Shown in pieces: positions 1-64,000 of a stretch of 64,000 nt of DNA. The notes under the pieces are model-generated. The model ran no database searches and was not told the origin of the DNA. It saw nothing but the letters and a program-made list of their open reading frames with translations. The DNA comes from Enterococcus mundtii (GTDB lineage Bacteria > Bacillota > Bacilli > Lactobacillales > Enterococcaceae): the NCBI RefSeq assembly GCF_013394305.1, contig NZ_AP019810.1, positions 2,172,001 through 2,236,000 on the forward strand, read 5' to 3'. The position numbers and the translations under genes are program-made. The first letter of the stretch is position 1, and the number at the start of each line of letters is the position of its first letter.

Positions 1-25
1 CCGAAGAATCCAATGCTTATCTGAA

Positions 26-265
26 TTACTCAATCGCTTGCTTGACGATTTCTTGCCAAAAATGAAAATATTCCTCTTCTAAATCGATCGAATCAAGTTC
101 ATCCCAAGCAATAAAGCCCTCGTTTACATAAAAGCCATCTTCTGTCATCTTTTTTTGAATCTTTCCTCTATAGTTTTCTCCCTTTTTTGTTTGGATCGTA
201 ATTTCTTGTTTGGCAATATAAGCAGTGATTATGACAGTTTCGAAATGATTCTTTACCATTGTCAT
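26..265 (-). CDS. Small hypothetical protein of the SOS/YolD cassette
   Basis: A 79-aa protein of unknown function, last gene of a three-gene minus-strand cassette with a YolD-like protein and a UmuC-type polymerase. I start it at the ATG at 265 because AGGGAGG lies 7 bases upstream; the upstream ATGs at 319 and 289 overlap the previous gene and lack good spacing. It is acidic at the C-terminus and shows a beta-rich middle (EITIQTKKGENYRGKI) that recalls the small barrel seen in YolD-like proteins, so it may be a short paralogue of its neighbour. No signal peptide or membrane segment. Function is inferred only from position: co-transcribed with the SOS polymerase, gap of 16 bases. Confidence 0.6.
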   Translation of the reverse strand: MTMVKNHFETVIITAYIAKQEITIQTKKGENYRGKIQKKMTEDGFYVNEGFIAWDELDSIDLEEEYFHFWQEIVKQAIE

Positions 266-281
266 CGGCAACGCCTCCCTT

Positions 282-791
282 TTAGTCATTTTCCTCTTCA
301 AAAGCTTGATAAAATTCATCTTTGATCAATTGCAACTCAGCTTGTTGGTTTGGCTTGTTCCAATCGATTGATCGGGAAACTTGTTCGTCATATGTCTTGT
401 TGGTACTAAACTCAAACCATTTCATTTCTTGTTTCAAACCAACGTGACGAATGTTCTCCCAGAGAATCTGGTACTGGTCAATCGTCAGATATTCTTCATC
501 ACATTCGCCTAAGAAAACGCCCTCGATATTTTCTCTATATCGACCAAATTCATCTTTTGTGTTTAATTGGATGGTCACTTTTTGTCGGTAGAGAAAGGAC
601 TGTAATAGTACTTGGTCGATTTCCTCTCTCGTCATTTGCAATTGGGGAGGGAGGTCTTTTAAGGCGACTGCTGCATTTTCTTCGATCCCTTTAACTAGCT
701 CATCCATGGCAAAAGCGGTTCCCCATTTCAAGCCAAAGGGGCGATCACGGTATTCATTGTAATCGAGAAATTCTTTTTTCGTGCGTCGCAT
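282..791 (-). CDS. YolD-like family protein
   Basis: A 169-aa protein of the YolD-like family, which in Firmicutes is typically encoded beside Y-family UV-damage polymerases. The motif RPFGLKWGTAFAMDEL near residues 14-29 and the FGRYRENIEG stretch near residue 90 are the visible family features. The start at 791 is chosen because GGTGAGG sits 5 bases upstream; this start overlaps the end of the polymerase gene by 38 bases, which indicates translational coupling. Presumed role is in the SOS response with the polymerase, but the biochemical activity of the family is not established. Confidence 0.75.
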   Translation of the reverse strand: MRRTKKEFLDYNEYRDRPFGLKWGTAFAMDELVKGIEENAAVALKDLPPQLQMTREEIDQVLLQSFLYRQKVTIQLNTKDEFGRYRENIEGVFLGECDEEYLTIDQYQILWENIRHVGLKQEMKWFEFSTNKTYDEQVSRSIDWNKPNQQAELQLIKDEFYQAFEEEND

Positions 792-2145
792 GTCCCTCAC
801 CTTCAATACCAGCCATTCCGCCAGCATGACCGCCTACAAGCGAACTGCGGGCGATTGCTCGACCACCTTCTAGTAAACTATGTGCATGGACGATTGCTTT
901 AAATCCATATTTTTGTCGAATCTTATCCACGACAAAGTCAATCTTTGCCGCATTGACTTGCTCTTTAGGATCATCGAATAGATTCAATTGCAAGCCAGTC
1001 GCATAAACTAAGCGAGAACAGTTGACGCCGATACTTCGGATATCTTGCCGTTGATAATGTCGATCAAAAATCATCAATAGTGCTTCTGCTAAAACATGAC
1101 TGGCATTGGTCGGCTCGATTTTCATCTGTTGGTGAAACCCAGTTTTTCCTGAAACATCTGTGTAGCCCAAAGAAAAGCCGACCCACAGACTAACTACTTG
1201 TGCTTTTGCTTCTTCTCGTCGTAAGCGTGTGCCTACTTGATCTGCCATTTCCTTGATCACGATTTCAATCTCTTCTCGGCGGGTATAGTCCTTATTGAGG
1301 ATTTGACTATTTCCGATGCTTTTTGATTTAGGGGTGTAGACTTCACCAAGAAAGCTCCGATCGATTCCCCAGGCATGGGCATAAAGTTGTGTACCAATTA
1401 CCCCCATTGCACTTTTTAAACGATAGTAATCCGCATGTGCAAGCTCATAGATGCTATGGATGTTCATTTTATTTAAACGAATCGCTGTTTTTCGACCGAT
1501 CCCCCAAAAATCTGTCAGCTGAGGAATCCGCCAAAGTTTTTCAGGGACGTCTTCATAACGCCATTCGGCGATCATGTCTCGGGTATCCTTCGCTTCATTA
1601 TCCAGAGCTAATTTTGCCAATAGTGGATTATCACCGATACCGATCGTGGTATAGATCCCTGTCTGGTCATAAACGTCTTGACGAATTTTTTTTGCAAGTG
1701 TCCGGGCATCAGGAGCATCGAACAAATTCAAACTATTTGTGATATCCAAAAAACTTTCGTCGACCGAATAGACATGATGGTTACTCTCGTCTGCATAGGT
1801 TTTATAAATCGCATTGATTTCTTTGTTCTTCTCCATATAATAAGCCATTCGTGGTGGGGCAATATATAGATCACTGGGATAAGGAAAGGGCAAATCACGC
1901 GCACGACTGATATTCGTGATCCCGTAGGCTTTTTTTGCAGCTGGACTAGAGGCAAGGATCAACCCGCTACCACGTTCTTCCCATGAATTTCCGGGGTACG
2001 ACATAACAACTAGTTTGGTTGTTAAAGGGTCTAAACCAAGTGAGACACATTCAACAGAAGCATAGAACGACTTACAATCAATACATAAAATATCTCTAGA
2101 AGGTTCTTTATGATAGTCAAATACAGGATTTTGATTTTTAAACAT
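754..2145 (-). CDS. umuC: UmuC/DinB-type Y-family translesion DNA polymerase
   Basis: A 463-aa Y-family DNA polymerase that copies past damaged bases. Catalytic motifs are visible: the first acidic motif LCIDCKSFYASVE near residues 20-32 and the second, YSVDESFLD, near residue 125, then the helix-hairpin-helix region FWGIGRKTAIRLNKM and a little-finger domain. The start at 2145 (MFKNQNP) follows GAGGTGAC with 6-base spacing; a longer reading would run into the promoter. A perfect LexA box lies in its promoter, so it should be induced by DNA damage. The C-terminus ends GGMAGIEGEGHATHEKR, overlapping the YolD-like gene. This is the UvrX/UmuC subgroup common in Firmicute chromosomes and mobile elements. 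Confidence 0.9.
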   Translation of the reverse strand: MFKNQNPVFDYHKEPSRDILCIDCKSFYASVECVSLGLDPLTTKLVVMSYPGNSWEERGSGLILASSPAAKKAYGITNISRARDLPFPYPSDLYIAPPRMAYYMEKNKEINAIYKTYADESNHHVYSVDESFLDITNSLNLFDAPDARTLAKKIRQDVYDQTGIYTTIGIGDNPLLAKLALDNEAKDTRDMIAEWRYEDVPEKLWRIPQLTDFWGIGRKTAIRLNKMNIHSIYELAHADYYRLKSAMGVIGTQLYAHAWGIDRSFLGEVYTPKSKSIGNSQILNKDYTRREEIEIVIKEMADQVGTRLRREEAKAQVVSLWVGFSLGYTDVSGKTGFHQQMKIEPTNASHVLAEALLMIFDRHYQRQDIRSIGVNCSRLVYATGLQLNLFDDPKEQVNAAKIDFVVDKIRQKYGFKAIVHAHSLLEGGRAIARSSLVGGHAGGMAGIEGEGHATHEKRISRLQ

Positions 2146-2166
2146 AACAGTCACCTCTTCTACATG

Positions 2167-2196
2167 ATTAGAACACACGTTCGCGTTTTTTGTCAA
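2167..2196 (-). promoter_or_regulatory. Promoter of umuC cassette
   Basis: Reading the minus strand, TTGACA (2196-2191) and TCTAAT (2172-2167) are separated by 18 bases, about 20 bases upstream of the umuC start. The LexA box fills the 3' part of the spacer and touches the -10 box. Confidence 0.75.
2170..2183 (-). promoter_or_regulatory. LexA/DinR SOS box
   Basis: CGAACGTGTGTTCT on the minus strand matches the Gram-positive LexA operator (GAAC-N4-GTTC) perfectly in both half-sites. It lies between -35 and -10 of the umuC promoter, where bound LexA would block RNA polymerase. Confidence 0.85.
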
Positions 2197-2279
2197 CGAA
2201 AAAATCAATAGGAACTTTAAAAAAACATCGGTCTTCTAAAGGATCATTAGCATAAAGAGAAAAAGATTTGAAAAAGTAG

Positions 2280-2308
2280 TTGACTTATTTCAGAAAGAAA
2301 TCTATACT
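2280..2308 (+). promoter_or_regulatory. Promoter of the aromatic operon leader
   Basis: TTGACT (2280-2285) and TATACT (2303-2308) with an exact 17-base spacer, upstream of the leader peptide. Transcription should start near 2315. Confidence 0.8.
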
Positions 2309-2343
2309 TAAACCAATCTTAAATCAGTTTGGAGCGATTTCTT

Positions 2344-2400
2344 ATGAAAATCACATTGAATTCACAACTGAATACGTATTACTTTAGCTATTTTAGATAG
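2344..2400 (+). CDS. Tyr/Phe-rich leader peptide of the aro operon
   Basis: An 18-codon ORF, MKITLNSQLNTYYFSYFR, with GGAG 9 bases upstream of its ATG. Five of the last seven residues before Arg are Tyr or Phe (codons at 2377-2394), the products of the operon downstream. It is followed at once by a 13-bp hairpin and a chain of alternative pairings ending in two terminators. The composition, position and following structures are those of an attenuator leader peptide: ribosome stalling on Tyr/Phe codons would report charged tRNA supply. Not seen as a protein with its own function. Confidence 0.85.
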   Translation: MKITLNSQLNTYYFSYFR

Positions 2401-2479
2401 GTTTGTATTCATGACATTCATGGGTGCAAACACAACGTTTGTATCTATGATGGCTAAGGATGTTTGAGATGACTTGTCC

Positions 2480-2512
2480 GCCACATAGATGAAAATCTAT
2501 AGTGGCTTTTTT
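2480..2512 (+). terminator. Attenuator terminator 1
   Basis: GCCACATAGAT (2480-2490), a GAAA tetraloop, ATCTATAGTGGC (2495-2506) with one bulged A, then six T. Its 5' arm can instead pair with 2443-2454, which carries almost the same sequence as its own 3' arm. Confidence 0.85.
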
Positions 2513-2528
2513 GTTAGAATTGGTGAAG

Positions 2529-2563
2529 GCCCACTGTAGATTTGTCTACGGCGGGCTTTTTTT
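2529..2563 (+). terminator. Attenuator terminator 2
   Basis: Arms 2529-2540 and 2545-2556 form a 12-position stem with one A-C mismatch and one G-U pair, TTTG loop, then seven T. Its 5' arm can instead pair with the 3' arm of terminator 1. Confidence 0.85.
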
Positions 2564-2697
2564 ATACCTAACGAAAGGAGAACCACATCAGTTCATTTTC
2601 CAACGAGTTATTTTAAGTAAACAACGAACGATTTTCCATTGTCGATCAAGTGTTCAAACAGTGATAAAAAAATAAAAATAAAAAAGGATGTTATCTT

Positions 2698-3717
2698 ATG
2701 ATTTTAATTATTAAACCAGGAATTGAAGTAAACCAACTAGAACCAGTACTTTCACGTATCAAGGAAGAGGGCTTGGACGTTCAGATCAACCATGGCAAAG
2801 ATCGTCTTGTTTTAGGATTGATCGGTGATCCAAAAATTATCCAAGGTGTACCATTTGAAAGATACGACACGGTGGAGCGTGCAGTAAAAATCTCTAATAC
2901 GTACAAACTGACTTCTCGAGAATTTCATCCGCAAGATACAGTCGTTGATGTGGATGGTTTGAAAATCGGTGATGGTAGTTTTGTGACGATGGCTGGTCCT
3001 TGTTCAGTAGAAGGCGAAGAACAAATCATGGAAACTGCTCGTATGGCAAAAGCTGGTGGGGCAACAGTCCTACGTGGAGGAGCCTACAAACCTAGAACGT
3101 CACCCTACGCTTTCCAAGGATTAGGAGAAGAAGGACTGAAAATGATGCGTAAAGCAGCGGATCATTACGGCTTAAAAGTCATTACCGAAGTCATGGATGA
3201 AGCCCATATCGATGTCGTTTGCGAATACACAGATATCATTCAGATCGGCGCCAGAAATATGCAAAACTTTCGTCTATTAGAAGCTGTTGGGAAAACAGGA
3301 AAACCAATTGGCTTGAAACGCGGGATTTCAGGAACGATCGAAGAATGGTTGAACGCGGCGGAATACATTGCGGTACAAAACAATCCAAACATCATCTTTA
3401 TCGAACGTGGTATTCGTACTTACGAAACAGCGACACGCAATACCTTCGATCTAAGTGCTGTACCGATCATTAAAAAATTAAGTCATTTCCCGATCATCGT
3501 TGATCCAAGTCATGGTACAGGGGTTTGGGATCTCGTATCACCAATGGCAAGAGCCGGTGTTGCTAGTGGCGCAGATGGGATGATCGTAGAGATCCACCCT
3601 GATCCAATCCACGCATGGTCAGATGGACAGCAATCATTGAATGAAAAGAACTACCTACGAATGATGGAAGAAGTCGAGATTTTAGTTGAAGCAATGAATA
3701 AAATCAAAGCCTTATAG
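2698..3717 (+). CDS. aroF: 3-deoxy-7-phosphoheptulonate (DAHP) synthase
   Basis: A 339-aa type I-beta DAHP synthase, condensing phosphoenolpyruvate and erythrose 4-phosphate in the first step of the shikimate pathway. Residues 1-75 form the ferredoxin-like N-terminal regulatory domain; the barrel follows with GPCSVE near residue 100, [16 protein letters not shown] near 124-139, GARNMQNF near 182 and DPSHGTG near 273. First structural gene after the attenuator, with AAAGGATG ahead of its ATG, and 14 bases before aroB. The N-terminal domain is not a chorismate mutase, so that activity must be encoded elsewhere. Being the committed step, it is the logical target of the leader control. Confidence 0.95.
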
Positions 3718-3731
3718 AAAAGAGGAGCGTC

Positions 3732-4796
3732 ATGTTAGAAGTTGTCTTACCAGAAAAAAGCTATGAGATCATCATTGAACGAAATGCACTCGATCATGTG
3801 TCTGAGTGGATCGAAGGAATCTGGAAAAATAAAAAAATCGCGATTATCAGTGATACGAATGTTTTTCCGATATACGGCGAAAAAATTTGTCAACAGTTGC
3901 GGGCAAGCTACGAAGTCGTCCATTATGTTGTTTCAGCTGGGGAGAGCAGCAAATCATTCGACATGGCAGCTCACCTCTATGCGTTTTTAGCAGAAGAACA
4001 ATTTACGCGTAGTGATGCGGTGATTGCGCTTGGAGGGGGAGTGATCGGCGATTTAGCCAGCTTCGTTGCTTCCACCTATATGCGAGGGATTTCATTTGTC
4101 CAGATCCCGACTTCCCTACTGGCACAGGTCGATTCAAGCATTGGAGGAAAAACAGCAATCAATGCACCCATGGCGAAAAATATGATTGGGACATTTGCAC
4201 AACCAGACGGGGTATTGATCGATCCAGAGACGTTAATGACGTTATCAGAGCGTAGAATCCAAGAAGGGATCGCTGAGATCATCAAGTGTGGTGCAATCAG
4301 TGATGAAACGCTATGGCAAGATTTGGCAAAATTAACAGGAGTTGCTGACTTACTGGCTAATAGTGAAAAAATCATTGAAAAGGCGTTGCGTGTGAAGAAA
4401 CAAGTTGTTGAAGAAGATCAATTCGATAACGGGAATCGTTTGTTACTGAACTTTGGCCATACGATCGGACATGCCATCGAAAATACTGCTGGTTATGGTC
4501 AGATCAGTCATGGCGAAGCCGTAGCGATCGGTATGGTGCAAATCACCAAACAAGCCGAAAAGATGGGAAAATCACCAGTGGGCATCACTGCGCAATTGAT
4601 CCAAATGATCGAAAAGTATCAGTTACCGATCAAGTACCAACCTTGGGAGGAGCAATCCCTTTATGATGCGATCACCCACGATAAAAAGGCACGTGGAAAG
4701 ACATTGAAAATTATTTTATTAGATAAAATCGGACAAGCAAGAATCCAAGAAATTCCGCTTGAGTCCGTGAAAGACTATTTAAAGGAGGGGAACTAA
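3732..4796 (+). CDS. aroB: 3-dehydroquinate synthase
   Basis: A 354-aa cytoplasmic enzyme converting DAHP to 3-dehydroquinate, NAD- and metal-dependent. Seen: the NAD-binding GGGVIGD near residue 98, the stretch QIPTSLLAQVDSSIGGKTAI, and the metal-ligand motif LNFGHTIGHAIE near residue 237. Typical family length. RBS GAGGAG lies 7 bases upstream of the ATG; the TAA stop abuts the aroC ATG. Second enzyme of the operon. Confidence 0.95.
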   Translation: MLEVVLPEKSYEIIIERNALDHVSEWIEGIWKNKKIAIISDTNVFPIYGEKICQQLRASYEVVHYVVSAGESSKSFDMAAHLYAFLAEEQFTRSDAVIALGGGVIGDLASFVASTYMRGISFVQIPTSLLAQVDSSIGGKTAINAPMAKNMIGTFAQPDGVLIDPETLMTLSERRIQEGIAEIIKCGAISDETLWQDLAKLTGVADLLANSEKIIEKALRVKKQVVEEDQFDNGNRLLLNFGHTIGHAIENTAGYGQISHGEAVAIGMVQITKQAEKMGKSPVGITAQLIQMIEKYQLPIKYQPWEEQSLYDAITHDKKARGKTLKIILLDKIGQARIQEIPLESVKDYLKEGN

Positions 4797-5963
4797 ATGC
4801 GTTTTTTAACAGCAGGAGAATCTCATGGTCCACAGTTAACTGCCATTATTGAAGGTATCCCGGCAGGTTTAGAAGTTTCACTTGAAAAAATCAATGAAGA
4901 TCTTGCGAGACGACAAGGGGGGTACGGTCGTGGTGGCAGAATGAAGATCGAGAAAGATCGTGTCCAAATCACCTCAGGTATTCGACATGGTAAAACGCTT
5001 GGTTCGCCAATCACAATGATCGTGGAGAATAAAGACTGGAAGAATTGGCAAACGGTGATGTCAGCCGAGCCAATCGAAGAAAAACATGTCACACGTCGTC
5101 GAGTAGCCAAACCTCGTCCAGGACATGCGGATCTAGTTGGTGGAATGAAATACCAACATCAAGATCTTAGGAATGTGTTAGAACGGTCTTCAGCTAGAGA
5201 AACGACCATGCGTGTAGCAATCGGCTCTTTAGCAAAACAGATCCTAGCAGCACTAGATATTGAAATTGCCAGTCACGTAGCAGTTCTTGGAGGGGTCAAA
5301 GCAACGATTCCTGAAGTGCTACCTGTGGCGGTGATCAAGGAAAAAACAACGATCTCCGAAGTCAATATGGTAGACCTTGAGATCGAAGAACAAGTCAAAA
5401 CATTGATCGATGAGACGAAAAAAGCAGGTGATACCTTAGGTGGTGTCGTCGAAGTCCGGGTTGAAAATGTACCGGCTGGTTTGGGTAGTTATGTCCAATG
5501 GGATAAAAAATTAGATGGAAAATTAGCACAAGCCATGCTGAGTATCAATGCCTTCAAAGGGGTAGAATTTGGGATCGGTTTTGATGCAGCGACTTTACCA
5601 GGTTCTAAAGTTATGGATGAAATCACCTGGGATCAAGAACAAGGCTACCGCCGGACAACCAATCATTTAGGTGGATTTGAAGGTGGGATGACAAATGGGG
5701 AACAAATCATCGTTCGTGGTGTGATGAAACCGATCCCTACACTTTACAAGCCGTTGATGAGTGTGGATATCGACACGAAAGAAGCCTATAAAGCAAGTGT
5801 CGAACGTTCCGACAGTACCGCTGTACCAGCAGCTTCTGTGGTGGCTGAACACGTCATTGCAACAGCACTTGCCGTGGAGATCCTTGAACATTTCCCAGCG
5901 GATAACATGAGTGAGCTGAAAAAATCTGTTGCCAGTCATCGGCAGATGATCCAAGACTTTTAG
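4797..5963 (+). CDS. aroC: Chorismate synthase
   Basis: A 388-aa FMN-dependent enzyme making chorismate from EPSP, the last common step of the pathway. Seen: GESHG at residues 7-11, RPGHADLVG near 104, RSSARETT near 125 and [10 protein letters not shown] near 295, all family signatures. Starts directly after the aroB stop with no gap (AGGAGGGGAAC-TAA-ATG), so its RBS lies inside aroB. Length is that of the long bacterial form. Confidence 0.95.
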
Positions 5964-5976
5964 TGAGGAGACTGAT

Positions 5977-7056
5977 ATGAAGAAAAAGGTATTTGTCTTA
6001 GGTTTAGGTCTGATTGGTGCTTCGCTTTGCCGAGCCATCAAAGGATCGAATGTGACTCTTTATGGATGGGATCATTCAGCAGAAACAAGAAAAATTGCAG
6101 AAGAAGTCCAATTAGTGGATCATCTGGTGTCTGGGATCGAAGAAGCAAGTCAAATGGATGTTATTTTATTAGCGGTTCCTGTACAAGTTAGTTTGGACTA
6201 TTTGCAACAATTAGCGACACTTCCGCTAAAGGAAACTGTATTGGTCAGTGATACTGGCAGTACGAAAGCAGCAATCATGACAGCGGCTAAGGAATTACCT
6301 TTTACTTTTATTGGTGGACACCCAATGGCAGGCTCGCATAAATCTGGAGTAAAAGCCGGCAATCCTAATTTGTTCGAGGAAGCTTATTATATATTGACCA
6401 ATGATCATGAGAGTGATCGTGTAGCTGAACTGATGGAACTATTAGAACCGACTCGAGCAAAATTTGTATTGATGGAAGCCAAAAATCATGACGAGATCGT
6501 CGGCGTTTTAAGCCATTTGCCTCATATCGTGGCTGCTGGTTTAGTGCAAACCAGTGATGAACTCAATCAAAAACATCCAAGAGCCTCCCAACTTGCAGCC
6601 GGAGGGTTTCGAGATATTACGCGTATTGCTTCTTCTGATCCAAAAATGTGGACAGATATCTTATTAACGAATCAAGAAATCATGCTGTCTTTACTAGAAG
6701 AATGGCAATCCTCCATGGAAACATTGAAAACACAACTTGCGAGAAATGATGAAGAGGCCATTTATCGATTTTTTGCACAAGCGAAGCAAACAAGGGATCA
6801 GTTGCCGAAGAAACGACAAGGAACGATTCCAGCGTTCTATGATCTATACGTTGATATTCCGGATATTTCCGGTGCAGTTGCTAAGGTGACAACGGCTTTG
6901 AGCCAAGCAGATATTTCAATCATCAATCTAAAAATACAAGAAACTAGAGAAGATATTTTCGGAGTCCTTGAATTGTCCTTCAAAAATCAAACCGATTTAG
7001 AAAAAGGACAAGCATTGATTCAAGCGGAAAATTTTCACTGTTGGATCAGGAGTTGA
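5977..7056 (+). CDS. tyrA: Prephenate dehydrogenase with ACT domain
   Basis: A 359-aa enzyme oxidatively decarboxylating prephenate to 4-hydroxyphenylpyruvate for tyrosine synthesis. N-terminal Rossmann motif GLGLIGASL (about 9-17), GGHPMAGS near 111-118 and the all-helical dehydrogenase domain; residues about 285-359 form an ACT domain ([20 protein letters not shown]), the usual site for tyrosine feedback control. RBS GTGAGGAG. 13 bases after aroC, 4 bases before aroA. Confidence 0.93.
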
Positions 7057-7060
7057 GACA

Positions 7061-8344
7061 ATGCAATTACTTAATGCTACACATGGGATCAAAGGTGAGC
7101 TAACGGTTCCAGCAGATAAATCGATTTCTCATCGCAGCATCATGTTTGGTGCAATCAGTCATGGAAAAACGACGATAACGAACTTTTTAAAAGCAGAAGA
7201 TTGCTTGAGTACGATGTCCATATTTAGACAATTAGGTGTGAGAATAGAAGAGGAAGAAGAGAAAATCCATGTTTATGGTTATGGCGTAGAGGGATTACAA
7301 ACACCAACAGAACGTTTAGATGCAGGTAATTCTGGTACAACGATCCGTTTACTTTTAGGGATTTTAGCTGGAAGTAAGATTTCGGCAGAAGTGTCTGGAG
7401 ATGACTCGTTGAATCGTCGCCCGATGGGGAGAGTGATGAATCCTTTACGTGAAATGGGTGCAGATCTTAAAGGGATCGAACATCCAGATCTACCACCTTT
7501 ACGAGTGACTGGTGGGCCTTTGAAACCAATCGAATATGAGATGCCGATTGCCAGTGCGCAAGTCAAATCAGCGATTTTATTCGCGGCACTTCAAGCAGAT
7601 GGTGAGACAACGATCATCGAAAAAGAACGCTCACGGAATCATACAGAAGAAATGATCAAACAATTTGGTGGAGAAATCAGAGTAGAAGATAAAGTGATCA
7701 CACTTGCTGGCGGACAACGGTTAGTTGGACAAAACGTGGCGGTACCTGGGGATATTTCGTCAGCAGCCTTTTATCTAGTCGCAGCAAGTATTTTGCCAGA
7801 TAGTGAAGTCTTATTGAAACAAGTAGGAATCAATCCAACACGAACAGGGATTTTAGATGTATTGATCGAAATGGGGGCTTCGATCCAAGAAATGCAAATC
7901 GATCAACAAAATCAAGCGGCTGACTTAATGGTACGTTCTGCCAACTTGCAGGCGTGTACGATCGAAGGAGAAATCATTCCTCGCTTGATCGATGAATTAC
8001 CGATTTTGGCATTAGCTGCAACACAAGCACAAGGCACGACGATCATTCGGGACGCACAAGAATTAAAAGTGAAAGAAACAAATCGCATCGATGCGACAGC
8101 GGAAGAATTGATAAAAATGGGCGCAAACATCGAAACAACAGATGATGGGCTGATCATTCATGGTCCGACACCTTTGCATGGGGCAATTGTTGACAGTCAT
8201 GGGGATCATCGCATTGGCATGATGTTACAGATTGCCGCATTATTGACCGATGAGCCAGTTGAATTGAACCATCCAGAAGCGGTAAATATTTCTTATCCTG
8301 ACTTCTTCACTGATCTAGCTGGTCTGATCAAGGAGAAAAACTAA
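7061..8344 (+). CDS. aroA: 5-enolpyruvylshikimate-3-phosphate synthase
   Basis: A 427-aa enzyme joining phosphoenolpyruvate to shikimate 3-phosphate. Seen: ADKSISHRS near residue 19-27, [17 protein letters not shown] near 87-103, [15 protein letters not shown] near 119-133, and a C-terminal [11 protein letters not shown]. The NSGTT form of the PEP loop is the variant usual in Gram-positive class II enzymes (family knowledge). Its TAA overlaps the aroK ATG by one base. Confidence 0.95.
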
Positions 8345-8850
8345 TGGCTGCAATTGTGCTGATTGGTTTTATGGGCGCCGGTAAAACAACGATCAGTCGC
8401 AAGCTTTCTATGCAGTTAAAGAAACCATTGATCGATATGGATACAAAACTAGTCGAGGAGTTTGGCTGTTCGATCAGTCAGTATTTTGAATTACATGGCG
8501 AAGCTGCCTTTCGACAGGAAGAAACGAAGCTACTGAAAAACTCATTGCAAGAAGAAGCGATCATTGCGACAGGTGGGGGAGTTATCCTACAAGAAGAAAA
8601 TCAACGACTGCTGACAGATCATCTGGTGGTTTACTTAAAAGCTGATCCCGATCTTTTGATCAAACGTATCCGCCAAGATCACAAACAAGCCCGTCCGTTG
8701 GCACTCGATAAAGATGATACAGAGTTAAAAGAATTATTTTTTTCGCGGAAAAAACACTATGAAACATTAGCAGATCTTACGATAGAAACAACTGGTAAAT
8801 CACCAGCAGAAGTTGTCTCAGAAATCATAAAGCAGGTGATGAATCGATGA
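8344..8850 (+). CDS. aroK: Shikimate kinase
   Basis: A 168-aa P-loop kinase phosphorylating shikimate with ATP. Walker A is GFMGAGKTT (residues 8-16), the substrate-binding DMD follows near 32-34, GEAAFRQEE near 52-60, and GGGVI near 77-81; the lid arginine region is KQARPLA. Overlaps aroA by one base (TAATG) and pheA by four (ATGA), showing tight translational coupling. Confidence 0.95.
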   Translation: MAAIVLIGFMGAGKTTISRKLSMQLKKPLIDMDTKLVEEFGCSISQYFELHGEAAFRQEETKLLKNSLQEEAIIATGGGVILQEENQRLLTDHLVVYLKADPDLLIKRIRQDHKQARPLALDKDDTELKELFFSRKKHYETLADLTIETTGKSPAEVVSEIIKQVMNR

Positions 8851-9713
8851 AAATTGGTTATCTAGGCCCAAAAGGTTCCTTCACATATAGTGCAGTAAAG
8901 AATTATTTCAACGAAGGCGATTGGTCTCCGTATCAAGCTTTAACAAATTTGATTGATGCCCAGATCAACGATGCGATCGATTATGCGATGGTACCGATCG
9001 AGAATTCCATCGAAGGTTCTGTATTGCCCACATTAGACCATGTCTATGAAACCTTACCAACGATCCAAGGAGAAATCGTTTTACCAATCAAGCAACAATT
9101 GATGGTACATCCTAAGCATCAACAGATGTGGCAAGAGGTAACAAAAATCTGTAGTCATCCGCAAGCGTTGGCACAATCGCAAGTATTTTTGAAGCAACAG
9201 TTCCCTGACGTGGAAATCGAGCAAATGGGTTCGACTGCCCAAGGTGCCCAACAAGTTGCCGAGCATCCTGAACAAAAAATCGCGGCAATCGGACCTAAAG
9301 AAGCTGCGGAACAGTTTGGTTTGACCATCGTTCAGCAAGATATCCAATCGATCCGCAACAATGAAACCCGTTTTTGGCTACTAGGTTCCTCACCGATGTC
9401 ATCTCAATTACCAGTCAGTACTTACAAAGCAACGCTATTTGTAGACTTGCCAGAAAATCGCCCAGGTGCGTTATATCAAGTACTTGCGGTGTTTGCAGAA
9501 CAAAAACTTAATTTGACCAAAATCGAGTCTAGACCGCAAAAAACCTCGTTAGGTGAATACTTTTTCGTGATCGAAGTAGAGATTGAACAGGCAGATACAA
9601 AATTGAACGAAGCAATCAAACTACTGGAACAGCGAGCATTTCCGGTCCAATTGATCGGAGAATATCCAGTGTACCGTAGCCGTGAGGATAAAAAAGCGAC
9701 ATACAGAAAATAA
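8847..9713 (+). CDS. pheA: Prephenate dehydratase with ACT domain
   Basis: A 288-aa monofunctional prephenate dehydratase giving phenylpyruvate for phenylalanine synthesis. Seen: GPKGSFTYSA at 6-15, VPIENSIEGSV near 51-61, and the catalytic TRF motif in NNETRFWLLG near 171-180. Residues about 195-275 form an ACT domain with ENRPGALYQVL and ESRPQ, the phenylalanine-binding signature. No chorismate mutase domain is fused. Last gene of the operon, ATGA overlap with aroK, followed by an intrinsic terminator. Together with tyrA it explains why the leader peptide carries both Tyr and Phe codons. Confidence 0.95.
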   Translation: MKIGYLGPKGSFTYSAVKNYFNEGDWSPYQALTNLIDAQINDAIDYAMVPIENSIEGSVLPTLDHVYETLPTIQGEIVLPIKQQLMVHPKHQQMWQEVTKICSHPQALAQSQVFLKQQFPDVEIEQMGSTAQGAQQVAEHPEQKIAAIGPKEAAEQFGLTIVQQDIQSIRNNETRFWLLGSSPMSSQLPVSTYKATLFVDLPENRPGALYQVLAVFAEQKLNLTKIESRPQKTSLGEYFFVIEVEIEQADTKLNEAIKLLEQRAFPVQLIGEYPVYRSREDKKATYRK

Positions 9714-9716
9714 ATC

Positions 9717-9754
9717 AAAGCAGCTGAACCTAGATAGCTGCCTTGGTTTTTTTT
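9717..9754 (+). terminator. Terminator of the aro operon
   Basis: GCAGCT (9720-9725) and AGCTGC (9736-9741), extended by flanking AAG/CTT pairs, followed by a run of eight T. Confidence 0.75.
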
Positions 9755-9780
9755 GAATAATTTTTCTATATTTGCTTTTA

Positions 9781-9834
9781 CACGTATAGCACGTGTTTTT
9801 TATTTTTTTCACGTGTTACACGTGTTAGTATAGA
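9781..9834 (+). promoter_or_regulatory. hicAB promoter with four CACGT operator repeats
   Basis: CACGTA at 9781 and CACGTG at 9790, 9810 and 9819: two pairs, each with 9-base spacing, 20 bases apart. They surround a weak -35 (TTTTCA, 9806-9811) and a -10 (TATAGA, 9829-9834; 17-base spacer). CACGTG is self-complementary. Position and repetition fit autorepression by the HicB antitoxin; that is inference. Confidence 0.65.
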
Positions 9835-9856
9835 TATGTCAGGAGGTATTGTAACA

Positions 9857-10039
9857 ATGCCAATGACATAACAGGAAATGGTCAAACTCTTGATTTCCAT
9901 AAGTGGGTTAAAAGTTAAAGGTGGAAAAGGTTCTCATATAAAAGTGAAACTACCAGGAGTAAATCGACCAATTATTGTTCCTTCCAAGCTACCTAAAGGG
10001 ACAGAACATGCGATACTGAGGCAGGCAGGGTTAAAATAG
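9857..10039 (+). pseudogene. hicA: HicA-type toxin, interrupted by an early stop
   Basis: Encodes a HicA mRNA interferase of 60 codons, but codon 5 is TAA (9869-9871) where relatives usually carry Gln (one C-to-T change from CAA). The frame is otherwise complete: EMVKLL, the catalytic KGSH segment, VPSKLPKGTEHAILRQAGLK. AGGAGG sits 10 bases before the first ATG. A restart at the ATG at 9878 would give 53 codons and keep the catalytic His, but no good RBS precedes it, so some residual activity cannot be excluded. Directly upstream of an intact hicB. Confidence 0.8.
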
Positions 10040-10073
10040 CTTTGTTCCTGCTTCTTGAGAGAGGAGGAGGATC

Positions 10074-10529
10074 ATGCTTATTTCATATCCGGCATTATTC
10101 TATTCAGAAACAAGTGAAGGCTATGACTCGGGATTTTCTGTTTTCTTTCCAGATTTTCCGGAGATGGCTGGTACAAGCGGATCTGACATTCCTGAAGCGC
10201 TCGAAAATGCCTCTGATTACTTAGGTATTCTTTTGGCGGCTGAGATAGAAGAAGACCGAACATTACCTGAACCATCTCTTATCAGTTCATTGTCACTTAT
10301 AGAAAATAACCCTTTTAAAAGTGACTCTGAGTTCATATTAGAATATGATGCTGAAAAATCATTTATTTCAATGGTCTCTGTAGATCTAACAGAATATTTA
10401 GGCACAGAGGAACCTGTAAAAAAGACGTTAACGATCCCAAAATGGGCAGATAAGTTAGGTAAAGAAATGCATCTAAATTTTTCAAAGACATTGACTGAAG
10501 CCATTGTTCGTGAAAAACTAGGTGCTTAA
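10074..10529 (+). CDS. hicB: HicB-type antitoxin
   Basis: A 151-aa antitoxin of the HicAB type II system. Residues 1-65 form the partially degraded RNase H fold domain (YDSGFSVFFPDFPEMAG, DIPEALENASDYLG); the C-terminus (KTLTIPKWADKLGKEMHLNF) is the DNA-binding segment. RBS GAGGAGGAGG. It follows the interrupted hicA by 34 bases. With the toxin broken, it would be an antitoxin without partner unless hicA restarts or it protects against a homologous toxin elsewhere. Confidence 0.88.
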   Translation: MLISYPALFYSETSEGYDSGFSVFFPDFPEMAGTSGSDIPEALENASDYLGILLAAEIEEDRTLPEPSLISSLSLIENNPFKSDSEFILEYDAEKSFISMVSVDLTEYLGTEEPVKKTLTIPKWADKLGKEMHLNFSKTLTEAIVREKLGA

Positions 10530-10653
10530 CTTTAAAAGAGAAACTATCATCTTTCTTTTAAATAAAATAGGTTATAAATCATAAACAGATGATTTGCACA
10601 CTTTTCTGAAATCCTTTAGGCTAGAATCAAGCGATAAGAAAGGAAGAGGAAAA

Positions 10654-11163
10654 ATGGCAAAAAAAATTGCAGCAATCGTAACTGATTTAGTCGAAGATAT
10701 TGAGTTGACTTCACCAAAAGAAGCATTGGAAAATGCGGGGAATGAAGTGACAACGATTGGTTTTGAAGCAAACCAAACGATCAAAGGCAAAAAAGGTGGC
10801 GAGTTCACGATCGATCGCAGCATTGATGAAGTTTCTCCTGAAGATTTCGATGCGCTCTTGATCCCTGGAGGATTCTCACCGGATCAATTACGTAAGGATC
10901 AACGTTTTGTTGATTTCGTTACTTACTTCTTGAAAAATGACCAACCGTTATTTGCTATCTGTCATGGCCCACAATTGTTTATCCAAACCGGTCTAACAGA
11001 AGGTAGAACAATGACTGCTTACGATACTGTTCGTCCAGATGTGGCTTACGCTGGCGCCAATGTCAAAGATGAAGCAGTGGTGATCGATAATCAATTAGTT
11101 ACTAGCCGTACACCAGATGACTTGCCTGAATTCAACAAAGCAATTGTTGAGATCTTGGGTTAA
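10654..11163 (+). CDS. PfpI/DJ-1 family protein (type 1 glutamine amidotransferase-like)
   Basis: A 169-aa protein of the PfpI/YhbO/DJ-1 family. The nucleophile-elbow AICHGPQLF (Cys near residue 102, His next) and the glutamate in IPGGFSPDQLRKD are present. Members act as deglycase or stress-protection proteins; older annotations call them intracellular proteases. Start at 10654 follows AGGAAGAGG by 5 bases; an upstream in-frame start at 10594 lacks an RBS. Monocistronic, closed by a strong terminator. Confidence 0.88.
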   Translation: MAKKIAAIVTDLVEDIELTSPKEALENAGNEVTTIGFEANQTIKGKKGGEFTIDRSIDEVSPEDFDALLIPGGFSPDQLRKDQRFVDFVTYFLKNDQPLFAICHGPQLFIQTGLTEGRTMTAYDTVRPDVAYAGANVKDEAVVIDNQLVTSRTPDDLPEFNKAIVEILG

Positions 11164-11235
11164 ACGACTGAACACTTTGTAGCGTTGCAAGTCAAAATAG
11201 TGATACGAGGAATAAAGAATTTTAGAATGATTTGG

Positions 11236-11272
11236 GACAGAAAGAATGCAAATACATTCTTTCTGTCTTTTT
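11236..11272 (+). terminator. Terminator after the PfpI gene
   Basis: Perfect 13-bp arms GACAGAAAGAATG (11236-11248) and CATTCTTTCTGTC (11255-11267), then five T. Confidence 0.88.
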
Positions 11273-11381
11273 AACTGAAAAAGAAATTTATAATTAAAAT
11301 AAGATGCAACTAATCAACAGCTGATTTTTAAATTTTTTCAAAATTATTTAACCTAGATTCAAAATCATGATTCAATAAAAT

Positions 11382-11420
11382 ATGCGCCTGAGTTTGATTG
11401 TTTGCCAAGCCCAGACGCAT
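11382..11420 (-). terminator. Probable terminator of galM-galK
   Basis: ATGCGCCTGAG (11382-11392) can pair with CCCAGACGCAT (11410-11420) with two G-U pairs; on the minus strand the hairpin is followed by a short A/T-rich tract (ATATTTTATT). It lies just past the galK stop. Confidence 0.55.
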
Positions 11421-11434
11421 GTTTCTGTTTTTAA

Positions 11435-12601
11435 CTAAATTTTCGTCGTACCGCTTCCGATATGTGCTACATAAAACTCTGGCTCATATCCTACAACCTC
11501 TAAATAACGTGCATGGACATTTTCTTTAAAGGCGGGGATTTCCTCTTCTTTGACTAGAGCGATGGCACAGCCACCAAATCCTGCGCCTGTCATTCGTGCG
11601 CCTAATACACCAGGTTGCGCTTGTGCGGCATCTACAAGTGTATCTAATTCGATGCCTGTGACTTCGTAATCATGACGGAGTGAGTAATGAGAATCATTCA
11701 ATAATAGACCGAAAGCTTCTAAGTTTCCTTGCTCTAATTCAGCTTTTGCTTTTAATGTTCGTTGATTTTCAGTGACGGCGTGACGTGCGCGACGGATCAA
11801 GGTATCATCGCCAATCAAGTCCGTATTCGCTTCGAAAGTCGCTTCATCTAATTCGCCTAAAGCTTTGATGTCCAGCTTCGTTTGTAGACGTTTCAAGGCT
11901 TCTTCACATTCGCTGCGACGTTCATTATATTTTGATTCCGCTAATTCACGTCGTTTATTCGTGTTCATGATAACCACGGCGTAGCCATCTAATTTAACTG
12001 GGACCATTTCATAGTGTAATGTATTCGTATCTAGCAAGATGGCATGGTCGATTTCTCCAAAACCGATCGCAAATTGATCCATGATCCCTGAATTGACACC
12101 AATGAATTCATTTTCTACTTTTTTTCCAGTTTGAACGAGTGTCAAGCGATCGATCGCTAAATCAAACAAATCTTCCAGAACAACCCCCACTAATAATTCT
12201 AACGAAGCACTGCTAGAAAGTCCGGCACCATTAGGGATCGTTCCTTCAATCACCAATTCAAAACCGCTCTCGATGGTATAGCCAGCTTCTTTTAGTTTCA
12301 AGATCATTCCTTTGACATAATTTGCCCAGTTGTCTTTTTTATCAAATGTCAGGTCATCAAGCGTGAATTCGATCACGCCGATTTCCTCAAAGTTTGTTGA
12401 GTAAACTAATACTTTGTTGTCTTCTCGACGTGCAGCAACGCCGTAAGTGCCATAAGTGATTGATGCAGGAAAAACGTGTCCACCGTTGTAGTCCGTGTGT
12501 TCACCGATCAAGTTGATTCGCCCAGGTGAAAAATAGTTTGTTGTTGGTTTTTCACCAAATAATTCATTGAATTTCGTTGTTAAATGTGCTGTTTTATTCA
12601 T
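11435..12601 (-). CDS. galK: Galactokinase
   Basis: A 388-aa GHMP kinase phosphorylating alpha-D-galactose, the entry step of the Leloir pathway. Seen: the galactokinase signature [15 protein letters not shown] (about 27-41), the ATP loop [13 protein letters not shown] (about 119-131), and the third GHMP motif [14 protein letters not shown] near 337-350. Its start overlaps the galM stop by 4 bases (ATGA arrangement), so the two are translated together. galT and galE are not in this window, unlike many gal operons. Confidence 0.95.
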
Positions 12602-13638
12602 CTGTCTTGTTCCTCTCTTGCTTCAAGTTTGAATTCTGTAATCGTCTCAAATGGTGTTTCCGGTACCAAAGATATGTCGCCGAAAGAAGGGTAACGTTCT
12701 GCTCCTGGAGCGATTTGTGTTTCAAAAGTGATGCCGCCATGGTTCGCTAAACGTTGCCCGCGCATTTCAGGTGTATCTTCCCCAAAGTTGGCAGTGAAAA
12801 TGACGATACTCGATGCATCCGTCCTGACACTGACTTTGATTGTTTCATCTGGACTTAAAAGAGAAGCGGCCGTTTTATCTAAGCCTGTGTCCTTTAAGAA
12901 GAACGGATGATCGATTCCATCAAATAATTCTTTTTGTGGAAAGTCACTGGTGAAAACAGTCGTTAGTTTTGTTGGTGTTTGAAAATCAAACGGTGTTCCA
13001 GTCACTTCTATTTGTTCACCTGTCGGAATGCTATCTGGTCGTAAAGCAGCAAAGGTTTGACTGTTGACCCACAAAGTATGGTCATCGATTGGTTGCGTCA
13101 CATCACCACTCAAGTTGAAATAAACATGATTGGTTGGGTTGAATAGTGTCAATTGATCACTGACTGCTTTCGTTGTGACACGCCAAATATTATCTTCTGT
13201 AAGGGTATAGCGAACTTCTACGGATAAATTCCCTGGAAAACCACGCTCTTTGTCGGGACTAGTCGTGGTAAAGACCACAGTGGCTTCTTGTTCGCCATCA
13301 ATGATTTCGTATTGCCAGATTTTTTCTTCAAAACTTGGCGTACTGCCATGTAAGGAGTGACCAGTTGCAGGATCGACAGGTAGTTGATACGTCTGGCCGT
13401 CGAGGGTGAATTTGCCTGCATCGATCCGCCCAGCAGTTCGTCCGATCGTTGCTCCGATAAAGGCATCTTTTTCGAGATACTCTTCTGCTGAATCAAAACC
13501 TAGAATCAACTCTCTACCCATGAATGTCAAACTGACGATCCGTGCGCCTAAATCGGTAACAGCGAGGGTCGTACCCTGTTGATTGGTTAAAGTAATTAAA
13601 TGTGCAGATTGTCCAAATGTTTTTTTAGTAATGTCCAT
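12598..13638 (-). CDS. galM: Aldose 1-epimerase (galactose mutarotase)
   Basis: A 346-aa enzyme interconverting the anomers of galactose/glucose to supply the alpha form to galactokinase. Seen: DLGARIVSL near 30, [12 protein letters not shown] near 62-73, the catalytic His in [12 protein letters not shown] near 170, and the C-terminal Glu region FETQIAP. First gene of galM-galK. Start at 13638 with GAAAGGA upstream. Divergent from an AraC-type regulator. Confidence 0.93.
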
Positions 13639-13705
13639 TTAAGTAGTCCTTTCTTGGTGCTGGATTAGTAGTTGGTGTAGGCGCAGTTTACGCCTAATCA
13701 AATTA

Positions 13706-13733
13706 ACTATACCATTAAATGAAGCGTTTACAA
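13706..13733 (-). promoter_or_regulatory. galM-galK promoter
   Basis: On the minus strand TTGTAA (13733-13728) and TATAGT (13711-13706), 16-base spacer. GCGTTTAC occurs at 13724-13731 and again at 13738-13745 on the plus strand, 14 bases apart, overlapping the -35; they could be operator half-sites for the divergent AraC-type protein or part of a degenerate cre. Confidence 0.6.
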
Positions 13734-13809
13734 TGGGGCGTTTACTGTTTTTACCATTCAATCATATCAAAGAAGAGCACTTGCTTGAATGTATTTCTGT
13801 GAGCAGTAT

Positions 13810-13838
13810 TTAACTTTTTGTTGCATCTATAGTAGAAT
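13810..13838 (+). promoter_or_regulatory. Promoter of the AraC-type regulator
   Basis: TTAACT (13810-13815) and TAGAAT (13833-13838), 17-base spacer, upstream of the regulator gene. Confidence 0.5.
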
Positions 13839-13865
13839 AAAGAAAATACGAAAGAGGGTACGTCA

Positions 13866-14771
13866 ATGGAAAAAGCGATTTTTTTGAAAAAAGAACATCA
13901 ATCCATCTCACAAGAACTATACTTTGACTTTTGCGGTTTTTCTAAAACATTGCCCTTTCATTCATTTGGACCAGCTATTCGTCAAGATTATATTTTGCAT
14001 ATCGTGATGGAAGGAAAAGGAGTCTATCGCGTAAAAGATCAGCAATATCAATTAAAAAAAGGTGATCTTTTTTTGATTAGACCGGGTGATTCTACTTTTT
14101 ATTTGGCGGATGGTGAAGATCCTTGGGTCTACTGTTGGATTTCCTTCGGTGGGGCAGTAGCCGATAAAATCATTCAACATTCTTTATTCAAAGATGATCA
14201 ATACACGATGGTTTCTTCAGAAATTGCTAGATATGTGGAGATTATCTTGGCATGTATGAATTACTCGACAAAAAATCTAGTCGATGAGCTGCAATTAAAT
14301 GCGTTGACGTATCAATTGCTCGCGCTCTTATTAGAAGATGGTGGCTATGTTCATTTAGGAGAACAAAAAAGTTATTCAGCCCTCGCTGTTGATGCGGTAC
14401 AGTATATCGAAGAACATTACAGCGAGCGTTTGACTGTTGAGGAGATCGCAAAAAAATTATCCGTTAACCGAAGTCATCTCTCTCGTGTGTTCAAAAATCA
14501 TATGGGGATCAGTATCAAAGAATATATGATTGGTGTTCGCATCAATCGGGCAGCGTTTCTCTTATCTCTGACGGAAGAATCCGTTGAAGCAATCGCTTAT
14601 CAAGTCGGCTTCAATAGTTTGGTCGTATTTAGCCGCATGTTCAAGAAATTCACTGGTGAGACGGCGACAAACTATCGTAGACGAATGAATAACGAAAAGA
14701 TCAAAGGAGTTTCCGCAGAACAATTAAAAAAGCAATTAGAAGAACAAGCCATCATTTCTTGGGCGACCTAA
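13866..14771 (+). CDS. AraC family transcriptional regulator (probable gal/sugar regulator)
   Basis: A 301-aa one-component regulator. The N-terminal part (about 20-110) is an AraC-type cupin sensing domain (HIVMEGKGVYRV, LKKGDLFLIRPGD). The C-terminal two-helix-turn-helix domain (about 175-275) shows LTVEEIAKKLSVNRSHLSRVF and EAIAYQVGFNSLVVFSRMFK. RBS AAGAGGGTACGTCA. It is divergent from galM-galK across a 227-base region with repeated GCGTTTAC boxes, so control of those genes in response to galactose or a galactoside is the obvious inference. Confidence 0.88.
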   Translation: MEKAIFLKKEHQSISQELYFDFCGFSKTLPFHSFGPAIRQDYILHIVMEGKGVYRVKDQQYQLKKGDLFLIRPGDSTFYLADGEDPWVYCWISFGGAVADKIIQHSLFKDDQYTMVSSEIARYVEIILACMNYSTKNLVDELQLNALTYQLLALLLEDGGYVHLGEQKSYSALAVDAVQYIEEHYSERLTVEEIAKKLSVNRSHLSRVFKNHMGISIKEYMIGVRINRAAFLLSLTEESVEAIAYQVGFNSLVVFSRMFKKFTGETATNYRRRMNNEKIKGVSAEQLKKQLEEQAIISWAT

Positions 14772-14839
14772 GACATAAAGGCATTGTTGACTGGGTTTTT
14801 CTTGGGATATGCTAGACTAGAAAACGGGAGGAAAAAGCT

Positions 14840-15517
14840 ATGAAAACATTGATTATTGTCAGCCATCCGACAATTGACACATCGTTGAACCAACAGTTTT
14901 TTAAAGAAGCATCCAGCCAGCTATCGACTACTTGGCATCATCTAGAAGCTTGTTATCCAGATGGGGAAATTGATCTTCAAGCAGAACTTGCTTTATTGAA
15001 AGAGCATGACCGGATCATCTTCCAATTTCCTTTCTATTGGTATAGCGCGCCAGCCCATTTGAAAATGTGGCAATACCAAGTGTTAGAAGCGGCAACAGCA
15101 GTCTTATCAGGTAAAGAATTAGGGATCGTCTTAACAACCGGCGTGAGTGAAAAAGAATACCAAGCAGGTGGGAAAGAAGAGTATACGATCTCGGAGTATT
15201 TGCGTCCGTATCAACGAATTGCCCATAAATTCCAGATGACCTTTTTGCCTCCGTTTGTTTTAGCACAGTTCATGTACTTAACTCAAGAACAACGGTTTGA
15301 ACGCCTGATCAGTTATCAGCAATATCTCACATTAGTCGAAAAACCTTCACTGATCAATCGGATCGATTGGTTTATCGAACGATTTGCACAAAATGAACGC
15401 ATCAAGGAAAAAGCACCGATGAAGCAGCAGATGATCGAAACGATGTTAGAAGAAGCCAAAGAAAATATTGAAGATCTGACATTTATACTACAAGAGATGA
15501 AAGGAAAGACCTTATAA
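14840..15517 (+). CDS. NAD(P)H oxidoreductase, flavodoxin-like fold (KefF/YwrO type)
   Basis: A 225-aa quinone reductase-like flavoprotein. Seen: MKTLIIVSHPTIDTSLNQ at the N-terminus, the flavin-binding DRIIFQFPFYWYSAPAHLK near 53-71 and LGIVLTTG near 98. The general-stress-protein-14/KefF group reduces quinones or other electrophiles with FMN or FAD. RBS GGGAGGAAAAAGCT. Its stop codon overlaps the ATG of a 55-aa ORF (TAATG). The C-terminal 40 residues are an added helical extension relative to the shortest family members. Confidence 0.85.
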   Translation: MKTLIIVSHPTIDTSLNQQFFKEASSQLSTTWHHLEACYPDGEIDLQAELALLKEHDRIIFQFPFYWYSAPAHLKMWQYQVLEAATAVLSGKELGIVLTTGVSEKEYQAGGKEEYTISEYLRPYQRIAHKFQMTFLPPFVLAQFMYLTQEQRFERLISYQQYLTLVEKPSLINRIDWFIERFAQNERIKEKAPMKQQMIETMLEEAKENIEDLTFILQEMKGKTL

Positions 15518-15684
15518 TGGATCAATGGTTGACAGAACAATTAGCCGAATTGAGTACGCAAGCGGATTATGAGGGCAAAGCCTTACTTCATGAAATGTCA
15601 CGCTTATTTGTCGAAATCAATGAACGGATCGAGCAGTTGCAAGGAGAAATCGATGGAGAATCTTGGAATCATCAAAAATGGTGA
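15517..15684 (+). CDS. Small helical protein coupled to the oxidoreductase
   Basis: A 55-aa ORF beginning MDQWLTEQLAELST and ending SWNHQKW. It shares one base with the preceding stop (TAATG), so it would be translated by re-initiation. Amphipathic and acidic, likely mostly helix (HEMSRLFVEINERIEQLQGE). Not recognised; the coupling suggests a partner of the oxidoreductase. Support is its start-stop overlap and normal codon use. Confidence 0.65.
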   Translation: MDQWLTEQLAELSTQADYEGKALLHEMSRLFVEINERIEQLQGEIDGESWNHQKW

Positions 15685-15801
15685 TTTTTCTTCAGTAATA
15701 ACATAATAAAAAATGTTCATAACGCTTATTATTTGCTACAATGGAACTACAAGAAAGTTGGTAACGCTATTTTTTTACAGAAATAACAGGTGGTGAATGA
15801 A

Positions 15802-16701
15802 ATGAATGAAGAAAATGAACAGCGTGGCAATGTTCGATCAGCTCGAAGACAACAACAGAAACAAGCATCACGCATGCGTATGATGAAAATCGGTGCCGCT
15901 GTTGCAGTAGTCTTACTACTGGTTGGTGCAGGTACTGGATTATATCTCCATAGTAGAAACAATGCCAGTGAAAACTCGGTAGCAAAGACGAGTGAAACGA
16001 CGCAATCGTCCACAGCTTCAACTACTGCTTCATCTGAAACTGAAGCAACACAAGAAAGCAGCGAAGCAACAGAACCTTCAGGAGCTATTTCTGAACAACT
16101 ACAAGCAGTCGTTGCAGATTATTCGAAGAAAATCGAAGATAAAACCCCAGTGTTGATCGAAGAATACCAAGCAGAGATCCAAAACAATCAAGACGGTGTC
16201 AATGGTCTTTCGGTCATTGCCAACCGAAAAGCAAGAGAACTTCAAGCCTTGTCGGATGAAGGAATCAGTAAATTAAGAGGGATGTACCAAGATGCTTCCA
16301 ACAAGGAGGATATCGACCTAGATACCATGATCAATCAGCTATCTGCAAGTTATACGGCGCAGGTCGCTCGGATCTCCGACATTTATCTGCGAACAAGTGC
16401 GGAACTTCAAGCAGCGACACCTAGTAGCGAATCTTCTTCGGAAGAGACGACACCTTCGACGGAAGCGACACCAGAAACAACAGAAACGTCGGAGTCACAA
16501 GCCGATCAGTACACGGCACAGTCCACAGAAGATACGAGCAATCAAGCCAATCAAGCAGCTACAACCGTTGTACGTGAAGGCGAAGGTCCAAATCAAATTG
16601 CGCAACGGACGGGTGTGCCAGTTGAGACGATCTTGTCCTTGAATGGCATGACGATGGATGATTTCTTCTTTAACCCTGGTCAAGAATTACGTTTGAATTA
16701 G
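15802..16701 (+). CDS. Membrane-anchored LysM-domain protein
   Basis: A 299-aa protein: basic cytoplasmic N-terminus (RSARRQQQKQASRMRM), one membrane helix (about 31-51), a Ser/Thr/Glu-rich linker, a helical region (about 95-200) with a coiled-coil look, a second Ser/Thr-rich linker and a C-terminal LysM domain (about 253-299; NQIAQRTGVPVETILSLNGM, PGQEL). LysM binds peptidoglycan, so it should bridge membrane and wall. The ATG at 15802 is chosen over the GTG at 15790 because AGGTGG is 8 bases upstream. Followed by a terminator. Reminiscent of enterococcal LysM proteins beside cell-division genes, but no specific role is shown. Confidence 0.82.
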   Translation: MNEENEQRGNVRSARRQQQKQASRMRMMKIGAAVAVVLLLVGAGTGLYLHSRNNASENSVAKTSETTQSSTASTTASSETEATQESSEATEPSGAISEQLQAVVADYSKKIEDKTPVLIEEYQAEIQNNQDGVNGLSVIANRKARELQALSDEGISKLRGMYQDASNKEDIDLDTMINQLSASYTAQVARISDIYLRTSAELQAATPSSESSSEETTPSTEATPETTETSESQADQYTAQSTEDTSNQANQAATTVVREGEGPNQIAQRTGVPVETILSLNGMTMDDFFFNPGQELRLN

Positions 16702-16742
16702 GAAGATCAAGAAGAAAGATTCAACTTCAATTGATTAGATGA

Positions 16743-16786
16743 AGTCACAAAAATGGTTCTTTTTGCCAATTTTTGTGGCTTTTTTG
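16743..16786 (+). terminator. Terminator after the LysM gene
   Basis: AGTCACAAAAATGG and CCAATTTTTGTGGCT arms with one bulge and one mismatch, followed by a T run (16780-16785). Confidence 0.8.
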
Positions 16787-16828
16787 TTCTAAATACGTTT
16801 CGTTCTCCACTGGCTCATCATGAGTGGG

Positions 16829-16856
16829 TTGTGATTGGTTGTTTTTTTGTTAAGAT
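16829..16856 (+). promoter_or_regulatory. Promoter of the GntR regulator
   Basis: TTGTGA (16829-16834) and TAAGAT (16851-16856), 16-base spacer. CTCATCATGAG at 16814-16824 just upstream is an inverted repeat that may be an operator. Confidence 0.5.
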
Positions 16857-16890
16857 AAAGAAGTGAATGTAAACCGTAAAGGAGAAGATC

Positions 16891-17598
16891 ATGAAAAAAC
16901 GAGAATTCATCGTCCAAGATTTATTGAGTAAGATCTATCAAGAAGAATTTAAAGATGGAAAATTACCGAATCAACGAAAACTAGCGGAAATCTATCATGT
17001 TTCTCGCTTTACGATCCAACAAGCGATCAAAAACCTGGAAGAAATCGGTATTGTCCGTGTCGTTCAAGGATCAGGTATCTTTATCCATGAAAAATGGGTC
17101 AAAAATCCCTTGATCTTCAATTCTTTGACACGTACCCCTTATGATCGGATCCATTCAAAAATGATCAGTTTAAACAAAGCACCAGCAACGGCGGATGAGC
17201 AAAAAATCTTTCAACTTGATGACGGCGCCGAAGTTTGGACATTTGAACGTATTCGAATCGTTGATTATAAAATCGAGCAGTTAGAAATGTCAAAAATGCC
17301 GGTAGCAATGTTTCCCGACTTATCCCAAGAAGTCATCGAACATTCCATACAAAAGTACGTGGAACAAAAAGGCTATCGAATTTCTCACTATATCACGAGT
17401 TATGACCCAATCACGACTTCCAAAGAACAATCAAAAATATTGCTATGTAAACGCGGTACACCAGCCATGCAAATCACGAACCGAGCTATATTAGAAGATG
17501 GACAAGTCTATGAATACAGCAGTATCATTGCCATCGACTACTCTGTGACTTACATCCGCCCCTTTGACCGTGAGATCCATCGTTCGAGGATTGATTGA
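16891..17598 (+). CDS. GntR family regulator with UTRA domain (HutC/TreR-like)
   Basis: A 235-aa regulator. Winged helix-turn-helix at residues 1-70 (LPNQRKLAEIYHVSRFTIQ, RVVQGSGIFI), then a UTRA effector-binding domain (about 90-230) with EQKIFQLDDGAEVWTFERIR and the C-terminal YEYSSIIAID. Such proteins usually sense phosphorylated sugars brought in by a PTS. The likely targets are the PTS and dehydratase genes 1.4 to 3.5 kb downstream, from which it is now separated by a small membrane gene and a mazEF-like remnant. RBS AAAGGAGAAG. Confidence 0.88.
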   Translation: MKKREFIVQDLLSKIYQEEFKDGKLPNQRKLAEIYHVSRFTIQQAIKNLEEIGIVRVVQGSGIFIHEKWVKNPLIFNSLTRTPYDRIHSKMISLNKAPATADEQKIFQLDDGAEVWTFERIRIVDYKIEQLEMSKMPVAMFPDLSQEVIEHSIQKYVEQKGYRISHYITSYDPITTSKEQSKILLCKRGTPAMQITNRAILEDGQVYEYSSIIAIDYSVTYIRPFDREIHRSRID

Positions 17599-17707
17599 GG
17601 ATTTGAGTAGTCTCAAAATAGCTTAAGGAAAAAACTTCTGTAAAAATGTAGCTTTTTTGAAAGTTAAGGAAGAAAACATTAAAGCGAATTAGTTGATAGT
17701 GATTGTG

Positions 17708-17753
17708 AAGAAAGCACTGATGAAGCGTAAAACGCAATCATCAGTGCTTTCTT
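17708..17753. terminator. Long inverted repeat, possible bidirectional terminator
   Basis: AAGAAAGCACTGATGA (17708-17723) is repeated inverted at 17738-17753 with an inner GCG/CGC pair. It lies between the convergent GntR and membrane-protein genes. No clear T run on either strand, so termination is plausible but not certain. Confidence 0.55.
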
Positions 17754-17783
17754 ACAAATGCTTGATAAGTGAAGTAAGTTATA

Positions 17784-18092
17784 TTATTTATAATAGAAAA
17801 TATAAAACACAAAAAAATAACTTACAATAAGTATGAACCAAATAAGTCTTTCAACTATTTGAGCTATTGTTGATTGATTGTATGTAAAAATGATACCAAA
17901 TTTATAGTTCCTGTTACTGCGTATAAAAATACTCTGTAAACCTAGAGAGAGCATGATAAGTAACTTCATGATCAGATTCGATAGCTGATAGGATTGATCG
18001 TTAGTTGTTAGGAAAAAAGTATACAAAGTTAAAAGTTGTAACAACCAAATAACTTGAACAAGTTTTCTCGCAGCTTGGGTTTTATTCGACAT
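17784..18092 (-). CDS. Small membrane protein, unknown
   Basis: A 102-aa protein with about three hydrophobic segments (near 12-28, 38-57 and 80-100), a Lys-rich N-terminus and FFVFYIFYYK at the end. A near-ideal AAGGAGGATGAACATCT precedes the ATG at 18092, which is why I accept it. No family recognised. It is convergent to the GntR gene and its base composition is more AT-rich than its neighbours. Confidence 0.6.
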   Translation of the reverse strand: MSNKTQAARKLVQVIWLLQLLTLYTFFLTTNDQSYQLSNLIMKLLIMLSLGLQSIFIRSNRNYKFGIIFTYNQSTIAQIVERLIWFILIVSYFFVFYIFYYK

Positions 18093-18307
18093 AGATGTTC
18101 ATCCTCCTTAAAATTATTATTGTGATTTAAGTTGATTATATGCCTTTTTTAAGTCAATATTCAATAAGTGTTTAATGAGAATGTGGCATTAAATAAAAGA
18201 TTAAGAAGGTCTGAGACACTCTATTGATTTATTTTTGTATTAGTATCTTTTACGTTATAAAATTAAATTTTACATAATAAAATTTGCTGTGTGAGGAGTG
18301 ATAAATG

Positions 18308-18535
18308 ATGATTAATGTAAAAGCTCGTAAAGTAGGGAATTCTATCTCTATTTCAATTCCTAAACAGTATCAGGTTAAAGCTGGATCAAAATATGTCGTA
18401 TATAAATCTAAGAATGGAGGATTAATATTCACACCAAAAATAGAAAATCCATTTTTATTGGATGAACCATTTCAAAAGGATGAAGATGAGGGATGGCAAA
18501 CAATAGCAAAAGAGGAGATTGGGAAAAATGTATGA
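18308..18535 (+). CDS. MazE/PemI-like antitoxin (AbrB-type)
   Basis: A 75-aa antitoxin with an N-terminal swapped-hairpin AbrB domain: NVKARKVGNSISISIPKQYQ then GSKYVVYKSKNGGLIFTP. The acidic C-terminus (LLDEPFQKDEDEGW) is the toxin-wrapping tail. GAGGAG precedes two consecutive ATGs (18305 and 18308); the second has the better distance. The stop overlaps the start of the broken toxin gene by 8 bases. It should also repress its own promoter. Confidence 0.85.
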   Translation: MINVKARKVGNSISISIPKQYQVKAGSKYVVYKSKNGGLIFTPKIENPFLLDEPFQKDEDEGWQTIAKEEIGKNV

Positions 18536-18865
18536 ACCTCAACAAGGTGATTTGATCTGACTTAATTCTACGCCTTCTTTTAGCAGGGAAATAAGAGGGA
18601 AGCAGCCAGCTTTAGTTGTTTCCTCAAATGCTTACAATAAAAAAACGAACTATATTATTGTCTGTCCGGTAATGACTGGGGGAACAACTTTTCTGGGTAT
18701 GTTTCTTTGAATGATTACAAGATACGTGGAAGAGTGAACGCTACACAAATTCATAGTTTTGATACTGACCGGATTATTAGTAAAGAATTTATTGATCGTC
18801 TAAGAGGAGACGATTTTCTTCAAGTCAAACAGATTTTAGATTATTCTTTAGAAACTGATTTTTGA
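18528..18865 (+). pseudogene. MazF/PemK-like toxin, broken twice
   Basis: Reads as a MazF/PemK endoribonuclease of about 112 codons. Codon 11 is TGA (18558-18560) where the family has Trp (GDLIW...), and near 18692 one base is missing (TTTCTGGGTAT where TTTCCNGGGTAT is expected), shifting the frame for the rest (YVSLNDYKIRGRVNATQIHS to FLQVKQILDYSLETDF). Both lesions are individually inactivating. The remaining sequence is close to normal, so the damage is recent on a gene time scale. The antitoxin upstream is intact. Confidence 0.88.
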
Positions 18866-18942
18866 AAACTATGTTTTACATAAAAAGCTACTAAGGTTTA
18901 CACGGGTATTCATTATTATAATAATAGGAATACAGCGGAACC

Positions 18943-18988
18943 AAAAAAAGCTATCCTTACATATTTCGTGTAAGGATAGCTTTTTTTT
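18943..18988. terminator. Bidirectional terminator
   Basis: GCTATCCTTACA (18950-18961) and its complement (18969-18980) form a 12-bp stem flanked by seven A and eight T, so it can work on both strands; it separates the toxin remnant from the minus-strand dehydratase. Confidence 0.9.
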
Positions 18989-18992
18989 GGAA

Positions 18993-20192
18993 TTACGGTG
19001 TCACGATCGTGCCGTCTGGTGTACGGCTTTGTGTCCATTCGTGTGGACGATAGACAACTGGAAATTCTGCCGCCTGTTCTTCATTGAATGTGACACCGAT
19101 CCCACTTTGTTCGATCGGATAGAAAAAGCCTTTTTTTGGTGTGGGGATATTTCCGAAAAGTTGTTTCGTATTTTCAGGAACATCGATGTTTTCTTGGATC
19201 GCCGCATTGTGCAAATGGATGTTCAAATGCGTATTCACTGCTAAGCCGATCGGTGTGATATCAGATGGCGTATGCCAAGCGATTCGTATCCCCATCGCTT
19301 CGCAAAAGTGTGCCAATTTCAAGGCAGGCGTGATCCCGCCGATTTGTGAGACATGGGCACGCATATAGTCGATTTGACGATTGCGAACTAATTCTTTCCA
19401 TTCCATTGGATTATTGAACAATTCTCCAGTAGCAATCGGGGTCGTTGATTGACTTCGCAATTGAGCCAACCATTCATTTTGGTTTGGCGGTAGAATATCT
19501 TCTAAAAAGAAAAGATTGTACTTTTCTGTTTTTTTTGCAAAACGGATCGCTTGGTTAGGATGCAAGCGTTCGTGAACATCGTGTAACATTTGGAAACGAT
19601 CGCCATATTTGTTTTGGATATGTTCAAACATGGATAGCGTAGTGGACATGTATTCTTCTTGATCGAAATAAGAGCCAGCAAGTGGTTGTTCAGGTGTTGC
19701 TAAATTCGTTGGATTTCCCCCATAAAAACCTAATTGACAACGAATATAACGATACCCTTGTGCGAGAAATGTTTCGATTTCACGATCGAGGTCCTCTAGA
19801 TTAGCTGCGACAGCATGCGTATACGCAGGAATTGCTGTTCGAGCTTTTCCGCCGAATAACTGATACAATGGCATATCAGCGATTTTCCCTTTGATATCCC
19901 AGAGCGCCATATCGACACCTGAAATGGCGTTATTTGTGATTGGCCCATTCCGCCAGTAAGAATTGACATTCATGACTTGCCAAAGGTCTTCGATTTGATT
20001 CGCATCGCGTCCAATCAGTAAAGGTTTTAAGTATTCTTCAACTACGGTCTGGACAGCCAAAGGACGAAATTGGAAAGTGCCGCAACCGAAGCCGGTCACG
20101 CCTTTATCTGTTTCAACTTTTACGACTAACAAGTTGTGACGATCTGGTTTGATTGCGTAACTTTTTATATTTGTAATGATCGTTGGTGTCAT
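18993..20192 (-). CDS. Mandelate racemase/enolase-superfamily dehydratase (RspA/D-mannonate dehydratase-like)
   Basis: A 399-aa enzyme of the mannonate dehydratase subgroup of the enolase superfamily (RspA/ManD). Seen: the N-terminal capping domain ([14 protein letters not shown]), [13 protein letters not shown] near 95, then barrel motifs LHDVHERL near 230, FLEDILPP near 258, ATGELFNNP near 282 and [12 protein letters not shown] near 330, which carry metal ligands and acid/base residues. Start at 20192 follows GGAGTGAAAAAA; the further ATG at 20213 has no RBS. Divergent from the PTS gene, suggesting degradation of a sugar acid or an aldonate formed from the PTS substrate. Many such proteins have weak or unknown activity. 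Confidence 0.82.
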
Positions 20193-20381
20193 TTTTTTCA
20201 CTCCAATATACATAAATATGAATCATGTGCATCCTCATTGAAACATGGGGAAGAACATCCTGTCAATTTGGTCTAATAAAAACATCTAAACCGACTAAAA
20301 ATCAATCCAATTTTACGTTAGTATTTTTATAAACGTTGATATTAAAGCTTTTTCGTTGGTTATTTACTAAAAAGGACTGGT

Positions 20382-20429
20382 TTTACAAGTGGCGTTCCAC
20401 ATGCTACTATTTGGGTGAAAGCGGAAACA
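20382..20429 (+). promoter_or_regulatory. PTS promoter with cre site
   Basis: TTTACA (20382-20387) and TACTAT (20405-20410) with a 17-base spacer. TGAAAGCGGAAACA at 20416-20429 matches the CcpA catabolite responsive element at 13 of 14 positions and covers the expected start site, so glucose repression by CcpA is likely. Confidence 0.78.
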
Positions 20430-20465
20430 AGAATCATTGTTTGATGAGAATAAGGGGGAGAACAT

Positions 20466-22295
20466 GTGAAGCATGAAGAAATAGCAAAACAAATCATACA
20501 ACATGTGGGTGGAGCAAGTAATATCAACAACGCTTGGCATTGTATGACAAGATTACGGTTTGATTTAAAAGATGAGAAAAAAGTGGATTATGCTGCGTTG
20601 GAAAAAACACCGAAAGTGGTGGGGACAAAATATCAAAGTGAACAACTGCAAGTCGTGATCGGTACAGAAGTCGCTGACTATTTTGCACCAATTGCGAAAG
20701 AATTAGGGTTAGATGAAACAAGTGAACGAAGTGAAGGAGAGAAAAAAGGCGTCGTATCCTTATTTATGGATACTGTTTCCGGTGTATTTGGTCCGATCGT
20801 ACCAGCAATTGCTGGGGCAGGAATGATCAAGGGTTTGATGGCCGGTTTAGTGGCATTGAATGTCATTTCGAACCAGACGGATACGTATTTGATCATTGAT
20901 ATGATTGCGAGTGGCGTATTTACTTTCTTGCCATTTTTCGTTGCTGCTTCTGCCGCTCGGATCTTCAAAACGAATCCATATTTAGCGATTGCGATCGCTG
21001 CAACTTTACAATTTCCCACCATGACGACAGCGGTTGCTGAAGGTTCGATCTCTGCTTTCCAACTGTTTGATCTCATTCCAGTTCCTGTCTTTAATTATGC
21101 AGGAACAGTTATCCCGATCATTTTTGCGGTATTGGCACTCAGCTACATTTATCGTTGGGTGGATAAGTTGTTGCCACAAGTGTTACGAACGGTTTTCACA
21201 CCAACCATTTCCCTGTTTGTTGCAGGATTGTTGACACTCACAGTGATCGGCCCGATCAGTATTCATTTAGGTAACCTCTTAGCAGCTGGTGTGGCATGGT
21301 TATTCTCAATCTCACCAGTGTTAGCTGGTATCGTGGTCGGTGCGATCCGTCCAATTGCAATCTTTACTGGGTTGCATCATGCGATGACCCCAATTGCCTT
21401 ACAAAATTTTGCGAATCAAGGCTATGACATGTTGATGCCGATGATGTTCATGGCGAACATGGCGATCACTGGTGCGACAGCTGCAATTTATCTCAAGGTA
21501 AAATCAAAAGAAGAAAAGTCATTGGTACTATCTTCTGCTGTTTCTGGTCTATTAGGAATCACTGAACCAGCGCTATTTGGGATCTTATCAAAATACAAGA
21601 AGGCGTTTATGGCGGCTACAATCGGTAGCTCGATCGCTTCAGCGTTTATCAGTTTCTTCGGTGTTCGGATCTACGGCTATATTTTATCAAGTATTTTTAG
21701 CTTACCAGCTTATATCGGTCAGTATTTTGTTTTTGCGGTACTTGGGATAGTGATCGCTTTGGTTTCCTCATTCGCCATCACTTATTTCTTAGTACCAAAC
21801 GAACAAGCTGAAGATACTGAGTACACGAACGAAGTGAATCTACACGCTGTAGCTAAAGGAGAATATATTCCTTTAGAAGATGTGCCTGATGAAGTTTTTT
21901 CAACGAAAATGATGGGGGATGGTTTTGCAATCGAGTCAATCGATGGCGCCATCTTTGCACCGGTCAGCGGAAAAGTCACTACGATTTTCCCTTCCAAACA
22001 TGCGTTAGGAATTAAAACTAGTAATGGCGTCGAAGTATTAGTCCATATGGGAATTGATACTGTTAACTTGAATGGGGCAGGATTCGATGTACTTGTAAAG
22101 GTCGGTGATCAGGTAACCGTTGACACTAAAATTGCTCAAATGGATTTGCCTTATATCCATAGTCAAGGGAAAAAGAGCATGGTCATCGTTGTGATCACGA
22201 ACATGGATCGTGTGTCGAAATTCTCCGGGGAACGAAACCTAGAAGGGCAGCACCAAGCTGGAGCGCTCTTAGAACGTGCCTTGTTGAATGGGTAA
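20466..22295 (+). CDS. Beta-glucoside-type PTS transporter, EIIBCA
   Basis: A 609-aa fused phosphotransferase permease in order B-C-A. EIIB (1-85) carries the phosphocysteine in NNAWHCMTRLRF (Cys 27). EIIC (about 105-455) has some ten membrane segments and the GITEPALFG substrate loop. EIIA (about 475-609) has the active His in VEVLVHMGIDTVNL. GTG start at 20466 with GGGGGAG 5 bases before; an overlapping ATG at 20464 is closed at once by TGA. Substrate cannot be read from the sequence; the family takes aryl-beta-glucosides, sucrose or trehalose. No phospho-glucosidase gene is adjacent, which is unusual, and the divergent partner is an enolase-superfamily dehydratase. Confidence 0.92.
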   Translation: MKHEEIAKQIIQHVGGASNINNAWHCMTRLRFDLKDEKKVDYAALEKTPKVVGTKYQSEQLQVVIGTEVADYFAPIAKELGLDETSERSEGEKKGVVSLFMDTVSGVFGPIVPAIAGAGMIKGLMAGLVALNVISNQTDTYLIIDMIASGVFTFLPFFVAASAARIFKTNPYLAIAIAATLQFPTMTTAVAEGSISAFQLFDLIPVPVFNYAGTVIPIIFAVLALSYIYRWVDKLLPQVLRTVFTPTISLFVAGLLTLTVIGPISIHLGNLLAAGVAWLFSISPVLAGIVVGAIRPIAIFTGLHHAMTPIALQNFANQGYDMLMPMMFMANMAITGATAAIYLKVKSKEEKSLVLSSAVSGLLGITEPALFGILSKYKKAFMAATIGSSIASAFISFFGVRIYGYILSSIFSLPAYIGQYFVFAVLGIVIALVSSFAITYFLVPNEQAEDTEYTNEVNLHAVAKGEYIPLEDVPDEVFSTKMMGDGFAIESIDGAIFAPVSGKVTTIFPSKHALGIKTSNGVEVLVHMGIDTVNLNGAGFDVLVKVGDQVTVDTKIAQMDLPYIHSQGKKSMVIVVITNMDRVSKFSGERNLEGQHQAGALLERALLNG

Positions 22296-22319
22296 AATGA
22301 AAATAGCATGATCAAGAGA

Positions 22320-22356
22320 ACATACGCCATCTTCAAAGATTGGCGTATGTTTTTTT
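22320..22356 (+). terminator. Terminator of the PTS gene
   Basis: ACATACGCCA (22320-22329) and TGGCGTATGT (22341-22350), then six T. Confidence 0.88.
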
Positions 22357-22707
22357 GTTGGTAACCTTATTTTTTTGTTTATTTAGTTATCTATATTTTT
22401 ATTTAAAGTTATTTAATTTATCGGGTGAAACATGAATAGATTTTATGCGATTCCATGATTTGCTAGGTGTTAGGGGACTTTGATAATACTGGTTTATCAG
22501 CTGGTTTTCATTGTTTTATGAGGGCTAGTGGTTTTTAATGTAGTGGGGAATGGTATGGTGGATAGGCGAAGGAGGAGAAATGTGAAAAAGATTCATTCAG
22601 TGTATGGAATTCTTTAGGTTGTTTTATTTGATGTTTTTTTAAAAATGAATTATCTTTATTTTTAAATGCGGTAAGCGCTTTTAATATAAGCTTAGGAAGC
22701 GATAGAT
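22357..22707 (+). other. AT-rich intergenic region with a short SD-led ORF and cre-like site
   Basis: Mostly AT-rich with no long ORF. GAAGGAGGAGAAAT precedes a GTG-initiated 11-codon ORF (22582-22617, MKKIHSVYGIL) that might be a leader or the eroded start of a lost gene. GGTAAGCGCTTTTA near 22670 matches a cre at 12 of 14 positions and lies upstream of the stefin-like gene. Confidence 0.4.
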
Positions 22708-23007
22708 ATGACTGATTTAGCTGGAGGAATCACTATTCCAGACGCACCAACGATTACAGATGAACACAAGAAGCTGGTAGAAGAAGCACGCAAAACGTTA
22801 GATGACAGTAGTGAAGCTATACCATTTGCGCTATTAGGAACACAAGTAGTTGCTGGGACAAACTATTGGATCTTGTGCAAAGTCAACATGTTTGGCCCCA
22901 CACAGAGCAAAAAATTAGTGACTTACAAAATCAACAAAAATCCACAAGATGAAGTGACGCTTTTGGAAGCGGAAACATTCGAGTTTTTGATTGACCCAAC
23001 TTTTTAA
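22708..23007 (+). CDS. Stefin/cystatin-like small protein
   Basis: A 99-aa protein with the hallmark of cysteine-protease inhibitors of the cystatin superfamily: QVVAGTNYWI at about residues 46-55, the central QxVxG hairpin loop in the exact form found in animal stefins. Other stefin features in order: an N-terminal Gly pair (GG at 6-7), one long helix (DEHKKLVEEARKTL, about 19-32), the QVVAG loop, and two further strands ending FEFLIDPTF. No signal peptide or Cys pair, as in the intracellular stefins, and the length matches. RBS AGGAAG is about 9-11 bases from the ATG. It stands alone between terminator and hxlR. Inhibitory activity and target are not known; fold assignment is from motif and length only. 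Confidence 0.65.
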   Translation: MTDLAGGITIPDAPTITDEHKKLVEEARKTLDDSSEAIPFALLGTQVVAGTNYWILCKVNMFGPTQSKKLVTYKINKNPQDEVTLLEAETFEFLIDPTF

Positions 23008-23138
23008 AATACTTCCCCACTTTCCCATACGGTCGATAAGAGAAGATGTTCATTCTACTATCAACTATATGGGATTTTTATTATCTCAAGAACTGTCTTT
23101 ACTGTGATAGAAAAACCATCTTTCCATCATTTACAGAA

Positions 23139-23495
23139 TCAATCCGCTATATCCGTTGAAAGATCAGCAACGACTTCATAATAATGATCGCCCCAATCGC
23201 AGATATGTTGGACGATCGTTGAGAGTTCGCGCCCGATCTCGGTCAATTGATACTCTACTTTTGGCGGGACTACGGGATAGACTTTACGTGTGAGTAAATG
23301 ATCGCTTTCTAATTCTCTTAATTGGAGAATCAACATTCGCTGGTTGATGTCTGGTAACATTTTTTCAATCTCACTTAATCGTAAAATCGGTTGTTGTAAA
23401 AAACATCAAATCAAGACGATCTTGTATTTTCCACTCAGGACGTGCATGGCTAAATCTTTCGTATTGGTAAACTCTTTTTCATGGTATTGATACAT
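23139..23495 (-). pseudogene. HxlR family regulator, interrupted by a stop
   Basis: A winged-helix HxlR-type regulator of 118 codons starting at 23495 (MYQYHEKEFTNTKDLAMHVL). Codon 30 is TGA (23406-23408) where the family has the conserved Trp after GK(W/Y)K-I-LI. The frame continues normally afterwards: LSEIEKMLPDINQRMLILQL, ELESDHLL, then the wing region VPPKVEYQLTEIG. A product starting at the downstream ATG (23360) would lack the first helix. Divergent from adhC, so it was probably the formaldehyde/electrophile-responsive repressor or activator of the adhC-frmB pair; its loss may leave those genes unregulated. Confidence 0.85.
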
Positions 23496-23539
23496 AAAGA
23501 ACCTCACTTTGATTTATTTATTCGACAGCAATAGTTGCT

Positions 23540-23568
23540 ATTATACAAATCTTACCAATGGAAGTAAA
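23540..23568 (-). promoter_or_regulatory. hxlR promoter
   Basis: On the minus strand TTTACT (23568-23563) and TATAAT (23545-23540), 17-base spacer. Confidence 0.6.
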
Positions 23569-23580
23569 GAAATTGAGGAT

Positions 23581-23598
23581 ACTGACAAGTTTGTCAGT
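23581..23598. promoter_or_regulatory. Palindromic operator candidate between hxlR and adhC
   Basis: ACTGACAA-GT-TTGTCAGT is a perfect 8+8 inverted repeat midway between the divergent genes, next to the adhC -35. It is the best candidate binding site for the HxlR-type protein. Confidence 0.65.
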
Positions 23599-23599
23599 T

Positions 23600-23628
23600 T
23601 TGTTTCTCAACACAGCCTATGATACGAT
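23600..23628 (+). promoter_or_regulatory. adhC promoter
   Basis: TTGTTT (23600-23605) and TACGAT (23623-23628), 17-base spacer. The transcript would contain a 9-bp hairpin (TTTCGCTCG at 23647-23655 with CGAGCGGAA at 23672-23680, one G-U pair) just ahead of the RBS. Confidence 0.45.
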
Positions 23629-23663
23629 GAAGTGGAAAGATTGCGGTTTCGCTCGCTAACTAA

Positions 23664-25661
<1,998 letters not shown>

Positions 25662-25920
25662 AAAGACCATTGTAAGAGATGGAATGTGAGTCAGACAAAC
25701 GAGCAACTAACTGGAAAATCAGAAGAAGACAGAACGATGCAACTATAAGCAATAAGCAGTGAAACCTGAAATTTTTTTTGAGAGATACCTCTTTAGTTTG
25801 ACTAGATCGTGCACAGAGCCACGAAAGCCAATTAGTGAAAGGAGTTCTGCCGGATACTAGTTTCAATTGTTTATAGCGGTGTAATTCTATGAGTCAAAAT
25901 TAAAAAATAAAATTAACAGG
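25662..25920. other. Intergenic region without recognisable gene
   Basis: No supported ORF or hairpin; sequence composition differs little from its surroundings. Possibly eroded DNA between frmB and the YitT gene. Confidence 0.4.
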
Positions 25921-25970
25921 TTTACTTTTTAGAATAGATGTGTTAACTTAATTAAAGTTTCGGAGGATCC

Positions 25971-26010
25971 AAAGGGATTAGATAAGAATATTCTTATCTA
26001 ATCCCTTTTT
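25971..26010. terminator. Perfect 19-bp palindrome with T run, upstream of the YitT gene
   Basis: AAAGGGATTAGATAAGAAT (25971-25989) is followed without spacer by its exact reverse complement (25990-26008) and a T5 tract ending at 26010. A possible promoter (TTTACT 25921-25926, TAACTT 25944-25949, spacer 17) lies just upstream, so this would be a terminator within the YitT leader, or the end of the upstream unit. Confidence 0.6.
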
Positions 26011-26044
26011 GTGTTCTTGCATTAAAAAATATTAGGAGGCGCAT

Positions 26045-26641
26045 ATGAAAAATCTATTCAAATATTTAACGATTACTTTGGGGCTGTGGATACTATCAAT
26101 TAGTATCAATATGTTTTTTGGCCCACATTATATTGCTGCTGGAGGAACGAGTGGTCTAGGAATATTACTTGAATACCTTGTTCAAGTAAATCGTTCACTC
26201 GTCGTGCTAGCATTAAATTCAGTTATGTTGCTATTAGCAATCATTTATTTAGGTAAACAAGTATTTATGAAAGTTTTATATGGCAGCTTAGTTCTACCGT
26301 TATTGTTAACTTATGTACCTAAAATAATGTTTACTGAAAATAAAATTTTATCGATCGTTTTGGGGAGTCTAATTTTTTCTGTAGGTATGTCCATTGTTTA
26401 TTCACAAAATTCTTCTAGTGGAGGAACGTCCATTCCACCGATAATTTTAAAAAAATATTTCAATATAAAACTCTCTACAGGCTTGTTTTTCATAGATGGT
26501 ATAGTCATACTGCTAAATTGGAGTATTTTTGGTTTTGATCAATTTTTACTTGCCTTGACTTCAAATATTCTAGTTTTTCTAACGATGAACCTATTCTCTA
26601 AGATATCCTATAAATCTATTGAGAATAGACAAACTTCTTAG
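26045..26641 (+). CDS. YitT family membrane protein
   Basis: A 198-aa integral membrane protein of the YitT/DUF161 type with five or six hydrophobic segments. Seen: the family pattern FFGPHYIAAGGTSGLGILLE near 26-45 and the repeated glycine-rich SSGGTSIPPIILKKYF near 125-140. It lacks the soluble C-terminal DUF2179 domain present in longer relatives. Substrate unknown. RBS TTAGGAGGCGCAT. It follows a perfect palindrome that may attenuate it. Confidence 0.8.
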   Translation: MKNLFKYLTITLGLWILSISINMFFGPHYIAAGGTSGLGILLEYLVQVNRSLVVLALNSVMLLLAIIYLGKQVFMKVLYGSLVLPLLLTYVPKIMFTENKILSIVLGSLIFSVGMSIVYSQNSSSGGTSIPPIILKKYFNIKLSTGLFFIDGIVILLNWSIFGFDQFLLALTSNILVFLTMNLFSKISYKSIENRQTS

Positions 26642-26669
26642 AGGTGGATAATTTAGTTATTCTTGGAGT

Positions 26670-26927
26670 TTAGGAGATACTGTAACGCTCTTTGACAATT
26701 TCTAGTGGATCACCGAAGCGTTCAGCGATTTTCGGAAGGCTCAATCCTTGCGCATATAGACGATTGAAGACACCTTGAATGCTTTCTGAAACTTCAACGA
26801 TATGTTTATCGTAGTCGTAAAAACGAAACACTTTTTGTCCCCAGTCATAGGTCAATGTATCGTGGATCACTTCGATTTCTGAATCAGAAGTTGTAAGTAA
26901 AAAGCCTTTCCACTTGATTTTATTCAT
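26670..26927 (-). CDS. Hypothetical 85-aa protein
   Basis: Starts at 26927 (MNKIKWKGFLLTTSDSEIEV) because GGGAGATGAAATC precedes it. The C-terminal part (RLYAQGLSLPKIAERFGDPL) resembles a helix-turn-helix, the N-terminal part is predicted strand-rich. No family recognised; soluble and cytoplasmic. Monocistronic between YitT and an AraC-like remnant. Confidence 0.6.
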   Translation of the reverse strand: MNKIKWKGFLLTTSDSEIEVIHDTLTYDWGQKVFRFYDYDKHIVEVSESIQGVFNRLYAQGLSLPKIAERFGDPLEIVKERYSIS

Positions 26928-27024
26928 GATTTCATCTCCCTGAACTTGATCGAGCAACTATAGCATGAGAATTTTAGACTGTATTGTAAATACACGACAT
27001 CTCACTTTGCTCACGACGTATCAT

Positions 27025-27720
27025 CTAATCCAAAGGTTGTGCTTTGAACTCTTTACAAAGCTGGACAAATTCGAGTGGTGTAAAGCCGATATGTTTTTTT
27101 TAATCTTTGATCAAGTGAGACTGATCGTAGTAATGCAACGCAATTAACTTTTTTTCACTAGCGTGAGGATCGGTTAGTATTTTCAAGCAGTACTGAAAAC
27201 GCAATGTAAGCAACATCAGTTGCGGTGAAATGCCATAATACTTCTTAAATAACTGTTGGCATTGCCGTGTGCCTACAACTAAATCCTGACACAAATCTTG
27301 AATTGTAGAAGCAGGGATTTGGCTAAATCGATCAATCAATTTGATAAACTGGTTTGGTGTATGTCCTTCAATCAATTGATGGAGGTAATCAATAAAATAT
27401 TCTTTTTGTTGAGAATAGGATAGGGAGAAGAAATAGTCGAGGTTGAAAGGTATCTTAAACTCACTAATTGCTATAGAAATCATACTCTGTTTTACTGATA
27501 CCTGAAAATTCGATGATTGCTTTTTGAAATCAATGAAAAGATCGATACACCCATCTGGAATGATCAAATCATTCACTTCGTAGGAATCCTGAGTCAAGGA
27601 TTGGTGTTCCCATAGACAAATCACAAAGTCTTGTAATGAGGGAATGACAATTGCTGGATACTTGAAATATTTCTGATAGATTGGGTTGACGATATAGGGT
27701 ACTTGAATTGGAGAATACAT
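27025..27720 (-). pseudogene. AraC-like regulator with in-frame stop near the C-terminus
   Basis: A 231-codon AraC-type protein: N-terminal DUF6597-like domain (IPDGCIDLFIDF near 55-66), then the HTH region (TRQCQQLFKKYYGISPQLML). Codon 207 is TAA: SHLIKD-stop-KKHIGFTPLEFVQL, where relatives read DFKKHIGFTP; the tract GATTAAAAAAAACAT suggests a T-to-A change or slippage. The frame stays open afterwards to TAG at 27025-27027. Losing the last helix-turn-helix should abolish or weaken DNA binding. RBS before 27720 is weak (GTAGGTGATCC). Confidence 0.75.
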
Positions 27721-28803
27721 GGATCACCTACTTGTTTATGGTTCTGTTCCTTTCTATCAATTATAGCATGTTGATGAGATGTATCTGTCTATATCACTAA
27801 AGTAAGTACGCAATTGGGATTGTCGGTGATAGTGTCAGCGTATCTAGGCGAAATGAAAAAAGGCGTTGGATTGCTATTTGTCGCTAAATAGGATGCTGGT
27901 GTGAAAAAATCAAAGAGATAAGCAGAGATCTGTTAATTGGTAGAGGGGTAAATGAGTGGATTGGCTAAGGGAAAAAATATGTATGCTCAAGCTAGACAGT
28001 AAAAACCTAGGATAGATACCACAGTGATCGCTGGTTCTTATCCTAGGTTTTTGACTATTCTGACTGGTTATAAGGTTACGCATTTACCGTTCTGATTTCT
28101 CATCTTCTATTCCATAGGTAAGTGATTGTTAAAGTGAATAAAATAGTCGTTGTTAATGTTAACAGTATTGGTGAAAGAGAAAACTCTCCACGTTGATCCC
28201 AATAAATTATTTAATTGGATATGAACAAAATATTCAACATGTATTTCTTCTACGTATTATCTGACGAAGGAGAAAGACATGTTTTTTTATTTATTGGATT
28301 TGTTTTGTAGGATACTAGAGCAAGGAAGACAAAAAACGATAATAGCAAATGGATTTTAAGGGAGATCAAGAACTTGAGTTTATGGATAATAAGCAAGAAT
28401 ACATGAACAAATTGTTATAAATAAGTTGGTTCTATGTAAGGTGTATCAACTTTTTTGGATCATACATGGTTAATAACTAATAAGATTGGTCAGTTAGCAA
28501 AAATACTCCTTTTTATTTAAAGAATGACTTTGTTGGTAATGCTGTTTATAACAGTAGGATTCATTTGGAATCCTGAAAAAAATATAAAAATGGGTACAAA
28601 TGATCATTTAGAAAGCGTTGTGTAACTATTGAATAAATCATAACTACCATAAGGTTAAGAAGCAAAATAGAACGTTAAAATCTGTCACTTTTACGTTCGT
28701 TTTTTCTTTCAAGGAGAAACAATATAGTTTATCATTCCGATTGGTTGTGTTATTTATATGTAAGTATAAAGAAAAGTGTTCATTTAAAAAATGAGGTGGA
28801 AAA
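27721..28803. other. About 1 kb without an intact gene, apparently eroded
   Basis: Holds a terminator-like hairpin (28001-28052) and several ORF scraps: on the minus strand about 28105-28205, WDQRGEFSLSPILL followed by a hydrophobic stretch and LWNRR-stop, which looks like the last membrane helix of a lost transporter; on the plus strand a 26-codon ORF with a good RBS (28279-28359) and a 33-codon ORF (28524-28625, MTLLVMLFITVGFIWNPEK) resembling a signal anchor. None can be supported as a working gene. Confidence 0.45.
28001..28052. terminator. Bidirectional hairpin terminator
   Basis: AAAAACCTAGGATA (28001-28014) and TATCCTAGGTTTTT (28039-28052) pair perfectly, with an inner ACCA/TGGT pair; A5 and T5 ends suit both strands. 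Confidence 0.8.
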
Positions 28804-30279
28804 TTGAAAGACTTACAATTGGCATTTATCAGTAATCGAACGACGAGTCGTTTGTTTCGAATATTGAGTATGATTGAACGAAGACGATTGTTTACGATTG
28901 GAGAATTGGCCGAAAAACTGCAAGTGACAGAACGAACGATTGCCAATGATATCAAGTACATCAAAGACTATTTTGATGATTGTATCAGTTTAGATTCAGG
29001 AAATAGTGGAATCTTTTTTGAAGAAAAAAAAGCTTCGATGTATCAAGAAAAAAAGCAGAAATTACTTGAGAATGAGTGTCTATTTGAAATCATCGGGAAT
29101 ATTTTTTTAGGAGAATTATCAACAATCGATGAACTTGCCCATCACTATCATTTTTCAGAGAGTACCTTTCGCCGGCTATTGAATCGAACAACCACAGTAT
29201 TGAAGAGCTATGGACTGCAGTGGGCATCCAACCCGTTGTCGATTGAAGGAAGAGAAGCTAATTTGCGAAAATTCTTCAAAGATTTTTATTATGAAGGAGT
29301 AGAAACGCCCTATACGCTTGTTCCTGATATTGAATTACATGAATTGGTTTTAAAAAAATTAAGCAATAAATTGGGCCAAGATGAGGTTGGATCTGGAACT
29401 ACGCCAGCAGCCTTTTATTATACTTTTTATATCGCAATCAAACGTGCAGGACTGGGTTTTTCTATAGAGATTCCAAGAAAATTAGCGAAATTAGCATACA
29501 AAGCAAAGAATTTTTCTCTCCTTCATTCTTTGAAAGATGACATCAAGAAACTTTATAAGGTCGAATTATCAAAAGAAGAATTCGCTTGGATTTATTTAGT
29601 CACTGTCTGTAAACGTACCCTAGATCATGAAGAATCAGAGAAAAAGTTTTATAAAGATTTTCATGAAGGCACAGAAATTTCTCAACTCACGAATCGATAT
29701 TTAAAGGAATTTGATTTCCCTAAAAATATTGATCAAAAAATCACAACATTCTTACGCTCGTTTTTTCTATCTAGAAAAATAAATGATTTGTTATCACCTG
29801 TGTTAAATAAAGAGGCGATAGAGATAAAAAAAGCAGTCATACGCTCAGATAATGAGAATTATCAGCGGAATTTAGGTTTTTTAAAAAAAGAAAGGAAAAG
29901 CTACTCTATTTCTTCAAAATACATGGAAGATATAAGTGTGAGTTTAACGATTTATAGTAATTTGATTTTCGATTTTTATTTACCAAGTAAAACAATTTAC
30001 TTTCTTCTGGAAGGGGATCATTTTGTTTGTCAACAAATTATAACTCGTGTACGTCAACAATTTGGGAGTAAACATACATTAGTTTTTTTACCGCTTTATT
30101 ATCTAGCAGAAGAAGTATTGAACGCCGCACATATTGATTTAATTGTGACAAACTACAATCGCTATCTTTTAGATTACATCATTGAGAGCGATTTTCTCTT
30201 GTTAAAAGCTGTTCCAGATGAACATGATTGGCAACGATTAGAAAGAAAAATAAATCCTTATCGTAAAAACTATAATTAA
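28804..30279 (+). CDS. Mga-like helix-turn-helix regulator (module A)
   Basis: A 491-aa regulator of the Mga/AtxA type. N-terminal winged HTH (RLFTIGELAEKLQVTERTIANDI, about 28-50), a second HTH (IDELAHHYHFSESTFRRLLN, about 112-131), then PRD-like domains and a C-terminal EIIB-like domain. It begins with TTG at 28804, with GAGGTGG 5 bases upstream. It has two paralogues in this window, all three in or beside the surface-protein cluster, so it most likely activates the BspA-like operon that follows. PRD domains imply possible PTS phosphorylation control. Confidence 0.88.
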   Translation: MKDLQLAFISNRTTSRLFRILSMIERRRLFTIGELAEKLQVTERTIANDIKYIKDYFDDCISLDSGNSGIFFEEKKASMYQEKKQKLLENECLFEIIGNIFLGELSTIDELAHHYHFSESTFRRLLNRTTTVLKSYGLQWASNPLSIEGREANLRKFFKDFYYEGVETPYTLVPDIELHELVLKKLSNKLGQDEVGSGTTPAAFYYTFYIAIKRAGLGFSIEIPRKLAKLAYKAKNFSLLHSLKDDIKKLYKVELSKEEFAWIYLVTVCKRTLDHEESEKKFYKDFHEGTEISQLTNRYLKEFDFPKNIDQKITTFLRSFFLSRKINDLLSPVLNKEAIEIKKAVIRSDNENYQRNLGFLKKERKSYSISSKYMEDISVSLTIYSNLIFDFYLPSKTIYFLLEGDHFVCQQIITRVRQQFGSKHTLVFLPLYYLAEEVLNAAHIDLIVTNYNRYLLDYIIESDFLLLKAVPDEHDWQRLERKINPYRKNYN

Positions 30280-30289
30280 TATTTTTCCA

Positions 30290-30322
30290 CAGTTGCTAAT
30301 AAAAATAGCGACTGTTTTTTTT
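30290..30322 (+). terminator. Terminator after the first Mga-like gene
   Basis: CAGTTGCTA (30290-30298) pairs with TAGCGACTG (30306-30314, one G-U), followed by eight T. Confidence 0.8.
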
Positions 30323-30337
30323 CATTTATTTCAGACG

Positions 30338-30367
30338 TTAATGAAATAGATGATTTTATTTCATTAA
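30338..30367. repeat. Inverted repeat upstream of the BspA-like gene
   Basis: TTAATGAAATA and TATTTCATTAA, 11-bp arms with an 8-base spacer, about 180 bases before the BspA-like start. No T run, so it is a candidate regulator-binding site rather than a terminator. Confidence 0.5.
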
Positions 30368-30544
30368 AAAATCAATGTAATCTTAGTGAAGTAATAAACA
30401 TGCAAGTTGACTTACAGAATTTTTGAAAGAGAGTTATCTTCGAGCCAATAAAAAATGACAGTTGATAAAAAGAATGTCTAAACTTTGTTCGCTATAAGTT
30501 TCTAATAAGAATAATACAGTAGGTCAAATACTAGGAGGAGTGGT

Positions 30545-33500
30545 ATGAACATAAATACAATTAGCCGAATCGTTGGAAAGTTATTATTGATCATGGTTTT
30601 GCTTTTGCACCATCTCCCGTTTCAACTCACCCATGCGGATGATCAGTCAAGCTCTTCTGATAATCATGAAGTAACAGCGATTTCGGAACATCTAGAAAAG
30701 ACAGAAGAATCAGAAGAATTAGAAAATAGTAAAGATGGAAGTAATCGCACGACTGAGTATCGTTTAGAATTAGTTGCAAGCCCACTAGCTGGTGGTAATC
30801 CTAGACGAACTGATTCGTCAGGATCGAATGTGGTATGGCTCCAGGTAGGACAGAGCATGGGTAATATGCACGCGTTCCCCAATCCCGGTTACCGATTTTT
30901 ACGCTGGGAAGTCGTTTCAGGTCCAATATTCATATTTAGTCCAAATATCCCAGATCTTGCTGTAAGCCAAAGTGAAGCTGGAAACTCTGTGATTCGTGCA
31001 GTCTATGAATCGGTTCCAGGTGGGAATATTACTGTAAAGCATGAAGATGAGGAAGGAAATCAATTAGCTAATCCTAGCGTGCTGACTGGATTAGTTGATC
31101 AAACCTACACAACCGAAGCGTTAAGCATTAGTGGTTGGCAATTGAGTAAGACTCCCGAAAATGCCTCTGGGACTTTTAGAGTAGAAGAACAAACGGTTGT
31201 CTATACTTATGAGCCTGAACAGAATCTATGGGGAACGGTCCCTTGGTCGTATGAGGAAGGAACGGAAACAATCACATTATATGGTGGGGAAGCTGGCGAA
31301 GTAGCAGATGCTCCATGGAAAGTATACTCTTCTGTAAAAGAGATTATAGTTGAAGAAACGGTTGTCTTACCTGAAATATCAACTAGGTTATTTAGCGGAT
31401 TGACAAATTTAGAAGTGATAGAAAATGCTGGAAATTTGGACGTTTCAAATGTAACAATGATGGAGCAAATGTTTTCATACGCAAGCTCTTTAAAATCAGT
31501 AGATGTCAGTCGATGGGATACTTCTCAAGTAACGAGTATGGGTTGGATGTTTAATCAAACATACTCGTTACAGGCCTTAGATGTCAGTCAATGGGATACT
31601 TCTCAAGTAACGTCTATGCGCACTATGTTTCAAAATTCACATGAACTTAAAGAACTAGATGTCAGCAACTGGAACACTTCCAAGGTTACGAATATGAGTT
31701 TTATGTTTAATCAAACATACTCATTACAGTCCTTAGATGTTAGTCAATGGGATACTTCTCAAGTAACGTCTATGCGCACTATGTTTCAAAATTCACGTGA
31801 ACTTAAAGAACTAGATGTCGGCAACTGGGATACTTCCAAGGTCACGGATATGGACTGGATGTTTAGTCAAACACACTCATTACATAACTTAGATGTCAGT
31901 CAATGGGATACTTCTCAAGTAACGAGTATGAATGGTGTGTTTCAAAATTCACGTGAACTTAAAGAACTAGACGTCAGTAACTGGAATACTTCCAAGGTTA
32001 CGAGTATGAGTTGGATGTTTAATCAAACACACTCGTTACAGGTGTTAGATGTCAGTCAATGGGATACTTCTCAAGTAACGTCTATGCGCACTATGTTTCA
32101 AAATTCACGTGAACTTAAAGAACTAGACGTCAGCAACTGGGATACTTCCAAGGTCACGGATATGGGTTGGATGTTTAATCAAACACACTCGTTACAGGCC
32201 TTAGATGTTAGTCAATGGAATACTTCTCGAGTAACAAAAATGAACCATATGTTTTTTGGGACAAATAATTTGAAGAGGATTAGCCTAGGTGAAAAATCAA
32301 TTTTTGATTCTTCAGTAAATTTGCCAAATAGACAACAAGATAACCTATACACGAGCAGATGGGTCTTAGAAGAAAGTTTGACTAGTGGATCTGGGGTTAT
32401 AGCATTTGAGAATTCAACAGACTTTATGACTAATTATGACGGCTCCAATCCAGGTACGTATATCTGGGAGCCAGTTCCTCCTGAACAACTCATTGCCAAA
32501 TTTGACCCTGTGAGTGACCAATCTGTAGCGATTCATGGTCATGCCACAGAATCAGTTGACCATTTGACGATTACCTATAAAAACACAGAAGGAAGTACAG
32601 TAGTTCTTGAAAAAGATTCTCCTCGCATCGTCTGGGGAGAGTATCAAGATACCCAGGAGAAGGTTCGCTCGTTCCAAATCAATTTGACAGAAAATGAACG
32701 GCTTGAAACGGGGTCAACGGTCGAAATCAAACTGTCCAAACCTTCAGGAGACACAACTGGTGATGTAGCAGAAGAGCAAACAGTCATCAAAGGGATTGAT
32801 TATCGGAGCAATAACTTTACGTTAGATCGTTCTAAGCTCAATGAGTTAGCTACTGTCGAAGCATTACATGCGCTTATTCTTCAAGAAAGTCGTGCACAAG
32901 CAAAAAATATCTTATCTGAAGAAGACATGACCAATGATTTTCGCATCGTTGAGACCGATCTTTCGTTAGATAGCGAAGAAGACGGAAGTTACTACGCGAT
33001 TCTTGAAGTCGGCGATAAAGCGTATCAGATGACGATCGGTATCGATCTGACCTCAAAAGTTGAACATTTGCGGGTAACGATTCCTGTCAAAATGATTTTT
33101 GAATCATTGTATGACGAAAAAGAATCAAACCGCCAGTTTGAGAGCCAAACCTATGAGATCCACAACCAATCTTCGGTAGCTATTGATACGTATATCAACC
33201 AAGTTGCTATTGATGATTCTGCTGGAATCGTTCTTTTAAAAAAAGGGGAAGATCCACTGGATTATGCAGAAAGTGCAGTGGAAGATCCTAGTTATGAGGA
33301 TATTACGAAGCCGTTGTTGCGCTTGCATCTCCAAACGCAAGAGACTAAAAAACAGTTATACGCAACGATGCCAGAGCAACATTTGATTCGTTTATCTGAA
33401 GGAGATCGTACCCCCCTTTCCTTATCGGGAGAATTTTATGGGAATTATCCACGGTGGATTGATCATCCTGAACTTGAGCAAGGGGGCTATTACGAGAGCA

Positions 33501-33550
33501 CACTTGTACCTAATTACCGAATCGTGTTACGATTCGTCCCACGAATTTAA
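30545..33550 (+). CDS. BspA-like (DUF285) repeat surface protein
   Basis: A 1001-aa secreted protein. Signal peptide (about 1-32, hydrophobic LLLIMVLLLHHLPF, cleaved near THA-DD). Then a strand-rich domain, a MucBP-like domain (about 159-228, KHEDEEGNQLANP to TVVYTYEPE), and about ten 26-residue BspA-type leucine-rich repeats (319-579; LDVSxWDTSxVTxMxxMF). The last 160 residues form a beta domain (VTIPVKMIFES, YEIHNQSSVAIDTY, YRIVLRFVP) that also makes up the small secreted protein at 34127. No LPXTG, no WxL motif and no C-terminal membrane helix, so anchoring must come from partners. RBS AGGAGGAGTGGT. First gene of module A; likely adhesin. Confidence 0.88.
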   Translation: MNINTISRIVGKLLLIMVLLLHHLPFQLTHADDQSSSSDNHEVTAISEHLEKTEESEELENSKDGSNRTTEYRLELVASPLAGGNPRRTDSSGSNVVWLQVGQSMGNMHAFPNPGYRFLRWEVVSGPIFIFSPNIPDLAVSQSEAGNSVIRAVYESVPGGNITVKHEDEEGNQLANPSVLTGLVDQTYTTEALSISGWQLSKTPENASGTFRVEEQTVVYTYEPEQNLWGTVPWSYEEGTETITLYGGEAGEVADAPWKVYSSVKEIIVEETVVLPEISTRLFSGLTNLEVIENAGNLDVSNVTMMEQMFSYASSLKSVDVSRWDTSQVTSMGWMFNQTYSLQALDVSQWDTSQVTSMRTMFQNSHELKELDVSNWNTSKVTNMSFMFNQTYSLQSLDVSQWDTSQVTSMRTMFQNSRELKELDVGNWDTSKVTDMDWMFSQTHSLHNLDVSQWDTSQVTSMNGVFQNSRELKELDVSNWNTSKVTSMSWMFNQTHSLQVLDVSQWDTSQVTSMRTMFQNSRELKELDVSNWDTSKVTDMGWMFNQTHSLQALDVSQWNTSRVTKMNHMFFGTNNLKRISLGEKSIFDSSVNLPNRQQDNLYTSRWVLEESLTSGSGVIAFENSTDFMTNYDGSNPGTYIWEPVPPEQLIAKFDPVSDQSVAIHGHATESVDHLTITYKNTEGSTVVLEKDSPRIVWGEYQDTQEKVRSFQINLTENERLETGSTVEIKLSKPSGDTTGDVAEEQTVIKGIDYRSNNFTLDRSKLNELATVEALHALILQESRAQAKNILSEEDMTNDFRIVETDLSLDSEEDGSYYAILEVGDKAYQMTIGIDLTSKVEHLRVTIPVKMIFESLYDEKESNRQFESQTYEIHNQSSVAIDTYINQVAIDDSAGIVLLKKGEDPLDYAESAVEDPSYEDITKPLLRLHLQTQETKKQLYATMPEQHLIRLSEGDRTPLSLSGEFYGNYPRWIDHPELEQGGYYESTLVPNYRIVLRFVPRI
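31502..32281 (+). repeat. Ten 78-bp BspA repeats with 156-bp higher order
   Basis: Ten units of 26 codons. Odd and even units differ: one type reads QWDTSQVTSMRTMFQNS, the other NW(N/D)TSKVT(N/D)M..MFNQT. The alternating pair recurs about four times with long near-identical DNA blocks, pointing to expansion by duplication of a two-repeat unit. Confidence 0.88.
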
Positions 33551-33582
33551 AGAAAAAAATAGTTAACAAGGAGGTGAAGCCA

Positions 33583-34101
33583 TTGGAGGAAACGAACCAA
33601 GCACAAAATAATAATAAGCGTAAATGGCTCTTGTGGTTTTTGCTATTTTCGTTGATTGCCGGTGGTCTTGCCTATTATTTCAATCAATCAAAAGATCAGG
33701 TTCCATTGATCAGTGCGGATCTTTTACCAGCAGTTGGTGATGCCTCTGATCAACGCTTGGCGAAACGTGCGCAAGAAGTAGCCGATGCCAATTATTTTAC
33801 ATTACAAATCAATCCAGAAGCCGTCTTTGAGAACGGACAGAGTGAAGGCTCGATCGAGATTGTCAATCCTGGGACGAATGTTTATCCGATCGCAGTTGAT
33901 ATTTCTTTACTCTCTACTGGAGAGTTGATTTATTCTTCGGGTGCCATCCATCCAAACCAATTCGTAGAGAATGTAAAATTGGAAAAACAATTAACTAAAG
34001 GAGAGTATCCTGCTAAAGCCACCGTTAATATTTATGATCCTGAAACGAAAGAAAAACAAGGGGTCACTGAGGCGGAAGTAATGATTATCGTTAAAAACTA
34101 A
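33583..34101 (+). CDS. Membrane-anchored beta-domain protein (module A)
   Basis: A 172-aa protein: basic cytoplasmic N-terminus (NNNKRK), one membrane helix (about 16-36), then an extracellular immunoglobulin-like domain (about 65-172; ANYFTLQINPEAVFENGQSE, GSIEIVNPGTNVYPIAVDI, LTKGEYPAKATVNIYD). I choose the TTG at 33583 because AAGGAGG ends 8 bases before it; the GTG at 33574 lies within that RBS. Not recognised as DUF916, but it occupies the equivalent place in module A: a membrane-bound beta protein encoded next to the secreted partners. Confidence 0.72.
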   Translation: MEETNQAQNNNKRKWLLWFLLFSLIAGGLAYYFNQSKDQVPLISADLLPAVGDASDQRLAKRAQEVADANYFTLQINPEAVFENGQSEGSIEIVNPGTNVYPIAVDISLLSTGELIYSSGAIHPNQFVENVKLEKQLTKGEYPAKATVNIYDPETKEKQGVTEAEVMIIVKN

Positions 34102-34126
34102 AAAAAAAGAAAATGAGGGAATTTAG

Positions 34127-34684
34127 ATGAAAAAAATAGTAGCAGCACTTATAAGTACAGCAACAATCGCAGGGATTATGGCAACTGGGACAATCGCTAG
34201 AGCGGAGCAAGTGATTGACGGGCGTGAAGGAGAGACGTCAGGAGACGTTCTTGTACGGGGGATCATCGGTGAATTCGATAATACGACACCTGGACCAAAT
34301 CCTGAGGATTTGGATCAATGGATCAATGTGACGATTCCAACAACCGCCTTATTTTACACAACAAAAGCCTCAAATCATACCACAATTACGTCACCTGAAC
34401 ACACGATTACGAATAATTCTGCTGTTGGCGTGATTGCTTCCGTTTCTGGCGTAGATACACCAACGAATATGGCTGAAGTAGACTCATTGAAAGTGAATAC
34501 GATTGATTTGTTTGAAGATGGCAAGCCAACAGAAACGGTAGCTGAACTTTTCAGACTCCAAGGAAATCAAGGGACGAATGAAGGGAAATTTACTTTCACT
34601 GGTAAAGTCACGCCGGTCAATGCCTCAGCAGAGTTAAACCCAACATTTAAATTAGTTTTGAGTTTCTCTCCTAATGTAGCATAA
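34127..34684 (+). CDS. Small secreted beta protein sharing the BspA C-terminal domain
   Basis: A 185-aa secreted protein; signal peptide 1-26 (AGIMATGTIARA-EQ). The mature part is one beta domain: INVTIPTTALFYT, EHTITNNSAVGVIASVSGV, and the end FKLVLSFSPNVA. These blocks match the end of the BspA-like protein (VTIPVKMIFES, YEIHNQSSVAID, YRIVLRFVPRI). The WxL tryptophan pair is absent. It sits where a small WxL protein stands in classical clusters, so it probably plays the same part with a different domain. RBS TGAGGGAATTTAG. Confidence 0.75.
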   Translation: MKKIVAALISTATIAGIMATGTIARAEQVIDGREGETSGDVLVRGIIGEFDNTTPGPNPEDLDQWINVTIPTTALFYTTKASNHTTITSPEHTITNNSAVGVIASVSGVDTPTNMAEVDSLKVNTIDLFEDGKPTETVAELFRLQGNQGTNEGKFTFTGKVTPVNASAELNPTFKLVLSFSPNVA

Positions 34685-34724
34685 AAAAGAATCACTTAAA
34701 TCCCAAAAAGAAGGGATCAATCGT

Positions 34725-35090
34725 ATGCAAAGAAGAATGAAGTTGTTCTATATCACGGGACTATTCTTTATTATCGCTAATGGATTGCTTACTGAGGTAG
34801 TTGGTGCAGATACGAAAACGGGACAAATCACTGTCACTGGACGAATTGGAGAAGACACTAGCACAGAAAAAAGTATAACGATCAATGGATCACATGGAAA
34901 CGAGGACAAGAAGCACACCCTTGTCGCTGATATTTCCGAACTAAAACAAGGGAAGCTACCAAAAACAAACGCTTTGAGCGGTCAGCGTTTCTTGTGGCTT
35001 GGCTATTTACTCGTTACCGCCTGGCTTGTTATTTCGACTAGAAAGAATCATCGCTCAGGTAACAAACGTCCGAAAAAGAATAGTTACTAA
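34725..35090 (+). CDS. Small sortase-substrate-like protein with LPKTN (CscD-like)
   Basis: A 121-aa protein: signal peptide (about 1-28, VVGA-DT), short beta region (GQITVTGRIGEDTSTEKSIT), then the sorting signal LPKTN (about 78-82), a hydrophobic helix (FLWLGYLLVTAWLVIS) and a long basic tail. The last Gly of LPXTG is Asn. CscD-type proteins in WxL clusters have this layout. RBS AGAAGGGATC. Confidence 0.75.
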   Translation: MQRRMKLFYITGLFFIIANGLLTEVVGADTKTGQITVTGRIGEDTSTEKSITINGSHGNEDKKHTLVADISELKQGKLPKTNALSGQRFLWLGYLLVTAWLVISTRKNHRSGNKRPKKNSY

Positions 35091-35110
35091 AAACAAAATA
35101 ATAAAGAAGA

Positions 35111-35157
35111 AACAAACCAATAGGTCTCCGTCATTGAAAGGGGCTTATTGGTTTGTT
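35111..35157 (+). terminator. Hairpin after the LPKTN gene
   Basis: AACAAACCAATA (35111-35122) pairs perfectly with TATTGGTTTGTT (35146-35157), followed by CGTTTC. The T tract is weak, so termination is probable rather than certain. Confidence 0.6.
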
Positions 35158-35300
35158 CGTTTCATGGTGGATGTATATGCCGAATGAGCACAACTTCTAG
35201 TTGTAAAAACAGAAAAATTCTTGCTTTGCAGAAAAAACATTTTTGATATTCCATTTTGCTTTCAGGTATGATCGCTTTATAAAAGGAAGGCGTGTTAGAT

Positions 35301-36446
35301 ATGAAAAAAATTATGCAGCTCAATTTGGTATTTTTTTTAGGAGGAATAATAGGCTTACTCTTTGTACGTTCAACAACAAGTGAAGCGACAATGCATGATT
35401 TCCAAACAAATCTTGGAATCGGAGTGAAAGAATCGGTCAATGGGATTTTGCTGGAAGATGGTGAATCATTAGCCGATAACGTCCATCATTTTATCAGTGA
35501 AGATGGGGCGTACTATGTCGTAAACAAGGAAAATCGTAAAACAGTGGAGGTAAGAACGTGGTACCAATTTCGAAATGCTATCAATGATCAAAATGTCAGC
35601 GTTATCAATGTGTCAGCTAGCTTCAATACGACCTTTCATTCGTTGGATACGATTGATCGCCCATTGACGATCAATTTTATCAATGCTGCTCGTATAGATT
35701 TAGAAAATAATCATGCACTCAAGCTGGCAAAGCATTCTACTTTAGAAATCAAAGCGAACGCCAAGTCGCCTATATTTGTTAGTCAAAATCAATTAAAGCA
35801 ACCATTTATCCAAAGTTCTTATGGGAGTACGATTCGTCTAGAAGGTGAGGTGGTCATCGGAGATGGTTCAACTGAACTGAGAGAGCAACCTTTTATTCGA
35901 ACAGAAGGATTGATCGAGGTTCCGTCTGGCTCCAATGTAAGGATATATGAAGCAATCGAAGCAAATGATTTATTTGTGATCAACTATGGTCGTTTAGAAT
36001 TACGCGCACATGAAATCACCCCCATAAAAATGGGGATCAATGGGACGATTAGAGTCGGTGAATTTTCTTCGTTAAAAGTGACGCATGGGGGGAGTCATTC
36101 AGTGATCAAAATGACTGGCGGGGAGATTTTTTTTGATAATCCGTACAGTATACATTTAAAACAGACTGGCTTCGGTGGGCTTGTCGCTCCATTGATCGAT
36201 TCTTCTGCCGTACTCATGGAAATCAATGCCGTGAGAAACGCTTTTTGGGAGAATTATAATATGAGTTTTCGTCCCACCCATGTTTGGAATAGTCAATTAC
36301 AGACACGACTGGGTGGCCCCCATGGTTCGCAAGTTCTTCGTTCAAATTCAGTTAGTTTTGAAAATCATTTTTTAGGATTTGATTCTTATCGAGAATATAC
36401 TGCTGGAATGGAGATGCCATTATTTCCTGATACATTCCCGGAGTAA
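35301..36446 (+). CDS. Pectate-lyase-like adhesive domain protein 1
   Basis: A 381-aa secreted protein: signal peptide (about 1-29), short linker, and one right-handed beta-helix domain of the pectate-lyase-like adhesive type (VRTWYQFRNAINDQNVSVIN, QPFIRTEGLIEVPSGSNVRI, INAVRNAFWENYN, FLGFDSYREYTAGMEM). The ATG at 35301 has AAGGAAGG 10 bases upstream. No LPXTG, WxL or membrane anchor. Nearly the whole length aligns with the next gene, so the two are tandem duplicates. The domain is used by adhesins in Gram-positive WxL loci; no lyase activity is expected. Confidence 0.8.
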   Translation: MKKIMQLNLVFFLGGIIGLLFVRSTTSEATMHDFQTNLGIGVKESVNGILLEDGESLADNVHHFISEDGAYYVVNKENRKTVEVRTWYQFRNAINDQNVSVINVSASFNTTFHSLDTIDRPLTINFINAARIDLENNHALKLAKHSTLEIKANAKSPIFVSQNQLKQPFIQSSYGSTIRLEGEVVIGDGSTELREQPFIRTEGLIEVPSGSNVRIYEAIEANDLFVINYGRLELRAHEITPIKMGINGTIRVGEFSSLKVTHGGSHSVIKMTGGEIFFDNPYSIHLKQTGFGGLVAPLIDSSAVLMEINAVRNAFWENYNMSFRPTHVWNSQLQTRLGGPHGSQVLRSNSVSFENHFLGFDSYREYTAGMEMPLFPDTFPE

Positions 36447-36590
36447 CATGATTGAAGTAGAAATCACAACAGCTTTTGAAGAACCTTGAAAGAATCAATT
36501 AAAAAATTTCGTATAGTTACGAAAAAACACTTTTGATTCAATGTGAGTTCTTCGTTAATCTTAAATTATCAAATGAATGGAGGAAAGAAA

Positions 36591-37754
36591 ATGAAACGAA
36601 TGACTCTGATGAGTACCTTATTATTAAGTGGTATGCTCCTTGCTGGCCCAATTTCAGTAACGAATGTCGCTGCAAGTGAAATCGTACCAGAAGCACAATT
36701 ATTGACAGAAGGCGAAACTGCTGGTGGTGTTTTTCTGAAAGATGGGGAAACATTATCAATGTATGGGGAAACATTTACAAATGATGAGGACGTGGAATTT
36801 TTTGTAGATGATCAAAATCGCACAACTGCATCCGTAAGAACATGGTCTGGATTTAGAAGTGCCATCAATAATTCAAATGTGTCAGTAATCAATGTCACTT
36901 CAAGTTTCAATAGCGCTTTAACTAGTCTAAACACAGTCAATCGAGCGGTGACAATCAATTTCCTCAATAATTCGACTATCAATATGAATAATAATCATTC
37001 CCTACATGTAGGGTTTGGTGGACATGTTCATTTTAACTCTAGCTCGAATCGACCAATTGTTACAAACGGAAACCAAGTCAGACAACCATTTATACAAGGT
37101 GTCTCTGGTTCAACAGTAAGTTTTTCTGGGAATACGTTGGTTGTTGGGAATGAACAAACAAGACAGAGACAACAACCATTTATCCGAACAGATGGTCTAG
37201 TGCAAATCGACTCTGGCTCCCAAGTGATCATGAATGAAGCCATCGTGGCGAATCAATTGAATGTGATCAACAATGGTAGTTTGACTGTCAATTCGAATAT
37301 TTTATCACCTGTACAAATTTCAACAAATGGTCGGATGTATGTGGGGGAATTCTCAACATTTAAAGCAGATCATACTGGTGGAGAGCCAGTAGTAAAAGTC
37401 CTTGGATCTGGACATTTAACAATTGATAATCCTTACCAAATCCATTTAAGACAAACGGGTTCTGCCGCTTATTCTAGTCCATTGATCCATACGTTAGGAA
37501 CAAATATCCAGATCAATGCCGTTCGAAATGCTTTCTGGGCGAATAATAATTTTGGACCAACACCGACTCATGCTTGGACAGCTCATCTACAAACACAGTT
37601 AAGTGGTGCAAATGGGAGTCAAGTGGTTTCTTCGAACATCAATAGCTTTACACAGAATTTCTTAGGATTCAATGGTTATCGAGAGTATACTGCTGGAAGT
37701 GCTAGTCAGCTGTACCCAGATACATTTCCCTCAACTGAATCAATGAACGACTAA
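36591..37754 (+). CDS. Pectate-lyase-like adhesive domain protein 2
   Basis: A 387-aa secreted paralogue of the preceding gene; start at 36591 after GGAGGAAAGAAA. Signal peptide about 1-26 (TNVAAS-EI). Same blocks in the same order: VRTWSGFRSAINNSNVSVIN, QPFIRTDGLVQIDSGSQVIM, VGEFSTFKADH, INAVRNAFWANNN, FLGFNGYREYTAGSAS. It is richer in Asn and Ser than copy 1. A separate leader of 144 bases precedes it, and a strong terminator follows, closing module A. Surface anchoring is not encoded in the protein. Confidence 0.82.
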   Translation: MKRMTLMSTLLLSGMLLAGPISVTNVAASEIVPEAQLLTEGETAGGVFLKDGETLSMYGETFTNDEDVEFFVDDQNRTTASVRTWSGFRSAINNSNVSVINVTSSFNSALTSLNTVNRAVTINFLNNSTINMNNNHSLHVGFGGHVHFNSSSNRPIVTNGNQVRQPFIQGVSGSTVSFSGNTLVVGNEQTRQRQQPFIRTDGLVQIDSGSQVIMNEAIVANQLNVINNGSLTVNSNILSPVQISTNGRMYVGEFSTFKADHTGGEPVVKVLGSGHLTIDNPYQIHLRQTGSAAYSSPLIHTLGTNIQINAVRNAFWANNNFGPTPTHAWTAHLQTQLSGANGSQVVSSNINSFTQNFLGFNGYREYTAGSASQLYPDTFPSTESMND

Positions 37755-37769
37755 CGTTATCACGTTTTT

Positions 37770-37809
37770 ACTCCCTCAAAGATTATTTCCATTTGAGGGA
37801 GTTTTTTTT
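37770..37809 (+). terminator. Terminator of module A
   Basis: ACTCCCTCAAA (37770-37780) and TTTGAGGGAGT (37792-37802), followed by a run of T to 37809. Confidence 0.9.
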
Positions 37810-37971
37810 GTCTTAAAAATCGATACATATTTGCAAATCTAAACAACAAGCATTTCATGATACAGGTGCTGATAAAATAATCGTAAGCCAAGGTTAGGAG
37901 TAATCGTAGACATAGTTAAAATCTGCTTAGCAAAGACCCATTCGAAAGGCCATTGGAGTATGGTGGATTTA

Positions 37972-39489
37972 TCATTCGCATATGGATGAGGGAAAGCTCG
38001 TTTTGTCAGCTAAAAAATATTGATTGATGATTTTCGGATTGATTTTTTCGAGTAAGCGATTCCAATCAGAAGCAGAAGGAATAGACCGAAAAAGAATACA
38101 TTCTGTTACTTCTTGGAATTCTTCTACATGTTCAGGATGATTAGTGATCAAAAAATCAATCTTGTTTTTAAGAAGATAGTTCTTGTTTACTTCACTAGCG
38201 TTTGGATAGAACACACATTGATATTCCATAAAATATTTATTCGATATGGCTTCAATGAACTGTATGACATGATTATTGCCTTCAAAAAGAAAGGCAATAT
38301 TTTTTTTGTTTTTCCAGTAGCGTTCTCGAATGGTTTCAACGTAGATCACTAGGCTAGAAGCGAAATCTACTAAAAAGTCATGAGAGTATAGCGAATGATA
38401 AGCCGAGCTGTTTTCTAGAAAATATTGGTACTTACGACACTCATTCGGGAAGATTTTTTTAATAAATCGATTGATATCTTGCGTATTTCGATTAGCAGAA
38501 ATGCACAAATATTCTTTCAGTTTCGCGGTTGTAAAAAAAGATTCTAAAAAGATCAGATTGACGAGCTTATTTTCATCGCTACAGTCTAATATCTCTAGAA
38601 ACTCTTTTGCAAGTCGTTTGCTTTCTGGCCACTGATTGTATGTTGAACAAAATTGTTTTTCAACAATGATATCACTCATTTTTCTCTGTGTAATAATGCT
38701 ACAGAATAAGAAAATCAGTTCATCTTCAGGCAAACGGATGCCGTAATATTTTTCAATTACGTCATTTATTTTTTCGGCATGTACTTGTTGCATCCGATCA
38801 GTCAGGACACAGCGCAAGTGGTTATTTACGTTCACAGTATTTCCCTGCATGAATCGCTCAACCGAGATATAAAGTAAGTAAGTGTATAAGAAAAATGAGG
38901 TATTTCGATAGAAGTCATTCTTATACAGACAACTGATTTCATTCACCGCTTGCTGAGCGGAAACAGAAGGGAAGATGGTGTGCGGAGTGATTTCAGATTC
39001 ATAAAAGAACGTGCAAAAAAAATGTCGTATATCTGCTTCTTGACCAATGATATTTACGGGATCATGCGTGATATCCAAATCAAAATGAACTAACTGTGAT
39101 TGGATTTTTTTGAGGTATTTCAAGAGGGTCGTTTTAGAGAGATGTAACTGATCGGACCAATCGTCAAGGGTATATAATTCAGCAAAAAAAATTTTCTCAA
39201 GAATTAAAAAAAGTGGCTCGTTCTCAAGTAAAGCAGTTTTTTTCTCTTCGTAAGTAACTAATTTTAATTGTTTGAATACATACCCCTGATGGGTAGATTC
39301 AATCGTGATCGAATCTTCAAAATAATCTCGGATCTGACAGATATCTTTACCAATTGTTCTAGAAGTGCTCTCAGTAAGTATTGCTAAGTCATTCGCGTTG
39401 CAACAAGCATTCTTTTCAAATTCATTGAGGATTTGAAGCCATCGTATCAGTGGTTTATTGGTAATGAAATTCAGTTGGAATGTTTTCAA
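37972..39489 (-). CDS. Mga-like regulator 2
   Basis: A 505-aa Mga-type regulator divergent from the WxL module. Two N-terminal HTH segments (NANDLAILTESTSRTIGKDI near 31-50; LDDWSDQLHLSKTTLLKYLK near 108-127), PRD-like middle and a C-terminal EIIB-like part (IAFLFEGNNHVIQFIE, KIDFLITNHPEHV). TTG start at 39489 with GAGGTGG 5 bases upstream, the same arrangement as copy 1; an in-frame GTG at 39498 lies inside that RBS. More similar to copy 3 (shared start K-FQLNFIT and ITPHT(I/V)FPS) than to copy 1. Confidence 0.87.
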   Translation of the reverse strand: MKTFQLNFITNKPLIRWLQILNEFEKNACCNANDLAILTESTSRTIGKDICQIRDYFEDSITIESTHQGYVFKQLKLVTYEEKKTALLENEPLFLILEKIFFAELYTLDDWSDQLHLSKTTLLKYLKKIQSQLVHFDLDITHDPVNIIGQEADIRHFFCTFFYESEITPHTIFPSVSAQQAVNEISCLYKNDFYRNTSFFLYTYLLYISVERFMQGNTVNVNNHLRCVLTDRMQQVHAEKINDVIEKYYGIRLPEDELIFLFCSIITQRKMSDIIVEKQFCSTYNQWPESKRLAKEFLEILDCSDENKLVNLIFLESFFTTAKLKEYLCISANRNTQDINRFIKKIFPNECRKYQYFLENSSAYHSLYSHDFLVDFASSLVIYVETIRERYWKNKKNIAFLFEGNNHVIQFIEAISNKYFMEYQCVFYPNASEVNKNYLLKNKIDFLITNHPEHVEEFQEVTECILFRSIPSASDWNRLLEKINPKIINQYFLADKTSFPSSICE

Positions 39490-39754
39490 TGTACCCACCT
39501 CTCATAGATCAGTTTAGTTTAGGGTAGTTGATTCTTTGTTTTAGGTGTAGCTAATTTTAAGTAAATTATATCTATTAAGTATAATTAGTAAATAGTAATA
39601 ATTTCAGAGTATGGTGAAAAACGCTAATTGCGAAAGAATGCGTGTGTTGTTTAAAGTATATAATGTACTCTTCTAAAAAACAAACTTGAGTCATAAAAAT
39701 GTTATTTAGAAGAAAATAAATGTAGTTACCTAGAATAGGAGGAATGAAATAAAT

Positions 39755-40126
39755 GTGAAAAAGAAGCCTTGGTATTTGTTATGGACCATTTTATTGTTTC
39801 TTGGGATGCTTCATCAACCAGTTCAAGTCTTTGCGGCAGAAGGCTCCTCTGTAGAAACGAATAAGAATGTAGGGTTTTACGGAGAAATCGATTATGAAGG
39901 GGACCCTAAACCACAACCACCTTCTGAAGAGCAGGCGCAACCCTCAGATAGAGACGAATATGTACAGGTAAATGGACAATTACCAAAATTAAATCAAGTG
40001 ATACCAAGTTACGGGTTGCTGGGTCTACTAATTCTTTTATGGGTCATTCGAACTTGGTTAAAACGAAGAGATAAGAAAATAAACGAGCAAGTCGCACTAT
40101 CAAGTAGATGTTTTACAAAAAAATAA
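39755..40126 (+). CDS. Small CscD-like protein with LPKLN sorting-signal variant
   Basis: A 123-aa protein: signal peptide (about 1-27, VQVFA-AE), VGFYGEIDYEGDPKP and a Pro-rich linker typical of CscD proteins, then QLPKLN where LPXTG is expected, a hydrophobic helix (YGLLGLLILLWVI) and RTWLKRRDKK. The Thr cleaved by sortase is replaced by Leu, so it may stay membrane-anchored. GTG start at 39755, AGGAGG 12 bases upstream; an out-of-frame ATG overlaps it. First gene of module B. Confidence 0.75.
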   Translation: MKKKPWYLLWTILLFLGMLHQPVQVFAAEGSSVETNKNVGFYGEIDYEGDPKPQPPSEEQAQPSDRDEYVQVNGQLPKLNQVIPSYGLLGLLILLWVIRTWLKRRDKKINEQVALSSRCFTKK

Positions 40127-40148
40127 AACAAATAGGGAGAACGAATAA

Positions 40149-40952
40149 ATGAAAGCATTAAAACTAGTATCAATGTCAGTGTTATTAGCAAGTCTAGCAA
40201 CAGGAAGTATGGTTGTTCATGCAGACAATACAGATCAGGATGGAACACTAAAAACGAATGGACAGATCCAATATCGTGAAGCGGATGAGGACAACGGTGA
40301 AACAATTGATCCAAACCCGGGACCAGAAGAAGTCATCGTACCTCCTACTCAAGATGGTGCTTTTGCAATTGCATATGTTGGTGATTATGATTTTGGTTTA
40401 CGTCAAAATTCAGCATTAGATCAATCTTATCCAGCTGCTGCTTGGTGGTTTGACATCGATGAAGAATCAACTGATTTTCCTAATCCTGATATGAATAGCC
40501 CATGGGTCAATGAAGCGACAAAACAAGCTGCACGTGCACAATTTGCTCAAGTACGTGACTTACGTGAAGACCTAACAGGTTGGAACCTGGCATTGAAACA
40601 AGAAGCACAATTTACGAATGGGGAAAGAAGCTTAAATGGTGCTCAAGTCAAGTTTGCGAATGGGACAGCTCAAAATACAAGTGACGAATTACCAACGATA
40701 AATTCAGGTTTCACGTTGATTCCGGAAAATAGCCGCGTGATCATGACTGCCGGAAGCAACATAGGCTATGGACTAAGTACTGCCATGTGGGGAGATAAAA
40801 CCAACTTAGTGCAAGACAGTGAAGTAGATGGAGGATTGGCTAATCCTTCTGTACAATTAAGTGTACCTGGCACAACACGTACAGATGCTAATTCCAAATA
40901 TACGACTAATTTATTATGGACATTGTCTGCAACACCGGCAAATATCAATTAA
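40149..40952 (+). CDS. WxL domain surface protein (small)
   Basis: A 267-aa secreted protein. Signal peptide 1-25 (GSMVVHA-DN). Most of the protein is a WxL domain, which binds peptidoglycan non-covalently: proximal motif LTGWNLALKQEAQF near 143 (W-N-L) and distal motif TNLLWTLSATPANIN at the C-terminus (W-T-L). RBS AGGGAGAACGAATAA. Followed by a strong terminator hairpin placed directly before the DUF916 gene, so it should be made in excess over the downstream partners. Confidence 0.92.
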   Translation: MKALKLVSMSVLLASLATGSMVVHADNTDQDGTLKTNGQIQYREADEDNGETIDPNPGPEEVIVPPTQDGAFAIAYVGDYDFGLRQNSALDQSYPAAAWWFDIDEESTDFPNPDMNSPWVNEATKQAARAQFAQVRDLREDLTGWNLALKQEAQFTNGERSLNGAQVKFANGTAQNTSDELPTINSGFTLIPENSRVIMTAGSNIGYGLSTAMWGDKTNLVQDSEVDGGLANPSVQLSVPGTTRTDANSKYTTNLLWTLSATPANIN

Positions 40953-40980
40953 CTAGCTAGAGATTTGAAAGGTTGATAAA

Positions 40981-41012
40981 AAACAACGATGCAGTCAGCA
41001 TCGTTGTTTTTT
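40981..41012 (+). terminator. Internal terminator between the WxL and DUF916 genes
   Basis: AAACAACGATGC (40981-40992), 5-base loop, perfect complement (40998-41009), T run to 41012. It ends 3 bases before the AGAAAGGAG of the next gene. Inside a co-oriented operon this would act as a partial terminator. Confidence 0.85.
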
Positions 41013-41027
41013 AGAAAGGAGATAACT

Positions 41028-42113
41028 ATGCCTTTATTGAACAAGTTTACAGCATCTTTTCTGGTTATGCTTTATGTAATGATCGGGTTTGTTGGTTTTT
41101 CTCAAGAGGTATTTGCCAATGGTGAACTAAATTTTAGTGTTCGCACAATTACGCCTGAAAGTCAATTTGGGGATGATAAAGGCTACTTTGATGTGGAATT
41201 GCAACCAGGAGAAACAGAAGAACTCACGTTAGTGGTGAAAAATGTTAGAAATATCCCGATCGATCTCTCGATCACAGCTCATACTGCCTACACAAATATC
41301 AATGGTGTGGTTGAATATGGCGGAGAAACTGACCAGCCCGATCCTACATTAAAAGTGGAAATGAAGGACTTACTGGATGTCGAAGATGAACCCATTCGTT
41401 TAGAAGCAGGAGAGGAAAAACGGATCGTTACAACCCTCACTATGCCTCAGGATGAGGTAAAAGGATTATTAGCCGGTGGCTTACAACTAAGCGAAGTGAC
41501 ACAAGAAGAAGAGGAAGAGGATTCTGAGGATAAAGGAATGCAGATCATCAATTCTTTTTCTTATGTAATTGGTGTCGTAGCGAGTAATGATCGTACACAA
41601 ACGATTGTTCCAGAATTGGCGCTTTTAGATGTATTTGCGGATCAAATAAATTATAGAAACGCCTTTAGTGCGACGATTCAGAATTTCTTACCTACTTTTG
41701 TGAATGAACTAAGTGTGGAAGCCTCGATACGTAGAGAAGGATCTGATACGATTTTATATCGAGCATCAGAGGAGATGATGCAAATGGCACCTAACTCCAA
41801 TTTTAATTTTCCAATCTCACTCAATGGCGAACGTTTTAGAAGCGGGACATATGTGCTGAATATGACGGCTCGCTCTGGCGAACATGAATGGACTTGGGAA
41901 GAAACTTTTGATGTGACAGCAGACGAAGCAAGACGCTTGAACCAATCAGATGTTTCCGTTAAAGATACCAACTGGTGGTTGATTGCAGCAATCGTTCTAA
42001 TCGTGATCATTATTAGTGTACTCGCCTATACGACATACAAAAATAAGAAAAAAGCAAAACTAATGCAAGAAAAATACATGGATACACTTTCAGAAAATAA
42101 AACAGATGACTAG
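41028..42113 (+). CDS. DUF916/DUF3324 membrane protein (CscA-like)
   Basis: A 361-aa protein: signal peptide (about 1-31, EVFA-NG), DUF916 domain (FSVRTITPESQFGDDKGYFD, LQPGETEELTLVVKN), DUF3324 domain (about 155-300; LALLDVFADQINYRNAFSAT), a membrane helix (about 319-340, WWLIAAIVLIVIIISVLAY) and a basic cytoplasmic tail. This is the membrane anchor/partner of WxL complexes, binding WxL proteins and peptidoglycan. The start at 41028 follows AAAGGAGATAACT. Confidence 0.92.
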   Translation: MPLLNKFTASFLVMLYVMIGFVGFSQEVFANGELNFSVRTITPESQFGDDKGYFDVELQPGETEELTLVVKNVRNIPIDLSITAHTAYTNINGVVEYGGETDQPDPTLKVEMKDLLDVEDEPIRLEAGEEKRIVTTLTMPQDEVKGLLAGGLQLSEVTQEEEEEDSEDKGMQIINSFSYVIGVVASNDRTQTIVPELALLDVFADQINYRNAFSATIQNFLPTFVNELSVEASIRREGSDTILYRASEEMMQMAPNSNFNFPISLNGERFRSGTYVLNMTARSGEHEWTWEETFDVTADEARRLNQSDVSVKDTNWWLIAAIVLIVIIISVLAYTTYKNKKKAKLMQEKYMDTLSENKTDD

Positions 42114-42126
42114 AGGAGGAGGACCA

Positions 42127-45100
42127 ATGCGTCAAAAAGTATGTAAAATGATGACTAAAATAAGTATTTCAATCTTTGCACTATATACTTTGGGTATACC
42201 TTTCCTCGCTGTTGCGGAGACAATCGATCAAGGGAGTCAACCTATAAACACGCCGAACAGTAATAGTCAATCAACAGAATCAGCTGAAGTGAAGGATACC
42301 CAGTCACTGGCACCCGCTTTTTCTTTGGAGCAAGCGGTAATAAAGGGAACTGAAAAGACGGTAACTGCCCTTTCGTTTATAAGTACAGAAGAAGTGGATA
42401 ACGTGGCAATCAAACTTCCGTCAACTGCTGAGATCATTGAAGATGAATTGTCATCAGGGATGAGTAGCAGTTATGATGAAACGTTCGACCAGTGGCTCTT
42501 ATCATCAGAAACTCCGAAAAAGGAATTTACCGTACCTGTGATGTTTGCAGAAGCAGGAACCTATTCAGTAACTGTAGGAGAAGTGGCAACTGTTAAAGTA
42601 GAAATCACGAAGGCTGAGCCGAACCATTCTTCAGGAGAAGAAAAGTCAGAAAACGACGAACCAAAGGAAGAAAGAAATCGCTCGGAAGAGAAACAGGACG
42701 AAGAAATTCAAGGAGCAACGGTACCGGTTTCGACTCGTGCAGAATTTTTAAGTGCACTCGCCAATCCAGAGGTTTCTATCATCAATTTGGAACGTTCGAT
42801 CGATATAGGCTCAGTTATCAGTCCAGAAAACTTGGACATTGATCGTTCACTAAAAATCAATGGGCAAATGAATACTTTGAATATCGGCACCGGACAAGTG
42901 CGTTTATTGACGACTACTGAGAGCAAAACTTTAAGAATTGAAAATACTTTTCTTAATAAAACAGATACCAATCCCTTTGTTATCGGGCAATCGTCTGGTG
43001 AAAATTGGACCCTTCAAATGGAAGATGTTTCAAGAGACAGCTCATCGATCAATTATTTTAGAGTAGCTGATATCTCAAGCGCAGTGGTACGAATAACTGG
43101 CGGTGGGTTAACCATAGATAATAGGATCAATCTACCAGGCGCGCTTTTTACGACAAAAGAATTTATCGTAGAAAATCAGGCAGTCGTGAAGCTAGGGAAT
43201 ACTCAAAATTCTGCGTTGGCATTTACGAGTGCGAATGCAAAACTGACCGTCGCAGATGGAGCAGAACTGTTTATTACGAACAGTGGAACAACCGCTTTGC
43301 AAAATTCCGTCTATTTTACGGGAAGCAATGCGACAGTTTCTGTGAAAAACAACGGTAACTTACAAATACAAGCGGATGGTGCAGCATCTACTTCGACAGA
43401 CGCTACAAGTAGGAATGCGCTCTCGATGACAGGGAATCAATCGAGCATTGAGCTGGAAAATGGAAGGTTAAATGCGACAACTACAGGTGGACAGGCAATT
43501 ATCATGACAGGGGAAAACCCAACAATCGATGTGGCATCAGGTAGTCAATGGCAAAGTCAATCGAATACAGCGCATTCCATCAACCTTACAGGTGCAAATG
43601 GCGCATTCAACATAGCTAAATCAACGGCAGTAATCCAATCGACTACAGGAAATAGTCTAGTCATGTCTGGAAACGATGCAACTTTTGAAGTAAGTGACGC
43701 TAGTAATGTAACGATCAACTCTAGTACAGGCAATCGGCTGACAATGACTGGTATAACGCCGACAATGACGATTAATGACAGTGATTTGAAGATGACTGCG
43801 ACAACCGGGGCAGGTATTCGATTGTTGAATCAAGAAGCGATGTTAACTGTTGATAATAGTGCTGTTGCTATTACAAATACAGGGAACCGAACCGAGGATA
43901 TCAATCAACTCGGCACCACCAGATTAGGTAAAAATTCTACGTTACGTATGCAAAATGGTGCAACGCTAGACGTGCAAGGTGCGTTAGTATCTACCGCAGG
44001 TGCGAATAGTTTGATTGGACTTTACGGGGAAGAGTCCAAAGCGACTCTTTCAGAAAATGCTCAACTGAATCTGACAGTCAACAGTGGAACAGGCAATGGC
44101 ATATATTTACAAGGAAAGAAAGCGGGTATTACATTTGCAGATTCTAAGGCTGACATACAGACCGTGACAGGAAGAGCAGTGGAACTATCTGGGGCTGAGC
44201 CATCTGTCCATTTAGATAGAAGTGACTTGACAACGAAATCAACAAGTACCGGTGGAGCTGTTCTTCTGACGGGTGAAACTAGTTTATTTACCCTAGATAA
44301 CCAAAGTAATATGAGTGTAGAAAATGAAGGCGGAGCAATTGCTAATGTTTCTCTTCAAGGAAATCAAGCAAAAATGGTTGTTGACAACCAATCACAACTA
44401 TCTGTCGCAGTTCCAAGTACTAATTCTGCTGACACCGTCATAACGAATAATAGTATCTATTTAAAAGGAAATGCTCCTACTATGGAAATTACTCGAGGAG
44501 CTAGCGTGGATGTATTGGTCCGCTCGGGTACGAAGAGAGGGATTCGCTTAGACGGTGCGAATGCTGTTTTATCACTTAATCAAGGCGGAAAGTTAACTGC
44601 GGAAACGCAAGCAGCGACAGCGATACAATTGAATGGTGATTATGTCAAACTCCTCGCAGAGAATAAAGAGACAAGTATCAATGCGAAAAGTAACTATATC
44701 GCAACAACTGTAAATGGTGTATCCACTGTGAAGTTAGGCGAAGAAGAAACAGAAAAAATTGGGCGTGAGCCAATTGTAGGAGCATCCGATTCAGCAAATA
44801 TCACACTTTGGGCGAACTCATCCTCTGCATTAGTCTTGCAAGGCATCAATGGACAGTTCAATGTAAATAGCAAGGCGACATTAAAGTTAGATTCAGGTCC
44901 TTCTGGACAACTTGAAGCAAATAATGCGAATGCTACTTTAAGATTCTTACGTTCCGGTCCAAATAATACAGGAACGACGCACGGTGGCTATCAATTTAAT
45001 ATCAATGGTGGGGATATGACCGTGACTAAGAGAAAAGGTAACGCAGGGGGGGCGGCGCAAATGGCGCCAGCAATCCGGATGTGGGGCAGTAATAATCAAG

Positions 45101-46998
45101 TGACTGTTAGTAATGCGGGGCGATTGTTAGTAGTCAATGAGGGGACTGGTATTGCTCATAATGGGAATACAGGTGGTGGAAACCAAGGAATCCATTATAC
45201 TGCTGGATCAAATAATGGGTTTTCTGTCAATGATCCGGGTTCAGAAGTAAGAATCTATGCGAATGATGGTCCCGCATTGGATATGAGTGATGCGACAGTA
45301 GCCGGTGGAAATACAGCCGGTGGAAATGGTGAGATCAGAGTGAGTAATTTAGGTTATTTTGAAGCTTCCGGTCGTACGGCAAGCGCAAATGCAGGTATTT
45401 TTCGTGGTCGTTCAACTACTGTGAATTTCGATAATCCGCTATTTATGGACTATCGGAATAATCGTGTAGGTGGCGGGAATATTTTTAGTAATATTGCGAG
45501 CTCCACTTTAACTGCTACTGCAAGTGATTTTGCTGTTTGGAAAGATGGTACAGACTTAGATGCCGATCCGTATCTTCACTCGAACAATATGGATTATACT
45601 TTCTCTGGCACTAACTTTTCTACGCTCACTTCAATGGAACCAGCAGAACGTTTCGATTTTGAAGCATTTGGCTCAGCGGGCTTGACTTCTTATTCTCGAC
45701 TCAGCTCAAACAATGCACGTTGGGCAATCGTGAATGAATTGAGAGTACCGACAAATGCGGATAAAAAAATCCACGGGTTGATCCGTATGCCAGTTGGTCT
45801 CCATGACAGCCGCCCCGCGTGGCAAGATGAAGTGAAGGTAACTGTGGAAATCGAAAGAGATGGGGCAGTGATTCAGACATACGAAACCTTGACACATGGT
45901 CACACAGCGGAAAAACCAGGTATTAGTATCTATGATGAAGAGCCACAAGGCGGCGTTTTTGAAATCGAACTTGACGAATATTTACAAGCAGGCGATCTTG
46001 TACGTATAACAGATGTTGAGGTTTTAGCAGGTGAAATGGAAGGCGATTTTCAAAATGTGTATGAAGTGGAAGATGTCACCGTATTTCCTATCATACCACC
46101 TTCACCTGCGACTTTCTCCAATCATTTAGTTCCGGCAAATGCGCGGGTTATTTCAGGTCATTCCGACGATCCTGAGGTAGAGGTTACGGCGACTCATAAT
46201 GGAGAAACAATCGATCCTACACTCATTACCATAGATGATAAAGGGGATATCAGGATTGCTGTTGAGAAGTTAAATTTAGCAGTAGATGATGTCATCCAAG
46301 TCTTCTTAAGAGATCACCAAGGTTCTGCTAGTGAAGCTGGTGTCATGAATCCACCAGAGACGAATAATCACGTAGGAAACATCAATCCGAAAACGCCATT
46401 AGTATTTCGGGATGCAACGTTTGTTCCTGCTACCACATTGATTGTCGGTGGTATGGTCGATGGAGAGCTAACGATCGATCAAGCAAGTAATTGGGACTTT
46501 GGGACCCAACCGCTTACGACTAAAACACAAACGTACCATGCATTACCGAGTCAGGTAGGCGGTACGGCGCAAGGAACTTCCAGACCGAATTTTGTTCAGG
46601 TGACAGATGAGCGACCGGTATCAGAAATAAGTGGCTGGAGTTTGTTCATCAAACAAGAAGAACAATTTTCTAATCAAAAAACAGGTGAATTGAAAGGTGC
46701 CCAACTTAGTTGGAAAAATGGACAAGCCATTTCAAGCACTGGAGAAATCGGCAATGAAGATAATTTAGGTATCATCCGCACGAGTGGGATCTTGATTCCT
46801 AATAATAATAGTATTCAATTGATCGATGCAAATCTATTCATAGAGAAGCAGACATGGTTTTATAATTTTGGGGATGATTCGAATAAAGAGAGCAGTATCT
46901 TTCTAAATGTGCCGAATACAGCAAATGCAAAAGCAACAAACTATACGACGCACATCAATTACTCGTTTCAAGCCACTCCTAAAAATCGAATAGAATGA
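42127..46998 (+). CDS. Giant WxL beta-helix surface protein
   Basis: A 1623-aa secreted protein. Signal peptide (about 1-32, FLAVA-ET); Ser/Glu-rich segment (about 160-190); a pectate-lyase-like beginning (VSTRAEFLSALANPEVSIIN); a long beta-helix (about 230-1160) of loosely repeated units such as LTMTGITPTMTINDSDLKM and GIYLQGKKAGITFADSKADI; two Ig-like domains (about 1200-1430); and a C-terminal WxL domain (about 1470-1623). Proximal motif GWSLFIKQEEQF keeps W-S-L, but the distal motif reads NYSFQATP instead of W-x-L. Start at 42127 after GGAGGAGGACC. Probably a stalk or adhesin held by the DUF916 protein. Confidence 0.88.
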   Translation: MRQKVCKMMTKISISIFALYTLGIPFLAVAETIDQGSQPINTPNSNSQSTESAEVKDTQSLAPAFSLEQAVIKGTEKTVTALSFISTEEVDNVAIKLPSTAEIIEDELSSGMSSSYDETFDQWLLSSETPKKEFTVPVMFAEAGTYSVTVGEVATVKVEITKAEPNHSSGEEKSENDEPKEERNRSEEKQDEEIQGATVPVSTRAEFLSALANPEVSIINLERSIDIGSVISPENLDIDRSLKINGQMNTLNIGTGQVRLLTTTESKTLRIENTFLNKTDTNPFVIGQSSGENWTLQMEDVSRDSSSINYFRVADISSAVVRITGGGLTIDNRINLPGALFTTKEFIVENQAVVKLGNTQNSALAFTSANAKLTVADGAELFITNSGTTALQNSVYFTGSNATVSVKNNGNLQIQADGAASTSTDATSRNALSMTGNQSSIELENGRLNATTTGGQAIIMTGENPTIDVASGSQWQSQSNTAHSINLTGANGAFNIAKSTAVIQSTTGNSLVMSGNDATFEVSDASNVTINSSTGNRLTMTGITPTMTINDSDLKMTATTGAGIRLLNQEAMLTVDNSAVAITNTGNRTEDINQLGTTRLGKNSTLRMQNGATLDVQGALVSTAGANSLIGLYGEESKATLSENAQLNLTVNSGTGNGIYLQGKKAGITFADSKADIQTVTGRAVELSGAEPSVHLDRSDLTTKSTSTGGAVLLTGETSLFTLDNQSNMSVENEGGAIANVSLQGNQAKMVVDNQSQLSVAVPSTNSADTVITNNSIYLKGNAPTMEITRGASVDVLVRSGTKRGIRLDGANAVLSLNQGGKLTAETQAATAIQLNGDYVKLLAENKETSINAKSNYIATTVNGVSTVKLGEEETEKIGREPIVGASDSANITLWANSSSALVLQGINGQFNVNSKATLKLDSGPSGQLEANNANATLRFLRSGPNNTGTTHGGYQFNINGGDMTVTKRKGNAGGAAQMAPAIRMWGSNNQVTVSNAGRLLVVNEGTGIAHNGNTGGGNQGIHYTAGSNNGFSVNDPGSEVRIYANDGPALDMSDATVAGGNTAGGNGEIRVSNLGYFEASGRTASANAGIFRGRSTTVNFDNPLFMDYRNNRVGGGNIFSNIASSTLTATASDFAVWKDGTDLDADPYLHSNNMDYTFSGTNFSTLTSMEPAERFDFEAFGSAGLTSYSRLSSNNARWAIVNELRVPTNADKKIHGLIRMPVGLHDSRPAWQDEVKVTVEIERDGAVIQTYETLTHGHTAEKPGISIYDEEPQGGVFEIELDEYLQAGDLVRITDVEVLAGEMEGDFQNVYEVEDVTVFPIIPPSPATFSNHLVPANARVISGHSDDPEVEVTATHNGETIDPTLITIDDKGDIRIAVEKLNLAVDDVIQVFLRDHQGSASEAGVMNPPETNNHVGNINPKTPLVFRDATFVPATTLIVGGMVDGELTIDQASNWDFGTQPLTTKTQTYHALPSQVGGTAQGTSRPNFVQVTDERPVSEISGWSLFIKQEEQFSNQKTGELKGAQLSWKNGQAISSTGEIGNEDNLGIIRTSGILIPNNNSIQLIDANLFIEKQTWFYNFGDDSNKESSIFLNVPNTANAKATNYTTHINYSFQATPKNRIE

Positions 46999-47040
46999 AC
47001 CAGTCAGTGGTGATTAAAATTGACTGGAAATGAAAAAAAT

Positions 47041-47091
47041 AAAAAGGAATTCAATTGATCGGTACATTAAGGTCAATTGAATTCCTTTTTT
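47041..47091. terminator. Terminator of module B, bidirectional
   Basis: AAAAAGGAATTCAATTGA (47041-47058) and its exact complement (47073-47090), ending in T6. Lies between the convergent giant WxL gene and the third Mga-like gene. Confidence 0.92.
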
Positions 47092-47239
47092 AGATGTAAG
47101 ATGTAGCAAGTGATGATTATAAGTATAAATTCACTGAAAGAGTCGTCCGAAGACCATCTACTCCGAATCGGTGGAGTTGTATTTACTTGTTTGGATCACT
47201 ACATTATGCAGTAGAAAAAATGAATAACTGTAAGTTTTA

Positions 47240-48727
47240 CTAATGTTGCGTTCTAAATTTTTGTAATAATTGAGGATCAATTTTATTTAGTAATTTTTTC
47301 CAATCTGAGGCATCAGGTACTGTTTTTAATAAAAGACATTCAAGACCTAACGAAGAAAATGTCAAGTATTCATTGTAATTCGTGACTAAGAGATCGATCT
47401 CATGATTTTCAATATAAGAGGCGCATAGCTCATTTGGACGAAGAAAGTAGATATTTTGAAATCCCCCTAAATATTTTCGAACTAAGGCTTCGAGATGTTG
47501 ACTGATATACTCATTTCCTTCAAAAATAAATGCGATATTCGTAGGGTTTTTCCAATATTTTTCTTTGATTGACTCAGTGAATATCGTTAAACTAGCACAG
47601 ATATCATCCAAATGATCATCAGAGAACAAATGATGGAAGGAGGGATTTTTTTCTAAAAAAGCTCGATTTTTTTTATATTCATTGCTAAACAAGGTTTTGG
47701 CATACTCATTTGTATCTTGGATATTTTTATTTCCGCTTTTAGACAATAGACTACGTAGCTTGATGGACGTGAAAAAAGATTCTAATAAGATTAACTCGTG
47801 TGCTTGTGTGTGCGTATTTCTCTTGATCATTTGATAATAGCTACTTGTAAGCGCTATTATTAGTGGCCATCGATTATACCTTTCACAAAAATATTTTTCC
47901 TGTTTCGGATTTTCGATACCTCTACGGCATAAAACAGAACTAAAAATAAAAATGGCTTCTTCTTGTGTTAGGTCAATATTAAAATAATCCTTCACAATCG
48001 AATATGCAGGTGAAAGTCGGTGAAACTCTGGATCATTAAGGACAATATCTTTTAATTCAGGGTCGAGTTCCACCATACAACCACATAATATCCGTTCAAT
48101 AGAGAGGTATAATAAATAACTAAAATAACCAAATGAAGAAACTTTTTGATTAGGACGCTCCAATAGGTTAACAATTTTAATCACTACTTCTTGCGTCGCA
48201 ATTGATGGAAAAACCGTGTGGGGTGTAATATCTGATTCGTAATAGAAAGCAAAATAAAAATTTCGAATATCGGCTTCTGATCCGATCAAATTGACGGGAT
48301 TTAGCTCAAGGGTGATATTGAATTCTTTTACTTGATCTGCAATTTTTTTAACGTACGTGATCATCGTGCTCTCAGAGATATGAAAATAATCTGCCCAATC
48401 ATAAATAGACTGAAGTTCGTTGAAAAAAATTTGTTCAAGAATAATAAAGAGTGGTTCATCTTCGAGAATCGCTCTTTTTTTTTCTAGGTAGGTTTCTGAA
48501 GAATGGATGTTTAAAGAATAACCTTGTTTCGAGGATTGGATATCCGCGACGTTCTCGAAATATTCTCTCAAATAATTGATGTCGTTGACTAATGTCCTGG
48601 CTGTACTGTTTGTCATGCCAATCAGTTGGGCTGTCGTACAGATTCTAGTAGACTCTAACTCTTTCAAGATTTGGAACCAACGTAATTTTACTTTATCTGT
48701 TATAAAATTTAATTGAAAATTTTTCAA
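47240..48727 (-). CDS. Mga-like regulator 3
   Basis: A 495-aa Mga-type regulator, convergent with module B. N-terminal HTH pair (TTAQLIGMTNSTARTLVNDI near 28-47; IYDWADYFHISESTMITYVK near 104-123), PRD-like middle, and the EIIB-like C-terminus (IAFIFEGNEYISQHLE, IDLLVTNYNEYL). TTG start at 48727 with AGGAGG 11 bases upstream, again no ATG. Closest to copy 2. Its target may be module B or the operon it faces away from. Confidence 0.87.
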   Translation of the reverse strand: MKNFQLNFITDKVKLRWFQILKELESTRICTTAQLIGMTNSTARTLVNDINYLREYFENVADIQSSKQGYSLNIHSSETYLEKKRAILEDEPLFIILEQIFFNELQSIYDWADYFHISESTMITYVKKIADQVKEFNITLELNPVNLIGSEADIRNFYFAFYYESDITPHTVFPSIATQEVVIKIVNLLERPNQKVSSFGYFSYLLYLSIERILCGCMVELDPELKDIVLNDPEFHRLSPAYSIVKDYFNIDLTQEEAIFIFSSVLCRRGIENPKQEKYFCERYNRWPLIIALTSSYYQMIKRNTHTQAHELILLESFFTSIKLRSLLSKSGNKNIQDTNEYAKTLFSNEYKKNRAFLEKNPSFHHLFSDDHLDDICASLTIFTESIKEKYWKNPTNIAFIFEGNEYISQHLEALVRKYLGGFQNIYFLRPNELCASYIENHEIDLLVTNYNEYLTFSSLGLECLLLKTVPDASDWKKLLNKIDPQLLQKFRTQH

Positions 48728-49764
48728 TAGAACTTTTACCTCCTATCTAAATCTTTCTAGGGAATAGAAAATAGAGCATAGGCTTGCATCCATTGCGAAA
48801 GTTAAAGATATATTTTTGGAATTTTCCAATTTCTTATTTGTTAACAAGTGAGATAGAAATTCAAAAAAAGCTAGAATATTTTCAGATGTATATTTTTAAT
48901 AAAAGAGTAAAGGAGAATTGCTTTTATCATAGTATTCATTTAGTTAGGAGCTCATTAGATCTAAGTTTCTTATATGTTGAATATGAGAGTAATGTTCAAA
49001 TTGAGTAGTGGACATTCATATAAATTAAAAGTAACTTATGTTATCTTTTGAGTGAAAGGTTAACGTTTTTTATTTGCTTATTGGAGCGTTCGATTTTACA
49101 TGGTTATTTTAATCAGTATCAAATGAGTTGGTTTTACTTCTATGATCAGTTTTTGATAGTGGTTCAAAGTGTTCAGTAGATAAACGAGCTACTAATACCA
49201 TTAATTACCGGATATTCGTCCTTTCTATTTTTTTTTTAGCAATCCACTTTTGCACTAGCGTAAGGTTAAAAAACAAATCGCTTTCAGATTGATAATTAAT
49301 ATTACCTAATAACTATATTAAAATAACTTAATGACAACAATCTATAAATTTCAGAAAACTATGAAATTATTCAATTGAAGTATTATTTGAATACTGTAAA
49401 ATTGCATGAAGAAGTTAGAAATTAGGAGTGTTATTAGTTCAATTTGTTTGTTAATTATTGCGACGAAAGAGGCTTGTTCTTAAGGTAGTCTCACATAAAC
49501 AATTTTAAGTAATGGGAAAAACTGATTTGGATCTAGTAAGATGTTCTCTGCATTAAATGTTATTATGAAACACATCAAATATAGAATCTGTTACTTTCAT
49601 TAATGAGTAAATATAAAAATAATCTGTGAAGAAAGATATATTTTTTTGTAATTATTTTCTTGAGTGAAGTATCAAAATGTAAGCGTAATTAAATTTAGTG
49701 AATCTGACAAATAAATCTTAAAAGAAACATTAATGTGGTTTTTAATGTTTTAAGGAGGGAGCGA
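48728..49764. other. About 1 kb AT-rich region without a supported gene
   Basis: No RBS-led ORF, no clear hairpin with T run and no long repeat. Composition is distinctly AT-rich. It probably holds the promoter of the third Mga-like gene and that of the next plus-strand gene, but I cannot place either securely. Confidence 0.45.
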
Positions 49765-50148
49765 ATGGAAACGAAAAGAATTGAAACGCCTGAAGAATAC
49801 TTGGCCTATTATGATCAGAGAGTAATCAATCATTCTTTTATCAGTAAACATCCAGAAATGTTTGAATTTTATCTTGATTTACGAACAAAATTCCTAATGA
49901 CTTATCAGCAAACAGATGCCACTCTTTTTCTGAAATTAGCAATATTATTAGATATTGATGCACAGCTACAGATCCTATTAGAATTGATCAAAAGTACAAA
50001 CAAAAGTTTATGTGAAGAATTAGGGATGACAGAATCAGAAATCATTTCAATGATCGCCAAAGATAAAAAATGTTTTTACAGAGAACTAACAGGTCTTGAC
50101 ATGAATCACTCAGTACCATGGCAGTTGATTTATCTTAGTGAATCTTGA
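49765..50148 (+). CDS. Hypothetical 127-aa protein
   Basis: Starts at 49765 with AGGAGGGAGCG immediately before. Acidic, mostly helical, soluble (PEEYLAYYDQRVINHSF, LKLAILLDIDAQLQILLELI, LGMTESEIISMIAKD). The last part recalls a helix-turn-helix but not a named family. Stands alone after a 1-kb gap and before a minus-strand membrane gene. Confidence 0.6.
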   Translation: METKRIETPEEYLAYYDQRVINHSFISKHPEMFEFYLDLRTKFLMTYQQTDATLFLKLAILLDIDAQLQILLELIKSTNKSLCEELGMTESEIISMIAKDKKCFYRELTGLDMNHSVPWQLIYLSES

Positions 50149-50213
50149 GGAAGCTTGATTGCTCTCATTAAGGTAGAAAAAATTCAACGAACTAGTCGCA
50201 GGTAAAAAAACAA

Positions 50214-50249
50214 AGGTCGGGACAAGAGAAGTTATCTCTATCCCGACCT
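50214..50249 (-). terminator. Terminator of the small membrane gene
   Basis: AGGTCGGGA (50214-50222) and TCCCGACCT (50241-50249) with an inner GAGA/TCTC pair; on the minus strand a TTTGTTTTTTT tract follows. The hairpin includes the gene's stop codon. Confidence 0.82.
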
Positions 50250-50450
50250 CATATACATATAAAAATTAATAGATTGTTTCCGTGTCTTGATCATATCAAA
50301 AACGTCATAAGCAACAAATCCCATTGCAAGCAAATAAAGCGCCCAAGTAAAGATCGAATTTGTGATGAATTGGTAGTATAGATTTAAACTGCAAAGGGTG
50401 TATAATGCCAAGCGTAGGAATGTGAATGGTTTGGAATGATAATTAGTCAA
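50238..50450 (-). CDS. Small two-helix membrane protein
   Basis: A 70-aa protein with two hydrophobic segments (about 9-27 and 31-50: LRLALYTLCSLNLYY, IFTWALYLLAMGFVAY) and a basic C-terminus. It starts with TTG at 50450, 8 bases after AGGAGG; no ATG is available. Followed at once by a terminator, which supports it as a gene. No family recognised. Confidence 0.6.
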   Translation of the reverse strand: MTNYHSKPFTFLRLALYTLCSLNLYYQFITNSIFTWALYLLAMGFVAYDVFDMIKTRKQSINFYMYMRSG

Positions 50451-50683
50451 AATAAAAGCCTCCTGAAAGATACATATCCTATTTAAACAATAAAATACTA
50501 GTTACTTATAGTGTACGGTGAAAGCTGTTTCATTGTCAAATATCGACAGGGGATAAAGCCGATTAGCTTGCAATAAGATATGAGTAAAAGCAAGTTTATC
50601 TATATGAGATAAATCACGTTATCTTATCTTTATTCTGTTATGATAAGGGTAGTAAAACAAATAGATAGAAAGGAGCTGAATGT

Positions 50684-51310
50684 ATGGCAAAGAAAATTGC
50701 TTCTCCAGAGCTGCCCGAATTAGTTGAGGGAAACTTTTATTTAGAGGATGAAACAACCTTTTCAGGTATTTTTTCTGAAGGGGAAGATCAAAGTTATCTT
50801 AGTTCTCGCAATATCGTGTTGAAGAGTAGCCATATCAAAAAATTAGCGATGCAAAAATCTCGTTTAGAGCGGTTTGAATGTAGCGATGTCATTTTTGAGA
50901 AGTGTGATTTCTCAAATTTAGAATGGTTTGGCGCAAGCTTTCATCGTGTACACTTCAAACAATGCAAATTGACTGGAACCAATTTCTCAGATAGCTTCTT
51001 GCGTGATTGTGTTTTCGAAGAGTGCGTAGCAAATCTCTCTTCTTTTAGCTACACGAATATGAAGTTCGTCAGATTTAGCGACAATCAATTGAAAAATACT
51101 GATTTTTTCGATAGCAATTGGAAAGATCTAGTAGTAGAAAACAATGACCTTTCAGGCTCTAATTGGGTCAATACGCCACTGAAAGGTTTAGACTTTACAA
51201 CAAATACATTTTCTCAAATCAATCTATCTATGGAATTACTTCGTGGACTGATCGTTAATCAGGAACAAGCGATCATTATTTCGGCTGGGTTGGGATTGGT
51301 AATTGAATAG
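50684..51310 (+). CDS. Pentapeptide repeat protein
   Basis: A 208-aa protein whose middle (about 45-180) consists of degenerate pentapeptide repeats forming a quadrilateral beta-helix: FECSDVIFEKCDFSNLEWFG, FHRVHFKQCKLTGTNFSDSF, LRDCVFEECVANLSSFSYTN. The Qnr/MfpA group mimics DNA and protects gyrase, but other members have unknown roles. It lacks the obvious loops of Qnr proteins, so quinolone protection is only a possibility. Start at 50684 with AAAGGAGCTGAATGT upstream. Monocistronic. Confidence 0.82.
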   Translation: MAKKIASPELPELVEGNFYLEDETTFSGIFSEGEDQSYLSSRNIVLKSSHIKKLAMQKSRLERFECSDVIFEKCDFSNLEWFGASFHRVHFKQCKLTGTNFSDSFLRDCVFEECVANLSSFSYTNMKFVRFSDNQLKNTDFFDSNWKDLVVENNDLSGSNWVNTPLKGLDFTTNTFSQINLSMELLRGLIVNQEQAIIISAGLGLVIE

Positions 51311-51440
51311 ATAAAACAGAACGAACAATGTTAAGAAATTAGTCAATCTGATCGAATACATCCTAGAATCAACCTAGAGCATAGTTGAATTATTTCATGA
51401 CCACTTAATTTAGTTTATTGGCAGAAAGGAGAACTTACCA

Positions 51441-51794
51441 ATGGATTTGACAGAAAAACTTGTCGATTTTGCTACTACCTTGGAAGCCGTCCAAATGGAT
51501 CATCCTTTTGGAAAATTTCCAGATTATATCGTGTTTCGACATCAATCGACAGGTAAATGGTTTGGTTTGATCGTATCTGTTGAAAAAGACAAATTAGGCA
51601 TAGAAGGCGAAGGTCAAGTCCCCCTCGTCAATGTCAAAGCAGATCCAGAGATCATCCCCATCCTGAAAAAGAGTAAAGGCTATTATCCTGCTTATTATAT
51701 GAATAAACAACATTGGATCAGTGTAGCTTTGAATGGTGCAGTCACAGAAAAGCAACTCTTTTATATACTGAAAGAGAGTTATGATTTAACGTAA
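51441..51794 (+). CDS. YjbR/MmcQ family protein
   Basis: A 117-aa protein of the MmcQ/YjbR family with a CyaY-like fold. Seen: KWFGLIVSVEKDKLGIEG near 35-52, LVNVKADPEIIPIL near 58-71, GYYPAYYMNKQHWISVAL near 77-94. Function is not established; some members bind DNA. RBS GAAAGGAGAAC. Its last codons (DLT-stop, with TTTAAC at 51785-51790) directly abut the IS605-type element, so the true C-terminus may have been altered by the insertion. Confidence 0.85.
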   Translation: MDLTEKLVDFATTLEAVQMDHPFGKFPDYIVFRHQSTGKWFGLIVSVEKDKLGIEGEGQVPLVNVKADPEIIPILKKSKGYYPAYYMNKQHWISVALNGAVTEKQLFYILKESYDLT

Positions 51795-51934
51795 TTAGGC
51801 AGAAGTCGCCCATCCTCTCTAGGTGGGTGATGAATGTCGTTCGGTATGAGGATTGCCGTTGGCAACTCGAAACCCGACAGGTTATTATGTTCGACGTTAT
51901 TATCAATCTATAGGAGAAATGAGTGGATAGAACA

Positions 51935-52294
51935 ATGGCATTCGACACGAATCACCATTCAGAATTTCTCCTCTATTCTCACCTTGTGTTGGTAACTAAA
52001 TACCGTAGACAAGTGATTGACGCTGAACGATCTGAATTTGCTAAAACCACTTTTGTACGAATGGCAGAATCTTATCCCTTTAGTTGAGTGGCATCATGAG
52101 AAAGATCATGTGCAAAACCCATCTAAAACAGAACTGACAATATTCATCACTGCTTATCAACGTGATTTCCCACGAATCAAACAGTTTCTTTGAAAAGAAA
52201 TGGTTTCGTCTAAAAATTTTTGACTACTGGTGACGTATCTATTAGTGACATCAAGAAATAGAGTCAAAGCCAAGGAAACAATCACAAGGAGTAG
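51935..52294 (+). pseudogene. tnpA: IS200-type Y1 transposase TnpA, degenerate
   Basis: Begins MAFDTNHHSEFLLYSHLVLV, with TKYRRQVID, typical of Y1 transposases, then reaches TGA at about 52086 and continues in pieces with frameshifts and stops to GNNHKE-TAG at 52292-52294, directly before tnpB. The HUH (His-x-His) region is garbled (EWHHEKDHV is readable in another frame) and the catalytic Tyr region is lost. The element cannot move by itself. Confidence 0.85.
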
Positions 52295-53455
52295 ATGAAG
52301 CTGATGGAACGACTGAAAGCATATAAATTTAGAATTTATCCAACAGAAGAACAAGAAATTTTCTTTGCCAAATCTTTTGGTTGTGTCCGTAAGGTCTACA
52401 ATCTAATGCTTGATGACCGAAAAAAAGCCTATCAAGAAGTAAAAAATGATCCTTCTAAAAAAATGAATTTTCCAACACCCGCTAAATACAAGGAAGAATT
52501 TCCGTTTTTGAAAGAAGTAGATAGCCTTGCTTTAGCGAATGCACAACTCAATCTAGACAAGGCGTACAAGAACTTCTTTCGTGATAAATCCGTTGGATTT
52601 CCTCGTTTCAAAAGCAAAAAAAATCCAGTTCAAAGTTACACCACCAACAATCAAAATGGAACAGTTAGTTTGATTGATCATAAATTCGTCAAAGTTCCTA
52701 AATTGAAGTCATTAATTAAAATCAAGCTTCATAGAAGACCGAAAGGAATGATCAAATCAGCGACCATTTCGCGTCATTCAAGTGGTAAATACTATATTTC
52801 ATTGTTGTGTAAAGAAGAAATTAGCGAACTACCTCAAACGAATTCCGCTATTGGGATTGACCTTGGGATCACTGATTTTGCCATTTTTTCAACTGTTCAA
52901 AAGATTGATAACAATAAATTTACCTCAAAAATGGCAAAGAAACTTAAACATGAACAACGTAAATTGTCAAGACGTGCGTTATTAGCTAAACAGAGAGGGT
53001 TCAATCTGTTTGAAGCGAAGAATTATCAAAAACAAAAACGGTTAGTCGCTCGATTACACGAAAAAGTAATGAACCAACGGAATGATTTTCTAAATCAATT
53101 GAGTACAGAAATGATCAAAAATCACGATATTATCTGTATTGAAGACTTGAATACCAAAGGTATGTTGCGTAACCATAAATTAGCAAAAAGCATTTCTGAT
53201 GTGTCTTGGTCTAGCTTTGTGAAAAAACTACAGTACAAAGCTGACTGGTACGGTCGGAAAATGATCAAGGTGGATCAATGGTTTCCATCTAGTCAAATCT
53301 GTTCGAAATGTGGACAGAAAGACGGCAAGAAATCCCTCGAAATTCGAGAATGGACGTGCCCTCTTTGTCACGCGCATCATGATCGAGATATCAATGCTAG
53401 TATCAATATTCTGACCGAAGGACTACGCATAAAATCGCTGACTGAGATAACATAA
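52295..53455 (+). CDS. tnpB: TnpB, RNA-guided nuclease-like protein of IS605
   Basis: A 386-aa TnpB, the family ancestral to Cas12. N-terminal domain (LKAYKFRIYPTEEQEIFF, FGCVRKVYNLML), then the split RuvC nuclease: Asp in AIGIDLGITDFAIF (about 189), Glu in IICIEDLNTKGM (about 282), Asp in HHDRDINASINI (about 366), and a zinc finger CSKCG...CPLC. All catalytic residues are present. Its reRNA/omega-RNA should cover the 3' end of the gene and the right end. ATG at 52295 with AAGGAG close by; the ATG at 52304 is an alternative. Confidence 0.92.
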   Translation: MKLMERLKAYKFRIYPTEEQEIFFAKSFGCVRKVYNLMLDDRKKAYQEVKNDPSKKMNFPTPAKYKEEFPFLKEVDSLALANAQLNLDKAYKNFFRDKSVGFPRFKSKKNPVQSYTTNNQNGTVSLIDHKFVKVPKLKSLIKIKLHRRPKGMIKSATISRHSSGKYYISLLCKEEISELPQTNSAIGIDLGITDFAIFSTVQKIDNNKFTSKMAKKLKHEQRKLSRRALLAKQRGFNLFEAKNYQKQKRLVARLHEKVMNQRNDFLNQLSTEMIKNHDIICIEDLNTKGMLRNHKLAKSISDVSWSSFVKKLQYKADWYGRKMIKVDQWFPSSQICSKCGQKDGKKSLEIREWTCPLCHAHHDRDINASINILTEGLRIKSLTEIT

Positions 53456-53603
53456 AGAACCGTAGGAACTACGGAGATCGCTTGGTAAACAAGAGAAACC
53501 GCTGTGAGTAAAGAAATACACTTACAGGTATGCTCTATTCCCAAGAAGCTCCCACTTCAAGTGTTAAGAACCGTTAGGTTTAGCAAAGTGGTGAGTAGTT
53601 CAC
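53456..53603 (+). ncRNA. Putative omega-RNA / IS right end
   Basis: Downstream of tnpB, structured: ACCGTAGGAACTACGG (53460-53475) is a short hairpin, and GCTCCCACTT (53548-53557) can pair with AAGTGGTGAG (53586-53595) around an AACC-GTTA-GGTT hairpin. In related elements this region, with the 3' end of tnpB, gives the guide RNA whose last bases are the DNA just beyond the right end. Boundaries are inferred. Confidence 0.5.
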
Positions 53604-53840
53604 CGAATGAGTGCTAAAAATAATAGTGGAAGATTTCACTTTCATCAAAACAATCCAACGATCACTTGGGTTGTTTTTTTTTTGTGTGAAATTTAAGCGC
53701 TATCTTTTTGTTCAAAAAAAATTACCAAAAAAATTACACAAAAAACAGATTAGCTTTAGAAAGAGAATAGGTCTGTTATGTATGATAGTAAATATAACAA
53801 GAGAAACATAACTAAAACAAATAGAAGAGGATGGTTTTTT

Positions 53841-54071
53841 ATGATGAAAGAAGGAACAAAGTATAAAGGTTATCTGGTATTAGTATGTTCTATCGGTCTT
53901 TTAGCAGCATGCAGTTCAGAGACCAAAGATACAAGTGAATCAGATATGCCAAAAGTAAAAAGTGAACGAAAAATAACCGTGGATGGGAAAGAAGGAACAG
54001 AAAAAGTTTTAGATAATGGAATGGTTGTTCAAGAGTTTGAGGAAGAAGTCTCGGAAAAAGAAGAGGAATGA
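53841..54071 (+). CDS. Small acidic lipoprotein
   Basis: A 76-aa lipoprotein: basic start, hydrophobic stretch and lipobox (IGLLAAC-SSETKDTSES; Cys near 24), followed by a short charged domain (ERKITVDGKEGTEKVLDNGM) and a Glu-rich end. The start at 53841 is chosen for the AGAGG upstream; ATG 53844 is adjacent. It precedes the HlyD-type adaptor by 61 bases in the same orientation and is probably an outer partner of the efflux system, or a sensor/decoy for its substrate. Confidence 0.72.
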   Translation: MMKEGTKYKGYLVLVCSIGLLAACSSETKDTSESDMPKVKSERKITVDGKEGTEKVLDNGMVVQEFEEEVSEKEEE

Positions 54072-54132
54072 GCTTTGGATAGAATTATATAAGCGCTTTT
54101 CTAATGACTGATCTGAATGAAGGAGTAGGTAC

Positions 54133-55386
54133 ATGAAGCCTAAAAAAATAAAAAAATTCAACCGAAAATGGTATTATTTAGTAGCAGTCATCACTGTTTT
54201 ACTAGTAGTTGGTGCAATCAGTATAGTTGTTTCTAGTGGGAAAACAAAAGAAGAAAATGCAGGAACAAATATTGAAGCACGGTCTGTCAAATCCCTCATT
54301 GATGAGGTGAAAGCGGCGAATTTGATTTTAGCAGGAAAAGTCATGCCAAATAATAGCAACAAAATCAAAATTGATCCAGAACGAGGAACAGTGAAAGATA
54401 TTCTGGTAAATGAAGGCGATGTCGTAGAAAAAGGGCAACCTTTGTTTACATACCAAACGGATCAACAGAGAAAAGTTGTGGAAGCTGAAATGGACGTAGA
54501 AATCAAAGTGAGAGCAGTAGAACAAGCACGAGTGACTGCAAATCAAAAATGGACAGCACATAACCAAAAAGTAGCAGAGCTTGGAAAAGCAAGACAAGAT
54601 TATGCGAAGGAAAAATCCGAAGAGTTACAAAGTACGATCAAAGCATTAGAAGGAGAAATCACCAGTCTACATGCAGAAGCTATTGCTGGTGACAATGAAG
54701 TGAAGAATATAGAAACAGACTTGCGAAAAGCCCAACTACTTCACGAAAACGAAAAAGAACGGCTGAATGAAGACACAGTGACAGCCGATAACTCAGGAAG
54801 AATCAAATCATTGAATCGTGACTTAGTCAATCAATCAAAAGAACGTCAAAAAGAAGAAAACTTTATGGAGATCCTTGATGATTCGAACTTGTACGTGGAT
54901 GGCCAAGTCACTGAATTTGATCGTGAAAAAGTTGCTGTCGATCAGCGAGTAGAAATTATGGATCGTAAAGACCAAGAGAATACTTGGCAAGGAACCATTG
55001 TGCAGGTGGCAAATTTAACAAGTGATGCAAAACAAGACGATCAAAAAGAAGAGAATCCAAATTTATCTAAGTTTCCTTACAAAGTTAAGATTGATCCAAA
55101 AGAAGAAATGCCACTGATTGGTTCCAATGTGTATGTCAATGTTTTACCGAAAGATTTTGTGTCAGGAAAAGTAATCATCAACCAAAGATACCTCATGGAA
55201 AAAGATGGAAAATATTATGTATGGAAAGTAGAAAATGATCGGATCAAAGAGCATGAAGTCAAGGTAAATCCGATGGATAATGAACTCGCAGAAATAGTCG
55301 AAGGATTGACTGTTGAAGATCAACTTGCTTTGCCTCAAACAGGAATGGTCGAGGGAATGGAGGTTGGTGCAAGTGTTGACGCTTAA
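54133..55386 (+). CDS. HlyD/MacA-type membrane fusion (adaptor) protein
   Basis: A 417-aa adaptor with an N-terminal membrane helix (about 14-34, LVAVITVLLVVGAISIVV), a barrel-sandwich lipoyl domain in two halves (GTVKDILVNEGDVVEKGQPL near 91; TADNSGRIKSLN near 217) around a long coiled coil (about 115-210), a beta-barrel domain (VDGQVTEFDREKVAVDQRVE) and a C-terminal membrane-proximal domain. Works with the following ATPase and FtsX-type permease as a MacAB-like tripartite pump, in Gram-positives exporting peptides or protecting against envelope stress. RBS GAAGGAGTAGGTAC. Confidence 0.88.
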   Translation: MKPKKIKKFNRKWYYLVAVITVLLVVGAISIVVSSGKTKEENAGTNIEARSVKSLIDEVKAANLILAGKVMPNNSNKIKIDPERGTVKDILVNEGDVVEKGQPLFTYQTDQQRKVVEAEMDVEIKVRAVEQARVTANQKWTAHNQKVAELGKARQDYAKEKSEELQSTIKALEGEITSLHAEAIAGDNEVKNIETDLRKAQLLHENEKERLNEDTVTADNSGRIKSLNRDLVNQSKERQKEENFMEILDDSNLYVDGQVTEFDREKVAVDQRVEIMDRKDQENTWQGTIVQVANLTSDAKQDDQKEENPNLSKFPYKVKIDPKEEMPLIGSNVYVNVLPKDFVSGKVIINQRYLMEKDGKYYVWKVENDRIKEHEVKVNPMDNELAEIVEGLTVEDQLALPQTGMVEGMEVGASVDA

Positions 55387-56056
55387 CAACATTCAGAAGT
55401 CATATTGGCAAGGCGGGAAAGAACTAAAAGTCCTTAAAGATATCTCTTTGCAAATCAATGAAGGAGAACTGGTCGCAATCATGGGGCCATCGGGGTCAGG
55501 AAAGTCGACGTTGATGAATATCATTGGTTGTCTGGATACGGCTACATCAGGGGATTACATCGTTGAAGGAACGAATGTCAAAACGTTAGCGGACAATTCA
55601 TTAGCCGATTTTCGTAACGCAAAAATCGGCTTTGTTTTCCAGAATTTCAATCTCATGCCAAAATTAACTGTTTCGCAAAATGTGGAAATGCCATTAACGT
55701 ATAAAAAAGTCAATAAAAAAGAGCGGCGTAAGCGTGCCTTGGATATGTTGCAACTCGTAGGGTTAGAGGATCGAAGTGACTTCAAACCAATGGAATTATC
55801 AGGAGGACAAAAGCAACGTGTCGCAATTGCGAGAGCTTTAGTGACTAACCCTAGTTTTGTTTTAGGGGATGAGCCGACAGGGGCACTTGATACAAAAACC
55901 AGTAGCCAAATCATGGACCTTTTTAAGGAATTCCACCAAGCAGGAAAAACAATTATTCTAATTACCCATGAGCCAGAAATTGCAGCGTTATGTCAGCGCA
56001 CGATCACTTTACGAGATGGTCAAATAATCAGTGATGAACAAAATAAAGTGAGGTGA
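55373..56056 (+). CDS. MacB/LolD-type ABC transporter ATPase
   Basis: A 227-aa ABC ATPase of the MacB/LolD/SalX group. Walker A GPSGSGKST near 39-47, Q-loop VFQNFNLMP near 88, signature LSGGQKQRVAIARAL near 142, Walker B LGDEPTGALD near 163 and H-loop ITHEPEIA near 198. The GTG at 55373 has GGAGG 9 bases upstream and overlaps the adaptor stop by 14 bases; the TTG at 55376 is an alternative. Drives the FtsX-type permease 6 bases downstream. Confidence 0.92.
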   Translation: MLTLNNIQKSYWQGGKELKVLKDISLQINEGELVAIMGPSGSGKSTLMNIIGCLDTATSGDYIVEGTNVKTLADNSLADFRNAKIGFVFQNFNLMPKLTVSQNVEMPLTYKKVNKKERRKRALDMLQLVGLEDRSDFKPMELSGGQKQRVAIARALVTNPSFVLGDEPTGALDTKTSSQIMDLFKEFHQAGKTIILITHEPEIAALCQRTITLRDGQIISDEQNKVR

Positions 56057-56062
56057 TCAAGA

Positions 56063-57295
56063 ATGGAAGAAATCAGATTTGCCTTACAATCGATTTTTGC
56101 TCATAAGATGCGTTCAGTGTTGACTATGTTAGGTGTCATTATTGGGATTGCTGCCATTATTTCGATTTTCAGCATCATCGGTGGAAATACCGAAAAAATG
56201 AAACGAGAAATGATTGGTGGTAACAATAATACGATGAACATCCAATACGATAAAAAAAGTTCATTCCAAAGTGGAAACCTATTTGGGGGAGGCCTATCAG
56301 AAAAGGAAGAAAAAAAACCGTTATACCTTCCGTTTTTACGTGAAGATGTATTAAATAAAATTAATGAGATACCAGAGGTCTTAGCAAGTGGCTTGTCATA
56401 TCAAAAAGATGGGAAAATCTATAGGAAAGCAAAAGGGGCTGACGCCAAAGTTTCTGCTGTCACTTCTTCTGTTGAGGATTTGGAGCAATTAAACTTCATC
56501 AAAGGGGAAGGTTTTGCTTCTCAAGCCTTCAAGGAGCAACAACAAGCCATTTTTCTGGAAGATTCCTTGTATGACGAATTATTTCCCAATGAAGAAGGGA
56601 TCGGACAGTTTGTCGAAGTGAATGGCGTGCCATTCAAAGTTCAAGGGGTATTTCAGTTAGATCCCAATAGTAGTAATCTATTTAGCTTTGAGAAAAGAGC
56701 TTATGTTCCTTTACAGCAAGCACATAAACTATCTGATGAGTTAGATATTGTGCCACTTGTCACGATCCAAACAAATAATACCGATCAATTACAAGGCGCT
56801 GCAGAAAAAGCAGCAGAGATTCTTAATCAACAGATCCCACCATCCGATTATGAATATGGGGTAATGAATCTGAAAGACTTTGCCAGAGAATTGGAACGAA
56901 TGAACCAGTCAAGTTTTATTCTCTTGTCCGGTATAGCAAGTATCTCGTTATTAGTAGGGGGGATCGGTGTGATGAATATCATGTTAGTCTCTGTCACGGA
57001 AAGAACGAAAGAAATCGGGATAAAGAAAGCACTCGGCGCAAGAAGAAAAATTATTTTAAAACAATTTTTAGTAGAAGCGGTAGTCTTGACATTGATTGGT
57101 GGGATACTGGGGATACTTATAGGCTTACTAAGTGGCTATGTTATCACACAGTCGCTTGATTATCCTTATATTGTGTCTGTACTGTCTATTATCGTTAGCT
57201 TAGTTTTTTGTTCCCTAATGGGTGTGATATTTGGCTTATTACCAGCGATGAAAGCATCCAAATTAAACCCTATTGAGGCATTACGCTTTGAATAA
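56063..57295 (+). CDS. MacB-like FtsX-domain ABC permease
   Basis: A 410-aa permease with the MacB topology: N-terminal membrane helix (RSVLTMLGVIIGIAAIISIF), a large extracellular MacB-PCD domain (about 45-265), then three C-terminal helices with the FtsX motif (GGIGVMNIMLVSVTERTKEI, KKALGARRKIILKQFLVEAV). Forms the mechanotransmission part of the pump. RBS GAGGTGATCAAGA. The next genes, 12 bases on, encode its likely regulators. Confidence 0.92.
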   Translation: MEEIRFALQSIFAHKMRSVLTMLGVIIGIAAIISIFSIIGGNTEKMKREMIGGNNNTMNIQYDKKSSFQSGNLFGGGLSEKEEKKPLYLPFLREDVLNKINEIPEVLASGLSYQKDGKIYRKAKGADAKVSAVTSSVEDLEQLNFIKGEGFASQAFKEQQQAIFLEDSLYDELFPNEEGIGQFVEVNGVPFKVQGVFQLDPNSSNLFSFEKRAYVPLQQAHKLSDELDIVPLVTIQTNNTDQLQGAAEKAAEILNQQIPPSDYEYGVMNLKDFARELERMNQSSFILLSGIASISLLVGGIGVMNIMLVSVTERTKEIGIKKALGARRKIILKQFLVEAVVLTLIGGILGILIGLLSGYVITQSLDYPYIVSVLSIIVSLVFCSLMGVIFGLLPAMKASKLNPIEALRFE

Positions 57296-57307
57296 GGAGA
57301 GAGTGAT

Positions 57308-57964
57308 ATGGAAAGAATTTTAGTGGTTGAAGATGAATATATGATCAATCAAATCGTGACGGAATTTTTAAAAGAGCGTAAATATGAAGTTTATTCAGTA
57401 AGAAGTGGCGAACAGGCATTGGAAGTTTTTGCTGAAGAAACATTTGACTTGATCCTATTGGACATTATGTTGCCTGGGATAAGGGGGACGGATGTTTTAA
57501 AGAAAATTCGGGAAACGTCGGATGTGCCGATCATCATGCTGACTGCCTTGGATGATGAATATACGCAGTTGCTCAGTTTTTCTCATTTGATCAGTGACTA
57601 TGTCGTCAAACCTTTTTCTCCACTTATTTTGATCAAACGGATCGAAAATGTGTTTCGGATGAATCAAGGAAATCCCCACATCACTGTCGGGGAGTACGCC
57701 ATTGATCTTGATGGTGGTCTTGTAAAATACCAAGAGGAAGAAATCCATTTAACAAGAAAAGAGTATGATATTTTAGTGATTCTAATAAGAAACAAAGGGA
57801 AAATCATCACGCGAGAACAATTAGTACATCAAGTTTGGTCGTATGAATATCAGTTGGAAAATCGAATATTAGATAATCATCTAAAAAATATCCGAAAGAA
57901 AATGCCACTTTTATCCATAAAAACGATCAAAAATAGAGGCTACCAGCTTGAGGACACGCCATGA
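57308..57964 (+). CDS. OmpR-family response regulator
   Basis: A 218-aa response regulator. Receiver domain (1-118) with acidic pocket VVEDE (7-10), phospho-acceptor Asp near 52 in LILLDIMLPG, Thr in MLTALDD and Lys in YVVKPFSP. C-terminal winged helix (about 125-215): LTRKEYDILVILIRNKGKII, then RILDNHLKNIRKKM and KTIKNRGYQLE. Stop overlaps the kinase start by 4 bases. By position it should control the lipoprotein/HlyD/ABC genes. Confidence 0.93.
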   Translation: MERILVVEDEYMINQIVTEFLKERKYEVYSVRSGEQALEVFAEETFDLILLDIMLPGIRGTDVLKKIRETSDVPIIMLTALDDEYTQLLSFSHLISDYVVKPFSPLILIKRIENVFRMNQGNPHITVGEYAIDLDGGLVKYQEEEIHLTRKEYDILVILIRNKGKIITREQLVHQVWSYEYQLENRILDNHLKNIRKKMPLLSIKTIKNRGYQLEDTP

Positions 57965-59319
57965 GTATCATGCTGAAAAATTTTTTGTTTTCTGGGATCA
58001 TCATTTTTCTAGTTTCGATTCTTTCGTTGATTGTTTTATATTTCACGATGCCTATCTACTATGAACGAATGAAGCTGAACGAAATAAACAAGGAATTCAA
58101 TCAAGTGGCAAAGAGTATAGAGAACAAAGACTTAGCTACTATGCAAAAGGTGGTTGATCAATACTGGTTTGGAAGAGAACAAAGTCTTGATATCATGCTG
58201 ATTAATAACAATGGTATGATCCTTGGTCCCTTCTTTGACGAGAATCTTGACTATTCAGGACTAAGTTTTGTACCTGATGAAACGAACCTTTATCAAGAAA
58301 TTACTGACAAACAAGGTAACACTTATTATTTAGTTGGTATATACTCAATGCAACCAGTTGAAGAAGCAAGTAAAGTCTTACTTCATTTATATCCATTCAT
58401 CATCATCGTCTCACTAATCATTGGGGGCATCGGCGCTTACTACTATAGTATTTATTCGACAAAAAAAATCAAAGAGATATCCAAAGTAACAGAAAAAATG
58501 ATCGAATTAGATGCGGATATTCGTTGTGATGTCAAAGGTACGGATGAAATCTCACTTTTAGCGCAAGATATCAACCATCTATATGTTTCTTTGATCCAAA
58601 CAATTGAAGTGTTAGAGCTTGAAGTAGCTAAAACGAAAGAATTGGAACAAGCAAAGTCAGAGTTTATGCAAATCGCTTCTCATGAATTGAAAACACCTGT
58701 TGCTTCATTGATGGGGTTGATTGATGGCATGATCTATAATGTCGGAAAATTTAAAGACAGAGAGCGATATTTAGAAGTTTGCAAAAATATTTTGCAAGAA
58801 CAAACAGAAATGATCAATAATATCCTCTTTGCCTCAAGAAACAATTTGCCTTCAGATGATGTGGTCTATGAAGAAGTCTCAATCAAAGAAATGATCGAAC
58901 ATAAATTGACTTCTTTCCGGATACTTGCGGAAGCAGAACAGAAAAAACTAGTCGTTAATCTAAAAGGGGAGAAAATCATCGGTAATAAAAATGATATTGA
59001 TAAAATTTTAGATAATCTACTAAGTAATGCCTTCAAATATACGAAGCATGAGGGAGAAATCAGTCTGTTTTTTGATGGTAAACAATTAGTGATTGAAAAT
59101 GAAGTGAATCAGATACTTACGGAGGAGGAATTAAGTAAGATTTTCCAACCTTTTTATAGACCAGATTTTAGCAGAAGTCGAGATACTGGAGGTTCTGGTT
59201 TAGGATTGTTTATCGTACAACAACTTTTTGAAAAATATGGCTGGGAGTATTCATTCAAGTCAACTGCTAATTCCAGGATGTGCTTTTCTGTCATTTTTAG
59301 TGGAAGAAGCCTAAATTGA
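57961..59319 (+). CDS. Sensor histidine kinase
   Basis: A 452-aa membrane kinase. Two membrane helices (about 6-30 and 140-163) enclose an extracellular domain of about 110 residues (NKEFNQVAKSIENKDL to YYLVGIYSMQPV). HAMP-like linker (about 165-215), HisKA with ASHELKTPVASLMGLIDGM (His near 241), HATPase with N-box LDNLLSNAFKYTKHEGE and G-box GGSGLGLFIVQQLFEKYGW. Overlaps the regulator by ATGA. The domain is large for a peptide-sensing intramembrane kinase, so it may bind its ligand directly. Confidence 0.93.
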   Translation: MSIMLKNFLFSGIIIFLVSILSLIVLYFTMPIYYERMKLNEINKEFNQVAKSIENKDLATMQKVVDQYWFGREQSLDIMLINNNGMILGPFFDENLDYSGLSFVPDETNLYQEITDKQGNTYYLVGIYSMQPVEEASKVLLHLYPFIIIVSLIIGGIGAYYYSIYSTKKIKEISKVTEKMIELDADIRCDVKGTDEISLLAQDINHLYVSLIQTIEVLELEVAKTKELEQAKSEFMQIASHELKTPVASLMGLIDGMIYNVGKFKDRERYLEVCKNILQEQTEMINNILFASRNNLPSDDVVYEEVSIKEMIEHKLTSFRILAEAEQKKLVVNLKGEKIIGNKNDIDKILDNLLSNAFKYTKHEGEISLFFDGKQLVIENEVNQILTEEELSKIFQPFYRPDFSRSRDTGGSGLGLFIVQQLFEKYGWEYSFKSTANSRMCFSVIFSGRSLN

Positions 59320-59656
59320 TCGATGGTATTCCTAAAGGACAAACGGTCTGTCGCCACAAGATTTATTGGATATTTTTGTGATGGTAGCGAAGCTAATAGC
59401 CAAATTGCACAACTGCTATTTGCCAGGGACTTTGATTTTTTATTTTTACACACTCAACTGGAATGTACAAAACCACACTATACCATACCACTAAATAGTA
59501 AGAACAAAATGATCAAAAAACTCACAACGTACTAGAAACTCTTGTAGAAAATTTAGTCCCTGGTAAGTAGCAGTTGTGCAATCAGGTTGTGATAGATTGA
59601 AAGAAGTCAGGACTACGTTCGCGCAGTCCTGACTTCTTTTTGTATACTTTCTTATA
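59320..59656. other. Convergent intergenic region
   Basis: Contains a 70-codon ORF with no RBS that I do not accept, and the hairpin at 59601-59638. Otherwise nothing recognisable between the kinase and the minus-strand permease. Confidence 0.45.
59601..59638. terminator. Terminator between kinase and permease
   Basis: AAGAAGTCAGGACT (59601-59614) and AGTCCTGACTTCTT (59625-59638), perfect 14 bp; T tract mainly on the plus strand, short one on the minus strand. Confidence 0.82.
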
Positions 59657-61027
59657 CTATTCCTTGATTTTTCTTTCGCGTACAAAATAGTAACCCGCCA
59701 TATAGATCAAGAAAATCAAACCAATCATCAATGAGATCCTTGTTTCGGGATTGATGAACATAAAGACTAATACCACTGCCAAAAAGGCCAATGACAGGTA
59801 ATTGGTATATGGGGATAAGGGCATTTTAAATGGATGTTCAAGCATTTCTATCGGATGTTTTTTTCTGAATTTGATTTGACTGATCAAAATAACGATCCAA
59901 GGTACCATCCCTGGTAAGATACTGGAACTATAGACAAAAACAAATAAATCCTGTGATTGGGAGTAGACGAAGGGCAACAAATAATTCAAAATCAACCCAA
60001 TCAAAATACCAAATGAGATGGCTACTACTGGGTAAAATGGCACTCCATGACGTGTAAGTTTCAAAAACTTTTTAGACATTTTGCCGTTGATGGCTAATGT
60101 GTAGACCATGCGACTGGCGCTGAAAATACCGGAATTACAACCAGATAAAGCAGCAGTGATGACAACAAAATTGATCAAACCAGCAGCAAACGTGATCCCG
60201 ATTTTAGAAAAAGTTTGAACAAACGGTGATCCTAGTTCGCTCAATTGATTCCAAGGATAGATGCTGACAATGATGAAGATCGCCCCAATATAAAAAATCA
60301 AGATCCGCCCGATCGTTGATTGGACAGCGTCTACAATCGTTTTTTGGGGATCTTTCGCTTCACCTGCAGTCATCCCAATCAACTCGATTCCTTGGTAAGA
60401 GGCAACGACGATCGATAGAGCAAAAAAGAATCCTTTCACGCCACCAGTAAAGAAACCACCATTTTTCCATAAGTTTGAAATCCCGATTGCTTCTCCATGG
60501 TTACCGAATCCAAATAAAATGATGCCTAAACCGGCGATGATCATCAAAATAATTGTCACTACTTTAATAGTAGAAAACCAAAATTCTAATTCACCGAATG
60601 CTTTGACAGAAACAAGGTTGGCGAACATCAAGAAAAGGATCACAACGATTCCTGAAATGATCTGGGGCAAGTCTGGCCACCAATAGTTCATATATTCCCC
60701 TACAGCAATGACTTCACTGATACCGACCACGATAAACTGAAAAATATTGCTCCAAGCCGTCAAATAACCTGCGACGGGATGGATGTATTCACTTGCATAA
60801 TTAGCGAAAGAACCGGTAGAAGGATCTAAATACAACATCTCGCCCAATGCACGCATGATCAGGTACAAAAAGAAGCCTGCTACAGCATATGCAACCATTA
60901 CAGAAGGTCCTGTCCAACGGATGGTGGATGAAGCACCCATGAACAGACCGACACCGATCGTTCCTCCTAGCGCAATCATTTGAATATGACGTGCACTGAG
61001 ACTACGAGTTAATTTTTCTTCTTCCAT
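59657..61027 (-). CDS. Amino acid permease (APC superfamily)
   Basis: A 456-aa transporter with twelve predicted membrane helices. The N-terminal signature ARHIQMIALGGTIGVGLFMG (about 12-31), the helix 1 GTIG substrate loop, FWFSTIKVVTIILMI near 150 and SASRMVYTLAINGKM near 320 fit the GabP/ProY/AnsP branch of the APC superfamily. The substrate cannot be told from the sequence. Minus strand, AAAGGAG ahead of the ATG (61027). Monocistronic. Confidence 0.9.
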   Translation of the reverse strand: MEEEKLTRSLSARHIQMIALGGTIGVGLFMGASSTIRWTGPSVMVAYAVAGFFLYLIMRALGEMLYLDPSTGSFANYASEYIHPVAGYLTAWSNIFQFIVVGISEVIAVGEYMNYWWPDLPQIISGIVVILFLMFANLVSVKAFGELEFWFSTIKVVTIILMIIAGLGIILFGFGNHGEAIGISNLWKNGGFFTGGVKGFFFALSIVVASYQGIELIGMTAGEAKDPQKTIVDAVQSTIGRILIFYIGAIFIIVSIYPWNQLSELGSPFVQTFSKIGITFAAGLINFVVITAALSGCNSGIFSASRMVYTLAINGKMSKKFLKLTRHGVPFYPVVAISFGILIGLILNYLLPFVYSQSQDLFVFVYSSSILPGMVPWIVILISQIKFRKKHPIEMLEHPFKMPLSPYTNYLSLAFLAVVLVFMFINPETRISLMIGLIFLIYMAGYYFVRERKIKE

Positions 61028-61194
61028 ACAAAAACTCCTTTTTTAAGTTGAGTGATAAAGTAAAAAATAAGTTTATTCTATAACTAGCAAACAAAATAAC
61101 GACCATTACTTTATAGCTCTTGTTTGTGATTTTACAGAAAATTTTCAAAAATTGCGAGAAAAATCTAAAAAATCAAAAAAATTAGCTATAACAC

Positions 61195-61225
61195 TTGTAA
61201 ATGATTTTGATATTAGTTAAACTAA
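61195..61225 (+). promoter_or_regulatory. efaCBA promoter with DtxR/MntR-type operator
   Basis: TTGTAA (61195-61200) and TAAACT (61218-61223), 17-base spacer. The palindrome TTAGTT-A-AACTAA (61213-61225) overlaps the -10 and resembles manganese-dependent DtxR-family (EfaR/MntR) boxes. Repression in manganese-replete cells is expected. Confidence 0.75.
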
Positions 61226-61268
61226 GTTTGAATAAAAAGTTAGGTACACCGAAAAGGAGTGGTAAGAG

Positions 61269-62015
61269 GTGTCTAAAAATGAAATATCCGTTAAAGATTT
61301 GACGGTTGCTTATCAAGGAAAGACAGTATTAAATCATGTATCAACAGTTATCCAATCACAAAAATTTACAGGGATCATTGGACCGAATGGCGCTGGGAAA
61401 TCTACTTTTATGAAAGCTTTATTAGAATTAGTTCCTAAAATTTCCGGAGAAATCACTTTCGACGGTCGCTCCATAAAAACGATTCGCAAAAAAATTGCCT
61501 ATGTCGAACAGCGTAGTGAGCTGGATCTTTCTTTTCCGATCGATGTATTAGGGGTAGTTTTGTTAGGAACCTATCCATCCTTGCGCTTGGGGCAACGTCC
61601 TGGGAAAAAAGAAAAGGAACGAGCAAAACAAGCCTTAGCGAAAGTGGACATGACAGATTATGAAAATCGACAAATCAGTGAATTATCTGGAGGACAATTA
61701 CAGCGGATATTTATTGCTAGAGCCTTGGCTCAAGGCGCAGAATGGATTTTTTTAGATGAACCATTTGTTGGGATCGATGCGGTCAGTGAAAGAAAAATCT
61801 TTGCTATTTTGGATGAACTGAAAAATGAAGGGAAAACTATTGTGATCGTCCATCATGATCTGCACAAAGTCGAAGCCTATTTTGATGAAGTAATTTTATT
61901 GAATAAAGAATTGATTGCAGCTGGATCAGTTGACGAAGTATTTACTTCAGAAAATCTACAGTTGGCTTATGGGGAGATCATTGGGCAATTAGTTAAAGGG
62001 GTAATGGAAAAATGA
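61269..62015 (+). CDS. efaC: Manganese ABC transporter ATPase
   Basis: A 248-aa ABC ATPase of the metal (cluster 9) importers. Walker A GPNGAGKST near 37-45, signature LSGGQLQRIFIARAL near 138, Walker B FLDEPFVGID near 161, H-loop VHHDLHKV. GTG start at 61269 behind AAGGAGTGG. The set ATPase-permease-binding protein in this order is that of enterococcal efaCBA. ATGA overlap with the permease. Confidence 0.92.
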   Translation: MSKNEISVKDLTVAYQGKTVLNHVSTVIQSQKFTGIIGPNGAGKSTFMKALLELVPKISGEITFDGRSIKTIRKKIAYVEQRSELDLSFPIDVLGVVLLGTYPSLRLGQRPGKKEKERAKQALAKVDMTDYENRQISELSGGQLQRIFIARALAQGAEWIFLDEPFVGIDAVSERKIFAILDELKNEGKTIVIVHHDLHKVEAYFDEVILLNKELIAAGSVDEVFTSENLQLAYGEIIGQLVKGVMEK

Positions 62016-62869
62016 TTCAATCGTTTATTGAGGGGTTAATGGATTATCAATTTCTGCAATATGCATTGATTACATCTATGTTAGTTGGATTGGCTTCAGG
62101 GGTGATTGGCTCTTTTATTATTTTGAGAGGGATGTCTTTGATGGGGGATGCGATTTCTCACGCGGTACTGCCTGGAGTCGCGATTTCGTATATGTTTGGT
62201 TTTAGTTACATTCTAGGAGCCACTGCATTTGGGATGTTGACAGCTGGCATAATCGGATTTGTCACACAGCGTAGCCGTTTGAAAAATGATACAGCTATTG
62301 GGATCGTTTTTAGTTCGTTCTTTGCATTAGGTGTCATCTTGATTTCTTTTGCTCAAAGTGCAACTAATCTGTACCATATCTTATTTGGAAATGTTTTAGC
62401 AGTTAGAGAAAGTGATATGTTGATGACTGCCATAGTGAGTGGGATCGTCTTATTGTTTGTATTTATTTTTTATAAAGAACTGAAAATCACTTCTTTTGAT
62501 CCGATGATGGCAAAAGCTTATGGGTTGAATACGACACTTGTTCACTATTTGTTGATGTTCTTCTTAACACTGGTTGCCGTTGTGAGTTTACAGACAGTAG
62601 GAACGATTTTGGTCATCTCGATGTTGATCACACCAGCAGCAACTGCATACCTATTGACCGATCGATTGGCAAAAATGATTTTTATTTCGGCAACAGTCGG
62701 CGTGTTAAGTGCGATCATCGGTGTGTTTTATAGTTATAGTTATAATTGGCCTTCTGGGGCGACCATCGTGTTGACCAGTGCAGTATTCTTTACGTTGGCC
62801 TTTTTATTTTCACCGACTAAAGGGATTATTTTTTCAAGAAACAAAACGAAAAAAAATGCCGAGTCGTAA
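62012..62869 (+). CDS. efaB: Manganese ABC transporter permease
   Basis: A 285-aa integral membrane protein of the ABC-3 family with eight or nine helices. Seen: MVGLASGVIGSFIILRGMSL-type beginning (LVGLASGVIGSFIILRGMSL, about 23-42), MGDAISHAVLPGVAISYMFG near 43-62 and QTVGTILVISMLITPAATAY near 194. Overlaps efaC by 4 bases and is separated from efaA by 31. Confidence 0.92.
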   Translation: MIQSFIEGLMDYQFLQYALITSMLVGLASGVIGSFIILRGMSLMGDAISHAVLPGVAISYMFGFSYILGATAFGMLTAGIIGFVTQRSRLKNDTAIGIVFSSFFALGVILISFAQSATNLYHILFGNVLAVRESDMLMTAIVSGIVLLFVFIFYKELKITSFDPMMAKAYGLNTTLVHYLLMFFLTLVAVVSLQTVGTILVISMLITPAATAYLLTDRLAKMIFISATVGVLSAIIGVFYSYSYNWPSGATIVLTSAVFFTLAFLFSPTKGIIFSRNKTKKNAES

Positions 62870-62900
62870 AAAATCTAACGAATAGAAATGGAGTATGTAC

Positions 62901-63836
62901 ATGAAAAATAAACTGAATATCTTATGGTTAATGGGAGCTGTCTTATTTATTTTTGCAGGTTGTGGCAGTTCCGCAGCAGAAGAGAAAGAAGAAAACCTGA
63001 CCGTCGTAGCAACAAATTCGATCATCGCCGACATGGCGAAAGAAGTTGGAAAAGAACATGTCGATGTGCATAGTATCGTCCCTGTTGGAACTGACCCACA
63101 TGAATACGAGGTATTGCCAGAAGATATCAAAAAAGCAAGTGATGCTGATGTCATCTTATACAATGGGTTAAATTTGGAAACAGGGGATGCTTGGTTTGAA
63201 AACTTGATGGATACGGCAAATAAAAAAGAAGATGAAGACTATTTTGCAGTAAGTAAAGAAGTTGAACCACTTTATTTGACCGGTGGAGAATCAGAGACAG
63301 AAGCAGATCCACATGCGTGGTTGGATCTTTCAAACGGAATCAAATATGTACAAGAAATCGCACGCATCTTTGCCGAAAAAGACCCAGACCATGCTCCGCA
63401 ATATGAAGAAAATGCAGATGCATATATCGAAAAATTGAAAGAATTAGATAAACAAGCGAAAGAGAGTTTCGGATCGATCCCAGACAATAAAAAACTATTA
63501 GTAACAAGTGAAGGAGCTTTTAGATACTTCTCACAAGCATACGATCTACCAGCAGGGTATATTTGGGAAATCAACACAGAAAGCCAAGGTACACCTGAAC
63601 AAATGCAGTCGATCATCAGCCAAGTTCGTACTTCGGATGTTCCAGTCTTATTTGTGGAAACAAGTGTTGATCCGAGAAGCATGGAACGTGTCGCAAGTGA
63701 AACAGGCCTTGAAATCTATGATGAGCTATTCACTGATTCCATTGCAAAAGAAGGAGAAACTGGTGATTCTTATTATGGAATGATGAAATGGAACATCGAA
63801 ACGATCCACGATGGTCTATCTCAAGAAAAGAAATAA
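62901..63836 (+). CDS. efaA: Manganese-binding lipoprotein (EfaA-like)
   Basis: A 311-aa cluster 9 solute-binding lipoprotein: signal and lipobox LFIFAGC (Cys near 20), then a two-lobed domain with metal ligands His in GTDPHEYE (near 66), His in ADPHAWLD (near 137), a Glu near 203 (TSEGAFRYFS) and an Asp near 280. EfaA is a known endocarditis-associated antigen in E. faecalis and supplies manganese. The start at 62901 has GGAG 7 bases upstream; the ATG at 62895 is closer than usual. Last gene, followed by a terminator. Confidence 0.93.
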   Translation: MKNKLNILWLMGAVLFIFAGCGSSAAEEKEENLTVVATNSIIADMAKEVGKEHVDVHSIVPVGTDPHEYEVLPEDIKKASDADVILYNGLNLETGDAWFENLMDTANKKEDEDYFAVSKEVEPLYLTGGESETEADPHAWLDLSNGIKYVQEIARIFAEKDPDHAPQYEENADAYIEKLKELDKQAKESFGSIPDNKKLLVTSEGAFRYFSQAYDLPAGYIWEINTESQGTPEQMQSIISQVRTSDVPVLFVETSVDPRSMERVASETGLEIYDELFTDSIAKEGETGDSYYGMMKWNIETIHDGLSQEKK

Positions 63837-63894
63837 TCACTAATCGATTTAATAATCTAAAAAGAGGCAAAAGTGTGTAGCCTCGATAAATAAG

Positions 63895-63946
63895 GCGTCA
63901 TCCACGAAAATTGTTCTTTAAATTTTTGTGGATGGCGCTTTGTTTT
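63895..63946 (+). terminator. Terminator of efaCBA
   Basis: GCGTCATCCACGAAAATT and AATTTTTGTGGATGGCGC form a long stem (63895-63938) with a few mismatches, then CTTTGTTTTT. A small GAGGC/GCCTC hairpin (63864-63884) precedes it. Confidence 0.8.
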
Positions 63947-64000
63947 TGAAGAGAGTCCTTCTATTCCTTCCGTTTGCTCAGTTTTGGAGACGTGAGGACT

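Follow-up and report, generated by a model that had tools for sequence, protein, structure and literature searches.

A leader ahead of the aro operon of Enterococcus mundtii as a very probable member of a family of ribosome-mediated attenuators whose last leader codons form one strand of the switch

The window is a stretch of 64,000 nucleotides from Enterococcus mundtii (contig NZ_AP019810.1, positions 2,172,001 to 2,236,000), and coordinates are given within it. Near its start, a small leader ORF that has its own ribosome site and both a start and a stop codon, as expected of an attenuator, lies upstream of an apparent aro operon, and its regulatory codons (Tyr and Phe) specify amino acids of that operon. 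The Tyr/Phe-rich leader peptide and its fit to the downstream pathway had both been described in the initial annotation and were confirmed, the match of codons to genes extending across relatives. The DAHP synthase encoded here is reported to be 100% identical (rounded) to that of E. mundtii strains Pe161 and CVM N55263. The features of the leader region and the operon are as follows.

2280..2308, + strand: candidate sigma-70-type promoter-like site, TTGACT-17-TATACT (consensus scan, 10/12 matches)
2331..2334, + strand: Shine-Dalgarno GGAG of the leader peptide, 9 nt ahead of its ATG (sequence)
2344..2400, + strand: leader peptide MKITLNSQLNTYYFSYFR, followed by stop, with a Tyr/Phe-rich C-terminus (ATG 2344, TAG 2400; ORF, sequence)
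2384..2572, + strand: match to Rfam RF02863 sRNA_2410 over the full family length (66.8 bits, gathering threshold 61)
2698..3717, + strand: aroF, DAHP synthase, first gene past the leader (Pfam PF00793, 1.5e-77)
3732..9713, + strand: remainder of the apparent operon, aroB, aroC, tyrA, aroA, aroK and pheA (named by reading translations in the ORF list)

The consensus scan gave 4 promoter-like sites, against an average of 2.2 in shuffled sequences. The stretch TTTGGAGCGAT is also present ahead of the leader in many of the relatives listed, and the leader C-terminus is identical in relatives, which were retrieved with a pattern that itself includes these codons. On the minus strand, a divergent ORF of 484 aa (754-2208) resembles by eye a Y-family DNA polymerase (UmuC-like).

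Seven pairing segments had been proposed downstream of the leader, and all of them pair as claimed, with duplex energies of -14.3 (1:2), -14.9 (2:3), -15.9 (3:4), -15.2 (4:5), -17.1 (5:6), and -20.4 kcal/mol (6:7). An eighth arm, formed by the last leader codons, had been overlooked and is here numbered 0. The arms and hairpins are listed below.

2382..2399, + strand: segment 0, last leader codons, pairs with segment 3 (duplex energy, alignment of relatives, swap tests)
2401..2414, + strand: segment 1, pairs with 2 (duplex energy, alignment)
2418..2431, + strand: segment 2, pairs with 1 or 3 (duplex energy, alignment)
2437..2459, + strand: segment 3, pairs with 0, 2 or 4 (duplex energy, alignment)
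2480..2491, + strand: segment 4, pairs with 3 or 5 (alignment)
2494..2507, + strand: segment 5, pairs with 4 or 6 (alignment)
2526..2542, + strand: segment 6, pairs with 5 or 7 (alignment)
2545..2559, + strand: segment 7, pairs with 6 (alignment)
2480..2512, + strand: terminator-like hairpin 1 (4:5) with U-run (folding, U-run)
2526..2563, + strand: terminator hairpin 2 (6:7) with U-run (terminator scan, alignment)

Helix 0:3 has 17 pairs and one mismatch at -19.8 kcal/mol; among the listed pairings, only 6:7 is stronger. The minimum-energy fold of 2372-2460 is helix 0:3 around hairpin 1:2 at -32.7 kcal/mol. Owing to the 0:3 pairing, termination is the expected default and the regulatory codons themselves serve as a switch strand. 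There is a U-run after arm 5 and another after arm 7; the consensus terminator scan called the second terminator only, and the first was seen through folding and its U-run. The arm repeat ATCTATxxTGGC reported earlier was found at 2443 and 2495. No Rfam T-box match reached the gathering threshold in the window or at 12 loci of the attenuator family, and the window likewise has no match to the Rfam trpB motif (RF04312) at its gathering threshold.

The element is very probably a ribosome-mediated transcription attenuator, from a family whose leaders contribute their final codons to the switch as one of its strands. Translation of the leader, charged tRNA as the signal and the kinetics of folding are all inferred. 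With the ribosome absent or released, segment 0 would pair with 3 around hairpin 1:2, so that 4:5 forms, followed by 6:7, and transcription is terminated. If the ribosome pauses at the stop codon, it would cover segments 0 and 1, and 2:3 would form, again giving termination. A ribosome stalled on the Tyr/Phe codons would cover segment 0, allowing 1:2 to form, leaving 3 free for 4 and letting 5 take 6; the 5:6 pairing would block the 6:7 terminator, and the aro operon would be transcribed. Relatives would use the same relay with Trp, Ile/Val/Leu or, in one case, His codons before matching genes. The ribosome-position logic of the initial annotation thus stands as far as a leader-peptide attenuator goes, but arms 1-7 alone would predict readthrough in untranslated RNA, whereas termination is expected once 0:3 is included.

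The distribution was examined with a leader-end DNA pattern and with covariance models. Rfam RF02863 matched in 16/16 genomes of the genus. The pattern, a seed that includes the Tyr/Phe codons and tolerates up to 3 mismatches, was found in 94/106 genomes of Enterococcaceae and in 85/396 of Lactobacillales, at most three times per genome. Genes downstream of pattern loci include aroE, aroF, aroC and aroB (by motif and clustering) and also an ABC transporter with a TrpX-like binding protein. Covariance model R1, built from 64 loci, matched in 54 of 80 genomes of the order outside Enterococcaceae, 3 of which had a pattern match. Model R2, built from the R1 matches, matched in 44 of 80 further genomes of the order and in 5 of 61 drawn across the class, one of these (G438) lying outside Lactobacillales. 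An oddity of E. mundtii was ruled out by these matches across genus, family and order.

Alignments were made of 64 loci (A1) and of 41 biosynthetic loci (A2), picked by hand out of reference sets with 99 core and 60 biosynthetic loci. These sets had first been cleared of 14 records (near-duplicates, the apparently decayed E. ratti leader L023 and the mis-segmented L159); the omission of L023, whose 1:2 and 2:3 duplexes are weak (-7.2 and -7.8), favours the pair counts. L125, a pattern match with 3 mismatches, was taken as chance and excluded, and L040 and L158 could not be segmented, which left 114/116 loci segmented. Helices 0:3, 1:2 and 4:5 were jointly paired in 93.3% of A1 cells and helices 4:5 and 6:7 in 93.9% of A2 cells, against 32-50% for slid partners (27-52% when all helices are considered); the structure used for scoring came from a single row of the alignment, which tilts the score towards pairing. 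As shuffled partners still pair in 86-98% of cells owing to conserved columns, support for covariation rests on changes to both sides of a pair. These exceeded all 500 shuffles for the A1 and A2 helix sets, whether pairs or cells were counted. In A1, both sides changed in 10/14 pairs of 1:2, in 6/16 of 2:3 (87.6% of cells paired), in 2/11 of 3:4 (92.6%), and in 7/11 of 4:5 (83.1%). In A2, the counts were 3/11 for 4:5 (94.9%), 8/14 for 5:6 (88.7%), and 9/12 for 6:7 (93.0%). The terminator and antiterminator helices are mutually exclusive, as in an attenuator, and are kept by covariation. The check in relatives proposed at the outset came out in favour of the two internally consistent pairing registers that had been described.

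Helix 0:3 was paired in 98.5% of A1 cells, with U-A/U-G exchange at two pairs, and just 2/17 pairs were altered on both sides, a number matched by 3/500 shuffles. The invariance of segment 0 in A1 is partly selection, since these loci were retrieved by its sequence. The wider family relieves this bias. When leader ends were exchanged within a set of 121 records that all differ in this end, duplexes of a leader with its cognate window averaged -18.3 versus -13.7 (sd 0.25) for permuted ones, and 0/5000 permutations were as low; the cognate window ranked only 12th of 121 (median) because many windows are alike. Without arm 1 and after thinning by identity, sets of 161, 108 and 63 cores (the last below 68% identity) gave -17.2, -16.9 and -16.6 versus -13.0, -12.2 and -11.6, each with 0/5000 permutations as low. 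Within classes, the corresponding counts were 0/5000 for Tyr/Phe, 4 and 7/5000 for Ile/Val/Leu and 64 to 76/5000 for Trp, the signal being weaker for the few Trp and Ile cores. At locus L340, the leader end is changed to YYYGYYG-stop, and arm 3 carries matching (compensating) changes.

The terminators differ between branches of the family. At least 6 T within 8 nt past 4:5 were found at 58/72 biosynthetic loci (aroF 13/13, aroE 39/53, aroB 3/3, aroC 3/3; 3 unlabelled loci and 1 pheA locus set aside) versus 0/38 ABC-transporter loci. Because this U-rich tail is absent at the transporter loci, the double terminator would seem to belong to the biosynthetic branch.

For the comparison of codons with genes, leaders were classified from their last nine codons, with thresholds fixed after examples had been seen. 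The 263 locus records, among which some sites recur and some strains are nearly identical, contain 249 distinct 130-nt cores. Distant leaders keep a frame near [xx]S[xx]R-stop, in which S can become G or N and R can become G, while the regulatory codons vary: ends such as YYSYYR, FFSFFR, NIISIIR and LLISVIR, each before the stop, occur alongside Trp forms such as NWRNWRR and IWQSWHR, also before the stop. Ile/Val/Leu leaders preceded branched-chain genes in 17/17 records (9 branched-chain ABC binding proteins, 2 ilvA, 2 ilvB and 4 ilvE), all within one family (f4), where they came from 12 genomes in 8 genera. Trp leaders preceded a TrpX-type ABC transporter in 11/11 (11 genomes, five families). 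After the 228 Tyr/Phe leaders, a recognised branched-chain gene was found in none; the downstream genes were 128 TrpX-type ABC clusters, 60 aroE, 13 aroF, 4 aroC, 3 aroB, 3 pheA, 3 aminotransferases, 2 transporter-chorismate mutase fusions, 4 binding proteins of polar amino acid type, 3 DASS-type transporters, 1 D-lactate-dehydrogenase-like gene, 1 pheA-like gene (by eye), 1 other ABC-like cluster and 2 unlabelled genes. The remaining 7 records had no called leader, one being the E. ratti leader and six a variant with no stop ahead of the hairpin.

Since Trp and Tyr/Phe loci share the TrpX-type ABC cluster, they were told apart by the NCBIfam TrpX score. Binding proteins under Trp leaders scored above the cut-off of 390 bits in 7/10 (the others 385.5, 335.1 and 324.1; L357 of the 11 loci was left out, and the 621.9 bits of L320 are the sum of two stretches). 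None of 10 under Tyr/Phe leaders did so (290.8-340.6 bits; 10 of 12 proteins drawn at random from 124). A second member lies in the E. mundtii genome outside the window (C1:3091504-3091657, corresponding to L359 505-658; R2 E = 2.9e-4), with the Trp leader MNLSIQFLSEHKNNWRNWRR, then stop, and a following TrpX gene of 470 bits. Four leaders with Phe codons only (FFFSFFR-stop; L121, L128, L130 and L136) stand before TrpX-like ABC binding proteins in genomes that also carry Tyr/Phe copies, which suggests a Phe-specific transporter.

Two Trp-type loci also reached the threshold of the Rfam trpB motif RF04312 (L320 at 68.7 and L350 at 60.4 bits), while the E. mundtii Trp locus fell below the cut-off of 59 with 44.2 bits. 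Matches below threshold at several Tyr/Phe loci, e.g. G031:C2:96956 and G210:C17:68124, speak for common descent of the motif and the Tyr/Phe loci. Among the best 36 of about 110 trpB-motif matches listed (35 unique loci), 32/35 had an upstream leader-like ORF with Trp within its last nine codons, 24 of them with two Trp, compared with 38/720 shuffled upstream regions (6 with two). In these 32, again of the best 36 of about 110 listed, the leader stop lies 12-24 nt before the motif start. The other three were L391 (His), L392 (Tyr/Phe) and L394 (a weak match with no such leader). The L391 leader, ending in QFHHHHRFKGL-stop, lies upstream of a hisZ-like gene (TIGR00443 1.3e-64, 218 bits versus a cut-off of 272, scored on part of the protein), and its end forms an 11-bp duplex with arm 3 at -15.1 kcal/mol. 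Within the family of G458, further His-type loci were sought in five genomes and turned up in 1/5, the same one, so that the His leader is a single instance.

The effect of ribosome position was modelled by masking the bases under the ribosome as far as 15 nt beyond the first base of the P site and counting a helix as formed when at least 5 expected pairs were present. The set contained 113 loci, among them four near-identical E. mundtii records; L210, which had no terminator call, was excluded. In RNA extending to arm 6, 3:4 formed in 7% of loci without a ribosome, in 70% with the ribosome stalled at the first conserved Tyr/Phe codon and in 9% with the ribosome at the stop. In the same three states, 4:5 formed in 63%, 30% and 58%, and 5:6 in 38%, 70% and 44%. 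In RNA to arm 5, the ribosome had no effect on 4:5, which formed in 96-99% of the 113 loci in all states. Equilibrium folds thus give no switching of both terminators; 4:5 forms whether the ribosome is stalled or not, and control of both terminators by the ribosome was not borne out at equilibrium. For E. mundtii, 5:6 was predicted in RNA to arm 6 whatever the ribosome state, and equilibrium folding gave no regulation of terminator 1. Control of terminator 1 would need to be kinetic because 4:5 forms in every ribosome state at equilibrium, and the E. mundtii switch would depend on trapping because 5:6 shows up in every state once the RNA reaches arm 6. In the stalled state, {1:2,3:4} and {2:3,4:5} were at -28.7 and -31.9 kcal/mol, separated by a barrier of 9.5 kcal/mol. 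In the free RNA, the barrier from the terminating structure to full readthrough was 22.3 kcal/mol, but only 10.4 kcal/mol to {0:3,1:2,5:6}. In these models, the relay plausibly works through folding order, and terminator 1 may be partly constitutive.

The kind of attenuator is already known; what is new is the fold, the switch arm made of coding sequence, and the family. The trp, his, pheA and ilv operons of Proteobacteria have ribosome-mediated attenuators, and the enterobacterial his attenuator is a multi-arm relay, so that a chained design is not in itself new, contrary to the first reading. These systems share with the present element pathway-matched leader codons, mutually exclusive hairpins, and an intrinsic terminator; unlike in them, the regulatory codons here are bound in a helix with arm 3, and the same fold is used for several amino acids. 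In searches of the full text of open PMC papers (subscription papers and supplements being outside the scope), nothing was found on this leader peptide, on arm 0 or on a family with exchanged codons.

The element itself had been thought undescribed, which does not hold. The region matches RF02863, named for sRNA_2410 of E. faecium and filed as an sRNA, unlike the attenuator reading given here; the paper behind it (PMC5593968) uses the terms 'leader' and 'attenuat' 0 times in its main text. PMC4448216 places the gbs2033 and gbs1262 elements (gbs2033 of Streptococcus agalactiae) upstream of ABC transporters that are paralogues, reports both a short and a long transcript for each element, and describes them as kept in Lactobacillales, gbs2033 also occurring before E. 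faecium aroFBC-tyrA. They were proposed there as aromatic amino acid riboswitches, and the passage on gbs2033 does not mention a leader peptide. By position and genes, with the sequences unaligned, gbs2033 and gbs1262 correspond to the Tyr/Phe and Trp types. The trpB motif was rated by its authors as a strong candidate for a riboswitch, though they left room for an attenuator (PMC11109978); Trp members of the present family match it, and the motif as matched does not extend to the leader or to arm 0. In bacilli, His leader peptides upstream of hisZ/hisS* have been described with no link, in the part concerned, to Tyr, Trp or Ile leaders (PMC2965389); like L391, they place His codons before a hisZ-like gene, the fold having been compared at L391 only. 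Leader-peptide attenuation is reported in Firmicutes for ilv of S. aureus and Listeria (PMC5794164, PMC5864092), and a comparable leader is the Corynebacterium ilvB uORF (PMC10272879). In S. suis, TrpX is under a T-box (PMC9382623), so one kind of transporter can have either control system. The gbs, sRNA_2410 and trpB-motif elements and the E. mundtii leader are read as one family of ribosome-mediated attenuators.

Three other explanations were weighed. A riboswitch that binds aromatic amino acids as metabolites, the published proposal for gbs2033 and gbs1262 (PMC4448216) and for the trpB motif (PMC11109978), would agree with arms that are almost invariant in close relatives and with the terminator/antiterminator architecture. 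That conservation is accounted for by the pairing of each arm with two or three partners, the fold stays constant while the leader codons follow the pathway, and Trp-codon ORFs stand just ahead of the motif far more often than in shuffled sequence (32/35 of the best 36 of about 110 listed versus 38/720), and a riboswitch is very unlikely. Small RNA function in trans, with sRNA_2410 merely positioned upstream of these genes, follows the annotation in Rfam and in PMC5593968, which includes a Northern blot with two transcripts. Against this, in 22 matches within the genus, the element precedes aroF or a TrpX-like ABC transporter wherever the downstream gene was readable, the leader ORF and the alternative terminator pairings are conserved, and attenuation itself predicts a short RNA, short and long transcripts having been published for presumed relatives (PMC4448216; PMC5593968); this explanation is extremely improbable.

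Nascent-peptide arrest of the kind known from TnaC is another way in which a leader could stall a ribosome. The peptide QLNxYYFSYFR would then act on binding free Tyr or Phe and not through a lack of charged tRNA, and QLN is indeed largely kept in Enterococcaceae although it lies outside helix 0:3. However, QLN is missing in distant Tyr/Phe members, e.g. MKQQAISTQKFYFSYFR, the S and R codons sit within helix 0:3, and the change to Ile, Trp and His codons suits codon sensing; arrest by the peptide is very unlikely.

Under the preferred reading of ribosome-mediated attenuation, one ancestral RNA relay was probably re-specified in Bacilli by few codon changes, the codons serving as both sensor and strand and arm 3 compensating. 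Its range would take in Tyr/Phe, Trp and Ile/Val/Leu, with His on at least one occasion, and it would account for the gbs2033/gbs1262 and trpB-motif candidates and for one sRNA family. If so, ribosome-mediated attenuation would be a standing, portable alternative to the T-box in Lactobacillales, and the trpB-motif and gbs1262/gbs2033 candidates would sense leader translation and no ligand. The family would form a natural codon-swap series with sensor specificity readable from sequence, and TrpX-like transporters under Tyr/Phe leaders would be predicted to carry Tyr/Phe, not Trp.

Several minor features were observed. The E. ratti aroF leader (L023/L042) has no in-frame start codon, an altered end (TATTTAAGC) and weak arms 1:2 and 2:3, and looks like a decayed copy. 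Six short variants (L261, L264, L265, L346, L348 and L349) have no stop codon ahead of the hairpin and no hairpin 1:2, and their reading frame seems to cross the structure; the gene that follows is small and prephenate dehydratase-like by eye only, that of L349 having no NCBIfam or Pfam match. The SQLN codons of the E. mundtii leader (2362-2373) include the QLN that is gone in many distant members, and a look by eye for a helix between the QLN codons and the 5' UTR gave inconsistent results across loci. The linker after arm 3 (2460-2477, approximately TTTTGAGATGACTT) is partly conserved, also in A1 and A2, is unexplained by any helix and is perhaps a polymerase pause site.
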